Shown: piece after piece, positions 1 through 44,906 of the stretch
Layout: every line of letters starts with the position of its first letter
Position numbering within the stretch: the stretch's first letter is position 1
From: Candidatus Gastranaerophilales bacterium
Lineage (GTDB): Bacteria; Cyanobacteriota; Vampirovibrionia; Gastranaerophilales; Gastranaerophilaceae
Assembly: GCA_944324405.1 (NCBI GenBank)
Contig: CALUWF010000011.1
Location: forward strand, 1-44,906
Length of the DNA: 44,906 nucleotides
Direction: 5' to 3'
The notes under the pieces: generated by a model
What the model saw: the letters and a program-made list of their open reading frames with translations, nothing else
Told to the model about the DNA's origin: nothing
Databases searched by the model: none
Translations under genes and position numbers: made by a program

Positions 1-2058
1 AAGAAAAATTTTGCAAAACCCCAGCAGGAACAAAAGCAGCCTCAGAAACCAAAAAAAGAAGAAGAAGCTAAAAATGCCCCTGCTGCACCAAGAGTTCCGA
101 TTAAGCGTCATATAATTTCTCAGGATATATACGCAAATCAAGATTCAAGAAATAAAAAGAAGAAAAAAGAGCGCGGCTACAATAACAAAGAGGAAGAGCA
201 GGAAAGAATAAGCCTTGAAAAAGCCGTACAGTCAAAGCATAAAAAGCATGTTCAGGAAACACAGGCAGTCGAAGAGGTTAAGTCGGTAGTAATCAATCGT
301 CCGATGACCGTGGGTGAATTATCTGAAAAAATCAAAAAAACTCCCGCTGAAATAATCAAATTTTTGATGATGCAGGGAATTATGGTAACTGTAAATTCGC
401 CGATTGACGTTGATACCGCTAAAAAAGCAGCACAAAACTTTGAAATTGAAGTTTTGGATGAAGATATCGATGCATTCATTGAAGAAGAAACAATGAAAGA
501 AGAAAAAAACAAATACCTTCTTAATGCAGATGAAAGCATGCTTGTAAAACGCGCTCCCGTAGTTACTATTATGGGACATGTTGACCATGGTAAAACAACC
601 CTTCTTGATTCAATCCGTGCTTCAAAGCATAAAATTGTATCTACCGAAGTAGGCGGCATCACTCAAAGCATCGGTGCTTATACGGTTTGGCTAAATGACA
701 GGAAAATTGTTTTTATAGATACCCCGGGCCATGAGGCCTTTACCCAGATGAGAGCACGCGGAGCACAGTCAACGGATATTGCAATACTTGTTGTTGCGGC
801 AGATGACGGAGTTATGCCCCAGACAATTGAAGCCATAAACCATGCAAAATCGGCCAATGTTCCGATTATTGTTGCGGTAAATAAAATGGATAAGCCTGAT
901 GCGGATCCGGACAGGGTTTTACAGCAATTAACAGAACATGGGCTAATACCTGAAAAATGGGGCGGCGATACAATTTGCGTTCCTGTTTCAGCTCTTCAAA
1001 AAACAGGTATTGACGAGCTGTTAGAATATATTTTGCTCGTTGCGGATATGCAAGAACTTAAAGCGGTTGAAAAATGCCCTGCAACAGGTGTCATTATTGA
1101 GGCAAATCTTGATAAGGGCAAGGGGCCGGTCGCAACTATGCTTGTACAAAACGGCACTTTAAAGATTGGCGATTCAATCGTTGTGGGTACCGTCGGCGGC
1201 AAGGTGCGCGCATTGCTTGATGACTCAGGAAGACGGGTTAAAAGTGCAGGGCCTTCCACCCCTGTTGAAATCCTGGGACTTAATGAAGTTCCGCAGGCGG
1301 GTGACAGCTTTGAAGCGGTTGCAAACGAAAAAGTTATGCGCCAAATTGTTGAAGAGCGCAAGCAAAAAGAACGCTCTACGCGCCTTGAAGCAATGACTGC
1401 GGCACATATTAAAAAAGAAACGCTCAACAATGACGAGATTAAAAACCTTAATCTTATCATTAAAGCAAATACCCATGGTTCTGCGGAAGCTGTTTCGCAA
1501 GCAATACAGAATGTTAAATCTTCAAAAGTTATCCCTAAAATTATCCATGTCGGCGTAGGTGATATTTCAGAAGCGGACGTCATGCTTGCAAGTGCATCGG
1601 GTGCCATAATTCTTGGCTTTACGGTAAAAGAAGATGCAAATGCTCTTGCGGCTGCGGAAAAAGAAAAAGTGCAGATTAAAAAATATGACATTATTTATCA
1701 GGTTTTGGAAGACGTTGAAAAAACAATGCTCTCGCTGCTTGAACCTGTAATTGAAGAAATAGAACTCGGCAAAGCAGAAGTCAGACAAGTATTCACGGTT
1801 GGTAAAACCAATCGTATTGCAGGCTGTTATGTACTTGAAGGTAAAATTGTCCGCTCAAAAACAGCAGTACTTGTAAGAAACGGAGTACAAATTTACAAGG
1901 GCGAAATTGACCAGCTCAAACGCTTTAAAGATGATGTTAAAGAAGTTGCCTCAGGCTTTGAATGCGGTATTTCGTTTGCTAAATTTAACGACATTCAGGA
2001 AGGCGACATAATTGAAGTTTCCACTACAAAAGAAGTTGAGAGAGTAACTCTGGTATAG
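1..2058 (+). CDS. infB: Translation initiation factor IF-2 (5' end outside window)
   Basis: This is the GTPase that places initiator fMet-tRNA in the 30S P site and promotes subunit joining. The frame is open from base 1, so the gene begins upstream. Bases 1-300 encode the Lys/Glu/Gln-rich, low-complexity linker typical of the IF-2 N-terminus, and [10 protein letters not shown] at 304 starts the conserved IF2_N domain; ATG 304 is therefore internal. G-domain motifs are complete: G1 GHVDHGKT (571-597), G2 GGITQ (about 652), G3 DTPGH (718-732), G4 NKMD (880-891) and G5 SAL. Domains II-IV follow to a stop at 2058. The gene leads a co-directional run infB-rbfA-truB, a very common bacterial order. 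Identity is near certain; only the extent of the missing 5' end is unknown. Confidence 0.97.
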
Positions 2059-2067
2059 GAATTTAAA

Positions 2068-2421
2068 ATGTCTTTAAGAAATGAAAGAGTAAGAAAAGCC
2101 CTTATGCGCGAAATTTCAGACATTTTGCGCACCGAAATAAAAGATCCCAATATTGCGGGAATTGTTTCAATAACAGATGTTGACGTTTCTCCCGATAATT
2201 CTGCGGCAAGAGTTTTCTACAGTGTATTTGGCGATGAAGCAACCAAAGATAAAACACGCGCTGCGCTTGAAAGGGATACGGCACGAATTCGCCATGCCGT
2301 GGGTCAGAGAATTCGCCTGCGCCATACCCCGTCTTTACTTTTTATACTTGACGAATCTTTGGAGCGGGGTGCTAAAATTACCCAGTTAATCGATAAAATC
2401 TCGCGCGGCGAAATAAAATGA
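2068..2421 (+). CDS. rbfA: Ribosome-binding factor A
   Basis: RbfA is a small KH-fold factor that binds immature 30S subunits and helps 16S rRNA 5'-end maturation, especially in the cold. The 117-aa product has the usual length. It starts with the conserved RNERVRKALMREISDIL helix and contains RTEIKDPNIAG, VSITDVDVSPD and a C-terminal RIRLRHTPSLLFILDESLERG block, all family signatures. It starts 9 bases after infB stops, and its TGA shares four bases (ATGA, 2418-2421) with the start of truB, so the three genes are very likely co-transcribed and translationally coupled. Confidence 0.95.
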   Translation: MSLRNERVRKALMREISDILRTEIKDPNIAGIVSITDVDVSPDNSAARVFYSVFGDEATKDKTRAALERDTARIRHAVGQRIRLRHTPSLLFILDESLERGAKITQLIDKISRGEIK

Positions 2422-3287
2422 TAAATATGACCCAAAAGGGCTGCTTTTTGAATATTTTTAAAGAAAAAGGCATTACTTCGTTTGATGTCATTTATAAACT
2501 GCGTAAAATTTTAAATATTAAAAAAATAGGACACTCGGGCACTTTAGACCCGCTTGCACAAGGTGTTTTGCAGGTTGCGGTTGGGAATTGTACCAGGCTT
2601 TTGGAGTATTTGAGCGATGATAAAGAGTATTGTGCCAAAATAAAATTTGGCTATATATCTCAAACAGATGACGAGGAAGGTGAAAAAACTTTTATTTCAA
2701 AGCCCGATTTTGATATTAATTTGCTAAATTCAACGCTAAGTTCTTTTGCGGGAAAAATTTCTCAAATACCGCCAAAGTATTGCGCGCTTAAGGTCGGCGG
2801 GAAAAAACTTTGTGATATTGCACGCAAAAACGAAGAACTGCCTGAAATTTCTCCAAGAGAGGTTGAGATTTTTAATATTAAACTTTTAAATTTTGCGCCT
2901 CCTGATGAGGCGGAAATTTTTGTACATTGCTCAAAGGGCACATATATTCGCTCTCTTGTCAGGGATTTAGGCCAAAAGCTCGGCTGCGGCGCCTATATGA
3001 GTAATCTTACAAGGACTCGTGCAGGTAATTTTAAAATAGAAAATTCGCACAAAATAAATGATGATATTTTAAAATACGCGCTTAATCCGGTTGATGTTTT
3101 AAATCTTAACAAAATTGAAATAAACGAACAACAATACAAAAGGGTTATAAACGGCAACCCGCTTGAATTTGACAGATGTACAGAAAATAATAAAAAATAT
3201 ATGCTTGTTTTTAATAACACTCTTGTGTCAATTGCAAATTTATCGGATAATATATTAAAGATGGAAAAAGTTTTCAAAACGGAGTGA
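2418..3287 (+). CDS. truB: tRNA pseudouridine(55) synthase
   Basis: TruB isomerises U55 in the T-loop of tRNAs. The catalytic motif GHSGTLDPLAQGVL is present, with the nucleophilic Asp at residue 44. The N-terminal KEKGITSFDVIYKLRK and the later KCSKGTYIRSLVRDLGQKLGCGAYMSNL-type segment (seen as CSKGTYIRSLVRDLG) are family signatures. At 289 aa it is normal length. The start at 2418 overlaps the rbfA stop as ATGA; a second in-frame ATG at 2427 is possible. The C-terminal tail after about residue 220 is poorly conserved, as expected. Confidence 0.95.
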   Translation: MINMTQKGCFLNIFKEKGITSFDVIYKLRKILNIKKIGHSGTLDPLAQGVLQVAVGNCTRLLEYLSDDKEYCAKIKFGYISQTDDEEGEKTFISKPDFDINLLNSTLSSFAGKISQIPPKYCALKVGGKKLCDIARKNEELPEISPREVEIFNIKLLNFAPPDEAEIFVHCSKGTYIRSLVRDLGQKLGCGAYMSNLTRTRAGNFKIENSHKINDDILKYALNPVDVLNLNKIEINEQQYKRVINGNPLEFDRCTENNKKYMLVFNNTLVSIANLSDNILKMEKVFKTE

Positions 3288-3294
3288 TTTTAAA

Positions 3295-3870
3295 ATGGGT
3301 GTTTTTATAAGAACATTGATTGTCTGCCTGATTATTTGCGCCGGATATTACTTTTATGTATTTTTGGGCAAAGAAAGTTACCAGCCCCTTGATACAAATA
3401 AAACAACCGTAAGTCAAAGCAGCAATGAGCACAATCGCGCGCCCGAACCAAAGACTCCCGAAGACAAAGTTCCTCAAGCGCAAGTGCAGAAAATGAAAAT
3501 TTGTTTTTTGTCAAATGACAGCAGTGTGCATTATGTCGAGCGCGAAACTAAAACCGCTACTCTCGAGGGCGCAATAAACGAGCTTTTAAAAGGGCCTTCA
3601 AAATATGAAAAGGCTCATGGCGTATACTCGGAAATTCCCGAGGATGTTAAGCTTATGTGGGTAAAAGATGAAAACGGCAAAATAATAGTTAACCTTACGA
3701 GAAATTTTGAATATGGCGGCGGCACAAACAGTATCGAAAGCAGGATTAAGCAGCTAAAATTAACCGTCGATTCATTTAACCTTAAAAAGCCCGTGTATCT
3801 TTATCTTGACGGCAAGCAGGTTGAATATATGGGCGGAGAAGGGATTTATATCGAACAGCCGCTCAATTAA
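3295..3870 (+). CDS. GerMN-domain membrane-anchored protein
   Basis: The 191-aa protein has one N-terminal membrane anchor (residues 4-25, without a lipobox cysteine), a polar Ser/Pro/Lys linker to about residue 68, and a C-terminal GerMN-type domain. That domain is recognised by KICFLSND at its start, ATLEGAINELLKGPS, and the closing VDSFNLKKPVYLYLDGKQVEYMGG. GerMN domains occur in spore proteins but also widely in non-sporulating Cyanobacteria and relatives, where the role is envelope-related and unclear. It lies 7 bases after truB and is likely in the infB operon. Its stop overlaps the convergent fucosyltransferase gene by four bases, leaving no room for an intergenic terminator. Confidence 0.8.
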   Translation: MGVFIRTLIVCLIICAGYYFYVFLGKESYQPLDTNKTTVSQSSNEHNRAPEPKTPEDKVPQAQVQKMKICFLSNDSSVHYVERETKTATLEGAINELLKGPSKYEKAHGVYSEIPEDVKLMWVKDENGKIIVNLTRNFEYGGGTNSIESRIKQLKLTVDSFNLKKPVYLYLDGKQVEYMGGEGIYIEQPLN

Positions 3871-4700
3871 ACTTTTATTTTAACCCAGGACGCAGGTATC
3901 ATATCTTTGTCGCAAATGCCTGAGTCTTTCGTGAGCCACCTCGAAGGTGATACAACAATTTTTTGAGGTGAATTATTCAGCCATGCCGCCCACCAGGAAA
4001 ACGAAGAGTTTGCAACAATGTTGTGCTTACAATTTTTCATAAAGTACATATCTTCCTGCCAATTTGCATTTTTTACAAAAGTATATGCGTATTTTTCGGG
4101 CAGATATTCGTGCGTTTTTTCTATTTCATCGGAAAATACGAAAAACATAGGGTTTTCAACTTGCGCACAAATGTATTCAAGTGCTTTTTTGTAGTATTCT
4201 TTTGTGCATAGAAAGTAAATTCTTTTGTACTCTTCATTGTTAATATAATCGCCAAGCCGCAAATTTACACTTACGGAATTTGTATTTCTTATTTTTTGTA
4301 TGATATCGGCATTTTCTATAAAATCAAGATTTTTGAATTCAAAAAGTTCTAAAATGTCATCCCTTATATGCCCAAAATATTTTTCGCTCTGCCAGTAACC
4401 TTTTAAATAAGCGCTGTGTCTGATTTTTAAAATTTCGGGGTAAAAAGTTTTTTTCTTGTCTTTAAAAAGAGTTTTTCCGAAGAAATGTTTTTTGTTAAGC
4501 TCTTTTATATCGTCTTCACTTGCATAATTTATCTTAAATCCGAATTTTTCAAGTTCAAAATTTCTTGTTTTATATTCCCTAAAAGCGGATAAATCAACAT
4601 AGAGAATTGCATTTGCGGCTTTTGATGCAGCGTATCCTGCTGCATATTGAAACATTTGGTTCCCTACTCCGCCATACAAATTTGTTATAATTTTATTCAT
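3867..4700 (-). CDS. Alpha-1,2-fucosyltransferase-like glycosyltransferase (GT11)
   Basis: GT11 enzymes transfer L-fucose from GDP-fucose, usually alpha-1,2 to galactose, making H-type or Lewis b/y-like caps on bacterial surface glycans. The 277-aa product shows the GT11 N-terminal motif GGVGNQMFQYAAGYA, the segment VSVNLRLGDYINNEEY corresponding to the HxRRxD donor-binding motif, FVFSDE, and the C-terminal NSSFSWWAAWLN block. In the donor motif the usual His is Asn and the second Arg is Leu; the central Arg and the Asp remain. It lies 30 bases downstream of a LuxR-type regulator in the same direction. A GT10 fucosyltransferase is encoded at 38171-39100. Family assignment is strong; acceptor and linkage are inferred. 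Confidence 0.88.
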   Translation of the reverse strand: MNKIITNLYGGVGNQMFQYAAGYAASKAANAILYVDLSAFREYKTRNFELEKFGFKINYASEDDIKELNKKHFFGKTLFKDKKKTFYPEILKIRHSAYLKGYWQSEKYFGHIRDDILELFEFKNLDFIENADIIQKIRNTNSVSVNLRLGDYINNEEYKRIYFLCTKEYYKKALEYICAQVENPMFFVFSDEIEKTHEYLPEKYAYTFVKNANWQEDMYFMKNCKHNIVANSSFSWWAAWLNNSPQKIVVSPSRWLTKDSGICDKDMIPASWVKIKV

Positions 4701-4730
4701 ATTTTTAAGTTATCATAAATCAAATTTTAT

Positions 4731-5456
4731 TTATATATCTTTTTTAAGTTCAGATATATAAAGCTGATTTTGGATTTTCAGATATACTTCGTATTTGTTT
4801 GAAACCCCGGTCTTTTTATAGATATTTGACATGTGTTTTTTAACGGTGTGACGCGAGATATTAAGAAGCTCGGCTGCTTCTTCTTGGCTTTTTGTATTTA
4901 AAACGGCACTAAATGTCTTTGACTGCGATTTAGTTAGGGTAATTTGTTCATCCATCGGCTTATCAATGTGTACCGGTGTGATTTTATTTCCTGTTGCACA
5001 TATAACTCTTCTTATAAATGCATTTAAGTTTTTATCAAATCCCGCGCCATATTCAGCAACATCATTAATAACATCTATTATTTTTTCAATTCCGCTGCTT
5101 TGTGCAACATAGCCTCTTGCGCCCGAGTTAAAGGAGTGTAAAAATTCAAAATCATCCGGATTAAGCGCGACTATAATTTGCTTTGCAAGCGGAAAATCTT
5201 TACTTGTCCTTGTTAAAAGTTCCGAGTTTTTCTTCAAGTCTTCAAAAGATGAAAATATTATTATATCAGGATTTATCGACTTTGCCCTGTCGCTAAAAGT
5301 TTCATATGTTGCCTCTCCTTCTATTATATATTTTCCTGTTTTTCTTATATCATCGCGAAGTTTTATGCGGTTTAACAGATTATTATCGACAATAAAAATA
5401 CTCTTTCTTTTCTTGGTATTGCTGAAAATATCGCCATGCTGCTTCATTGTATTCAT
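4731..5456 (-). CDS. LuxR/NarL-type transcription regulator with degenerate receiver
   Basis: The 241-aa protein has an N-terminal receiver-like fold (about residues 18-135) and a C-terminal LuxR/GerE helix-turn-helix (about 170-230; LTKSQSKTFSAVL, then EEAAELLNISRHTVKKHMSNIYKKTG). The receiver appears unable to be phosphorylated: the strand that should end in the acceptor Asp reads PDIIIFSS, with Ser in that position, and the conserved Lys after GARGYV is Gln. The acidic pair after strand 1 is reduced to VDNN. Such pseudo-receivers are known in atypical response regulators that respond to ligands or protein partners. No histidine kinase gene is nearby. The GT11 gene follows by 30 bases and may be a target or co-transcribed partner. 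The start at 5456 has no strong Shine-Dalgarno; ATG 5447 (residue 4) is an alternative. Confidence 0.85.
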   Translation of the reverse strand: MNTMKQHGDIFSNTKKRKSIFIVDNNLLNRIKLRDDIRKTGKYIIEGEATYETFSDRAKSINPDIIIFSSFEDLKKNSELLTRTSKDFPLAKQIIVALNPDDFEFLHSFNSGARGYVAQSSGIEKIIDVINDVAEYGAGFDKNLNAFIRRVICATGNKITPVHIDKPMDEQITLTKSQSKTFSAVLNTKSQEEAAELLNISRHTVKKHMSNIYKKTGVSNKYEVYLKIQNQLYISELKKDI

Positions 5457-5641
5457 ATAAATATCGCTTTCATGTAAATTTCACCTATATGTAAATAAAA
5501 TATACATATAATTTTTTTTGCCATTTGGAACATAATTTGAATAAATATTTTTTTAAAATTCAAATATAGCTGATTTTTAAGCTTAACATTTTGTTACATT
5601 AAACCCGGATTGTTTTGTGAGTTTTATATTAAAATATTTTT
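5457..5641. promoter_or_regulatory. Divergent intergenic region with two dyads and direct repeats
   Basis: This 185-base AT-rich spacer separates the minus-strand LuxR-type regulator from the plus-strand C_GCAxxG_C_C gene. It holds a perfect 8-bp inverted repeat TATATGTA/TACATATA (5486-5493 and 5503-5510, 9-nt gap), two direct ATGTAAAT copies (5472-5479 and 5489-5496), and a second inverted repeat ATTTGAAT/ATTCAAAT (5535-5542 and 5558-5565, 15-nt gap). These are candidate binding sites, perhaps for the regulator itself. AT-rich DNA yields such repeats easily, so function is unproven. Just upstream of the plus gene, TAAAAT (5630-5635) lies six bases from its ATG. Confidence 0.4.
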
Positions 5642-6091
5642 ATGAAAGACTATGCTGAAATTGCGGCAAAAAATTTTCACTCAGGCTATAATTGCGCTCA
5701 GGCCGTTTTTGCCGCCTTTTGTGACAGATATAATATGGATGAAAAAACCGCCCTTAAACTTTCCTCCTCCTTTGGCGGTGGGATGGGCAGGCTAAGAGAG
5801 GTTTGCGGCGCGATGAGTGCGGTGTTTATGATTGCAGGGCTTGAAAAAGGCTATTTTGATGTTACAAATTATGATTTAAAAGCTGCCCATTATAAATTTA
5901 TACAAGAGCTGGCGGCAGATTTTAGGGAAAAATTTAATACAATAATTTGCAGAGAACTTTTAAATTTGCCTAAAGGCCCGGATGCCCCTGAGCCTCTGGA
6001 GAGAACCAAAGAATATTACGCTCACAGGCCTTGTGAAAAATTTATACGTTATGCGGCCCAAATTGTCCAGAATAAAATTTTGGATAAATAA
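5642..6091 (+). CDS. C_GCAxxG_C_C family redox protein
   Basis: The 149-aa protein carries all signature cysteines of the C_GCAxxG_C_C family: NCAQAVF near residue 19, GGGMGRLREVCGAMSA (the GCAxxG-like core, here VCGAMSA), IICRELL, and RPCEKFIRYAA near the C-terminus. The family is frequent in anaerobes and is presumed to bind a metal or cluster or act in thiol redox chemistry; the reaction is not established. No Shine-Dalgarno is visible before ATG 5642, and a TAAAAT hexamer ends six bases before it, suggesting a very short or absent leader. It precedes the NifU-like/GGGtGRT pair but is separated by 112 bases. Confidence 0.85.
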   Translation: MKDYAEIAAKNFHSGYNCAQAVFAAFCDRYNMDEKTALKLSSSFGGGMGRLREVCGAMSAVFMIAGLEKGYFDVTNYDLKAAHYKFIQELAADFREKFNTIICRELLNLPKGPDAPEPLERTKEYYAHRPCEKFIRYAAQIVQNKILDK

Positions 6092-6126
6092 TTTTTCAGC
6101 ATGCCTCATATCTTGCGTGTTTATTG

Positions 6127-6132
6127 TATAAT
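6127..6132 (+). promoter_or_regulatory. Candidate -10 box before the NifU-like/GGGtGRT pair
   Basis: A perfect TATAAT sits 71 bases upstream of the NifU-like start in the 112-base intergenic stretch; the same 10-mer ATTGTATAAT also occurs before the gene at 21580. No convincing -35 hexamer is visible at 16-18 bases. The downstream gene has a strong AAGGAGG-type Shine-Dalgarno at about 6193-6199. Confidence 0.3.
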
Positions 6133-6203
6133 TTTGTCATAGCCATGCGGCTTTTTAATGAATTTATCTACATTTATATACTGTAATTTTATAAGGAGGT
6201 AAA

Positions 6204-6905
6204 ATGGGTAAAATAGAAATTACGCATGAAATCGAAGAAAAATGCTGCGTACACCGCGGTGTAAAGGGTGTTCCCGCTCCCATACCGCAAGAAGGCGAAT
6301 GGACAAAATGTAAAGAAATAAAAGACATATCCGGTCTTACACACGGCTGCGGCTGCTGTGCGCCTCAACAAGGCACTTGCAAGTTAACACTTAACGTTAA
6401 AGAAGGGGTTATACAGGAAGCGCTTGTTGAAACTCTGGGCTGCTCGGGCATGACTCACTCTGCTGCAATGGCGGGCGAAATTCTTCCCGGCAAGACAATT
6501 CTTGAAGCACTTAATACAGACCTTGTTTGCGATGCAATTAACGTTGCAATGAGAGAGCTCTTCTTGCAAATTGTATACGGTAGAACACAAACGGCATTTT
6601 CAGAAAACGGACTTCCTATCGGTGCGGGCCTTGAAGATTTGGGCAAGGGCCTTCGCTCTCAAGTAGGTACAATACACTCTACAAAACAAAAAGGAGTAAG
6701 GTATCTTGAACTTGCCGAAGGTTACATCCTTGAATTGGGTCTGGATAAAAATGATGAAGTTATCGGATATAAATTTGTAAATTTGGGTAAGGTTATGGAC
6801 GCTATAAAGGCAGGTGTCGACCCCAAAGAAGCATACGAAAAAAATATCGGTACCTACGGCAGATTTGCAGACGCGGTTAAAACCATTGACCCGCGCAAAG
6901 AGTAA
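6204..6905 (+). CDS. NifU-like iron-sulfur scaffold-type protein
   Basis: The 233-aa product resembles the NifU_N/IscU scaffold fold used to assemble Fe-S clusters. Likely ligand cysteines are seen in HGCGCCAPQQGTCKL (about residues 48-60) and VETLGCSGMTHSAAMAGEI (about 75-90). The variant N-terminus, about 40 residues containing KCCVHRG, and the C-terminal half beyond a classical IscU are typical of the version that travels with GGGtGRT proteins. It has a strong Shine-Dalgarno (TAAGGAGGT) and lies 30 bases before the GGGtGRT gene. No cysteine desulfurase or other Isc/Suf gene is present, so it may serve a dedicated partner rather than general cluster supply. The biochemical role is unknown. 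Confidence 0.8.
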   Translation: MGKIEITHEIEEKCCVHRGVKGVPAPIPQEGEWTKCKEIKDISGLTHGCGCCAPQQGTCKLTLNVKEGVIQEALVETLGCSGMTHSAAMAGEILPGKTILEALNTDLVCDAINVAMRELFLQIVYGRTQTAFSENGLPIGAGLEDLGKGLRSQVGTIHSTKQKGVRYLELAEGYILELGLDKNDEVIGYKFVNLGKVMDAIKAGVDPKEAYEKNIGTYGRFADAVKTIDPRKE

Positions 6906-6935
6906 TCAGTTAAATAAGATAAAGGAAATAAAATT

Positions 6936-7937
6936 ATGACAGTAAAATTTGAAGGACAAGACAGGCGCGAGGCTACCTTAAAGAAAGTTTTACCGGAATA
7001 TGGTTTTAATTCTCTGGAAGATGCCCGCGATTTATGCCTTTCAAAAGGCATTGACGTAGATGCAATTGTTAAAGGTATTCAGCCCATTGCATTTGATAAC
7101 GCTTCTTGGGCATACACTCTGGGCTGCGCAATTGCGCTCAAAAAAGGTATTAAAACAGCAGCGGAAGCAGCTGAAGCAATCGGTATCGGACTTCAAGCTT
7201 TTGCAGTACCCGGTTCTGTTGGTGACACAAGAAAAGTCGGACTTGGCCATGGAAATCTTGCTGCAATGCTTTTAAGGGAAGAAACTGACTGTTTTTGCTT
7301 TTTAGCAGGACATGAATCTTTTGCCGCTGCGGAAGGTGCAATAGGAATTGCAAGAAACGCAAATAAGGTAAGAAAATCACCCTTAAGAGTTATATTAAAC
7401 GGGCTTGGTAAGGATGCGGCTTATCTTATTGCAAGGATAAACGGTTTTACCCATGTTGAAACGGAATACAACTATAAAACCGGCGAATTAAAAGTCGTAA
7501 AAGAAACACCTTTTTCGGAAGGCGAAAGAGCAAAGGTTAAATGCTACGGCGCGGATGATGTATCGGAAGGCGTCGCAATTATGATTAAAGAAGGCGTCGA
7601 TGTTTCGATTACCGGTAATTCAACCAATCCGACAAGATTTCAACACCCCGTTGCCGGTACTTATAAAAAATGGTGCTGGGAAAACGGCAAAAAGTATTTC
7701 TCTGTTGCTTCAGGCGGCGGCACTGGCCGTACGCTTCACCCGGATAACGTTGCGGCAGGCCCTGCTTCCTACGGCATGACGGATACAATGGGCAGAATGC
7801 ACTCAGATGCACAATTTGCAGGTTCTTCATCAGTTCCTGCTCACGTTGAAATGATGGGCGTAATCGGCATGGGTAATAACCCGATGGTAGGCGCTACGGT
7901 TGCAGTTGCGGTTGCCGTTGAAAAAGCTATGTCGTAA
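6936..7937 (+). CDS. GGGtGRT family protein, unknown function
   Basis: The 333-aa protein contains the family-defining motif SGGGTGRTLHPDN (about residues 260-272) and other conserved stretches: GSVGDTRKVGLGHGNLAAMLLREETDCFCFLAGHESFAAAEGAIGIA-like (read as GDTRKVGLGHGNLAAML), ITGNSTNPTRFQHPVAGTYKKW, and PAHVEMMGVIGMGNNPMVGA near the end. The family is found in anaerobes and commonly follows a NifU-like gene, as here. No reaction has been assigned as far as I know. It is soluble, with no signal peptide or membrane segment, and is followed by a strong terminator that closes the two-gene unit. Confidence 0.88.
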   Translation: MTVKFEGQDRREATLKKVLPEYGFNSLEDARDLCLSKGIDVDAIVKGIQPIAFDNASWAYTLGCAIALKKGIKTAAEAAEAIGIGLQAFAVPGSVGDTRKVGLGHGNLAAMLLREETDCFCFLAGHESFAAAEGAIGIARNANKVRKSPLRVILNGLGKDAAYLIARINGFTHVETEYNYKTGELKVVKETPFSEGERAKVKCYGADDVSEGVAIMIKEGVDVSITGNSTNPTRFQHPVAGTYKKWCWENGKKYFSVASGGGTGRTLHPDNVAAGPASYGMTDTMGRMHSDAQFAGSSSVPAHVEMMGVIGMGNNPMVGATVAVAVAVEKAMS

Positions 7938-7958
7938 GCTGCCTGATTGCAATTTTAT

Positions 7959-7996
7959 AAAAGCCCGCATGCGTTATTTAACCTGCGGGCTTTTTT
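7959..7996 (+). terminator. Rho-independent terminator after the GGGtGRT gene
   Basis: A perfect 11-bp stem pairs AAAAGCCCGCA (7959-7969) with TGCGGGCTTTT (7984-7994) around a 14-nt loop and runs into six T (7991-7996). It lies between convergent operons and could also act, less efficiently, on the minus-strand apeR-P-Q-O transcript. Confidence 0.9.
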
Positions 7997-8022
7997 GTAA
8001 ATGGAATTAAAGTCAAAATAGC

Positions 8023-9252
8023 TTAACTGTCTGCTTTTTTAAAAATCAAAGAGGTGTTAATTCCGCCGAAGGCAAAATTATTTGACATTATAATGTTTGT
8101 ATCAATATTTCGGCCCTTGCCTGTTATATAATCAAGCGGGGCACAGTTTTCATCGACATTGTTTAAATTAATGGTAGGGGCATACCAACCTTCATTGAGC
8201 ATTTTTAAAGAAAGTATTGCCTCAATTGCGCCACATGCGCCAAGGGTGTGTCCTGTGTAGCTTTTAAGTGAGCTTACGGGTACTTTTCTTTTAAAAACAT
8301 CATAAGTTGCGCGGCTTTCGGCTATATCGCCCTGTATTGTAGCGGTGCCGTGTGCATTGATGTAACCTATCTCATCAGGAGATATGCCCGCATCTTTTAT
8401 TGCAAGTTCAAGGGCCATACCCATTGTCTCATGGGTCGGGTTTGTTATGTGAGCGCCGTCGGTTGATGTACCAAAGCCTATGATTTCGCCGTATATTTTG
8501 GCACCTCTGTTTTTAGCATGTTCATATTCTTCTAAAATGAGCGTTCCCGCTCCTTCGCCAAGGACGAGTCCGTCTCTGTCTTTATCAAAAGGGGACGGAG
8601 ATAATTCGGGAGTGTTATTTTTAAGGCTTGTAGCATATAATGTATCAAAAATTGCAATGTGGGAAGGGTGCAGCTCTTCGGCACCTCCTGCTATCATAAT
8701 CGTTTCATAGCCGTTTTTTATTGCTTCATAGCCGTAACCTATGCCCATCGAGCCTGAAGTACAGGCGGTTGAGCTGGGAACAAGTCTTCCTTTTGTTTTA
8801 AAATAAAGAGATATGTTGACCGTTGTTGTCTGCGGCATCATTTTGACGTACGAACCGGAATTTACACAGCGAACCTTCTTTTCTACCTGCATAGTATAAA
8901 AATCGATGATTGATTCTAATGAGCCTGAAGAAGAACCGTAGCTGACGCCTGTTTGCCCGTTAGAAATTATTTCATCGCCCAGAAGGCCTGCATCTTTAAG
9001 GGCAATCTCAGATGTCGCCGTGCTCATAATTGCAACGCGCCCCATTGTTCTTAAAACTTTGCGGTTATAGTGTTCGGGTATAACGAAATCTTTAACGGGA
9101 GCTGCAAGGCGAGTGTTGAGGTTTTGAAACTCGTCAAGAATTTTATAATATTCAACACAGTTTTTGTATTTTTTAAGTTTGTTATATGCTAAATCAACAT
9201 CGCACCCGAGAGGGCTTGCAATTCCCATGCCTGTAACAACAACTCTTTTCAT
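8023..9252 (-). CDS. apeO: Aryl polyene beta-ketoacyl-ACP synthase (ApeO-type)
   Basis: This FabF-like ketosynthase would perform decarboxylative condensation with malonyl-ACP in polyene chain extension. The 409-aa protein has the intact Cys-His-His triad: C164 in STACTSGS, H301 in INAHGTAT and H335 in SYTGHTLGA. The C-terminal NNFAFGGINTSL is standard. It is last in the minus-strand operon apeR-P-Q-O and overlaps the upstream ketoreductase gene as ATGA (9249-9252). In described APE systems ApeO pairs with the chain-length factor ApeC, which here begins the divergent operon. Assignment as O rather than R rests on order and length. Confidence 0.85.
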   Translation of the reverse strand: MKRVVVTGMGIASPLGCDVDLAYNKLKKYKNCVEYYKILDEFQNLNTRLAAPVKDFVIPEHYNRKVLRTMGRVAIMSTATSEIALKDAGLLGDEIISNGQTGVSYGSSSGSLESIIDFYTMQVEKKVRCVNSGSYVKMMPQTTTVNISLYFKTKGRLVPSSTACTSGSMGIGYGYEAIKNGYETIMIAGGAEELHPSHIAIFDTLYATSLKNNTPELSPSPFDKDRDGLVLGEGAGTLILEEYEHAKNRGAKIYGEIIGFGTSTDGAHITNPTHETMGMALELAIKDAGISPDEIGYINAHGTATIQGDIAESRATYDVFKRKVPVSSLKSYTGHTLGACGAIEAILSLKMLNEGWYAPTINLNNVDENCAPLDYITGKGRNIDTNIIMSNNFAFGGINTSLIFKKADS

Positions 9253-9989
9253 CTGTACATGCCTCCGTTTACGCTTATTGTTTGACCTGTAATATACGAG
9301 GCGTCCGGGCTTATAAGATAATTTACAAGGCTCGCAACCTCATCAGCCCTGCCTGCGCGCCTCATCGGAATTAGTTTTTTAATTTCATCAAGAGGAATTT
9401 CGCTAATCATATCAGTGTCAATGACCCCGGGGGCAACGCAATTCACCGTTATGCCTCTTTTTGCAAGCTCAAGCGACAGTGCTTTTGTGGCGCCTGCTAT
9501 GCCGGCTTTTGAGGCGCTATAGTTAACCTGTCCGCGGTTGCCGGCAAGACCCGAGATTGAGGACATTGTAATTATTCTGCCTTTAATTTTATTTTCTATC
9601 ATGGCTTTAACTGCGGGCTTTAAAACATTGTAAAAGCTGCCCAAATTTGTATTTATAACATCGTCCCACTCGTTTTCTTCCATTATAAAAAACACATTAT
9701 CGCGCGCAATTCCGGCATTTAGTATAACCGCATAATATGCGCCGTTGTTTTTAATATCATATTCAAGGATTTCAAACGCGGATTTTCTGTCGCTTACATC
9801 AAATTGTAAAATATTTGCCTTTGTGCCCAACTGTTCAAGAGCAGCTTTTATATCTTGCGCCTTTTCTTTATTTTTGTTGCAATGCAGAATAATTTCCGCA
9901 TCTTTGTTGTTTTTTGCAATATAAAGAGCGCAATGTGCGCCAATGCCCCTGCTTGAACCCGTAATTAAAATCCTTTTATTGCTGCTCAC
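9249..9989 (-). CDS. apeQ: 3-oxoacyl-ACP reductase (ApeQ, FabG-like)
   Basis: This is an NADPH-dependent short-chain dehydrogenase reducing the beta-keto group after each condensation. The 246-aa protein shows the cofactor motif TGSSRGIG (residues 10-17), NAGIARDN, and the active-site set N115, S144, Y157 and K161 (YSASK). The ending TGQTISVNGGMYR matches FabG. It sits between the dehydratase and ketosynthase genes with minimal spacing, so its substrate is almost certainly polyene-ACP rather than housekeeping fatty acids. Confidence 0.88.
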   Translation of the reverse strand: MSSNKRILITGSSRGIGAHCALYIAKNNKDAEIILHCNKNKEKAQDIKAALEQLGTKANILQFDVSDRKSAFEILEYDIKNNGAYYAVILNAGIARDNVFFIMEENEWDDVINTNLGSFYNVLKPAVKAMIENKIKGRIITMSSISGLAGNRGQVNYSASKAGIAGATKALSLELAKRGITVNCVAPGVIDTDMISEIPLDEIKKLIPMRRAGRADEVASLVNYLISPDASYITGQTISVNGGMYR

Positions 9990-9998
9990 CGATAAACC

Positions 9999-10439
9999 TC
10001 ATGCCTGTGCGCTTTTTGGCTGATAAACATTTATTGTTGCCCTTGCGCATTCCTCATTGCCATTATAGATAAAACAGTCGAACGAAACAAGTTCGTTGTC
10101 GTTGAATACTTGCTGTGCGGTTATTATATATGTTTTGCCGAGTTCAAATTTTTCAAGATTACATCTGTATGCTCTGCTGCCAAGCAGATATCCGATTTTA
10201 GGCTTTTGCATATTGTTTTTAAACCACATATAACACCCTGCGCTTTGAGCCATAAATTCAATCCCGGCAAGAGCGCAAATACCTTCAATATTTTTATCGT
10301 ATAAAATTTTGTCTTCACTTACGGTAACAGAACATTTTACCAGATTATTTTGCGCGTCCGCTTCAATAAGCTTATCTATTAATATCATAGGGTGGCTGTG
10401 CGGCAGAATATCTTCAAGGTTCTTTACCAAATTATTCAT
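9999..10439 (-). CDS. apeP: 3-hydroxyacyl-ACP dehydratase (ApeP, hotdog fold)
   Basis: This small FabA/FabZ-like dehydratase (146 aa from the chosen start) would introduce the trans double bonds of the polyene. Key elements are LPHSHPMILID with the catalytic His at residue 14 or 16, and GIEFMAQSAGCY with the acidic residue E61. The start chosen is ATG 10439: it overlaps the apeR stop as TAATG and has a strong GGGAGG Shine-Dalgarno about 7 bases upstream. A longer frame to 10457 (adding MPGGRI) would begin inside that Shine-Dalgarno region and is less likely. Confidence 0.85.
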   Translation of the reverse strand: MNNLVKNLEDILPHSHPMILIDKLIEADAQNNLVKCSVTVSEDKILYDKNIEGICALAGIEFMAQSAGCYMWFKNNMQKPKIGYLLGSRAYRCNLEKFELGKTYIITAQQVFNDNELVSFDCFIYNGNEECARATINVYQPKSAQA

Positions 10440-11593
10440 TATTCTTCCTCCCGGCATATTATCATTGATGTATTTGAACCGCCAAAACCGAACGAGTTAT
10501 TCATTATATATTTAATATTTTGTGCTTTTTGTCCGTATTTTACAAGATTTAAACGCGGCAGTGTATCATCATATGCACCGTCAAATTTGTGCGGCAGAAG
10601 AAAACCTTCTTTATTTATATTTTTATTAATTATACCGAGGCAAAGTGCCGTTTCGACAGCCGCACAAGCGCCAAGGCAATGTCCGGTCAGGGATTTGGTG
10701 GAACTTACCGCCACATTATTTTTAAAGATTTTATATACGGCGTTTGCTTCCATTAAATCATTTGTCAGAGTCGCCGTGCCATGAAGGTTTATATAATCAA
10801 TATCACTATACTTAAGGCCGGCTTCATCAAGTGCCGTTTGCATTGCTGCGGCAGCCTCAACACCCTCGGGGTCAGGAGTTGCACAATGGTATGCGTCCGA
10901 TGTTTCTCCGATCGATACTATACTTGCAAGGCAGGAGGAGCTTTTTTCTTTTTCAAGCAGAAAAATTGCCGCTCCTTCACCAATGTTTATGCCTTTCCTG
11001 TTTTTTGAAAAAGGATTGCAAGGCTCATTTGAGAGCACTTCAAGGGAGTGAAAGCCGTAGGATGGCAATTTGCAAAGCGCGTCGGTTGCGCCCGTAATGA
11101 CGGCATCACAAATATCGTTTTCAAGAAGTTTTTTTGCGCTTGAAAAAGCTTTTGTACCGGAGGTGCATGCGCAGGAAACGCCGCTATAGTAGCCTTTTAA
11201 ATCGAGATAATTATGCAAAAAGCCTGCCGGGTTGCCAATTTGCGAGTAGTCAATATTTCCGGTGAGCGCATATTCATCTACTCCGGAATTTGTTGTTCCG
11301 ATAACCACCCCTACTCTTTTTTGTCCGTATTTTTTTATTGCATTGTCAATTTCACTTTTTATTTGAGAAACACAATTGAGCAAAAGTCTGTTTGCGCGAA
11401 TATTGTATTTTGTATTTTTAATTTGTTCAAGCGCGGTTTTGACTTTTGCAAAATAAAATTTTTTACCCTTTATTATGGTATCATCGGGAGTCAGAAAATT
11501 GTTTTCGGGGTTTAGCGCATTTTTATACATGCTTAAGATATCGTTCCCGATGCTTGAAATTGTGCCGCAGGCATTTATGTATATTTTTTTCAT
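10439..11593 (-). CDS. apeR: Aryl polyene beta-ketoacyl-ACP synthase (ApeR-type)
   Basis: This is a second FabF-like condensing enzyme of 384 aa with an intact triad: C143 in SCACTSGT, H271 in NLHGTATL and H305 in SLTGHCLGA. It is more divergent than the ApeO homologue and slightly shorter. In published APE systems a second ketosynthase (ApeR) contributes to an early or alternative elongation step. It is first in the minus-strand operon, so its promoter must lie in the 78-base gap to apeC. The stop overlaps the start of apeP. Confidence 0.85.
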   Translation of the reverse strand: MKKIYINACGTISSIGNDILSMYKNALNPENNFLTPDDTIIKGKKFYFAKVKTALEQIKNTKYNIRANRLLLNCVSQIKSEIDNAIKKYGQKRVGVVIGTTNSGVDEYALTGNIDYSQIGNPAGFLHNYLDLKGYYSGVSCACTSGTKAFSSAKKLLENDICDAVITGATDALCKLPSYGFHSLEVLSNEPCNPFSKNRKGINIGEGAAIFLLEKEKSSSCLASIVSIGETSDAYHCATPDPEGVEAAAAMQTALDEAGLKYSDIDYINLHGTATLTNDLMEANAVYKIFKNNVAVSSTKSLTGHCLGACAAVETALCLGIINKNINKEGFLLPHKFDGAYDDTLPRLNLVKYGQKAQNIKYIMNNSFGFGGSNTSMIICREEE

Positions 11594-11631
11594 AATTCAG
11601 CCTTATTTTTGATAAAAAGAATGTTTTGTAA

Positions 11632-11650
11632 TATGATAAATATTATCATA
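11632..11650. promoter_or_regulatory. Inverted repeat in the divergent apeR/apeC control region
   Basis: Perfect 7-bp arms TATGATA (11632-11638) and TATCATA (11644-11650) flank a 5-nt centre, in the middle of the 78-base spacer between the two ape operons. The position suits an operator controlling both directions. TATTAT at 11641-11646 is a weak plus-strand -10 candidate inside it. The DNA is AT-rich, so chance cannot be excluded, and no regulator gene is inside the cluster. Confidence 0.45.
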
Positions 11651-11671
11651 AACCGTCTTGGGATATAAGAG

Positions 11672-12211
11672 TTGGAATTTTGCATAAAAAAATACTGTAT
11701 CAAAAGTTTATCTGATGTCGATTTGTCTTTTCTTGCACCTATGGCGAGAAGAAAATTAAGCGAGCTTGATAAAACCGCGCTTTGCATAATGAATGAGTGC
11801 TTATCCTGTGCTGAAGATAAAAATATTAAAATTGTGTTTGCGTCACAGTATGGTGAAGTAGGGCGTTTGAAAAAGCTTGTAGGCCAATACAGTGAAGAAA
11901 ACGAAGTATCACCGGCAACTTTTAGTGCTTCGGTGCACAATAGTGTAGTCGGGCAATTTTCACTGATTAATAAAATTACAAAAAGCTATAATTCAATTTC
12001 AGCGCAGGAGTATACTTTTGAAGCGGGACTCATTGAGGCAATTACAAGTGCAAGAGATGAAGAAGTTCTTTTTTGCTTCTGTGACGGCGTTTTGACTGAA
12101 AATGCCTGCGGATTTGGCTGTATAATATCTCCAGATGGACAGAAAAATGCCTTTTTAAAAGAAGGCAGACTTTATTATATGACCGGTGGTGTTGCAAAAT
12201 GCATTTTTTAA
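11672..12211 (+). CDS. apeC: Beta-ketoacyl synthase chain-length factor (ApeC)
   Basis: The 179-aa protein matches the short ketosynthase-like family that acts as partner of the APE ketosynthase. It has LAPMARRKLSELDKTAL near the N-terminus, VFASQYGEVGRLKKLV, and SPATFSASVHNSVVGQFSLI, where a condensing enzyme would carry its active-site region but without a catalytic Cys. It starts with TTG at 11672, preceded by GGGA about 8 bases upstream; the first in-frame ATG (11741) would remove conserved residues before MARRKLS. Its end overlaps apeD by 13 bases. Confidence 0.82.
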   Translation: MEFCIKKYCIKSLSDVDLSFLAPMARRKLSELDKTALCIMNECLSCAEDKNIKIVFASQYGEVGRLKKLVGQYSEENEVSPATFSASVHNSVVGQFSLINKITKSYNSISAQEYTFEAGLIEAITSARDEEVLFCFCDGVLTENACGFGCIISPDGQKNAFLKEGRLYYMTGGVAKCIF

Positions 12212-12969
12212 GGTATTTTAGGGGCTTAGTTGTAGTTTTATCTTTTGTATTTTTCGGTGCAGGTGCGCTTGTAATAAACTATTTTATATTTCCGGCGATA
12301 AATCTGTTTGCAAAAAAAGAGCAAGCAAGGCGCTATTGCTGTAATGTAATTCATAAAACCTGGAAGTTTTTCTGTATTTTAATAGAAAAAACGGGCTCGG
12401 TGAGAATTGTCGTTTCAAACCCTGAGAAACTAAAAAATATAAGAGGTAAAATCATTACGGCAAATCATCCGAGTTTTATTGATATTGTTATACTCATAGG
12501 ACTTTTGCCCAATACTCTTTGCATGGCAAAAAAAGAAATTAAGAAAAATATTTTTATGGGAAATATCGTAAAATCTCTTTATCTTATTAACGATGAGGAT
12601 AACGAGCGCCTTTTAAGAGAGTCTTCACAAATTCTGTGCGCCGGATACAATATTGTAATTTTTCCGACAGGCACAAGAACGGAAGAGGGAGAGCCGTTAA
12701 AGCTGCATAAAGGTGCAGCACTTATGGCACTTCACAATCATGCGGATATTATTCCAATTCATATAGATTGTGATTATAAATTTCTTGCTAAAAATCATAA
12801 AATCTATGATGCCGGCGAAAGAGTTGTTACTTATACCCTAACGGTCAACGATGAAATAAAGATAGAAAATTTTACAAAACAGGATTTGAGCAAAATTCGG
12901 CTTAGAAACAGAATTAACGGTGAAATTAAGGAAAAAATTCAAAAACAGCCGCAAATTGACTTTATTTAA
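12199..12969 (+). CDS. apeD: PlsC-like acyltransferase (ApeD)
   Basis: This 256-aa 1-acylglycerol-3-phosphate acyltransferase-type enzyme is anchored by an N-terminal membrane segment (about residues 8-33). It has the catalytic HX4D motif as NHPSFID and the substrate motif FPTGTRTEEGEPLKLHKGAA. In APE clusters this enzyme is thought to help attach the polyene, or a fatty acyl chain, to the lipid anchor. It overlaps apeC by 13 bases, lacks an evident Shine-Dalgarno of its own, and is likely translationally coupled. Confidence 0.85.
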   Translation: MHFLRYFRGLVVVLSFVFFGAGALVINYFIFPAINLFAKKEQARRYCCNVIHKTWKFFCILIEKTGSVRIVVSNPEKLKNIRGKIITANHPSFIDIVILIGLLPNTLCMAKKEIKKNIFMGNIVKSLYLINDEDNERLLRESSQILCAGYNIVIFPTGTRTEEGEPLKLHKGAALMALHNHADIIPIHIDCDYKFLAKNHKIYDAGERVVTYTLTVNDEIKIENFTKQDLSKIRLRNRINGEIKEKIQKQPQIDFI

Positions 12970-13003
12970 TACTTAGGCTATAAAATATATAAAGGGGTAG
13001 CTA

Positions 13004-13264
13004 ATGACACTTGAAGAAGAATTAAAAAGTTTTATAATAGAAACGCTTGAACTGGAGGATATTACTCCGGATGACATTAATACCGATGAACCGCTTTTTA
13101 GCGAAGGACTCGGACTGGATTCAATTGATGCGCTTGAGCTCGGTATGGCCTTAAAGAAGAAATATAACCTTAAGATGAACGAGGATAAAGACGAGAACAA
13201 AAAGTATTTTTATTCGGTAAAAACCCTTGCCGATTTTATAAGAAGCACACAAAACAACGATTAG
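13004..13264 (+). CDS. apeE: Acyl carrier protein (ApeE)
   Basis: This 86-aa ACP has the phosphopantetheine attachment Ser40 in GLDSIDALELGMAL and an acidic helical composition. A good GGGG-type Shine-Dalgarno precedes ATG 13004. It is the first of two consecutive ACP genes, the arrangement known from APE clusters, in which the two carriers appear to serve different stages. Confidence 0.9.
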   Translation: MTLEEELKSFIIETLELEDITPDDINTDEPLFSEGLGLDSIDALELGMALKKKYNLKMNEDKDENKKYFYSVKTLADFIRSTQNND

Positions 13265-13273
13265 GGGAGCAAG

Positions 13274-13528
13274 ATGAGTTCTAAATTCACAAGAGAAGAA
13301 ATAGAAAAAGAACTTAAGGACATTTTGGTGAATGATTTTGAAATTGATGAAGCCAAAATCACTCCCGATGCAAATCTTTTTGAAGATTTGGAGTTTGACA
13401 GCATAGACGCTGTCGACCTTGCTGTTCGTCTGCAAGACTATACCCAAAAAAAGATTTCTCCGAATAATTTTAAACAAATAAAAACAATAAATGACGTAAT
13501 ATGCGCTATTGAAGAAATTGTAAAATAA
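13274..13528 (+). CDS. apeF: Acyl carrier protein (ApeF)
   Basis: This second ACP of 84 aa has Ser43 in EFDSIDAVDLAVRLQ. It starts 9 bases after apeE. It differs clearly from ApeE in sequence, so it is not a recent duplicate. Together they would hold the starter and the growing polyene for the ketosynthase, reductase and dehydratase enzymes encoded on either side of the divergent promoter. Confidence 0.9.
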   Translation: MSSKFTREEIEKELKDILVNDFEIDEAKITPDANLFEDLEFDSIDAVDLAVRLQDYTQKKISPNNFKQIKTINDVICAIEEIVK

Positions 13529-13532
13529 ATTT

Positions 13533-13970
13533 ATGAAGCGCATAAAAGAAGGTTTAAAAAAGTTGTTTAAAAGGTTTGGCTTTATTTTTTCAACCCTTTT
13601 TACAATTGCAATCATACTTATTTTTCATTTTACCCGCTTAAATGCGCTTAAAATCTATCCGGTTGCGGTTAATTTTTGCTTTTTTCTGACTTTTTTTTCT
13701 TCAATTTTTCAAGAGGAAACAATTATTCAAAAATTTGCAAAAATGAGTGACGGAGTGTTAAGCGAACCGGTTAAAATTTACACAAGAAAGCTTACATATA
13801 TTTGGTGCATTTTTCTTTTTATTCAGCTTTTACTTTCAATTATTACTTGTTTTATGGCAGATAAAATATGGATGTTGTATAACGGATTTTTGTCTTATTT
13901 GTTTTTGGGATGTTTTTTTGCGATAGAATATACAATTAGAGTGACTTTGAGATTGAAAAATAAATTATAG
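13533..13970 (+). CDS. apeG: Four-helix membrane protein of the APE cluster (ApeG-type)
   Basis: The 145-aa protein has hydrophobic segments at about residues 17-34, 43-58, 87-108 and 115-135. It has a conserved pattern YTRKLTYIWCIFLFI...NGFLSYLFLGCFFAIEYTIR that I recognise from the small COG4648-type membrane protein found in APE clusters. Its function is not established; a role in placing the pathway at the inner membrane or in lipid transfer is plausible. It is tightly packed between apeF (4-base gap) and the apeH/I fusion. Confidence 0.75.
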   Translation: MKRIKEGLKKLFKRFGFIFSTLFTIAIILIFHFTRLNALKIYPVAVNFCFFLTFFSSIFQEETIIQKFAKMSDGVLSEPVKIYTRKLTYIWCIFLFIQLLLSIITCFMADKIWMLYNGFLSYLFLGCFFAIEYTIRVTLRLKNKL

Positions 13971-13972
13971 AA

Positions 13973-15601
13973 ATGAACATATTTGAAATTATAAACAACT
14001 CTAAATACGCTGATATCCCTTTTGTGCTTTACAAAGGGCGCAGTTATGCAATTTCTGACATAAGAAAGATGGTTTTAGGGGCGAGTGCAAAATTAAAAGA
14101 GGACAAAAGGCAAAAAGTCCTTTTGGTATCCGAGAATAATTTTGATTTTATAATTGGTTTTCTTGGCTGTGTATTTGCGCAAAAAGAAATTTTTCTCCCT
14201 TCGGATATAAAAAAAGCGCAAAATTTGGGAGAGGATTTTATACTTTTAGATAAAATTGAAGAAACGGTATTTGATGAATTATGTGATTTGACCGCTTCTG
14301 ATTTTAATAATACTTATATTACATTTTGCACCTCCGGTTCTTCGGGCAAAGTAAAGACTTTAAGGAAAAATCTTGCTTGCTTGATGGATGAGGCTAAAGA
14401 CATTGAAGAGTGTTTTGGGGTTTTTATGCCGAGCAAAAATGTCAAAATTTGCGCTTCAACAAGCCCAAGGCATATGTTTGGCTTTGCATTTCAATTTTTT
14501 ATTGCGCTTTGTAATTGTTCAAGGTTTATATTAAGTGCGGACGAAGTTGTATATCCGGATAAAGCTGATATTGTAGACTGCATATTTATTTCAACCCCTT
14601 CGTTTTTAGATGAGTTTTTAAAGTATAATGTTGATTTAAAATGCGCTCCAAAGCTTATTTTTAGTGCAGGCGACAAGCTTTGTGACAAAACTCTTCAATA
14701 TTTTAAAAGTTTTGGTGTAAAAATCATTGAAATATATGGAAGCACCGAAACGGGTACTATTGCTTATAAAGCAGAGGACGGTTATTTTCACTGTTTAAAA
14801 AATGTTGAAATAAGCAAAGATGAACAGTCGCAAATTATAATTAAATCCCCCTATTTTTTACAAGATGAAGTAAAATTGGGTGATTGTATTAAAAGTTCCG
14901 ACAATAAGACTTTTATGCTCGGACAAAGAACAGACAGGATTTTAAAGATACAGGAAAAAAGAATAAACGCAATTGAAATTGAGGAAATATTAAACAATAG
15001 CGTTTTTGTAGATGAGTCATACTGTTTTAAGTATGAAAACAAACTGGCATGTGCGGCGGTGTTAAGTGAGCAGGGAAAAGCTGCTTATATTGATACGGAT
15101 AATTTTGACAGAACTGCCCTTGTAAAGCTTTTAAAGGCGGATGTTGCCCAAAAATCACAAATAGTGCCACAAAGATGGAAATTTTTATACGAAATTCCAA
15201 AAACTCAAAGAGGAAAGATTGACAGAGGAAAAATAGAAGAATTTTTTAATTTAAATATTTCTCTTCCTCTTGTTTTAAAATACAAAAAAGATAATGACAG
15301 TGCATGCTTTAAACTTTTCTTTTCAAAAAACTGTAATTTTTTTGCAGGACATTTTGATGGTTTTCCCGTTGTTCCGGGCGTAATTCAGCTTTACTTCGCA
15401 AATAAATTTGCAAAAGAAGCTTTTAAATGCGAGGTTTTGGAAAGTCCCGTTAAGAAAATTAAATTTTCGCATATTATAAAGCCGGATGAAGAGATTGACC
15501 TTAAACTAAGTCTTGAAGGCAAAAATATCAGTTATAATTATTGCAGGGATGATATAATATATTCCTGCGGTGTTATGGAGATAAAACAACAGGGGGAATA
15601 A
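13973..15601 (+). CDS. apeH/apeI: Fused acyl-AMP ligase (ApeH) and hotdog dehydratase (ApeI)
   Basis: The 542-aa protein joins two activities. Residues about 1-430 form an ANL-superfamily adenylating enzyme with the ATP loop TFCTSGSSGKVKT, the IEIYGSTETG motif, hinge region GQRTDRILKIQEKRI and a C-terminal lysine motif PKTQRGKIDR. It would activate the aryl starter acid and load it on an ACP. Residues about 445-540 form a hotdog dehydratase with the FabZ-like core FFAGHFDGFPVVPGVIQLYFA containing the catalytic His. In the APE clusters I recall these are separate genes in the same order (H then I), so this is a natural fusion of neighbours. There is no stop or frameshift between the domains. 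Confidence 0.85.
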   Translation: MNIFEIINNSKYADIPFVLYKGRSYAISDIRKMVLGASAKLKEDKRQKVLLVSENNFDFIIGFLGCVFAQKEIFLPSDIKKAQNLGEDFILLDKIEETVFDELCDLTASDFNNTYITFCTSGSSGKVKTLRKNLACLMDEAKDIEECFGVFMPSKNVKICASTSPRHMFGFAFQFFIALCNCSRFILSADEVVYPDKADIVDCIFISTPSFLDEFLKYNVDLKCAPKLIFSAGDKLCDKTLQYFKSFGVKIIEIYGSTETGTIAYKAEDGYFHCLKNVEISKDEQSQIIIKSPYFLQDEVKLGDCIKSSDNKTFMLGQRTDRILKIQEKRINAIEIEEILNNSVFVDESYCFKYENKLACAAVLSEQGKAAYIDTDNFDRTALVKLLKADVAQKSQIVPQRWKFLYEIPKTQRGKIDRGKIEEFFNLNISLPLVLKYKKDNDSACFKLFFSKNCNFFAGHFDGFPVVPGVIQLYFANKFAKEAFKCEVLESPVKKIKFSHIIKPDEEIDLKLSLEGKNISYNYCRDDIIYSCGVMEIKQQGE

Positions 15602-15619
15602 AGGCTGAGGGCTGAGAAG

Positions 15620-16036
15620 ATGAAAAGTATAAAAACAAGCTGCACAATAAAGGTGGAATTTTATAATCTTGACCCGATGAATGTTGTCTGGCATGGTAAT
15701 TACATAAAATTTCTTGAAGAAGCAAGATGTGATATGCTTGAAAAAATCGGCTACACTTACGACAATATGCGAGAGGACGGCTCGGTTTATCCTGTTGCGA
15801 AAATGGATTTAAAATATATTAAACCTGCAACATTCAGACAAATACTCCTTGTTGAAACAACCTTGCTTGAACTTGAACCTGCCATGATTATCTCATATAT
15901 TATCAAAGACCAAAAAACCAAAGAGAAGCTTTTTAAGGCAAAAAGCATGCAAATAAGAGTTGATGTAAAAACAAGAGAAACTCTTTATACTGCGCATAAA
16001 AATTTTCTTCAAAAGATTAAGGAATATAATAAATGA
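15620..16036 (+). CDS. apeK: 4HBT-type thioesterase (ApeK)
   Basis: This 138-aa hotdog thioesterase has the 4-hydroxybenzoyl-CoA thioesterase signature NLDPMNVVWHGNYIKFLEEAR, with the catalytic Asp at about residue 19. It could release the polyene, or proofread mis-loaded acyl-ACP. A GAGAAG Shine-Dalgarno precedes the ATG. Its stop overlaps the start of apeL as ATGA. Confidence 0.85.
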   Translation: MKSIKTSCTIKVEFYNLDPMNVVWHGNYIKFLEEARCDMLEKIGYTYDNMREDGSVYPVAKMDLKYIKPATFRQILLVETTLLELEPAMIISYIIKDQKTKEKLFKAKSMQIRVDVKTRETLYTAHKNFLQKIKEYNK

Positions 16037-16578
16037 AAAAAGTCGTGTTTTTATTTTTATTCTTTTTTGCGTTTTGCACTTTAGATGTTTGCGCTTCGGA
16101 TATTTTTTCTTGCAGGGCGGATATAAATAAGCTCGGCGCGCAAATGCCGCAATTTGAAAATACGGTCTGCAAGTTTGAACAAAATAAATACATAAGCCAA
16201 ACGGGTGTAAATTTAAAATCCGGCGGTAATTTCGAATTTATAAAAAATAAAGGCATAACCTTTGAAACTCTTTACCCGATACATTCGCAAGTTTCATATA
16301 ATGCATCTGACAATAAAAATATAAATGCTGTTGTAAAATCGGTTATTAATAAGGATTTTTCACGACTTGAGAAGAATTTTGATTTTTTTATGAAAAAAAA
16401 TAATCAGACAGACTGGCAGCTTGCACTCAAGCCAAAAGCCGGTTTTGCGCTTGAGGGGGATATGGATTACCTTTTAATAGAAGGCAAGACGGTAAATTTA
16501 AAAGGGGTAATCACAAAAATTACAATAGCGCTCAAAAGTACGGTAACAACAATTAATTTTAGCCAATGCAGGTATTAA
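16033..16578 (+). CDS. apeL: LolA-like periplasmic carrier (ApeL)
   Basis: The 181-aa protein has a cleavable signal peptide (hydrophobic core about residues 4-15, cleavage near CASD) and a LolA/LolB-like mature part: FENTVCKFEQNKYISQTG, then GGNFEFIKNKGITFETLYPI, then DWQLALKPK. LolA-type proteins carry lipids or lipoproteins across the periplasm; in APE clusters this homologue is presumed to ferry the polyene lipid. It overlaps apeK by four bases and is followed after one base by the MMPL exporter gene. Confidence 0.82.
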   Translation: MKKVVFLFLFFFAFCTLDVCASDIFSCRADINKLGAQMPQFENTVCKFEQNKYISQTGVNLKSGGNFEFIKNKGITFETLYPIHSQVSYNASDNKNINAVVKSVINKDFSRLEKNFDFFMKKNNQTDWQLALKPKAGFALEGDMDYLLIEGKTVNLKGVITKITIALKSTVTTINFSQCRY

Positions 16579-16579
16579 A

Positions 16580-18796
16580 ATGAAAAAAAATATTTTTTTA
16601 AATGTTTTAAGAATTTTGCTGTGTCTGCTTTTTGTGTCGCTTGCCGTTTTTGTATTTTTTCATCCGAAAAAAACTCAAACAAATATTTTGAGTGCAATTC
16701 TTTCAAGCAGCAGCGAAGATGGAACGCTTTTAAACTTAAGCCTAAAACATTCCGGCCGCTTTAGGGTTATTTTTAAATCAGATAATCAATTAAGCTCTGA
16801 TGAAGCGCGTGATGAATTTATGAACGGTGTCGATAAAAGTGCGCTAAGGGATGATTTTGCTTTAAATAAAAATATTTCAAGTCTTCTTGATGAATATAAG
16901 ATACACCACAGCGCTCTGTTGTCATACAATACAAAAGATGAACTTAAGCTGCAAAGATATAAAATTATTAAAGAGCAAAGCCTTGAAAGACTCTACAGTC
17001 CGTTTGCATTTAACCTTTTGCCGCTTGAAGAAGATCCCTTTTTGCTCTTTAGTGATTTTTTAAATATGATATCAAATAGCAGTACAGGATACAAAAACGA
17101 ACTTGACGGGTCGTATTACAGTGTTTTGGAGCTTAATTTAAAAGACAGCATTGCGCTTTCGCCCAATCTTTTACAAAGCGAAATGCCTAAGTTCATTGAC
17201 TTAAAAAATAAAATTGAAGATAAATATGAAAACGTACAAATCTATCTTTCGGGCACTCCGGTGCATACTTATTATGCAAGTTCTAAATCAATGAAAGAAA
17301 TTAATTTTATTTGTATTTTTTCTTCACTTTTTATAATCTTAATCTGCAAATTTTATTTTCGCTCTTACCGCCTGCTTTTTCCAATAGCGCTAAGCCTTAC
17401 CTTGGGGATGACTTTTGGCTATCTGCTTACTTGTGTATTTTTTAAATCAATTCATATTTTAACCTTTGTGTTTTCTTCAACTCTCATAGGCATCTGTGTT
17501 GATTATTCGCTTCATTATTTTGCTTCCCAAAACAATATAAAGATTATATTTAAAAGCCTTAGTATGAGTATGTTCACAACGGTCTGCGCTTTTTTGTCAC
17601 TTTTATTTTCAAATATTACACTTTTGGGGCAAATAGCAGTCTTTACTTCGGGCGGATTGATTTTTGTGTATTTGTTTGTGGTGCTTTTTTACCCTCTTAT
17701 CTGCAATAATTTGAAGCTAAATCAAATAGATTTTGACCCTTTTTCTTATTTAAAAAGAATTCCAAAAAATATAATTGCTGCAGTTTTTGCAATGCTTTTA
17801 TTACTTTCTTTTGCGGGGTATTTCAGGTTAAATTTTGATAATGAAATTACAAATATGTACAAGCCTCCGAAATTTCTGCAAAATAGCGAAAAAATAGCGG
17901 TAAGTCTTCAAAATACATCTGCCTCTTCTGTTTTTATACTCGTGGAAGGGAAAAATATTCAGGAAATTTTAGAAAACGAAGAAGATATAACGCAAAATTT
18001 GAAGCAGGATGATTTTATTGCGCTGAGCAAATTTATTCCCTCAATTAAAGCTCAAAAAAATAACAGAGAGCTGATTTATGCACTCTATAAAAACGAACTT
18101 TTTAATTATGCTTCATTTCTGACGCAAAATGTAAGAGAAAATATTTTAAAACAAATTTCGGACGAGATAAAAAAAAGCGATTATTTAAAGCTTGAAAATT
18201 TACCCGCACAACAGTTTAAAGACTTTTTCGCCAATGAAAATACCTCAGTTATCTTACTTAAGGGCCCCGTCAATTTTGACATTGCAAAAAAATATCCTAA
18301 TGCCAAAATGGTGGATTTAAAAAACGACATATCAAAAAAAGTTGAAAGATGTTCAACAAGCTGCGCGAAGCTTATTTTGCCCGCAATTTTGCTGCTATTT
18401 ACCGTAATGTCATTGATTTATACACCAAAAAATGCGCTTAAAATAATCTCACCTTCTATTCTTGCCGGATTTTTCGTAATCGGAATTTTGAGTTTATTCG
18501 GGCATGGTATAAATTTATTTGATATACTCGCACTCTTTTTAATTGTCGGTTTCAGCCTTGATTATTCGATTTTCAGATTTAATTCAATCCAAGACCCTGC
18601 GGTTTCTGATTTAAGGGCGAATTGGGCGGTTTTGATTTCATGTGCAACAAGTGTATTTTCTTTCTTTTTGCTTGCAATGACAAGCTTTAAGCTGATAAGT
18701 TCGCTTGGGCTTATTTTGTCACTCGGGCTTTTAAGTTCGTACATTTTCAGCTTTATTTTAATATCGGAACCTCGGAATTTCCCCCAAAAAAGCTAA
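16580..18796 (+). CDS. apeM: MMPL/RND-family lipid exporter (ApeM)
   Basis: This 738-aa inner-membrane transporter has the MMPL two-repeat layout: one TM at about 8-27, a periplasmic domain to about 240, a TM bundle at about 245-415, a second periplasmic domain to about 600, and a final TM bundle to 735. Each bundle carries the Asp-Tyr proton-relay motif, GICVDYSLHYFAS and VGFSLDYSIFRFN. It would extract the aryl polyene lipid from the inner membrane and pass it to the LolA-like carrier. Confidence 0.87.
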   Translation: MKKNIFLNVLRILLCLLFVSLAVFVFFHPKKTQTNILSAILSSSSEDGTLLNLSLKHSGRFRVIFKSDNQLSSDEARDEFMNGVDKSALRDDFALNKNISSLLDEYKIHHSALLSYNTKDELKLQRYKIIKEQSLERLYSPFAFNLLPLEEDPFLLFSDFLNMISNSSTGYKNELDGSYYSVLELNLKDSIALSPNLLQSEMPKFIDLKNKIEDKYENVQIYLSGTPVHTYYASSKSMKEINFICIFSSLFIILICKFYFRSYRLLFPIALSLTLGMTFGYLLTCVFFKSIHILTFVFSSTLIGICVDYSLHYFASQNNIKIIFKSLSMSMFTTVCAFLSLLFSNITLLGQIAVFTSGGLIFVYLFVVLFYPLICNNLKLNQIDFDPFSYLKRIPKNIIAAVFAMLLLLSFAGYFRLNFDNEITNMYKPPKFLQNSEKIAVSLQNTSASSVFILVEGKNIQEILENEEDITQNLKQDDFIALSKFIPSIKAQKNNRELIYALYKNELFNYASFLTQNVRENILKQISDEIKKSDYLKLENLPAQQFKDFFANENTSVILLKGPVNFDIAKKYPNAKMVDLKNDISKKVERCSTSCAKLILPAILLLFTVMSLIYTPKNALKIISPSILAGFFVIGILSLFGHGINLFDILALFLIVGFSLDYSIFRFNSIQDPAVSDLRANWAVLISCATSVFSFFLLAMTSFKLISSLGLILSLGLLSSYIFSFILISEPRNFPQKS

Positions 18797-18801
18797 ATGA
18801 T

Positions 18802-18830
18802 TTAAAAACAACTAAGCTTTGTGGTATAAT
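18802..18830 (+). promoter_or_regulatory. Internal extended -10 promoter before apeB
   Basis: TGGTATAAT (18822-18830) is an extended -10 with a perfect TATAAT; TTAAAA at 18802-18807 is a weak -35 at 17-bp spacing. Transcription would start near 18837, next to ATG 18840, which lacks a Shine-Dalgarno, so this transcript may be nearly leaderless. apeB and the following acyltransferase could thus be expressed separately from the main ape operon. Confidence 0.5.
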
Positions 18831-18839
18831 TCATACGTT

Positions 18840-19937
18840 ATGCAGGAAAATTCAACAAAAATTAAAATTAAAAGAAAAAGAAGAAGCAAAAATCCCATAG
18901 ACACGCTTACCCTTGCACAGAAAATTGCCTTTGCGCCGATTACTTTTCAAATTGTTGCTTCAATGCTTGATTTTGGCATTTTTAAGGCGCTGAGTGAAAA
19001 AAATATGACAAAAGCGCAGCTTATGCAAAAATGCGGTATTTCAAGATACACGATAGACACCCTTTTTGATGCAGCATTGTGTATCGGCCTTGTTGAGAGA
19101 AATTCAAACGGCGAATTTTCAAATACAAAATTGGCGGATGCTTTTTTGTATGACGAGATGACAAGGGTAAATTTCAATTTCGTGCGTGATATTTGCTATC
19201 TCGGCGCAAGCGAGTTGAGCGAATCATTTCGCAAAAGTGCGCCTGTCGGCTTAAATAAATACTATTTCAATTCTCCCGTAATATATTCGGAACTTACCAA
19301 AATGAATGAAAGGATGAAAAAAAGCTGGTACGAATTTGACCATCATTATTCTGATGAGTGTTTTGAGCAGGTTCTTAAAATTATCTTTAGCAATAAGCCG
19401 AAAATTGAACTTATTTGCGACATAGGCGGGAATACAGGCAAATTTGAGAGGGCATGTCTTGATTTTAATCACGATTGTAAAGTTGTGATGGTAGATCTTG
19501 AGGAAAACATTAGGGAAACGAGCAAGAATTTTAATACAAATCGATGCTCTTTTTTAAGTGCTGATATCTTGTCGGATAGTCCGTTGGAATTTCAAAAAAC
19601 GCCTGATGTATTTTTTATGAGTCAGTTTTTGGACTGTTTTTCAAGAGAGCAGATTTTATTTATTTTGAATAAAATTGCAAATGCTTCCGGAAGGAATACT
19701 AAGATATATATCCTGGAACCTTTTATTGATAATCAAAATTTTAAAGGTGCCGCATATGCTCTTTCGCATATTTCCCTTTATTTCACCTGCATGGCAAACG
19801 GCTGTAGTAAAATGTACAATGAGTGCGATATGTTGGAAATCATAGCAAATTCAAAACTTAAAGTTACAAATATATACCATGGCGTGGGCAGATACGACTA
19901 CACTCTTTTGGAGTGCGTGAAAAATGAAGTGGTATAA
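18840..19937 (+). CDS. apeB: SAM-dependent O-methyltransferase (ApeB-type)
   Basis: The methyltransferase of 365 aa from ATG 18840 has a helical/winged-helix dimerisation N-terminus (about 20-100; FGIFKALSEKNMTKAQLMQKCGIS) and a class I Rossmann core with SAM motif I as ELICDIGGNTGKFE. Family members in APE clusters methylate the aromatic head group. The N-terminus is unusually basic (KIKIKRKRRSK). The frame stays open to TTG 18819, but that codon overlaps the TATAAT promoter, so 18840 is preferred. It overlaps the next gene by 14 bases. Confidence 0.82.
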   Translation: MQENSTKIKIKRKRRSKNPIDTLTLAQKIAFAPITFQIVASMLDFGIFKALSEKNMTKAQLMQKCGISRYTIDTLFDAALCIGLVERNSNGEFSNTKLADAFLYDEMTRVNFNFVRDICYLGASELSESFRKSAPVGLNKYYFNSPVIYSELTKMNERMKKSWYEFDHHYSDECFEQVLKIIFSNKPKIELICDIGGNTGKFERACLDFNHDCKVVMVDLEENIRETSKNFNTNRCSFLSADILSDSPLEFQKTPDVFFMSQFLDCFSREQILFILNKIANASGRNTKIYILEPFIDNQNFKGAAYALSHISLYFTCMANGCSKMYNECDMLEIIANSKLKVTNIYHGVGRYDYTLLECVKNEVV

Positions 19938-20856
19938 CCAAAAAGAGCTCTCCGCGGGCGTAAAAAGGCTTGTTATTTCCTGGTATCTTTATAAAGTATT
20001 CGGGAAAAAGGCTGCGGAGTTTATTGCTTTTTTGGTTTCATTTTTTACATTTATTTTCTCAAAACAAATTCGGAAAATTACGGCTAAAAATCTAAACGTA
20101 ATTTACAAATTTACAAATAACCCGAATTCAAAACCTACTTTTCTAAATTGCTACAAAAACGTATTAAATTATGCGCTTTCGCTTGTCGATAAGATGGAAA
20201 CCTACGCAAGGACTTTTGATATAAATAAGCTTGACTTTGCACAAGATACGGATAAAGAAGAATTGCTTGAGCTTATGCAAAATAAAAAAGGCGTGTTTTT
20301 TCTTTGTTCTCATATAGGAAATGTAGAAGTTTTGAGGATTTTTATTTCCAATCCCAAAAATTTTGTATGGCCTGCAAATCCGCATGTGAATATATTTTTG
20401 AGTAAAAATCAATGCAGAGTTTTTAAGGACTTTTTAAGCAGGATATCAGTGGAGGCGAATTTTAGCACTTATGCTGTTGAAGATACGGATATCACAACCG
20501 CTGTTGAGATGGAGGAAAAGTTAAAAAACGGCGACATTTTATTTATGGCCGGAGACAGGATTTCGCCAAATACTCCAAATGCATCTTTTTGTGCTGATTT
20601 TTTAAATAGGAAAGTGAATTTTCCCGTTGGTTCTTTTAAATTTGCCCAGCTCTGCGGTGCTGATGTGTATTTTATATGCGCACTTAAAGACCGGGGTGAT
20701 TTCTATAAAATTTATGTACAAAAATTTATCCCCGACAACAAACTTTCAAAAAAACAAAATCTCGAAAATATGCAAAAAGGATATGTTAATTTCTTGCAGC
20801 AGGCGGTAAAAATTGCTCCGCTGCAATTTTACCATTTTTACGATTTATTCGAGTAA
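19924..20856 (+). CDS. Stand-alone ApeJ-type lipid acyltransferase
   Basis: This 310-aa LpxL/COG4261-like acyltransferase has a membrane segment at about residues 30-46, the catalytic HX4E motif as SHIGNVE (H130, E135), and the later block GDILFMAGDRISPN. In the APE clusters I recall, this domain is the C-terminal half of ApeJ, fused to a family 2 glycosyltransferase; here only the acyltransferase is present and no glycosyltransferase lies in the cluster. It overlaps apeB by 14 bases and ends the plus-strand operon, converging on the flavodoxin-like gene 8 bases on. Confidence 0.8.
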   Translation: MKWYNQKELSAGVKRLVISWYLYKVFGKKAAEFIAFLVSFFTFIFSKQIRKITAKNLNVIYKFTNNPNSKPTFLNCYKNVLNYALSLVDKMETYARTFDINKLDFAQDTDKEELLELMQNKKGVFFLCSHIGNVEVLRIFISNPKNFVWPANPHVNIFLSKNQCRVFKDFLSRISVEANFSTYAVEDTDITTAVEMEEKLKNGDILFMAGDRISPNTPNASFCADFLNRKVNFPVGSFKFAQLCGADVYFICALKDRGDFYKIYVQKFIPDNKLSKKQNLENMQKGYVNFLQQAVKIAPLQFYHFYDLFE

Positions 20857-20864
20857 CTTAATAT

Positions 20865-21407
20865 CTATACGTTTTTACCCGTATCGTAAGCTTTTTTAAG
20901 CAGGTCGGGCTGCTCTTTTATACTGCCCGGCGTTTCTACTCCGCCTGCATGCAGTGTTGTTTTGAGTTTTGCTTTTTCAAAGCAGACAATCCAGCCGTTA
21001 ATGCCGTTTATTGCTCCGTCAGCGGCATTTTTTTCCGTGTCGGCGGCACTTGTCAGGAAATAAATATCTCTGAATTTATAATCGGATGAAAAAAGAGGGT
21101 TGGCTCTGTCCAAGAGTGTTTTTAATTGTCCTGACATTTCGTAATAGTAAATCGGGGTGGCAAAGGCTATAACATCTGCATTTTTCATCTTTTCAACAAT
21201 TTCGCAGCTGTCGTCTTTAATTGTGCATTTTTGTGTTTTTACGCAGGCAAGACAACCTCTGCAAAATTTTATTTCCTTATCTCTTAAAGATATAAATTCC
21301 ATGTTGTGTCCGGCATCTTTTGCTCCGTGTGCAAATTCCTGTGCCAAAATTTCCGAGTTGCCGTTTTGTCTTAAAGTTGAAGATATTATTAAAACATTTT
21401 TTGACAT
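20865..21407 (-). CDS. Flavodoxin-fold NAD(P)H-dependent FMN reductase
   Basis: This 180-aa flavodoxin-family protein has the FMN phosphate loop SSTLRQNGNS at the N-terminus, a cysteine cluster CRGCLACVKTQKC (about residues 49-61), and ATPIYYYEMSGQLKTLLDR, typical of the NADPH-dependent FMN reductase/iron-sulfur flavoprotein-like group. The Cys set may bind a cluster or act in redox. It would reduce flavins, quinones or similar acceptors; the natural substrate is unknown. It converges on the ape operon but is probably unrelated. Confidence 0.82.
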   Translation of the reverse strand: MSKNVLIISSTLRQNGNSEILAQEFAHGAKDAGHNMEFISLRDKEIKFCRGCLACVKTQKCTIKDDSCEIVEKMKNADVIAFATPIYYYEMSGQLKTLLDRANPLFSSDYKFRDIYFLTSAADTEKNAADGAINGINGWIVCFEKAKLKTTLHAGGVETPGSIKEQPDLLKKAYDTGKNV

Positions 21408-21437
21408 TTTATTTCCTTTTTTAAGTTTAACTAATTT

Positions 21438-21468
21438 ATTCTAACACATTAGAGTTGCTTTCGGTCAA
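21438..21468 (-). promoter_or_regulatory. Candidate promoter of the flavodoxin-like gene
   Basis: On the minus strand, TTGACC (21468-21463) and TAGAAT (21443-21438) are separated by 19 bp, slightly longer than ideal, ending about 30 bases upstream of ATG 21407. A GGAAA-type Shine-Dalgarno lies between. Confidence 0.4.
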
Positions 21469-21551
21469 GCTTTAAGCGTCAATATTTTGCAAAATAAATT
21501 TGTTTTTTAAAAATCTCTATGTTTTTAATACCAACAAGGCTAATTTTATTG

Positions 21552-21557
21552 TATAAT
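21552..21557 (+). promoter_or_regulatory. Candidate -10 box of the envelope locus
   Basis: A perfect TATAAT sits 22 bases before ATG 21580, and GGAG (about 21569-21572) forms the Shine-Dalgarno. No good -35 is seen at 17 bp. As the next genes are nearly contiguous, this is the most likely single promoter for the six plus-strand genes to 26846. Confidence 0.45.
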
Positions 21558-21579
21558 TTAAAAAAAATGGAGTCGGAAT

Positions 21580-21786
21580 ATGCAAGCGCAAAGATTTAAG
21601 TATAAAGGACTTTTGATATTTTTTGTGATGCTGCTTGTTGTTTTAAGCGTATTTATAATTGTGCTTAAACCTAAGATGCATAAAGTCGTACAGTTTAGCG
21701 TCATTGAAACAATATTAAAATTCAACTCCGACGGCTCAATTACCACAACTAAACAAATAACCCGGGATGTTATAAAGGAAAAGTAA
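21580..21786 (+). CDS. Small single-TM protein, first gene of the envelope locus
   Basis: The 68-aa protein has a basic N-terminus, one membrane helix (about residues 9-30) and a short polar tail. The TM and the following PKMHK resemble the start of the TonB-C-like protein encoded at 25109 (TPKMHNK), so it may be a truncated relative. Shine-Dalgarno and spacing (6 bases to the next gene) support it as real. I do not recognise a family. Confidence 0.6.
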   Translation: MQAQRFKYKGLLIFFVMLLVVLSVFIIVLKPKMHKVVQFSVIETILKFNSDGSITTTKQITRDVIKEK

Positions 21787-21792
21787 AAAGGT

Positions 21793-22830
21793 ATGAAAAA
21801 ATTTTTTGCAATTTTTATATGCGTTTTGTATTTGTTTGGTACAAATACCTGCTTTGCCTTTAGCGAGCTTTACTATCTTAAAAATATTAATCAAAATGCT
21901 GCTGCACAATATGTTCAAGACGTGCTTTATGATAAGGATTATGACATAAAAAAGAAAAATCCTTTTTATGCTATCTCAACAAAGGACAGTGCGGACTATG
22001 CAGCCATTGTCTTACAGCAGAGCGGTGCAAATCTTTTTTATTATTTTGAATCAAATGATGAAAATAAAAGATTAAATAAGAATATTTTAAAGGAATTCAA
22101 AAGAAATGATATTGAATACGAGCAATCGTCAAATCAAATCCATCTTGCAAATTTTTCGCAAATTGCTCAAAGAACAATGACCGGCGAAAAGAAAGTCTAT
22201 ATTTTTGAAGAACCTAAAATGGAGCAAAACATTCAAGTTGCAAATGAAAACAAAGAGCCATCAACAACTCTTAAGGGTTTTGCGGGCAAAATAGGCAAGG
22301 GTGAGGAACTTTCCGTTTATTTGCAAACTTCAATAAATACCGCAACGGCGCAAGTAGGTGATAGTGTCTGCGGAGTATTAAAATCCGACTGGACGTATAA
22401 AAATTACACCGTAGCGCCGCAGGGAAGCATTTTGTACGGTTCTTTGACAAAAGCAAATCATGCTACGGCAGGTTCAAGAAACGGCAGTGTAAGGATAGTT
22501 TTCGACAGACTTGTAACACCGGAGGGCAAGACTTTAAATATTTTAAGCGAAGAAATAGATTTTAGTGTAACAAATGAAGGCAAAGTTAAAAGCACACTTA
22601 CAAAAACTCTTGCCATTGCTGCAGTCGGTGCGATTTTAGGTGTTATAATAGGAGCAATATCCGGCGATGGCTCTAATATTGCCCAGGGCGCATTGATTGG
22701 CGCGGGTATAGGAGGCGGCTCGGCTTTGGTTACCTCTGTCGCAGAGCGTGGAGTTGATGCGGAAATACCGGCCTATACGGATTTACAGGTAGTTTTAGAT
22801 GAGCCGGTGGATGTGGTTTTAAGTTATTAA
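21793..22830 (+). CDS. Secreted envelope protein with VirB10-like region and glycine zipper
   Basis: The 345-aa protein has a signal peptide (hydrophobic core about residues 4-18; cleavage near CFAF). Residues about 25-150 form a mixed domain rich in Asn/Tyr/Lys. Residues about 165-260 have the pattern YTVAPQGSILYGSLTKA...RIVFDRLVTPEGKTLNI, similar in style to the beta-barrel part of VirB10/TrbI proteins. A Gly/Ala-rich helix (AIAAVGAILGVIIGAISGDG and on to GAGIGGGSA, about 275-310) resembles glycine-zipper membrane-spanning segments. It ends with PAYTDLQVVLDEPVDVVL. Family assignment is weak; envelope location is well supported. Confidence 0.6.
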   Translation: MKKFFAIFICVLYLFGTNTCFAFSELYYLKNINQNAAAQYVQDVLYDKDYDIKKKNPFYAISTKDSADYAAIVLQQSGANLFYYFESNDENKRLNKNILKEFKRNDIEYEQSSNQIHLANFSQIAQRTMTGEKKVYIFEEPKMEQNIQVANENKEPSTTLKGFAGKIGKGEELSVYLQTSINTATAQVGDSVCGVLKSDWTYKNYTVAPQGSILYGSLTKANHATAGSRNGSVRIVFDRLVTPEGKTLNILSEEIDFSVTNEGKVKSTLTKTLAIAAVGAILGVIIGAISGDGSNIAQGALIGAGIGGGSALVTSVAERGVDAEIPAYTDLQVVLDEPVDVVLSY

Positions 22831-22840
22831 AGAGGATAAG

Positions 22841-23509
22841 ATGAATAAAAGATTAATAATTTCCGGATTTTTAATACTTGTTTGCGCGATTATTTTAAAA
22901 CTTTTATATGTCGGTCTTAAGAACATTAAAATTGACGAGTTTCATCCCGCCGCAGTTATTTTTGTCGTAGACTCTTCAGCTTCAAATCAAGCTAAGCTGG
23001 ATGAAGAAAAAGATTATTTAAAATCTATTTGCGCGATTTTAGATCCTGAAGATGTTATAAAGATTTTAAAAGTATCCGAGTCATCTTATTTAATCTATGA
23101 AGGTGTGCCTACCGATAATTCGGCGATTAACAAAACTCTCGGAGAGTTTACAAAATACGACAGCGAAGAATACGGTACAGCCTACGGAGAAGCACTTAAA
23201 AAGGCTTTTGAGCATGCGCTTAACATGAAAAAAGAAGGTTATGTGCCTTCAATAGTTGTAATTGGCGATCTTGAAAACGAGGGCGATGTCACTAAACAGA
23301 TTGATTGGGAAAAATTGCCGCAAAATGTTAAAAACATTAAAAAATATATTCCTGAAATTTCAATGATGTTTGCATACGCGCATCCTGAAAAACTTGACCT
23401 TGTAAAGACAAAATTGACACCGGTTTTGGGTGAAAAAAAATTAATTGTGATAAATGAGCAGAGTACCTCAAAATCACAGAGAAAACTTTTAGAAGCAATC
23501 GGAAGATAG
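22841..23509 (+). CDS. Membrane-tethered VWA-like protein
   Basis: The 222-aa protein has an N-terminal membrane helix (about residues 5-26) and an extracytoplasmic domain resembling a von Willebrand factor A fold. The metal-ion (MIDAS) motif DSSAS is complete (D44, S46, S48); a GTAYGEAL segment supplies the likely Thr, and VVIGDLENEG the distal Asp. VWA domains mediate metal-dependent protein contacts. It lies 10 bases after the preceding envelope gene and 9 bases before the eight-TM gene, so it probably works with their products. Confidence 0.65.
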   Translation: MNKRLIISGFLILVCAIILKLLYVGLKNIKIDEFHPAAVIFVVDSSASNQAKLDEEKDYLKSICAILDPEDVIKILKVSESSYLIYEGVPTDNSAINKTLGEFTKYDSEEYGTAYGEALKKAFEHALNMKKEGYVPSIVVIGDLENEGDVTKQIDWEKLPQNVKNIKKYIPEISMMFAYAHPEKLDLVKTKLTPVLGEKKLIVINEQSTSKSQRKLLEAIGR

Positions 23510-23518
23510 GAGAGTAAA

Positions 23519-25102
23519 ATGTCACTTAGCATAATTACAAAAAACGGCGAGAAAACCTTTTCGAACAAGGAGATTATAAACATATCTTCCAGGAGCGGTT
23601 TTGATGTAGAGCTTAATACCGGTTTTGATTTTATACTTGCGCTCCAATATGATTCACAATCGGGCAAATGCTATCTGCTTAATCAATTTAACAGCGATAA
23701 GTTTCTTTTCCGCGGGCAGGTGCTCCCTCAAAAGCTCGAGATAGAAAAAGTATGCAAGATTATGGTAAAAGATTCGGATGAATTTATAACAATTAAAGTA
23801 AACGGCTATGAAAATTTTAAAAGAGTTTCCGGCGAGAATATTACAGAGCAAGATTTAAAAGACCTCTACGGCTCAGATGTAAATTCTGCCGCAAGACTGA
23901 GAATTGAAAAAAGAAAAAGCGAACTTGAAGAAGCAAGGGTTGCAATTATAAAGCAGATTTCCTATAAGATAAATGATTTAAAACATAAGATTTCAATGAA
24001 TTCAAAAACAAGCGTATTTTTACATATCGCACTTTTTGCGGCATCTCTCGTGTTAGCATTTGGCGTATGTAATTACCTTGTCGGCCTGCCGCCAAAAGAG
24101 GCGGGCAGCATTATTCAAATGCCCGTCAATATGAAACTTCTTATAATATTTACCCTTATTGTATATGCTATCGGGCTTATTATGAAGCAGGGAATGTACC
24201 TTTGCTTAAAGGATTCGGACGCATCAAGAGGCAGCAGAGCTGTGTTAATTTTGACATCAACTCTTTTTTATGCAGGTGTTTATGTCATAAATCTTCTTTA
24301 TTATCTATCCCCCGGTACAATGCCTTATTTTGCAATATTTATGTCACTTTTCTTTAGCGTCGTATGTGTAAGTCTTGCCTTGGCGCTTGGATATTTCAAG
24401 AATGCCAATGTTTCGATGTCAAAAGAACTTAGTAAATATGAATACAGGGAAGATTTTGAACAGGTTACAAAAGAATATCAACTTTGGATAGAGAGATATA
24501 TAAACAATTTAAGTTCAACAAAAATAAGAAACCTGAAAGACAAACTTTTTACACTGCAAATAAAATCATACGGCGAAATACTCCTGGGTGTTCTGACCGC
24601 ACCTTTTCTTGCTTATGGTGTATCAAACACTCTTGCAATGTGTTTTCCGGAAGCTGCGGGCTGGATAAGAATTTCAGGGCTGAGATTTAGTCCCGTATTT
24701 TTAGTGCTTGCAACATTTATGATTATCTTTGCCTTTTTTGCTTTTGTTAATGCCTTTTTGTGCAGCAAAAAAATTCAGGGTTCAAATGTGCTTAAAAATG
24801 ACGGTTTTAGCAATTATTTGCAGCATGGTACGGAAATTTACGGACTTGAAGGAACAAAAAAAATTGTCTGTGATATGCGCCGCTCTTTAATAATCGGAAT
24901 TTGTATAATATTTATAGAATTTTCAATGAATATTTCATATTTTATGCAAGAAATGGGCGCGGATTTGGGCGGTATGTTTTTAAGTTCGATTGCAGCTCTT
25001 GTTCCGACGGCACTTTTAATCGCCGAAACTTATATGCTCAGCCAAACAAAATTTGAAATAAGTACGAGTGAAGATGTAATAGCAAAATTGGACAAGGATT
25101 AG
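23519..25102 (+). CDS. Eight-TM membrane protein with N-terminal beta-rich head
   Basis: The 527-aa protein begins with about 110 residues of alternating beta pattern (IINISSRSGFDVEL, then YLLNQFNSDKFLFRGQVL, then FITIKVNG) that could be FHA-like, although no diagnostic Ser-Asn-Gly core is seen. A charged helical segment follows (about 125-165, possible coiled coil). Membrane segments lie at about 170-192, 210-230, 247-268, 274-297, 367-389, 407-432, 470-490 and 497-515, with a helical cytoplasmic loop between TM4 and TM5. I recognise no family. It is central in the operon and the only polytopic product, so it is the likely platform of a complex. Confidence 0.6.
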   Translation: MSLSIITKNGEKTFSNKEIINISSRSGFDVELNTGFDFILALQYDSQSGKCYLLNQFNSDKFLFRGQVLPQKLEIEKVCKIMVKDSDEFITIKVNGYENFKRVSGENITEQDLKDLYGSDVNSAARLRIEKRKSELEEARVAIIKQISYKINDLKHKISMNSKTSVFLHIALFAASLVLAFGVCNYLVGLPPKEAGSIIQMPVNMKLLIIFTLIVYAIGLIMKQGMYLCLKDSDASRGSRAVLILTSTLFYAGVYVINLLYYLSPGTMPYFAIFMSLFFSVVCVSLALALGYFKNANVSMSKELSKYEYREDFEQVTKEYQLWIERYINNLSSTKIRNLKDKLFTLQIKSYGEILLGVLTAPFLAYGVSNTLAMCFPEAAGWIRISGLRFSPVFLVLATFMIIFAFFAFVNAFLCSKKIQGSNVLKNDGFSNYLQHGTEIYGLEGTKKIVCDMRRSLIIGICIIFIEFSMNISYFMQEMGADLGGMFLSSIAALVPTALLIAETYMLSQTKFEISTSEDVIAKLDKD

Positions 25103-25108
25103 ATAAAA

Positions 25109-25864
25109 TTGTATAAAGTATTTTTTGCAATTGTTGTTTTGTTTCTCATTTTGTTTACGGCTTTTTGTGCTGTTTTTACACCAAAAATGCACAATAAAAT
25201 TTTTATATACGATAATAAATATGAAATTGTAAGTTTTCCTTCTGAAGACGTATCTAAAAAAACAAAATCGGTTCAAAAAAATCCTGAAAAAATTCCGGAA
25301 GCCGGCAGGCAGACAGTTACAAAAACGAGCAAAACTCAAAATATTAAACCAAAAGTAAAAATTATTGAACAAATTGAAACAATTGTCGTGCCGGATACTA
25401 AAATAATTTCAGATACAAAAACCACACAGAAAACTTTAAATAAACAGACGCAAACTACGACAAAAGTAAAAACCCCTGTTCAAACAGTCCAAAGTGAACA
25501 AATAACCGAGCAGCAAGAGATGATTTTGTGGAACAAATGGCGTTCGGATTTGCAAAATCAGATTATGAGTGATGTTAAATTGCCAACGGTTGCAAAGGGC
25601 ACAATTTTTCGTTTTTCTTTTGAAGTAGATAAGTACGGAAAAATTTCCAATATAAAAACTTGGTCTGAAAATTCAATGTATACGCCCTATGCAATTCAAT
25701 ATATTGCGCCGGTTATAAGAAGTTATCAGGGAAAAGACATTTTGAATTTTCCCAAGGGTTCCAACAGATATACAACAACAGTCGAAGGCGGTTGGAAAAT
25801 ATCTGATAAAACAAAATTCAGTACACCTGATGATTTTGAGGATGTAGAAAAAATAAGGAATTAA
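25109..25864 (+). CDS. TonB-like protein: TM anchor, long linker, TonB-C-like domain
   Basis: The 251-aa protein has one N-terminal TM (about residues 3-22), a Lys/Thr/Gln-rich extended linker (about 45-135) and a C-terminal domain (about 140-235) with LWNKWRSDLQNQIMSDVKLP and FRFSFEVDKYGKISNIKTWSENSMYTPYA, matching the TonB C-terminal style. Translation starts at TTG 25109, supported by AAGGA 10 bases upstream and the absence of any nearby ATG. No ExbB/ExbD or TonB-dependent receptor is nearby, so classical TonB energy transduction is not implied. Confidence 0.65.
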   Translation: MYKVFFAIVVLFLILFTAFCAVFTPKMHNKIFIYDNKYEIVSFPSEDVSKKTKSVQKNPEKIPEAGRQTVTKTSKTQNIKPKVKIIEQIETIVVPDTKIISDTKTTQKTLNKQTQTTTKVKTPVQTVQSEQITEQQEMILWNKWRSDLQNQIMSDVKLPTVAKGTIFRFSFEVDKYGKISNIKTWSENSMYTPYAIQYIAPVIRSYQGKDILNFPKGSNRYTTTVEGGWKISDKTKFSTPDDFEDVEKIRN

Positions 25865-25868
25865 AAAT

Positions 25869-26846
25869 ATGTTTAAATGCCGTGAATGTGCTAAAGAATA
25901 CGAAGTGAAGCCTGATTACTGTGAATGCGGAAACGATACTTTTGATGAAGTTATAAAAGAAAAGCCGCAGGAAGCTCAAAAAACGGATGAGCACAGCATT
26001 CAAATTCAAAGCGGTTTAAATGTTCAAAAAGAGAAAAAGCCAAAAGATGTGTTATCTTGGGTAATTTTTGCGATATGCATGATTCTTTCTTTGTTTGTAA
26101 TTTTCTTTTTGGGTAATCCTTCAAATAGACAAGCGCAAGGTGTGAGTGACGGGCAAAAGCAAAATATCGGTGTCAAAAAAGAAGTTAAAAACCTGCCCTC
26201 AATTGATGATATCTGGATAGATAACGAAATACCGCAGCAGGGTACAAATCAAGTACCGCAGACATCCCAAGAGCTGCAAAATTTAACTAATAATACACAA
26301 CCCCAGCCTCAAATCCAAATTATAAAAAAAATAGTTTACGTACCTCAAAGTGCTATAAAGCAAAAAAACACCGGAACCGTTTCAAAAAGTCCGCCCGTTC
26401 AAAATAATAAAATAACTCAAAATACTATCCAAAAACAAATAACGCAGCCTCAAAAGCCTTCACCTGCTCAAGTAAAGCCCAAGAATAATACAAAAAGTGC
26501 AAACATACAAGTGCAAAGTCCGCAATTGCAAAAAAACAGCCAAACGGGGCTTCAAGACCTTAAGAATTACAAAATTGCCCTTAGAAATAAAATTGCTTCA
26601 AATATAAATTTTAGCGAAATTGCAGGTGACGGACAAAGCACAATTTCTTTTAAGGTTTCATCAAGCGGCAAATTGACGGATAGGAATTTTTCACAACTTT
26701 CAACAAATGACACGCTTAACGATGCTTTATATAACGCTGTTATGAAAACGCCGGCTTTTAATCCCCCTCCCGCCGCATACGGGAATGAAACACTTAGTAT
26801 TTGCCTTAAAATGTATGGCGGAAATTTTGAAATTGAGCTTAACTAG
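25869..26846 (+). CDS. Zinc-ribbon, TM, TonB-C-like protein
   Basis: The 325-aa protein has three parts. Residues 1-25 form a zinc ribbon (C4, C7, C18, C20 in CRECAKEY...YCECG) on the cytoplasmic side; a TM spans about 60-80; then a long Gln/Pro/Asn-rich linker (about 115-225) leads to a C-terminal TonB-C-like domain (about 230-325; NYKIALRNKIASNINFSEIAG, then ISFKVSSSGKLTDRNF, then TPAFNPPPAAYGN). It starts 4 bases after the preceding TonB-like gene. A cytoplasmic zinc ribbon on a TonB-like protein is unusual. The stop shares a CTAG with the convergent VWA gene. Confidence 0.65.
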   Translation: MFKCRECAKEYEVKPDYCECGNDTFDEVIKEKPQEAQKTDEHSIQIQSGLNVQKEKKPKDVLSWVIFAICMILSLFVIFFLGNPSNRQAQGVSDGQKQNIGVKKEVKNLPSIDDIWIDNEIPQQGTNQVPQTSQELQNLTNNTQPQPQIQIIKKIVYVPQSAIKQKNTGTVSKSPPVQNNKITQNTIQKQITQPQKPSPAQVKPKNNTKSANIQVQSPQLQKNSQTGLQDLKNYKIALRNKIASNINFSEIAGDGQSTISFKVSSSGKLTDRNFSQLSTNDTLNDALYNAVMKTPAFNPPPAAYGNETLSICLKMYGGNFEIELN

Positions 26847-27748
26847 TCGATAAATTCGTATTTTTGCCCCTGTTCATTATTATCTTTTTCGGTAAAAGTC
26901 TGTGTGCCGTTCGACATCGAATCCATAATGTCATTGTTAAAAGACTGCACATCCGCAGGTGTATAAAGTTTTCCGCCCGTTACATCGCTAACGCAGCGAA
27001 GCGCGCGAGAAGAGGTAGAAACAAGCACGACATCAATTACAATGTCGCTTCGTTTTTTCATTAAGTCTTGTGCAAAAGCACAAGGGTCGCCGCCGCAGCT
27101 CTCGCCGCCATCCGTTATTAAAATAATTTTCTTTTTATACGACGTCGGCAAGTTTATAAAATCGTATTCGACTGCCTGGCTTAAGCCAAGTGTCAAAGGG
27201 GTGGCGCCTCCTATTTTAACACTGTTCATCCCGTTAATCAGTGCATTGGCATTATTTTGGGCCAATTTTGCAACCTGCGTAGTCGCTGAACATCCGCCGG
27301 AGGTATTGCCAAGGTATGATGCGTGTTTAGCGGAAACTTTATATTTGCCGTCCGATGATTTTGTTACACTTTTAACTTTAGCCAAAACAGGCGTATATGG
27401 GTTATTGCCGCCATTGTGCCCAAATACGCGAAAACCTGTTTTTGTGTTTGCGGGAAGTTGCGAAACTATTGAATTCATCGAGTTTTTAGCCTCATTAATC
27501 CAATAGAGCATACTGCCCGAATAATCCATAACTATATCAATAGTGCCTACCGGCTCCCTTAAAACCTGTTTTTGGGCAACATAGTTTTGCGCATTGTAGT
27601 TGTTATAAGGGTTTGAAAGTATACTTTTTGTCTGCACGGTGCCCTGGGGTGAGGTAACTTTGCCGCTTGTGTTTACTTTGTACTTGGCACCATGAGCGCA
27701 AAGCGTAAAAGCAATAAATAAAAACGAGGCAAAAAAATACTTTTTCAC
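26843..27748 (-). CDS. Secreted von Willebrand factor A domain protein
   Basis: The 301-aa protein has a signal peptide (about residues 1-20, cleavage near AHGA) and a VWA domain from about 67 to 275. The MIDAS motif is complete: DYSGS (D75, S77, S79), GGATPLTLGL (Thr) and LITDGGES (Asp). Several Cys (GGCSA, ESCGGDPC, ALRCVS) suggest disulfides. The start is GTG 27748 behind an AAGGAG Shine-Dalgarno. It converges on the plus-strand envelope operon and may be a soluble partner of it, since that operon encodes a membrane-tethered VWA protein too. Confidence 0.82.
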   Translation of the reverse strand: MKKYFFASFLFIAFTLCAHGAKYKVNTSGKVTSPQGTVQTKSILSNPYNNYNAQNYVAQKQVLREPVGTIDIVMDYSGSMLYWINEAKNSMNSIVSQLPANTKTGFRVFGHNGGNNPYTPVLAKVKSVTKSSDGKYKVSAKHASYLGNTSGGCSATTQVAKLAQNNANALINGMNSVKIGGATPLTLGLSQAVEYDFINLPTSYKKKIILITDGGESCGGDPCAFAQDLMKKRSDIVIDVVLVSTSSRALRCVSDVTGGKLYTPADVQSFNNDIMDSMSNGTQTFTEKDNNEQGQKYEFID

Positions 27749-27772
27749 ACGGACTCCTTAGAATTCCATATT

Positions 27773-27802
27773 ATTATACATTATTTAATCGCCTCGTAGC
27801 AA
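27773..27802 (-). promoter_or_regulatory. Promoter of the secreted VWA gene
   Basis: On the minus strand, TTGCTA (27802-27797) and a perfect TATAAT (27778-27773) are 18 bp apart, about 25 bases upstream of GTG 27748 with an AAGGAG in between. This is one of the cleaner sigma70-type promoters in the window. Confidence 0.6.
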
Positions 27803-27829
27803 GTTGTATGTCTTAGTATAATGTACGGG

Positions 27830-28678
27830 TTATTTTTCTTCCTCTAAAATTTCTTTTAGTGCATTTAGTGCACTAATGGCATTTGGAAAACCTGTGTAGG
27901 GCAGGCATTGTATAATTGCCGCACATATTGTTTCTTTTGAATTTCCGGCTTTTAAATTGCCTTTTATATGTTTTTTGAGAGTATCGACATTACCGGACGT
28001 CACAAGAGCGCTTATAATGAGCAGTTCTCTTGTTTTGATATCAAGTGCTTTTCTTGTATAGAAGTCGCCAAAGCATACCTCCGTAAGCATTCTGGCTACT
28101 TCATCACCCATATTGTCCGGAAGTCCTTTTAAGAGCACTTTTATCTCATCGCCATAGAGCGGATTTTGGATTTGGGCACCTTTTTCGGAACGATTTTCCT
28201 CATTGGTTGTTGAAGCGTCCTCAAGAGGGGTCTTAATTCCGCGTTCATTTAATACTTCATTTATTGTGCCAAGTGCATTTAGGGTTTTCGGAAATCCCAT
28301 AAAAGGTGCAAGCTGGTATATCGCCTCCCTGAGCTCAAGCGGTGTTACGCCGACATTGAGTGCGGCATTGGCGTGTGCTTTTAATTGCGGAAGTGTCTGC
28401 TGATAAGCTAATGATGTCACGGTTAAAAGCTCTCGCGTTTTTATATCAAGATTGCCTATCATAAAAACTTCGCCGAAAATGTATTTTTGCAAAATTGCAA
28501 GCATTTCCGGATCTGCACCTTCTTTTGAAAGGGCTTCTCCTTTAAATAGTGTTTTATAGTTTTCTTTGCAAATTTCTTCTCTTGTCATGTCGCTTTCCTT
28601 ATTCATTAGTGTTTTTGCAAATACCGTACCCTGCAAAAACATAACAGTCATAAAAATTACAAAAACTTTTTTGAACAT
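27830..28678 (-). CDS. Exported protein with two carboxymuconolactone-decarboxylase-like domains
   Basis: The 282-aa protein has a signal peptide (about residues 1-21) and two tandem CMD/AhpD-like repeats, about 50-145 and 180-280. Each has the core LDIKTRELL followed by a helix with His (LKAHANAALNVGVTPLELREAIYQLAPFMGFPKTLNAL; LKKHIKGNLKAGNSKETICAAIIQCLPYTGFPNAISAL, segments abbreviated from the read). Neither has the CxxC of AhpD peroxidase partners, so thiol peroxidase activity is unlikely. It forms an operon with the cupin gene 8 bases upstream. CMD/cupin pairs are common in anaerobes but usually cytoplasmic; the substrate is unknown. Confidence 0.85.
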   Translation of the reverse strand: MFKKVFVIFMTVMFLQGTVFAKTLMNKESDMTREEICKENYKTLFKGEALSKEGADPEMLAILQKYIFGEVFMIGNLDIKTRELLTVTSLAYQQTLPQLKAHANAALNVGVTPLELREAIYQLAPFMGFPKTLNALGTINEVLNERGIKTPLEDASTTNEENRSEKGAQIQNPLYGDEIKVLLKGLPDNMGDEVARMLTEVCFGDFYTRKALDIKTRELLIISALVTSGNVDTLKKHIKGNLKAGNSKETICAAIIQCLPYTGFPNAISALNALKEILEEEK

Positions 28679-28686
28679 AAATTTTC

Positions 28687-29142
28687 CTATCTGTATTCCT
28701 TGTCGCTCACCGGTTCAAGCCAGGTTGTTGTATTTCCGGGCAAATTCGGCTCAATTGAAATATGCGCAAATTCGCTATCAGGTGCGGCACCATGCCAGTG
28801 AACCGCATTTGGCGGGATTTTTACCACATCACCTTTTTTAAGATTTTGAATTTCTTTCCCTTGTTCACAATACCTTCCTTCGCCTGCCGTAACAAGTAGT
28901 ATTTGGCCGCCGGAGTGCTTGTGCCAGTTTGTTCTTGCACCTTTTTCAAATGTTACGTTTGCAATTGAGGAGTTAAAAACATCATCGTTTGCAACAAGTC
29001 TGAAAAGATGTGTAGTGCCGGTAAAATATTTTCCATAAGGATTTAGCTCACCCTTGTTGAAGGGCTGTTGCAGTTCTTGTGCCATTGTAATGCCTCCTGA
29101 AATTAATAATGCAATCACTAAAATTAAAATTTTCTTCATCAT
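28687..29142 (-). CDS. Exported cupin-domain protein
   Basis: The 151-aa protein has a signal peptide (about residues 1-21, cleavage near TMAQ) and a single cupin barrel. Metal-ligand motifs are NWHKHSGGQILLVTAGEGRY (H-x-H... ) and the second-motif region PPNAVHWHGAAPDSEFAHISIE. Such small cupins often accompany CMD proteins, as here. It has a clear AAGGAG Shine-Dalgarno and its own promoter/operator in the 52-base gap after emrB. Confidence 0.88.
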   Translation of the reverse strand: MMKKILILVIALLISGGITMAQELQQPFNKGELNPYGKYFTGTTHLFRLVANDDVFNSSIANVTFEKGARTNWHKHSGGQILLVTAGEGRYCEQGKEIQNLKKGDVVKIPPNAVHWHGAAPDSEFAHISIEPNLPGNTTTWLEPVSDKEYR

Positions 29143-29158
29143 AAACTCCTTTTGGTAT

Positions 29159-29189
29159 ATTTTAACGCCTGACAGTAACTATCAGTCAA
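29159..29189 (-). promoter_or_regulatory. Promoter with 17-bp operator dyad before the cupin/CMD operon
   Basis: A 17-bp dyad (29169-29185; read on plus as CTGACAGTAACTATCAG) pairs in 7 of 8 positions around its central A. It lies in the spacer of a minus-strand promoter formed by TTGACT (29189-29184) and TAAAAT (29164-29159), 19 bp apart. The dyad differs from that at the local marR promoter, so the controlling regulator is probably encoded elsewhere. Confidence 0.55.
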
Positions 29190-29194
29190 GCTTT

Positions 29195-30769
29195 TCACAC
29201 ATGATGCGCCTGATGTTCCGTTAACTTCTTTTCGGGCGTGCAATTAACTTTAAAACAAAACGCAAGTGGTATAAGCAGAAATGCAATGAGTGCAAACATT
29301 TCAAATACATCCACATAAGCCATAAGTCTTGATTGAGTCAGAAGTGACTTATACAGATAAGAGTTGGCTTTAATCGCGGCATAAGTACTTGATGAGTCAG
29401 TAATAAATGTACTTAAAAGTGCCGAGAATTTATGTTGAAAAGTCAAGCTGAAATTGGATAAATTTTCAACAAGATAGACTTGGTGCATTTGGCTGTGGCG
29501 AGCAACAAGAGTTGATGCGATAGAGGCAATAATTGCGGTCATTGTGCTTTTGCAAAGGTTATGAAGGCTTGAACCGTTTGTAAGTTCTGTTTTTGGAAGC
29601 GTGCCAAGTACCAGAGATGAGACGGGAATAAAGGTCATAATGACACCCACTCCCATAAGTACCTGCGGAATTGCAATGTAGATAAAAGATATGCTCAGAT
29701 TTAAGTTTATAAAGAATAAAATTGAAATACCGAGAAAGAAGAAGCCTATTGCAATTAAAATCCTGTTATCAAAGATTTTCATAAGAGGATTGATTGCAAG
29801 CATCATTAAAACACAGGATATAATACGCGGAGCAAGCGCGTAGCCGCTTAATATTGCAGTGTAGCCCATCATATTTTGCAGGAACTGGGGAATTAAGACA
29901 ATGCTTGAAAAAACAAGCATGTTAATGGATGAACTTAAAATTGTGCCTATCAAAAAATTTCTGTCTTTAAACAGTCTTAAATTTATAAGGGGCGAGCTGC
30001 TCTCCAGTTCGCGAATTATAAAAAATACAAGCATACAGACCGAAAAACCGGCAAGCCAACTTATCCAGGCGCAGTCAAACCAGTTGTATTGCTGGCCTTT
30101 ATCCAAAACTACCTGCATGGACAATAACCATAAAATAAGCGAGATCATTCCCAAATAATCTGTTTTATTTATTTTTTTTCTTGTATCGAGTTCTTCAATA
30201 TTGGCATGTACCATTGAAATTGAGAGTATGCCGACAGGAATATTGACAAGATAAATCCATTGCCAATCCGCATTATCTACAATAAAACCGCCAAAAGTCG
30301 GGCCTAAAATTGCAAAAACCATAACTGCAATACCATAGAGACTCATTGCAATCCCCCTTTTATCCTGAGGGAATGCAGCCAGGAGAATTGATTGCGCAAG
30401 GGGTGTCATAGGCCCTCCTCCAATGCCTTGAATAAGTCTGCCGAGTACCATTAAATTAAGGTTTGGCGCAAGGGCGCATATAAGGGAACCCAGTGTAAAA
30501 ATTCCTATAAAAATTTTCAAAAATCTTTTTCGCCCCAAAACATTTTCAAGCCATCCGGACATTAAAATCAGGCATGAATTTGCAATCATATAAGATGTTA
30601 TAATCCAGTTTGCTTCATCAATAGTTGAGCCAAAATATCCTGAAATGTGCGGAATTGCAACGTTAGTGGCCGAAGTTGCAAGACATGCAAATGAAGTTGG
30701 CAGAAGTATTGAAAGCGCCACAAGCCACAGAGGAGCCGTATTTGCCTTTTTTATGGCATTATTTGTCAT
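29195..30769 (-). CDS. emrB: EmrB-type MFS drug exporter (DHA2, 14 TM)
   Basis: This 524-aa major facilitator of the DHA2 family exports hydrophobic drugs or toxic acids by proton antiport, working with an EmrA adaptor and a TolC-type channel. It shows motif A as GWLENVLGRKRF, the antiporter motif C as LGPTFGGFIVDN, and the DHA2 block DWQWIYLVNIPVGI; hydrophobicity fits 14 helices. Its start overlaps the emrA stop as ATGA (30766-30769). The first MFS aspartate motif region NEANWIITSYMIA (seen as DEANWIITSYMIA) is conserved. Confidence 0.92.
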   Translation of the reverse strand: MTNNAIKKANTAPLWLVALSILLPTSFACLATSATNVAIPHISGYFGSTIDEANWIITSYMIANSCLILMSGWLENVLGRKRFLKIFIGIFTLGSLICALAPNLNLMVLGRLIQGIGGGPMTPLAQSILLAAFPQDKRGIAMSLYGIAVMVFAILGPTFGGFIVDNADWQWIYLVNIPVGILSISMVHANIEELDTRKKINKTDYLGMISLILWLLSMQVVLDKGQQYNWFDCAWISWLAGFSVCMLVFFIIRELESSSPLINLRLFKDRNFLIGTILSSSINMLVFSSIVLIPQFLQNMMGYTAILSGYALAPRIISCVLMMLAINPLMKIFDNRILIAIGFFFLGISILFFINLNLSISFIYIAIPQVLMGVGVIMTFIPVSSLVLGTLPKTELTNGSSLHNLCKSTMTAIIASIASTLVARHSQMHQVYLVENLSNFSLTFQHKFSALLSTFITDSSSTYAAIKANSYLYKSLLTQSRLMAYVDVFEMFALIAFLLIPLAFCFKVNCTPEKKLTEHQAHHV

Positions 30770-31764
30770 TTTACTTTAACCTCTGGCACAACCGACATGC
30801 CGGGTACAATATTGTATCCTGATATATCATCGGTAAATATTATTTTAACGGGAACCCTTTGGACTATTTTTACATAGCTGCCGACTGCGTTTTCAGGCGG
30901 GAAAAGACTTGCCTTTGCACCGGTCGAGCGCTGTATGCTGTCCACCTTGCCTCTAAATTTTTTCCCTCCGTATGTGTCGATTTTTATTCTAACACTTTGT
31001 CCGGGTTTCATGTTTGCAAGCTGTGTTTCTTTAAAATTTGCTACAATCCACATTTTTTCAGGCACAATTGCAAACATAGGCTGTGCCGTTTGGACGTAAT
31101 TACCCTGTTCTACCGAGCGGTTAGTGATTTTCCCGTCTGATGGGGCGTAGATTTTAGTGTATGAAAGATTTAAACTGTCTTGTTCAACTTCCGCTTCAAG
31201 ACGTTTTATGGATGATTGAATTTCATCAAATCTCGCTTTTGCGCCGTTTGAGGCTGATTGTGCAACGGTCAGCTTGTTTAAGCTTGCCTCATAATCTTGT
31301 TTTGAGCAAATTCCTTTTTGATGCATTTTCAGATATCTTTGATAATCGTTTTTTGCAAAATCTAAATCGGACAAGGTGCTCTCTACTTGATTTTTTGCAT
31401 TTACAAGCGATGCTTTTGCCTCTTCGAGCTTGGCCTTTGTTTCCTTCAGTTTTGCAATATAATCCGCAGCATCAATCTCAAGCAGCAAATCACCCTTTTT
31501 GACATCCTGGTTATCTTCGATGTTTAAATTAAGTACGGGGCCCGAAACCCTTGGCGCAATACTTATTATATGACCCTCTACAAAAGCGTCGTCTGTGGTT
31601 TTGTAATAAACATTATGTATTGCGTAAAATATACCGCAGATTAAAAAGATAACCCCTGTTATACAGGGCACAAGTACTCTTTTTTTAAGATACTCCGGGC
31701 GTGTGTCTTCCCGAGGCTGCATATCTTTTTTATTTGTTAATTCTTCGGTTTTTTTATTGTTCAC
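30766..31764 (-). CDS. emrA: EmrA/HlyD-type membrane fusion protein
   Basis: This periplasmic adaptor of 332 aa has a short basic cytoplasmic start, one TM (about residues 30-49), a lipoyl-like half (DAFVEGHIISIAPRVSGPVLNLNIEDNQDVKKGDLL, segments), a coiled-coil hairpin (about 100-200), the second half IYAPSDGKITNRSVEQGNYV, and a beta-barrel domain to the end. It links the EmrB pump to the outer-membrane channel encoded divergently at 32308. The start is GTG 31764, 15 bases after marR; its Shine-Dalgarno is weak. Confidence 0.92.
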   Translation of the reverse strand: MNNKKTEELTNKKDMQPREDTRPEYLKKRVLVPCITGVIFLICGIFYAIHNVYYKTTDDAFVEGHIISIAPRVSGPVLNLNIEDNQDVKKGDLLLEIDAADYIAKLKETKAKLEEAKASLVNAKNQVESTLSDLDFAKNDYQRYLKMHQKGICSKQDYEASLNKLTVAQSASNGAKARFDEIQSSIKRLEAEVEQDSLNLSYTKIYAPSDGKITNRSVEQGNYVQTAQPMFAIVPEKMWIVANFKETQLANMKPGQSVRIKIDTYGGKKFRGKVDSIQRSTGAKASLFPPENAVGSYVKIVQRVPVKIIFTDDISGYNIVPGMSVVPEVKVK

Positions 31765-31779
31765 GTTTAATTATCTCTG

Positions 31780-32238
31780 CTAAATTTGTAACTTAACTTT
31801 ATCTCTTATGTTTTTATTTATTTTTTCAAGTGTATTAAACATAATGTTTAATTCTTCGCTGCTTATATCTTTTGTTATGGCTTTTCTTAGTTCTATATCC
31901 GTTTGAAAAACTTTATTCTTGAGTTCTTTTCCCTTGTCCGTTACGACTAATTTGTATATTTTTCTGCCATGGGTATCGGGCAGTTTTTCTATAAGATTAT
32001 TTTTTTTCATAATATCTATAATTCGCGCCATATTTGCCCTGTCTTTAAACATAATTTCGGCAAGCTGTCTTTGGTAATTTATTTCGCTGTTTTCGCATAA
32101 AAGTGAGAGTATAACATATTGATCTGGTGTCAGTCCAAAGTTTTTCTCGCTGAAAGTTTGAGTTGAAAAACCGCGTATCAAAGTACCTGTTATGTAGATT
32201 AGAGAACCTATTCTGTTTTTTAAATATTCACGATACAT
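31780..32238 (-). CDS. MarR-family transcriptional repressor
   Basis: The 152-aa winged-helix regulator has QRQLAEIMFKDRANMARIIDIMKKNNLIEK (recognition helix region) and the wing LPDTHGRKIYKLVVTDKGKEL, both MarR signatures. It is first in the operon marR-emrA-emrB, and its promoter overlaps a long dyad shared with the divergent TolC-like gene. That is the classic layout of a pump repressor that responds to the exported compound. Confidence 0.9.
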   Translation of the reverse strand: MYREYLKNRIGSLIYITGTLIRGFSTQTFSEKNFGLTPDQYVILSLLCENSEINYQRQLAEIMFKDRANMARIIDIMKKNNLIEKLPDTHGRKIYKLVVTDKGKELKNKVFQTDIELRKAITKDISSEELNIMFNTLEKINKNIRDKVKLQI

Positions 32239-32246
32239 TTTTTGTG

Positions 32247-32288
32247 TTTACATTATTTTATTCTTGTGATGTAATTATAGCACAAGAA
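32247..32288. promoter_or_regulatory. Divergent promoters and operator of the marR-emrAB / TolC locus
   Basis: A dyad with perfect 8-bp arms, TTCTTGTG (32261-32268) and CACAAGAA (32281-32288), has the palindrome TAATTA (32272-32277) at its exact centre; 12 of 14 base pairs match. The plus promoter is TTTACA (32247-32252), 17 bp, TGTAAT (32270-32275) with an extended TG at 32267-32268. The minus promoter has the extended -10 TGcTATAAT, its TATAAT at 32279-32274, and a TTGCTT at 18 bp. Both -10 boxes lie inside the dyad, so one bound MarR dimer would block both directions. Confidence 0.8.
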
Positions 32289-32307
32289 ATTTTTGGGAAG
32301 CAATAAA

Positions 32308-33678
32308 ATGAAAAAGTTCTATATACTCTTATTTTTGGCTTTGTTTTTATTTCAAATTCCATGCCCGGCTAAACATGTTCAAAATACTGATGATACAATA
32401 AAATATTTGAATATGGAGTGGTGGCAAAATTACAACGACGAAAATCTCTGTGATAATTTACTCCTTGTTTACAAGAGTAATTATGATTTAAAAAACGCGG
32501 CATTAAAAGTACGGGAAAATGAGCAAATTGTAAAAATGCAATTTGCGAATGAACTTCCGCAAATCGGTTTGTCTGCGGATTTAAATCGTGATTTAAGGGC
32601 CCCTATGCAGCAGTTTGGCAATATGTCAATTCCAAAGTATTCTCAATATAATTATTATATTCCGATAAGCGCAAGCTATGAGGTTGATATATGGGGTACA
32701 AACAGGCTTAAAACAAAAAGCGAGAAAGAGCGCCTTGAGATTATAAGACAGGCGCAGCGCGCCACTTACATTGCCTTAAGCTGCGACTTTGCAGCTGATT
32801 ATTTTAACCTCATAAAGGCAGATGAGCTTATAAAAATTCAGGATGAACTTATAAAAATACAAGAAGAAACGGTTTTGAAAATAAAAGATAAGTATGAAAC
32901 AGGGCTTTGTTCCGTAAATGAACTGCTTGAAGAAGAGAGGGTCTTAACTCGTCTGAAAGAAGAAAAAAATTCACATATAAAGACGCGAGATATGTTGATT
33001 GATACAATGAGAGTCTATCTTTCAAATTCAGAGGCCGATATAAAAAGAAGCGACTATTTAAATCTTAAAATAGTTGAGAACTTGCCCCTTGAATACCAAA
33101 GTGACATCATTTCAAATCGTCCCGATTATATCCAGGAAGAGGCCAACATTAAGCGTGTAGGTTTTGATGTCAGAGTTGCAAAAAGGGAATTTTTGCCAAA
33201 ATTTGTAATTTTTGGACAAATCGGTTTAAATGCATATCATCTGGGAACCTTGTTCAATTCCGCTTCCCAGCTTTTTAACGCCGGGATTTTGCCTTCATTT
33301 GATATATTTTCGGGCGGCAGAAAGCTTGCATTGTTAAGATTGAGAAAATACGAATATGAAGAAGCGCTGAACAGTTATCAAAAAACCGCCCTGCAAGGCA
33401 TAAAAGAGGTTAACTCCGCGCTTGTTGATTATAAGCAGAATTTAAAGAATTATGATGAAAGTCTTGAGAGGTTAAAATTGCAAAATAAAACATTTGAGCT
33501 TGTAAACGACAAGCGTGAAATCGGCGCTGCAAGTGATTTAGATGTTTTGTACGCAAAAACGGCATATTTAATCGTTCAAAAAGAAGAAGTGTCAAATAAA
33601 ATTAATACCCTGCTCTCTACAATAGGACTTTATAGAGCAAGCGGCGGAGTTGATTTGTGCAATTATGAGAATATTTAG
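32308..33678 (+). CDS. TolC/OprM-like outer-membrane efflux protein
   Basis: The outer-membrane channel subunit is 456 aa from ATG 32308. It has a signal peptide (about residues 1-20; cleavage near CPAK) and two OEP repeats of long helices: LLLVYKSNYDLKNAALKVRENEQIVK and ISASYEVDIWGTNRLKTKSEKE in the first, SNRPDYIQEEANIKRVGFDVRVAKREFLPKF and PSFDIFSGGRKLALLRLRKYEYEEALNSYQKTALQGIKEVNSAL in the second (segments). ATG 32308 is preferred because GGGAAG lies 7 bases upstream; an in-frame TTG at 32293 would add five residues. It completes the tripartite EmrAB pump. Confidence 0.9.
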   Translation: MKKFYILLFLALFLFQIPCPAKHVQNTDDTIKYLNMEWWQNYNDENLCDNLLLVYKSNYDLKNAALKVRENEQIVKMQFANELPQIGLSADLNRDLRAPMQQFGNMSIPKYSQYNYYIPISASYEVDIWGTNRLKTKSEKERLEIIRQAQRATYIALSCDFAADYFNLIKADELIKIQDELIKIQEETVLKIKDKYETGLCSVNELLEEERVLTRLKEEKNSHIKTRDMLIDTMRVYLSNSEADIKRSDYLNLKIVENLPLEYQSDIISNRPDYIQEEANIKRVGFDVRVAKREFLPKFVIFGQIGLNAYHLGTLFNSASQLFNAGILPSFDIFSGGRKLALLRLRKYEYEEALNSYQKTALQGIKEVNSALVDYKQNLKNYDESLERLKLQNKTFELVNDKREIGAASDLDVLYAKTAYLIVQKEEVSNKINTLLSTIGLYRASGGVDLCNYENI

Positions 33679-33681
33679 CTT

Positions 33682-33719
33682 TAAATAAACCGTTTGTCAA
33701 AAGGCAAACGGTTTATTTA
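33682..33719. terminator. Bidirectional terminator between TolC-like gene and dapL
   Basis: A 14-bp perfect stem (33683-33696 with 33705-33718, extended by one pair to 33682/33719) has an 8-nt loop; core arms are ACCGTTTG-type sequences reading CCGTTTG and CAAACGG. The flanks are T-rich on one side and A-rich on the other but lack a long uninterrupted U tract. It separates two convergent genes and can serve both. Confidence 0.8.
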
Positions 33720-33735
33720 TTATATGTCTTATTTT

Positions 33736-34905
33736 TTAGCCGAATAATTTTTTAAAACGTTCCATAGCTTCCAAGGTGCTCTCTTTTGAACCAAAAGAAG
33801 TCAGTCTGAAAAATCCTTCGCCATTTTTACCAAAGCCGGAACCGGGTGTTCCTACAACCTGAATATTTTCAAGAAGATAATCGAAAAATTCCCATGAATT
33901 TAGATTGTTTGGACATTTAAGCCATATATAAGGTGAATGTTTTCCGCCCACATGCCAGATATTGCACTCATCAAGTGTTTTTGAAATTATTTTGGCGTTT
34001 TCTTTGTAATAGTCAATGTTTTCTTTTATTTCTTTTTGACCTTCTTCGCTAAATACAGCCTCGGCACCTCTTTGTACAATATAGGGAACACCGTTGAATT
34101 TTGTAGTCTGGCGTCTTAGCCAGAATTTATTGAGCATTCCCAAGTTTTTCGGAACAATGGTGTATCCGCAGCGTGTGCCTGTGAAACCTGCGGTTTTTGA
34201 GAGTGAACAAAATTCAATCGCGCAGTCTTTTGCACCCTCGATTTCATATATACTTTTTGGGAGTGTATCATCTGATATGAAACATTCATAAGCCGCATCA
34301 AAAAGTATTACGGCATTCATTTCTTTTGCATACTGTACCCATTTTTTAAGCTGTTCTTTATTGTAAACGGCGCCTGTTGGGTTATTGGGAGAACAAATGT
34401 AGATTATATCGGCTTTTTGATTAAAATCAGGCATGGGTAAAAAACCGTTCTCTTTATTTGCATCTGCAAAAATCACCTTTCTGCCCGCCATAATATTGGT
34501 ATCAACATAAACGGGATAAACGGGATCGGGCACAAGCACGGTGTTTTCTTGTGAAAATAAATCCAATATATTACCTATATCGCTTTTTGCTCCGTCTGAT
34601 ATAAAAATTTCATCCGTATCAAGTTCGACATTTCTTTTCTTGTAATAACCTTTTACCGCGTTTTGCAGAAAATCATATCCTTGTTCCGGGCCGTAGCCGC
34701 GGAACGTTTCTTTTGTGCCCATTTCATCAACAGCTTTATGCAGCGCATCAATCACGGCCTTGCAAAGCGGCAGGGTGACATCGCCGATACCGAGCCTTAT
34801 GATTTTTTTGTCCGGGTTATTTTTGCAAAATTCGTTGACTTTTCTTGCAACCGTTGAAAAAAGGTAGCTTTGTTCAAGATTTAAATAATTTTCATTTATC
34901 TTCAT
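33736..34905 (-). CDS. dapL: LL-diaminopimelate aminotransferase
   Basis: DapL converts tetrahydrodipicolinate directly to LL-diaminopimelate, the short route to lysine and peptidoglycan meso-DAP found in Cyanobacteria, plants, Chlamydiae and various anaerobes. The 389-aa class I/II PLP enzyme has YGPEQGYDFLQNAV, SDGAKSDIGNI, SPNNPTGAVY, and the PLP lysine K237 in SLSKTAGFTGTRCGY. Family signatures favour DapL over other aminotransferases. A strong AAGGAG Shine-Dalgarno precedes it, and it lies 24 bases after the alcohol dehydrogenase gene in the same direction. Confidence 0.88.
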   Translation of the reverse strand: MKINENYLNLEQSYLFSTVARKVNEFCKNNPDKKIIRLGIGDVTLPLCKAVIDALHKAVDEMGTKETFRGYGPEQGYDFLQNAVKGYYKKRNVELDTDEIFISDGAKSDIGNILDLFSQENTVLVPDPVYPVYVDTNIMAGRKVIFADANKENGFLPMPDFNQKADIIYICSPNNPTGAVYNKEQLKKWVQYAKEMNAVILFDAAYECFISDDTLPKSIYEIEGAKDCAIEFCSLSKTAGFTGTRCGYTIVPKNLGMLNKFWLRRQTTKFNGVPYIVQRGAEAVFSEEGQKEIKENIDYYKENAKIISKTLDECNIWHVGGKHSPYIWLKCPNNLNSWEFFDYLLENIQVVGTPGSGFGKNGEGFFRLTSFGSKESTLEAMERFKKLFG

Positions 34906-34929
34906 ATTCTCTCCTTGTATATGCTTATT

Positions 34930-35964
34930 TTAATATGTAACCGCGACTTTTAAACAGTTATCTTTTTTGTTTTTAAATATTTCATATCCTTCTTTAATTC
35001 TTTCAAAAGGTACACTGTGCGTGATTAAAAAGTCTGTTGAAATTTCTCCTTTTGATATTAATTCAACAAGTTTTTCGCAATGTATCGCATCTACCCCTCC
35101 CGTTTTAAAGGTAAGATTTTTGCCATACATATCGCAAAGCGGTAATATCTGCGCTTTTTCATACATTGCTACAATTCCTACAATTGCATTTGCCCGTGCA
35201 ATTTGCCAAGCAAGTTTAAAAGTTTCATCGCATCCTGCCGCTTCGATTACACCGTCTGCTCCGCGTCCGTGCGTTAATGATTTTACAACCTCTTGCGCAT
35301 CTTGTTCGTGAGGATTTATCGCATAATCGCACAAATTTTGTTCTATTGCTGTTTTTAATCTTGCATTATCAATATCAATTGCAATAACTTTTTTTGCTCC
35401 CATATATTTTGCACACATCATGGCACACATTCCGACAGGGCCTGAGCCAATTACTGCGATTGTGTCGTCTTTATTTATTTCGCACATAAGTGCGCCAAAA
35501 TATCCGCTTGATAAGATATCGCCAACAAAAAGCGCATTTTTGTATGAAACGTTATCGGGCAGTTTTGTTAGAGTGTTATCCGCATAAGGAACTCTGACAA
35601 ATTCCGCCTGTGCACCGTCAATTGTGCAGCCAAGCTCCCAGCCTCCATTTTCGCAGTTGTTTATAAAACCCCTCTTGCAGTAATAACACTTATTACAAAA
35701 AGTAATACAGTTTGCACTAATTCTGTCGCCGGTTTTGAGATTTTTAACTTTATCCCCCGTCTTTACAACAACACCCGTGAATTCATGTCCGAGAGTAACG
35801 CCTTTTTTTGCGCGAGGGACGGAATTATTTATAATATGCAAATCGCTTGTACAAATGGCGCTCATTGTAACTTGAACTATTGCATCGCTATCGCATATAA
35901 TATCGGGCTCGGGCTTGTTTGTAAACTCCGTTTTATTTTTATCGGCGTAAATTAATGCTTTCAT
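34930..35964 (-). CDS. Zn-dependent alcohol dehydrogenase (MDR family)
   Basis: This 344-aa medium-chain dehydrogenase/reductase has catalytic zinc motifs CTSDLH and GHEFTGVV, a structural zinc set CNKCYYCKRGFINNC, and the NAD(P) motif GSGPVGMCAM. It probably interconverts an alcohol and an aldehyde or ketone in fermentation; the exact substrate cannot be read from sequence. No Shine-Dalgarno precedes ATG 35964; instead an extended -10 ends six bases before it, pointing to a leaderless mRNA. dapL follows and is probably co-transcribed. Confidence 0.87.
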   Translation of the reverse strand: MKALIYADKNKTEFTNKPEPDIICDSDAIVQVTMSAICTSDLHIINNSVPRAKKGVTLGHEFTGVVVKTGDKVKNLKTGDRISANCITFCNKCYYCKRGFINNCENGGWELGCTIDGAQAEFVRVPYADNTLTKLPDNVSYKNALFVGDILSSGYFGALMCEINKDDTIAVIGSGPVGMCAMMCAKYMGAKKVIAIDIDNARLKTAIEQNLCDYAINPHEQDAQEVVKSLTHGRGADGVIEAAGCDETFKLAWQIARANAIVGIVAMYEKAQILPLCDMYGKNLTFKTGGVDAIHCEKLVELISKGEISTDFLITHSVPFERIKEGYEIFKNKKDNCLKVAVTY

Positions 35965-35970
35965 AAAGCG

Positions 35971-35979
35971 ATTATAACA
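35971..35979 (-). promoter_or_regulatory. Extended -10 directly before the alcohol dehydrogenase ATG
   Basis: On the minus strand TGTTATAAT occupies 35979-35971, a perfect TATAAT with the TGn extension. Only six bases (35970-35965) separate it from the ATG, so the usual start site falls on or beside the A of the start codon. No -35 match is evident. Confidence 0.6.
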
Positions 35980-36067
35980 TAAACCGATTAATAAACTTCT
36001 GTGCGATAAATTTTATTTTCTATCTGCCTAAAATTAAACATCATTTATAAAGAGGTTTAGAGGATTA

Positions 36068-38179
36068 ATGAAATTTTATAAAAAGCTTTGCTGTGCGCTT
36101 TTTGCACTTATGATTTTGCCTGCTTGTGCTATGGCAAAAGAGACTGTCACGGTATCAAAAACTTTTAAATATCCTGACTATGCCCATGAATTTGTCGGCA
36201 GGGATAAATTTGAGGGATTTAACCGCAAAATGTTTGTTTTTAACCAAAAGTTAAATAAATATGCAATTAAACCCGTGCATATAGTTTGGGCATCGATTAT
36301 GCCAAAGTATGGCATGGATAGGATACAGAGCGCCTATACAAATATTGAATACCCTAAAAGACTTGTAAGCACGCTTTTGCAAAGAGATTTTAAGGCGGCA
36401 GGACATGAAACCCTTAGATTTTTAACAAATACAACAATAGGTCTTGCCGGCATGTACGATCCGGCGTATTCGCTTTTTAAACTCGAGCCCCTAAAGGAAG
36501 ATGTTGCCCAGGGGCTTGCAAAGTGCAAAATAAAACAGGGGCCTTATCTTGTTTTGCCTTTTATAAATTCTACCTCTCCGCGCTCGCTTTTGGGTTCAAT
36601 CATCGAGTGCCCGCTTGATGCTTCAATGTATATAGGCAGCCCGATAACCGCCCTTGTAAAAGCGGGGCTTATTGTTAATCGCACATCTTACGCTCAGCCC
36701 GTTATAAAATTGGTGGAGTCAAATTTTGCCGATCCTTACGATATTACAAAGAAGCTCTGGGGTCTTGAAAGATACATAAAAGAGAATAATTACGACAGAA
36801 AAGAAATTTTAGACAAAGCAATAAAAGAATGCGCACAGTTGAGCGCGGTTAATGAAGCAGCAAGGAATACAAACCCTGTAAGTGTCGATGAAAAAGAAAA
36901 AGCGGGAAATAACCTAATTGTTGATGATACAATAAAAGGCTATGCCTGGTTTGACGAGAACAGAAACAATAATGTGGATTTGGCTGACAAACAGCTCGTA
37001 CCTGACGTAATTCTTGAGGATTTTAAGCCGCAATGTCCGGTAACAGATGCTATGCGCACGGCGCTTTTTGAAATTGACGGTAAAAAAAATTCCATTTGGA
37101 GCGAGCTTTCCGTATGGAACAGGACATTTGAGAAAAAACTTAAAACTTCATCGGTAAATATTGACCCTAACAGAGATGACTATGAATTTAAGTATATTAT
37201 GCAAAAAGATAAAAACTCGCCCCTTGTTATTATATTTCCCTCAATCGGCGAAGGAGTGGCGTCACACCATAGCATTGTTTTTGCTGAAATGTTTTATAAG
37301 CAGGGATACAGCGCACTCCTTGTCGGAAGTCATTTTCACTGGGAGTTTATAAAAAGTACTCCGGAGGGTTTTAAGCCGGGAATTCCGATTAATGATATTG
37401 TTTATTTGAGAAATATAGTACAAAAAGCCATTCACAAACTTGAGCAAAAATACGACCGTAAATTTGAAAATAAAGTTGTTATAGGCACCTCTTTCGGAGC
37501 TTTTGCAACACTTTTTCTTGCTGATATTGAATCAAGGGATAATACTTTAAACATTTCAAAATATATATCCGTTAATCCGCCGGTTGAGTTAATCTATGCG
37601 GCAAATGCAATAGATGTGAATAATGACATGTGGAAAGAAAATCCGGTGGATATTAAAAAAAGAACAGCTCTTGGTGCAAGTAAGATTATTCAGCTTGTCG
37701 AGAAAAAAGCAAAAACAAAAGAAGATTTTAAACTCGATATGCTCCCTTTTAGCGAAGATGAGGCAAGGCTTATAACCTGTTTTGTTTTAAGGCAGAAGCT
37801 CTCCGATTTAATTTTTACACTCGAGGGAACAAAAACTTCAAGACGTACCGATATATATGATAAAATTAATAATATCGGCTATCTTGACTATATAAAAGAA
37901 TATATGCCAAAAGAAAATAAGTACACAAGGGAAGAATTGAATGACATAACAAGTCTTTATCATATCAGTGATTACTTGAAAAATAACGCAAATTATAAAA
38001 TATACCACACGCTTGATGATTATTTGGTTAATCAGAACCAACTCAAAGATTTAAGGGCTTATGCGGGTAAAAACCTTGTACTGTTTGACAGAGGCTCGCA
38101 CCTTGGCTATTTGTACAGGAATGAGTTTAAAGACGTGCTTTTAAAAGACATAGACCCGCAAAATTTGTCATCACCTTAA
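36068..38179 (+). CDS. MlaA-like lipoprotein fused to an alpha/beta-hydrolase
   Basis: The 703-aa protein has a signal peptide with lipobox-like LPAC (Cys20). Residues about 45-245 form an MlaA (VacJ) domain: DKFEGFNRKMFVFNQKLNKYAIKPV, RFLTNTTIGLAGMYDPA, and QGPYLVLPFI with NSTSPRSLLGS (segments). MlaA extracts misplaced phospholipids from the outer leaflet of the outer membrane. Residues about 380-695 look like an alpha/beta-hydrolase, with nucleophile elbow GTSFG (S475) and a late His (H678 in DRGSHLGY). The hydrolase suggests lipid or ester cleavage coupled to lipid removal; this is an inference. No mla transporter genes are nearby. A GAGG Shine-Dalgarno precedes the ATG. Confidence 0.82.
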   Translation: MKFYKKLCCALFALMILPACAMAKETVTVSKTFKYPDYAHEFVGRDKFEGFNRKMFVFNQKLNKYAIKPVHIVWASIMPKYGMDRIQSAYTNIEYPKRLVSTLLQRDFKAAGHETLRFLTNTTIGLAGMYDPAYSLFKLEPLKEDVAQGLAKCKIKQGPYLVLPFINSTSPRSLLGSIIECPLDASMYIGSPITALVKAGLIVNRTSYAQPVIKLVESNFADPYDITKKLWGLERYIKENNYDRKEILDKAIKECAQLSAVNEAARNTNPVSVDEKEKAGNNLIVDDTIKGYAWFDENRNNNVDLADKQLVPDVILEDFKPQCPVTDAMRTALFEIDGKKNSIWSELSVWNRTFEKKLKTSSVNIDPNRDDYEFKYIMQKDKNSPLVIIFPSIGEGVASHHSIVFAEMFYKQGYSALLVGSHFHWEFIKSTPEGFKPGIPINDIVYLRNIVQKAIHKLEQKYDRKFENKVVIGTSFGAFATLFLADIESRDNTLNISKYISVNPPVELIYAANAIDVNNDMWKENPVDIKKRTALGASKIIQLVEKKAKTKEDFKLDMLPFSEDEARLITCFVLRQKLSDLIFTLEGTKTSRRTDIYDKINNIGYLDYIKEYMPKENKYTREELNDITSLYHISDYLKNNANYKIYHTLDDYLVNQNQLKDLRAYAGKNLVLFDRGSHLGYLYRNEFKDVLLKDIDPQNLSSP

Positions 38180-39100
38180 AAAAATATTCTTAAATTTTGA
38201 TAAAATTTTACGCCTTGCGCCGGAATAAAGGTAAAATTCGCCTCCGTTGCATTTATACCAGCCTTTATTCACATCTTTTCTCAGGATTTTTCCTTTATTT
38301 TTAAAAATATTGTCAAAAAATTCTATTAATTTTTCATCGTAATTTTTGTCATTCAAAACTTTTGGTGCATTTAGCATTTTTAAATACAGTTCATCGTTGT
38401 TATCAATTTCTTTTATCTTCTCAATCACTTCGTCAAGGTTTTTGTATTCATTTACAAAAATAAAAGCTTCGGGATTGAATTCATTGCCTGCGTATGGGTC
38501 GCCCCAATAAATCGGGATTGTGTGCGCTAAAAAAGCGTCTGCAATTTTTTCCGTTATGTAACCCTTGTTTGATGAATTTTCAAAAGCTATGGTAAATTTA
38601 AAATTTTTAAGGTAATCTGTCTTGTTATCTACCTTTACACCCGTATTATTCAAAAGTCTGCCCGAGGAATTTATTTTTTTATATTTTGATAATTCGTGAA
38701 AAAATTTTATCCTTATATTGTCGCAGTAAATCCCGTTTGAATATAAAAAGCTGCAAAATTCACGTTTTTGCGGTTTTTGAGGCATGGGCTGCTTTGGGGT
38801 AAATTTTGATAAGAAATGATAAATCGGCACTCTCAGATACCTGTTATCAAAATCGATGTAATCAAAACCTATCGCGTAATCATAAACATTAAAGTCCGGT
38901 GTTATATTTTCTCCCGTGTAGAATATCCGCGGACAGTCATATTTTTGGTATTCTCTGCCATAACAAGAACAAATCACAAAATCCGGATTTTTATCGTCCT
39001 CTGCAATTTCGTATTTATCCTTTAAAATGTTGACGAAAAAATCATTTTCATACGTGTGTGTCCGCCAAAAATCACAAAAATGTATTTTAATTTTTTCCAT
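38171..39100 (-). CDS. Alpha-1,3/4-fucosyltransferase-like enzyme (GT10)
   Basis: The 309-aa product has the GT10 donor-binding signature FKFTIAFENSSNKGYITEKIADAFLAHTIPIYWGDP (residues about 165-205, given in part), diagnostic of alpha-1,3/1,4-fucosyltransferases such as those of Helicobacter pylori that make Lewis x/a. A basic C-terminal tail (RRKILSKFKNIFLR) may associate with the membrane. ATG 39100 is chosen; one codon upstream is TTG. It follows the D-2-hydroxyacid dehydrogenase gene by about 30 bases. With the GT11 enzyme at 3867-4700 the cell could make difucosylated structures. Confidence 0.88.
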   Translation of the reverse strand: MEKIKIHFCDFWRTHTYENDFFVNILKDKYEIAEDDKNPDFVICSCYGREYQKYDCPRIFYTGENITPDFNVYDYAIGFDYIDFDNRYLRVPIYHFLSKFTPKQPMPQKPQKREFCSFLYSNGIYCDNIRIKFFHELSKYKKINSSGRLLNNTGVKVDNKTDYLKNFKFTIAFENSSNKGYITEKIADAFLAHTIPIYWGDPYAGNEFNPEAFIFVNEYKNLDEVIEKIKEIDNNDELYLKMLNAPKVLNDKNYDEKLIEFFDNIFKNKGKILRKDVNKGWYKCNGGEFYLYSGARRKILSKFKNIFLR

Positions 39101-39131
39101 CAATCAGCCCAAACCCTTTTTGTATAAGCTT

Positions 39132-40076
39132 TTAAATTTTGTTTATCTGTTTGCCGCAAAGCCACATATCAATATTCTCAAATACGATTTTTGCCCTTTT
39201 TTGCATTGATTCTTCGCTTGCAAAGGCAATGTGCGGAGTTAAAAGCGTGTTTTTTGCGCTTAAAAGCGGCTCATTTTCTTCAAGAGGAGGTTCTTTATCA
39301 AAAACATCAATCCCCGCAGCCCTTATTATGCCTTTTTCAAGAGCGTTTTTAAGAGCTAAAGAATCAACAACCGCACCGCGCGCAGTGTTAATTAAAATTG
39401 CACCCTTTTTCATGTAAGAAATAGTTTGAGCATTAATTAAATGTTTTGATTTTGGTGTCGCCGGGCAATGAAGCGTTATAATGTCCGATTGCCCAAGCAT
39501 TTCTTTTAATGGAAGATAAGTTATTATATCCGTATTTTGTTTGTGGGAAAAGCCGTTATAGGCAAGAATTTTGCATCCGAAGGCATTCAAAATTTTTGCA
39601 ACCGAACTTCCGATTGCACCCGTTCCTATTATCCCTACGGTTTTGCCGCTTAATTCATTACCTAAGAGCCCCTCTTTTGTTTTTAATTCGCGGCACCTTT
39701 GCTCGCATTCGCGCACATTTCTTAAAAGAGTTAAAATCATACAAATTGTAAGTTCGCATACCGACTCGACCGAATATCCGGAAGCGTTTGAGATGTCTAT
39801 ATTTAAATTTTTTGCCGTATTGATGTCAACATGATCAACGCCCGTAAAAGCAATATTAATAAATTTAAGATTTTTCGCGCTTTTTATAACATCTGTACAA
39901 AGCGGCATATTTGCAATAACTGCAATATCAGCATCTTTTATCTGCTCTTTTTGGACTTCAATGTCATCCGTCCTTTGGAAAATTTTAAAATCATGCCCTT
40001 TGTTTTTAAGTTTTTCTATGTATGAATTGAGTGTATTATCATCAATTCCCAAGGATTCCATCAATACTATATTCAT
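39132..40076 (-). CDS. D-isomer-specific 2-hydroxyacid dehydrogenase
   Basis: This 314-aa NAD-dependent enzyme has the Rossmann motif GIIGTGAIGSSVA and the catalytic set: Arg in INTARGAVVDS, Glu in DVFDKEPPLEENEPL and His in LTPHIAFASEES. Substrates of this family include D-lactate/pyruvate, glycerate and phosphoglycerate; the short length without an ACT domain argues against a full SerA. It is divergent from pyruvate kinase, which suits a role in pyruvate/D-lactate metabolism, but that is context only. Confidence 0.87.
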   Translation of the reverse strand: MNIVLMESLGIDDNTLNSYIEKLKNKGHDFKIFQRTDDIEVQKEQIKDADIAVIANMPLCTDVIKSAKNLKFINIAFTGVDHVDINTAKNLNIDISNASGYSVESVCELTICMILTLLRNVRECEQRCRELKTKEGLLGNELSGKTVGIIGTGAIGSSVAKILNAFGCKILAYNGFSHKQNTDIITYLPLKEMLGQSDIITLHCPATPKSKHLINAQTISYMKKGAILINTARGAVVDSLALKNALEKGIIRAAGIDVFDKEPPLEENEPLLSAKNTLLTPHIAFASEESMQKRAKIVFENIDMWLCGKQINKI

Positions 40077-40101
40077 TTTTTGCCTCTTTTATTTCTTTTA
40101 T

Positions 40102-40132
40102 TTTACAACAACAATTTTGTTTATGATAAAAT
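40102..40132 (+). promoter_or_regulatory. Promoter of pyruvate kinase
   Basis: The extended -10 TGATAAAAT (40124-40132) is preceded by TTTACA (40102-40107) at 19 bp. Start of transcription near 40139 would give a leader of about 28 bases containing GGAG (40155-40158), 8 bases before ATG 40167. Confidence 0.55.
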
Positions 40133-40166
40133 ATTTGCGCTAAAAACTTTAAACGGAGAAATTTTT

Positions 40167-41600
40167 ATGAAAACTGAATTTTTTAAACGAACAAAAATTG
40201 TTGCGACAATCGGGCCTGCTGTTGATTCGGAAGAGGCCGTGTCGGAGCTTTTAAAGTCCGGTGCAAACGTCTTTCGCCTTAATACATCCCATGGCACAAT
40301 GGAGGATCATAGGGCAAAATTTGAAATGATAAGGCGGGTTTCTCAAAAATTAAACTGTTATTGCGCAATTATGATTGACTTGCAAGGCCCCAAAATAAGG
40401 GTCGGAAATCTTGAAAAAGAAATTGATCTTAAAATCGGTGATAAAGTTGTTTTTGAGCATTGCCAAGAACAAAATAACCTGGATATAATACCTGTTGATT
40501 ACGAAGGAATTGCAAAAGATGTTTCAAAAGGTTCAAAAATTCTTTTGGATGACGGCAAAATAGCTGCCGAAGTTGACGATGTCAAAGAAGGAAAAGTATA
40601 CGCCACAATCACAAACGGCGGGATTTTAAAATCGAGAAAGGGTTTAAATATCCCCGGCTCTACAGCTTCACTTGCAGCCGTTACCCCAAAGGATGTTGAA
40701 TATATTAAATTTGCGGTCGAAATGGGTGCCGATTATATCGCGCTTTCCTTTGTAAGGCAAAAGGAAGATGTTCTTCTTGCAAAGAAATATATCAATGATT
40801 ACAGTGCGAATATTCCGGTTATTGCAAAGCTTGAAAAACCGCAAGCCATTGAAAATTTAAATGACATAATTTCGGTTGCCGATTGCATTATGGTTGCGCG
40901 TGGCGATTTGGGCATAGAGCTTTCGCCTGTTGAAGTTCCTGTCTGCCAAAAGTTGATTATAAGCGAATGTACAAAACAAAAAAAACCGGTTATCGTTGCA
41001 ACTCAAATGCTTGAATCAATGATATACGAGCCTATACCGACGCGTGCGGAAGTTTCGGATGTTGCAAACGCAATTATAGACGGCGCAGACGCGGTTATGC
41101 TCTCCGGTGAAACATCTGTCGGAAAATATGCAATTCAAGCTGTGCAGACAATGGCAAAAATTGCCCGTCAGACCGAATCGAGCGTATTTTATAAATTTGA
41201 TAAAGATTTTGAAAAATCGGAAGATATGGCGCTCACCCGCCAGGCTGTTGTTTTCGGCGCAGACAGAATGCTTAAATACGTTAATGCAAGAGCAGTTTTA
41301 AGCTTTTCGCACTTTGGCTATTCAACAAGACTTATGTCAAAATTAAAACCCTCAGTACCCATTATCCTTGTTTCGGATTTGGAGGAAACTTGCCGTAAAA
41401 TGTCGCTTGTATGGGGCGTTTATCCCTTCTGCAAAAAATGGGACGGCGTTTTGGATCAGGATTTACTTATAAGAATTGATGAATTTTTGATTAATGAAGC
41501 CGGACTTAAAAAAGGTGATTATGTAATAATTACCGCATCCGGGCCTAATCTTATAACCGGCAGAACAAATTTTGTACGCGTGCACAAAATTGGAACATAA
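40167..41600 (+). CDS. pyk: Pyruvate kinase
   Basis: This glycolytic enzyme converts PEP and ADP to pyruvate and ATP. The 477-aa protein starts KRTKIVATIGPAV and has NTSHGT, IDLQGPKIRVG, the GADYIALSFVR block, the active-site region IPVIAKLEKPQAIENL, and the signature VARGDLGIELSPVEVP with KPVIVATQMLESM. The start ATG 40167 has GGAG 8 bases upstream and aligns with the family N-terminus; the longer open frame to 40080 passes through the promoter and is rejected. A strong terminator follows the stop. Confidence 0.96.
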   Translation: MKTEFFKRTKIVATIGPAVDSEEAVSELLKSGANVFRLNTSHGTMEDHRAKFEMIRRVSQKLNCYCAIMIDLQGPKIRVGNLEKEIDLKIGDKVVFEHCQEQNNLDIIPVDYEGIAKDVSKGSKILLDDGKIAAEVDDVKEGKVYATITNGGILKSRKGLNIPGSTASLAAVTPKDVEYIKFAVEMGADYIALSFVRQKEDVLLAKKYINDYSANIPVIAKLEKPQAIENLNDIISVADCIMVARGDLGIELSPVEVPVCQKLIISECTKQKKPVIVATQMLESMIYEPIPTRAEVSDVANAIIDGADAVMLSGETSVGKYAIQAVQTMAKIARQTESSVFYKFDKDFEKSEDMALTRQAVVFGADRMLKYVNARAVLSFSHFGYSTRLMSKLKPSVPIILVSDLEETCRKMSLVWGVYPFCKKWDGVLDQDLLIRIDEFLINEAGLKKGDYVIITASGPNLITGRTNFVRVHKIGT

Positions 41601-41607
41601 AATTTAT

Positions 41608-41633
41608 CCGCCCCTTACTCGGGGCGGTTTTTT
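41608..41633 (+). terminator. Rho-independent terminator after pyk
   Basis: A perfect 7-bp GC stem CCGCCCC (41608-41614) / GGGGCGG (41621-41627) has a 6-nt loop, followed by six T (41628-41633). Confidence 0.92.
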
Positions 41634-42774
41634 ATAATAATTCATCCGGTATTGCGTAAAGTACGGTTTCGTTATTGTCGCGGCTGTAGTGTCCGAGTTT
41701 AAAAGTGTAATCTTGAAGTGTTTTGTTTAAATAAAGAGGAATATTTATAAAATCACTGTCAGAATGGTAAATTGATATTGCAAGCTGAGGGCGGTATTTT
41801 TCAATTGTCTCTTTTGCTCCTTTAAGTGCGCTCATCTCTGCTCCCTCTATATCGGTTTTTATAAAATCCGGAGGGAGTATATTGTTGTTTTTAAAATAAA
41901 TATCAATACTTGTAAGATTTATTTTTTCTTCATAATCGCTGTAGTGTAAAGTGTTTAATTTTTTTGTCGTAATTTCTTTGAGTGCGGAGCCGGATAAGAT
42001 GTTTTTGTTAATGCAAAAAACTGCTTCGCCCTCCCTGTCGGCGAGTGCTTTTTCTATAATTTCGACCTTATTTTCCTTTTTGAAAATGCTTTCCATGGCT
42101 TGATTTTTTGTAATATTGTAAATTGCCTCAAAGGCGTAAATTTTTTCTAAATTTTTAAGAAGTTTATTATAAGCAAGGAAATTTCTGCCGTCAAAAAAGC
42201 CTAAATCGTAAATAACTCTTATTTTATCTTTTACAATTTTTTCAAGATATTGTTTGTAAAGATTTCTTCTTTCATAATAACGTTTCAGACCATGGTTTTT
42301 ATTTGCGTAATCTTGCATACCATCATCTAAAAGACAGGCCCGCGTACAAAAAACGAGCTCAAAAAGCTCCTTGTCTTCTTTATCTTTGAAAATATCGATA
42401 ACCTTTTTAAAATTCTCATCATTTAAGGGCGAAGCCGGGTTAAAATAGTGATATTCTAAAAATTTTTCCTGCGCGAGGTAATTTATGTCGTAATATTGAA
42501 AAATGCTTGCATAGAGCATATAGTCCGAGTTTGTATAGCCGACGACTATATCCGTGTCTTTTATTTTATCGGCGTCTGCAAGCGGAATTATCTCCTTTCC
42601 TTCAATCTCACCTGTTTGGTTTTTATCAATAAAATACTTAACTTCAACATCGGGGCGTTTTGTTTTAATGTCTTCATAAATTCTTCGCGCAACAATGCCT
42701 GCATCATATATTGCAATTTTTGCTCCGAATTTTATTTTATCGTAGAATTTTTTCCTAAAATGCTCCTCAATCAT
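41632..42774 (-). CDS. FkbM-family methyltransferase with N-terminal Rossmann-like domain
   Basis: The 380-aa protein has two parts. Residues about 15-100 resemble a nucleotide/sugar-binding Rossmann segment (IAIYDAGIVARRIYEDI, then VKYFIDKNQTGEIEGKEIIPL), often seen in glycan-modifying enzymes. Residues about 185-375 form an FkbM SAM-dependent methyltransferase: IYDLGFFDGRNFLAYNKLL (SAM motif), KIYAFEAIYNI, and the signature PDFIKTDIEGAEMSALKGAKETI. It probably O-methylates a surface glycan sugar. Upstream on the minus strand TATAAT (42820-42815) with TTGTCA (42841-42836) is a possible promoter at a short 15-bp spacing. Confidence 0.85.
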   Translation of the reverse strand: MIEEHFRKKFYDKIKFGAKIAIYDAGIVARRIYEDIKTKRPDVEVKYFIDKNQTGEIEGKEIIPLADADKIKDTDIVVGYTNSDYMLYASIFQYYDINYLAQEKFLEYHYFNPASPLNDENFKKVIDIFKDKEDKELFELVFCTRACLLDDGMQDYANKNHGLKRYYERRNLYKQYLEKIVKDKIRVIYDLGFFDGRNFLAYNKLLKNLEKIYAFEAIYNITKNQAMESIFKKENKVEIIEKALADREGEAVFCINKNILSGSALKEITTKKLNTLHYSDYEEKINLTSIDIYFKNNNILPPDFIKTDIEGAEMSALKGAKETIEKYRPQLAISIYHSDSDFINIPLYLNKTLQDYTFKLGHYSRDNNETVLYAIPDELL

Positions 42775-42844
42775 TTTTGAACCCTGTTTAAAATATTGCG
42801 GTGAAATTAAAATTATTATAATAAAAACAAAGGCATGACAAATT

Positions 42845-43063
42845 TTACTTAAATTTTAAAATTTTATAAGGCTCAAGCTTTAATGCATCTGCGAGTTTTA
42901 AAATGGTCTTAAGCCCGGGTTTGTTTATGCTGACTTCAATTTTTCCCATGTAATCAAGACTTATTCCCGATTTTTCCGCAAGTTTTTCCTGCGTAAGCCC
43001 TGCTTTTTCCCGCAAGAATTTAATTCTACGCCCAAGTTCACGGTAAAACACTTCCTCATCCAT
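42845..43063 (-). CDS. Small XRE-family DNA-binding regulator
   Basis: This 72-aa Cro/CI-type helix-turn-helix protein has LGRRIKFLREKAGLTQEKLAEKSGISLDYMGKIEVSINKPGLKTILKLADAL, given here as the single domain it is; the turn between GLTQEKLAE and SGISLDYMGKIE is typical. There is no additional sensor domain. It is divergent from the giant prepilin-like gene, and three TTACTGGA half-sites lie between them, so autoregulation and control of the pilin are likely. Confidence 0.88.
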   Translation of the reverse strand: MDEEVFYRELGRRIKFLREKAGLTQEKLAEKSGISLDYMGKIEVSINKPGLKTILKLADALKLEPYKILKFK

Positions 43064-43072
43064 ATTAAAAGC

Positions 43073-43128
43073 TTACTGGAAAATTCAACATAAATTTACT
43101 GGACATTATCCAGTAAATAAGTTATTAT
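43073..43128. promoter_or_regulatory. XRE operator (three TTACTGG half-sites) and pilin promoter
   Basis: An inverted repeat with 9-bp perfect arms, ATTTACTGG (43094-43102) and CCAGTAAAT (43110-43118), with a 7-nt gap, plus a third half-site TTACTGGA (43073-43080) 23 bases upstream in the same orientation, fits cooperative repressor binding. The plus-strand promoter TGGACA (43100-43105), 17 bp, TATTAT (43123-43128) overlaps the dyad, so binding would block it. GGAG (43146-43149) is the Shine-Dalgarno of the downstream ATG 43156. Confidence 0.75.
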
Positions 43129-43155
43129 TTTATCAAAATTAACCTGGAGTATAAA

Positions 43156-44906
43156 ATGAAAAAAAGATACGAAACAGCGCTCTTTGGCGCTTTATTGAGG
43201 CATGCTTTTGCCTTTTGCACTTCTGCTGCGCATAAACCCGCTTTTACCATTTCGAATGAAAACAATTTAGTGTGCAGCTGTCACCCTGAACTGGTTTCAG
43301 GGTCTTATAAACAATCAAAGAATGCTCATAATTTGCAGCATAAAAAACCTACATTCACTCTCGCACCTAAAGACCGCCCAACGCGCAACTGTCACCCTGA
43401 ACTGGCTAGAAAATCCGCTTTTATTTTCTCAAACGACAACCGCCCAACGCTCAGCTGTCACCCTGAACTCGTTTCAGGGTCTTATAAGCGTGCACGGAAA
43501 GATAATAATAGGCAAATTAAAAAACCTGTTTTTACTCTTGCAAATAACAACAATTTAACGCCCAGCTGTCACCCTGAACTGGTTTCAGGGTCTTATAAGT
43601 GCACACTGAAAAACAATAATAGGCAACTTAAAAAACCCGCCTTTACCCTCGCGGAATTATTAACGGCAATATTAATAATCTCAGTAATCATGGTAGCCTT
43701 AGCGCCCGTTATTACAAAAAGAATGAAAGATACAGTATCAGTAACTACTGATAACAAAAAAGGTTTAGAAATCTTTACAAACCCCGGTACTTATACTTTT
43801 GATGTCCCAATCGGTATTAATACTCTCTTCCTTCAAGGCTCAGGAGGCGGAGGAGGAGGTGCCGGAGCTAATGAAAGTATATCAAAATCCGTAAGTTATA
43901 CTTCCAATTCGACCTGGACTGTTCCAAACGGGGTAAATAAAATTACGATTGTAATTACTGGTGCTGGCGGCGGGGGAGGAGGTGCAAATGGCGTATTAAA
44001 TCCAAGTGCATATGAGGCGCAGCCGAAATTATCAAATCATAGTTGTCAATCAGGCGAATTACTTGTAGTGCGAGGGGCTGGCACAAATGAAGATTTATGT
44101 TGGACAAAGGATCACCTAGATTGGAATTCTATTAAAAATACATCAGGTTACGGCTCTTGGGGGCCAAATTTAACACTTAACACACGATGTGATATTTCGG
44201 ACTGTTGCTGGAATATTACAGGTTCGAGCTACAGTAATAATCCTTTATATGTATCATCAAACGGTGTCGACACAAGATACAGAAGTTATTGCACAAGAGC
44301 AGCCGCAGAAAAAATATGTCGATTTATATATTCGCAAAGTGATCCAAAATCGGGATATTACAGATTAGCCACTAATGATGAAGGAAAACATATCGTTAAA
44401 TATCAAGAAGAATTAGTAAAGGCGGCAGGTAAAAACGGTATGCAGCTCAGCTGTTATTATTACGACGAGCCTGCTGAAACTGCCGATAGAAGACTACCTT
44501 TAACCGACTGGATATTTGGCGTAACAATAACTGGTACAAATGGTATAGGAGGCGGCTCAGAAGTATTTCTTAACCCGGGGGCATTAAAATGTGCAAATAC
44601 AAAAGACGGAATATATTCAACACTTGGGGATGCAAGTAACACTCTTAGCGTTGCCGGTGTACGCTGCGTCAGAACACTGGAAAGATTTAAAAACCGCTAC
44701 TCCGCCTCAGGAGGTGCATCAGGAGCAATCATGGAAAAAGAGATTAATGTACTACCTAATGATAAGTTAGAAATAACAATAGGTAGTGGTGGTGATGGAG
44801 GAAAGTATGGAACAAATGCAAGTAACGGAATATCTTCTCGAAGCGGGAACGGAAAACAGGGAGGACAAACTAAGGTAGTTCATAAAAGGGGAAGTACAAC
44901 TCTTGG
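43156..44906 (+). CDS. Giant prepilin-like, glycine-rich protein with repeat-expanded leader (3' end outside window)
   Basis: The frame is open from ATG 43156 to the window edge (583 full codons), with a good promoter and Shine-Dalgarno. A type IV prepilin-type cleavage/methylation site KKPA|FTLAELLTAILII is at residues 159-172: predicted cleavage between A162 and F163, Glu at +5, then a hydrophobic helix and APVITKRM. The leader is thus 162 residues, against the usual 5-30, and residues 26-158 are a tandem array (separate entry). After the helix come a short strand region, Gly-rich blocks (GGGGGGAGA, GAGGGGGGAN, later GSGGDGG), and between them a Cys/Trp-rich stretch (about 295-510) ending AGVRCVR, reminiscent of FGE/C-type-lectin-like modules. 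Likely a surface pseudopilin or adhesin; the role is inferred. Confidence 0.8.
   Translation, partial: MKKRYETALFGALLRHAFAFCTSAAHKPAFTISNENNLVCSCHPELVSGSYKQSKNAHNLQHKKPTFTLAPKDRPTRNCHPELARKSAFIFSNDNRPTLSCHPELVSGSYKRARKDNNRQIKKPVFTLANNNNLTPSCHPELVSGSYKCTLKNNNRQLKKPAFTLAELLTAILIISVIMVALAPVITKRMKDTVSVTTDNKKGLEIFTNPGTYTFDVPIGINTLFLQGSGGGGGGAGANESISKSVSYTSNSTWTVPNGVNKITIVITGAGGGGGGANGVLNPSAYEAQPKLSNHSCQSGELLVVRGAGTNEDLCWTKDHLDWNSIKNTSGYGSWGPNLTLNTRCDISDCCWNITGSSYSNNPLYVSSNGVDTRYRSYCTRAAAEKICRFIYSQSDPKSGYYRLATNDEGKHIVKYQEELVKAAGKNGMQLSCYYYDEPAETADRRLPLTDWIFGVTITGTNGIGGGSEVFLNPGALKCANTKDGIYSTLGDASNTLSVAGVRCVRTLERFKNRYSASGGASGAIMEKEINVLPNDKLEITIGSGGDGGKYGTNASNGISSRSGNGKQGGQTKVVHKRGSTTL
43231..43629 (+). 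repeat. In-frame tandem array of 111/66/111/111-bp units in the prepilin leader
   Basis: There are four units: 43231-43341 (37 codons), 43342-43407 (22 codons), 43408-43518 (37) and 43519-43629 (37), followed at 43630 by the true prepilin site. Each unit begins with a prepilin-like motif (KPAFTIS, KKPTFTLAP, RKSAFIFS, KKPVFTLAN) and continues through an Asn-rich stretch into CHPELVSGSYK and a basic Lys/Asn/Gln stretch (NNRQIKK). All spacings are multiples of three. The 22-codon unit looks like a full unit with an internal 45-base loss. Confidence 0.88.
43283..43591 (+). repeat. Palindromic HPELVSGS-type elements within the leader array
   Basis: Three copies have perfect 8-bp arms ACCCTGAA/TTCAGGGT and a 5-nt loop at 43283-43303, 43460-43480 and 43571-43591; a fourth, at about 43394-43414, keeps only the left arm. 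They are GC-rich against an AT-rich background, and each is followed by CTTATAA in the intact copies. All are read in the same frame as CHPELVSGSYK. Similar palindromes inserted in genes are known, from memory, in several unrelated bacterial groups. Confidence 0.85.

Follow-up and report, generated by a model that had tools for sequence, protein, structure and literature searches.

A palindromic coding repeat array in the leaders of type IV prepilins from an uncultured gut bacterium of the Gastranaerophilales

In type IV pilins the leader is cytoplasmic, the helix inserts into the membrane and cleavage by a peptidase takes place at the membrane face (PMC10191384; PMC4471445), and the leaders that have been described are 6-26 residues long (PMC4471445). 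Several described repeats resemble those reported here. The palindromic elements of Rickettsia, which are likewise dispersed palindromes lying in frame within protein genes, are about 150 bp long, enter unrelated genes and stay in the product (PMC10969869); they were compared by description. REP elements are alike in being short, dispersed, clustered and mostly intergenic palindromes (PMC3733652). PARCELs, which share with the present repeats a tandem arrangement in protein, dyad symmetry in the DNA and shuffling within genomes, are 25-residue amphipathic domains that are kept in the protein (PMC2996958).

We analyzed a window of 44,906 nucleotides, which is contig C11 of the 1.80-Mb, 99.6% complete genome (G000) of an uncultured gut bacterium, Candidatus Gastranaerophilales. 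The genome is assembled in fragments, and the contig end cuts the gene under study, a prepilin gene on the forward strand (43156-44906), after 583 codons. Elsewhere in the window, positions 8023-18796 encode beta-ketoacyl synthases, a ketoreductase, a dehydratase, an acyltransferase, an AMP-ligase, a thioesterase and an MMPL-type exporter, a set that, judged by eye, presumably resembles an aryl-polyene-type lipid cluster.

The window gene and its leader

The open reading frame of the window gene begins with an ATG (M1) that follows a GGAG ribosome binding site (43146-43149, forward strand) after six bases, and this start region aligns with that of a short-leader ortholog. M1 is the sole in-frame ATG ahead of the cleavage site. 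No in-frame ATG, GTG or TTG occurs past codon 60 of the gene, which rules out an internal start codon and excludes, for the usual start codons, the translation start near codon 150 that an earlier, sequence-only reading had named as grounds for regarding the leader as an artefact.

The real cleavage motif, ..KKPA^FTLAELL, together with the membrane helix at which the mature pilin starts, occupies 43642-43704 of the forward strand. It has Ala at -1 (A162), Phe at +1 (F163, followed by T, L and A) and Glu at +5 (E167), and agrees with the pattern of a small residue (Gly/Ala) at -1, Phe or another hydrophobic residue at +1 and Glu at +5. The Kyte-Doolittle maximum over 19 residues is 2.87, at residue 168, and that of the leader is 1.2. 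The TIGR02532 model matched at 43642-43701 with 17.1 bits (cut-off 16.3), and Pfam N_methyl scored 18.4, below its cut-off of 21.2. One prepilin peptidase was found in the genome (PF01478, G000:C1:182339-182668, 53.9 bits). The residues at -1, +1 and +5, the helix, the TIGR02532 score above cut-off and the presence of a peptidase are all features of type IV prepilins with a class III signal. The leader itself, at 162 residues, departs from the short-leader habit of prepilins (6-26 residues), which is not a strict rule.

These 162 codons (43156-43641, forward strand) encode a hydrophilic and basic segment (pI 10.0, GRAVY -0.79). Copies of the cleavage motif begin at F30, F67, F89, F126 and F163, with spacings of 37, 22, 37 and 37 residues, exactly as the sequence-only reading had it, and they delimit four units, all on the forward strand: unit 1 of 37 codons from F30 (43243-43353), unit 2 of 22 codons from F67 (43354-43419), a truncated module reading CHPELARKSA, unit 3 of 37 codons from F89 (43420-43530) and unit 4 of 37 codons from F126 (43531-43641). 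A palindrome is found on the same strand at 43284-43302 (CCCTGAACTGGTTTCAGGG), at 43461-43479 (CCCTGAACTCGTTTCAGGG) and at 43572-43590 (CCCTGAACTGGTTTCAGGG again). The array is real at the DNA level: TRF reported a period of 111 with 86% matches and a score of 318, and a repeat search found three 77-nt copies (77-84% identity), a 131-nt family and a 37-nt family. The unit contains the palindrome, a dispersed repeat that the sequence-only reading had not named, and it also duplicates the KKPAFTLA codons of the prepilin itself, so that every unit end coincides with the beginning of a new cleavage motif and the frame is preserved.

Glu at +5 and a membrane helix follow only the last motif copy of the window gene, and the earlier statement that this copy alone is a complete class III signal holds. 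That statement had been coupled with the idea that the upstream copies are decaying decoys, which found no support: the helix was never part of the unit, and for that reason the upstream copies may never have been working sites at all.

Eleven array-bearing prepilins and their relatives

G000 has about 26 prepilins, with 26 N-termini scoring above the TIGR02532 cut-off, and the modular array is not confined to the window gene but is present in the leaders of 11 of its prepilins (52, 64, 86, 91, 95, 113, 115, 116, 143, 162 and 204 residues). The units are mostly 37 codons long, the short ones 22 and the long ones 55. Over the 11 leaders there is no stop in 1,241 codons, a count that results partly from picking open frames, whereas the other two forward frames have 40 and 156; the starts were therefore also checked against relatives. 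The repeated duplication of a leader segment and the open frame that had been proposed for the window gene are supported. In the 55-codon units (L015, L034), 18 extra codons, AEKSVEAKPKRDFTPLLG, stand in the middle of the palindrome, and a similar stretch is intergenic in L202; a second dispersed repeat seems to be nested in the first.

The core of the repeat, TGTCACCCTGAACTNGTTTCAGGGTCTTA, is palindromic. The pattern CCTGAANNNNTTTCAGG gave 27 copies in G000, 16 in prepilin leaders and 11 intergenic, and the reversed pattern, used as a control, gave no match there; such counts for the whole genome were obtained by searching a fragmented assembly with patterns and proteins, and the copy numbers may be imprecise. 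All 16 leader copies share one frame, which translates as CHPE..SGS, and coding palindromes are confined to prepilin leaders in G000. Two further genomes of the genus, G003 and G007, hold 47 and 44 copies, often clustered and intergenic where read. The near relatives G002, G008 and G011 have none. As a possible mover of the palindrome, a Y1/RAYT transposase finds little support: PF01797 (Y1) has one match in G000 and none in G003 or G007, the genomes richest in palindrome copies, and showed no correlation with the repeat. No mover was identified.

The upstream DNA of all 11 loci aligns with prepilin upstream DNA in other species of the genus, and the alignments mostly reach the start codon or its vicinity. 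Counted from the likely start, the orthologs that three close relatives have at these loci carry leaders of only about 5-23 residues. The ortholog of the window gene, L142, at the same place as L116 in G008, reads MNRDTNFARKCHVFAA^FTLAELL, with a leader of 16 residues. Because orthologs at the same loci are short-leadered, the leader expansion must have arisen on the branch leading to G000, at many loci. A frame disrupted in relatives had been named beforehand as a mark of a pseudogene, and here the 11 paralogs of G000 keep the frame. The ten loci besides the window gene, their short-leader orthologs and the recurrence in other genera go beyond the sequence-only reading, which was made without tools.

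Some contigs stop close to these genes: those of G000 tend to end within array prepilin genes, and many of G008 end about 1 kb past a prepilin N-terminus (for example L129, L148, L149, L151, L152, L155 and L158). These contig ends point to long, near-identical downstream stretches that are common to the paralogs.

Leader insertions in other genera of the family

A pattern of a palindrome end, 20-80 nt and FTLAE occurred in 11 of 383 family genomes, from 8 of 41 genera, and its reversed control in none of the 383. CHPELVSGS, or other frames of the repeat, are read in open leaders of these other genera. The ATG nearest to the cleavage site at L245, L250 and L254 (G255) and at L241 (G281) comes from a palindromic repeat immediately ahead of that site, as in MTPNGA^FTLAE and MLKQVQHDKAA^FTLAE. 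The repeat may thus create a new prepilin start codon, and some of the upstream repeats (L241, L245) may be untranslated. At L243 (genus g8) the prepilin has its own duplicated motif, MNLIKSNRGKCNSLPCGRGEKKAAFTLAEGPRRTGYCSFCHPELVSGSKKQ...STA^FTLAETLIT.

Two FTLA motifs 20-80 nt apart were found in 50 of 288 genomes (11 of 41 genera). All 30 such loci that were read are in frame, mostly with the motifs 20 codons apart (for example L289, MKKFGFTLAEGATHVAGQNKHSRAG^FTLAEVLVTLG), and a few of the matches listed are out of frame (G180:C30, G193:C1:512758, G034:C81). In these genera the upstream copy retains Gly/Ala at -1, Phe at +1 and Glu at +5, yet lacks the helix. In a search across the phylum, tandem motifs turned up in 41 of the 170 genomes from the family and in not one of the 216 others, an absence that is weak evidence because the pattern is tuned to FTLAE.

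The inserts are of different types: GATHV with a hairpin GCTACGCACGTAGC, and others with GCAGGCTAGCCTGC, GTGGTCGAAGACCAC, GTGGCTGAGCCAC or GTGCCTGAGGCAC, as well as inserts without a clear hairpin. Six of 30 inserts from other genera beat their shuffles at p<=0.05, and a hairpin is recognizable in about half. Leader inserts therefore do not universally include a palindrome, since about half of those in other genera have no clear one. All 5 copies of the sequence GCTACGCACGTAG in G145 lie in leaders, as does every copy read in G083, G250 and G255. G193 has 73 copies of it, mostly outside prepilin leaders, and several are about 230 bp apart (e.g. L317). At L301 and L318 (G250) the leaders are open for more than 170 codons upstream and contain ATHVVHFDDIRRDAFNLVKDN twice or more; this is another large array, with a different unit.

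The leader as a place for repeats, and comparison with known systems

What best explains these observations, and what we consider probable from the sequence comparisons, is that a coding repeat array has settled in a part of type IV prepilins that is disposable, the leader, where repetitive DNA is tolerated. Among the three meanings first proposed for the long leader, tolerated repeat growth fits best, and a delay of membrane insertion or a separate function of the leader is less well supported. A short leader would have taken up the palindrome on one or a few occasions, the captured unit would then have been amplified by tandem duplication and unequal recombination, and the array would have passed between paralogs by gene conversion at their near-identical 5' ends. 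The leader would remain cytoplasmic and the peptidase would cut only at the last copy, the one adjoining the helix; the upstream copies, which lack a helix, would presumably not come within reach of the enzyme. What the insert encodes would be removed and the mature pilin left unchanged, and selection would maintain the last site, an open frame and a hydrophilic character while constraining the precise leader sequence only a little. Repeats that leave no trace in the mature pilin can be expected to collect in the leader, to vary in length over a fourfold range among paralogs and to be missing from near relatives.

It looks unlikely, by comparison, that the long leader itself serves some purpose before it is cut off, such as slowing membrane insertion, holding the prepilin for a chaperone or being released as a basic peptide. 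Pooled Nei-Gojobori estimates of dN/dS, which are rough owing to recombination, were 0.44 for the unit, 0.13 for the palindrome and 0.05 for the mature segment. The unit value is below 1, so part of the leader sequence may matter, and together with the persistently basic, hydrophilic character of the leaders and their spread to eleven loci it speaks for a function. However, the orthologs in near relatives and the other prepilins of G000 manage without the array, leader length ranges from 52 to 204 aa, the heads and tails of units are interchangeable, and any prepilin leader must be basic and hydrophilic. The leader frame has a GRAVY of -0.86, and the other frames have values of +0.22 and -0.41. 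Selection seems to ask for an open, hydrophilic and basic leader and little more.

We also think it improbable that the repeats serve as recombination handles, which would promote the exchange of pilin genes, or of their variable parts, between loci and so vary the cell surface. Over their first 150 bp, mature parts group with others from their own genome and not with those from their locus: distances are 0.22-0.37 to syntenic orthologs and 0.00-0.15 to the closest paralog within the genome. On these distances the mature N-termini are evolving in concert within each genome. In 37-codon units (n=15), the part that precedes the palindrome shows no correlation with the part that follows it (Mantel r=-0.11, p=0.90), as is expected under recombination shuffling at a conserved palindrome, and the palindrome is the best-conserved part of the unit. 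Handles would be compatible with this concerted 5' segment, with the reassorted unit halves and with the conservation of the palindrome, but array-free relatives are equally or more homogenized (mean distance 0.031 in G008), which rules out the array as the cause of concerted evolution and argues that it is not needed, and each locus has kept its own 5' end. The independent assortment of heads and tails and the concerted mature N-termini indicate that the array probably spread by duplication and gene conversion.

That the array is untranslated, or the gene broken or misassembled, is very improbable: the palindrome does provide a nearby ATG at some loci of other genera (L241, L245), but the window gene has no such downstream start, all 11 paralogs are open from their start codon, each locus has a unique upstream flank syntenic with relatives, and the mature part has an open frame under strong constraint.

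If repeats are indeed tolerated in the removed leader, then a discarded protein segment may collect repetitive DNA at little cost, and there would be a place in proteins, always cut off, where repeats grow within genes with little penalty. The 11 paralogs and their short-leader orthologs form a natural set for measuring that penalty. The arrays also raise the question of how the peptidase chooses one true site among several motif copies and handles a leader of 50-200 residues, and they carry a warning for annotation, as gene callers may trim or split such leaders. We would suggest, more tentatively, that repetitive DNA in this family may find a general safe harbour in prepilin leaders. Modules with a copy of the cleavage-site codons would insert at those codons without shifting the frame, and the module end would form the site anew. 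Removal of the module's product by the peptidase would be a protein-level counterpart of splicing, and coding repeats could spread at little cost within a gene family.

No description of HPELVSGS, FTLAEGATH or repeat-built prepilin leaders was found in the open-licence literature, in line with the earlier remark that no described prepilin has such a leader. In-frame palindromes are already known from Rickettsia (PMC10969869); the amplification of a palindrome with copies of the cleavage motif, across a prepilin family and in a leader predicted to be removed, was likewise not found described. The repeats of G000 differ from REP elements in that most copies are coding and there is no consistent link to Y1/RAYT. 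In contrast to the amphipathic PARCELs, the units here are hydrophilic and belong to a leader that is predicted to be removed. Compared with the Rickettsia elements, the palindrome core is only about 19-30 bp, and its coding copies form tandem units with a motif of their host, are found in prepilin leaders only and are predicted to be removed from the product. The leaders that result, at 52-204 residues, exceed those of described type IV prepilins and differ from them in having internal motif copies and a palindromic repeat.
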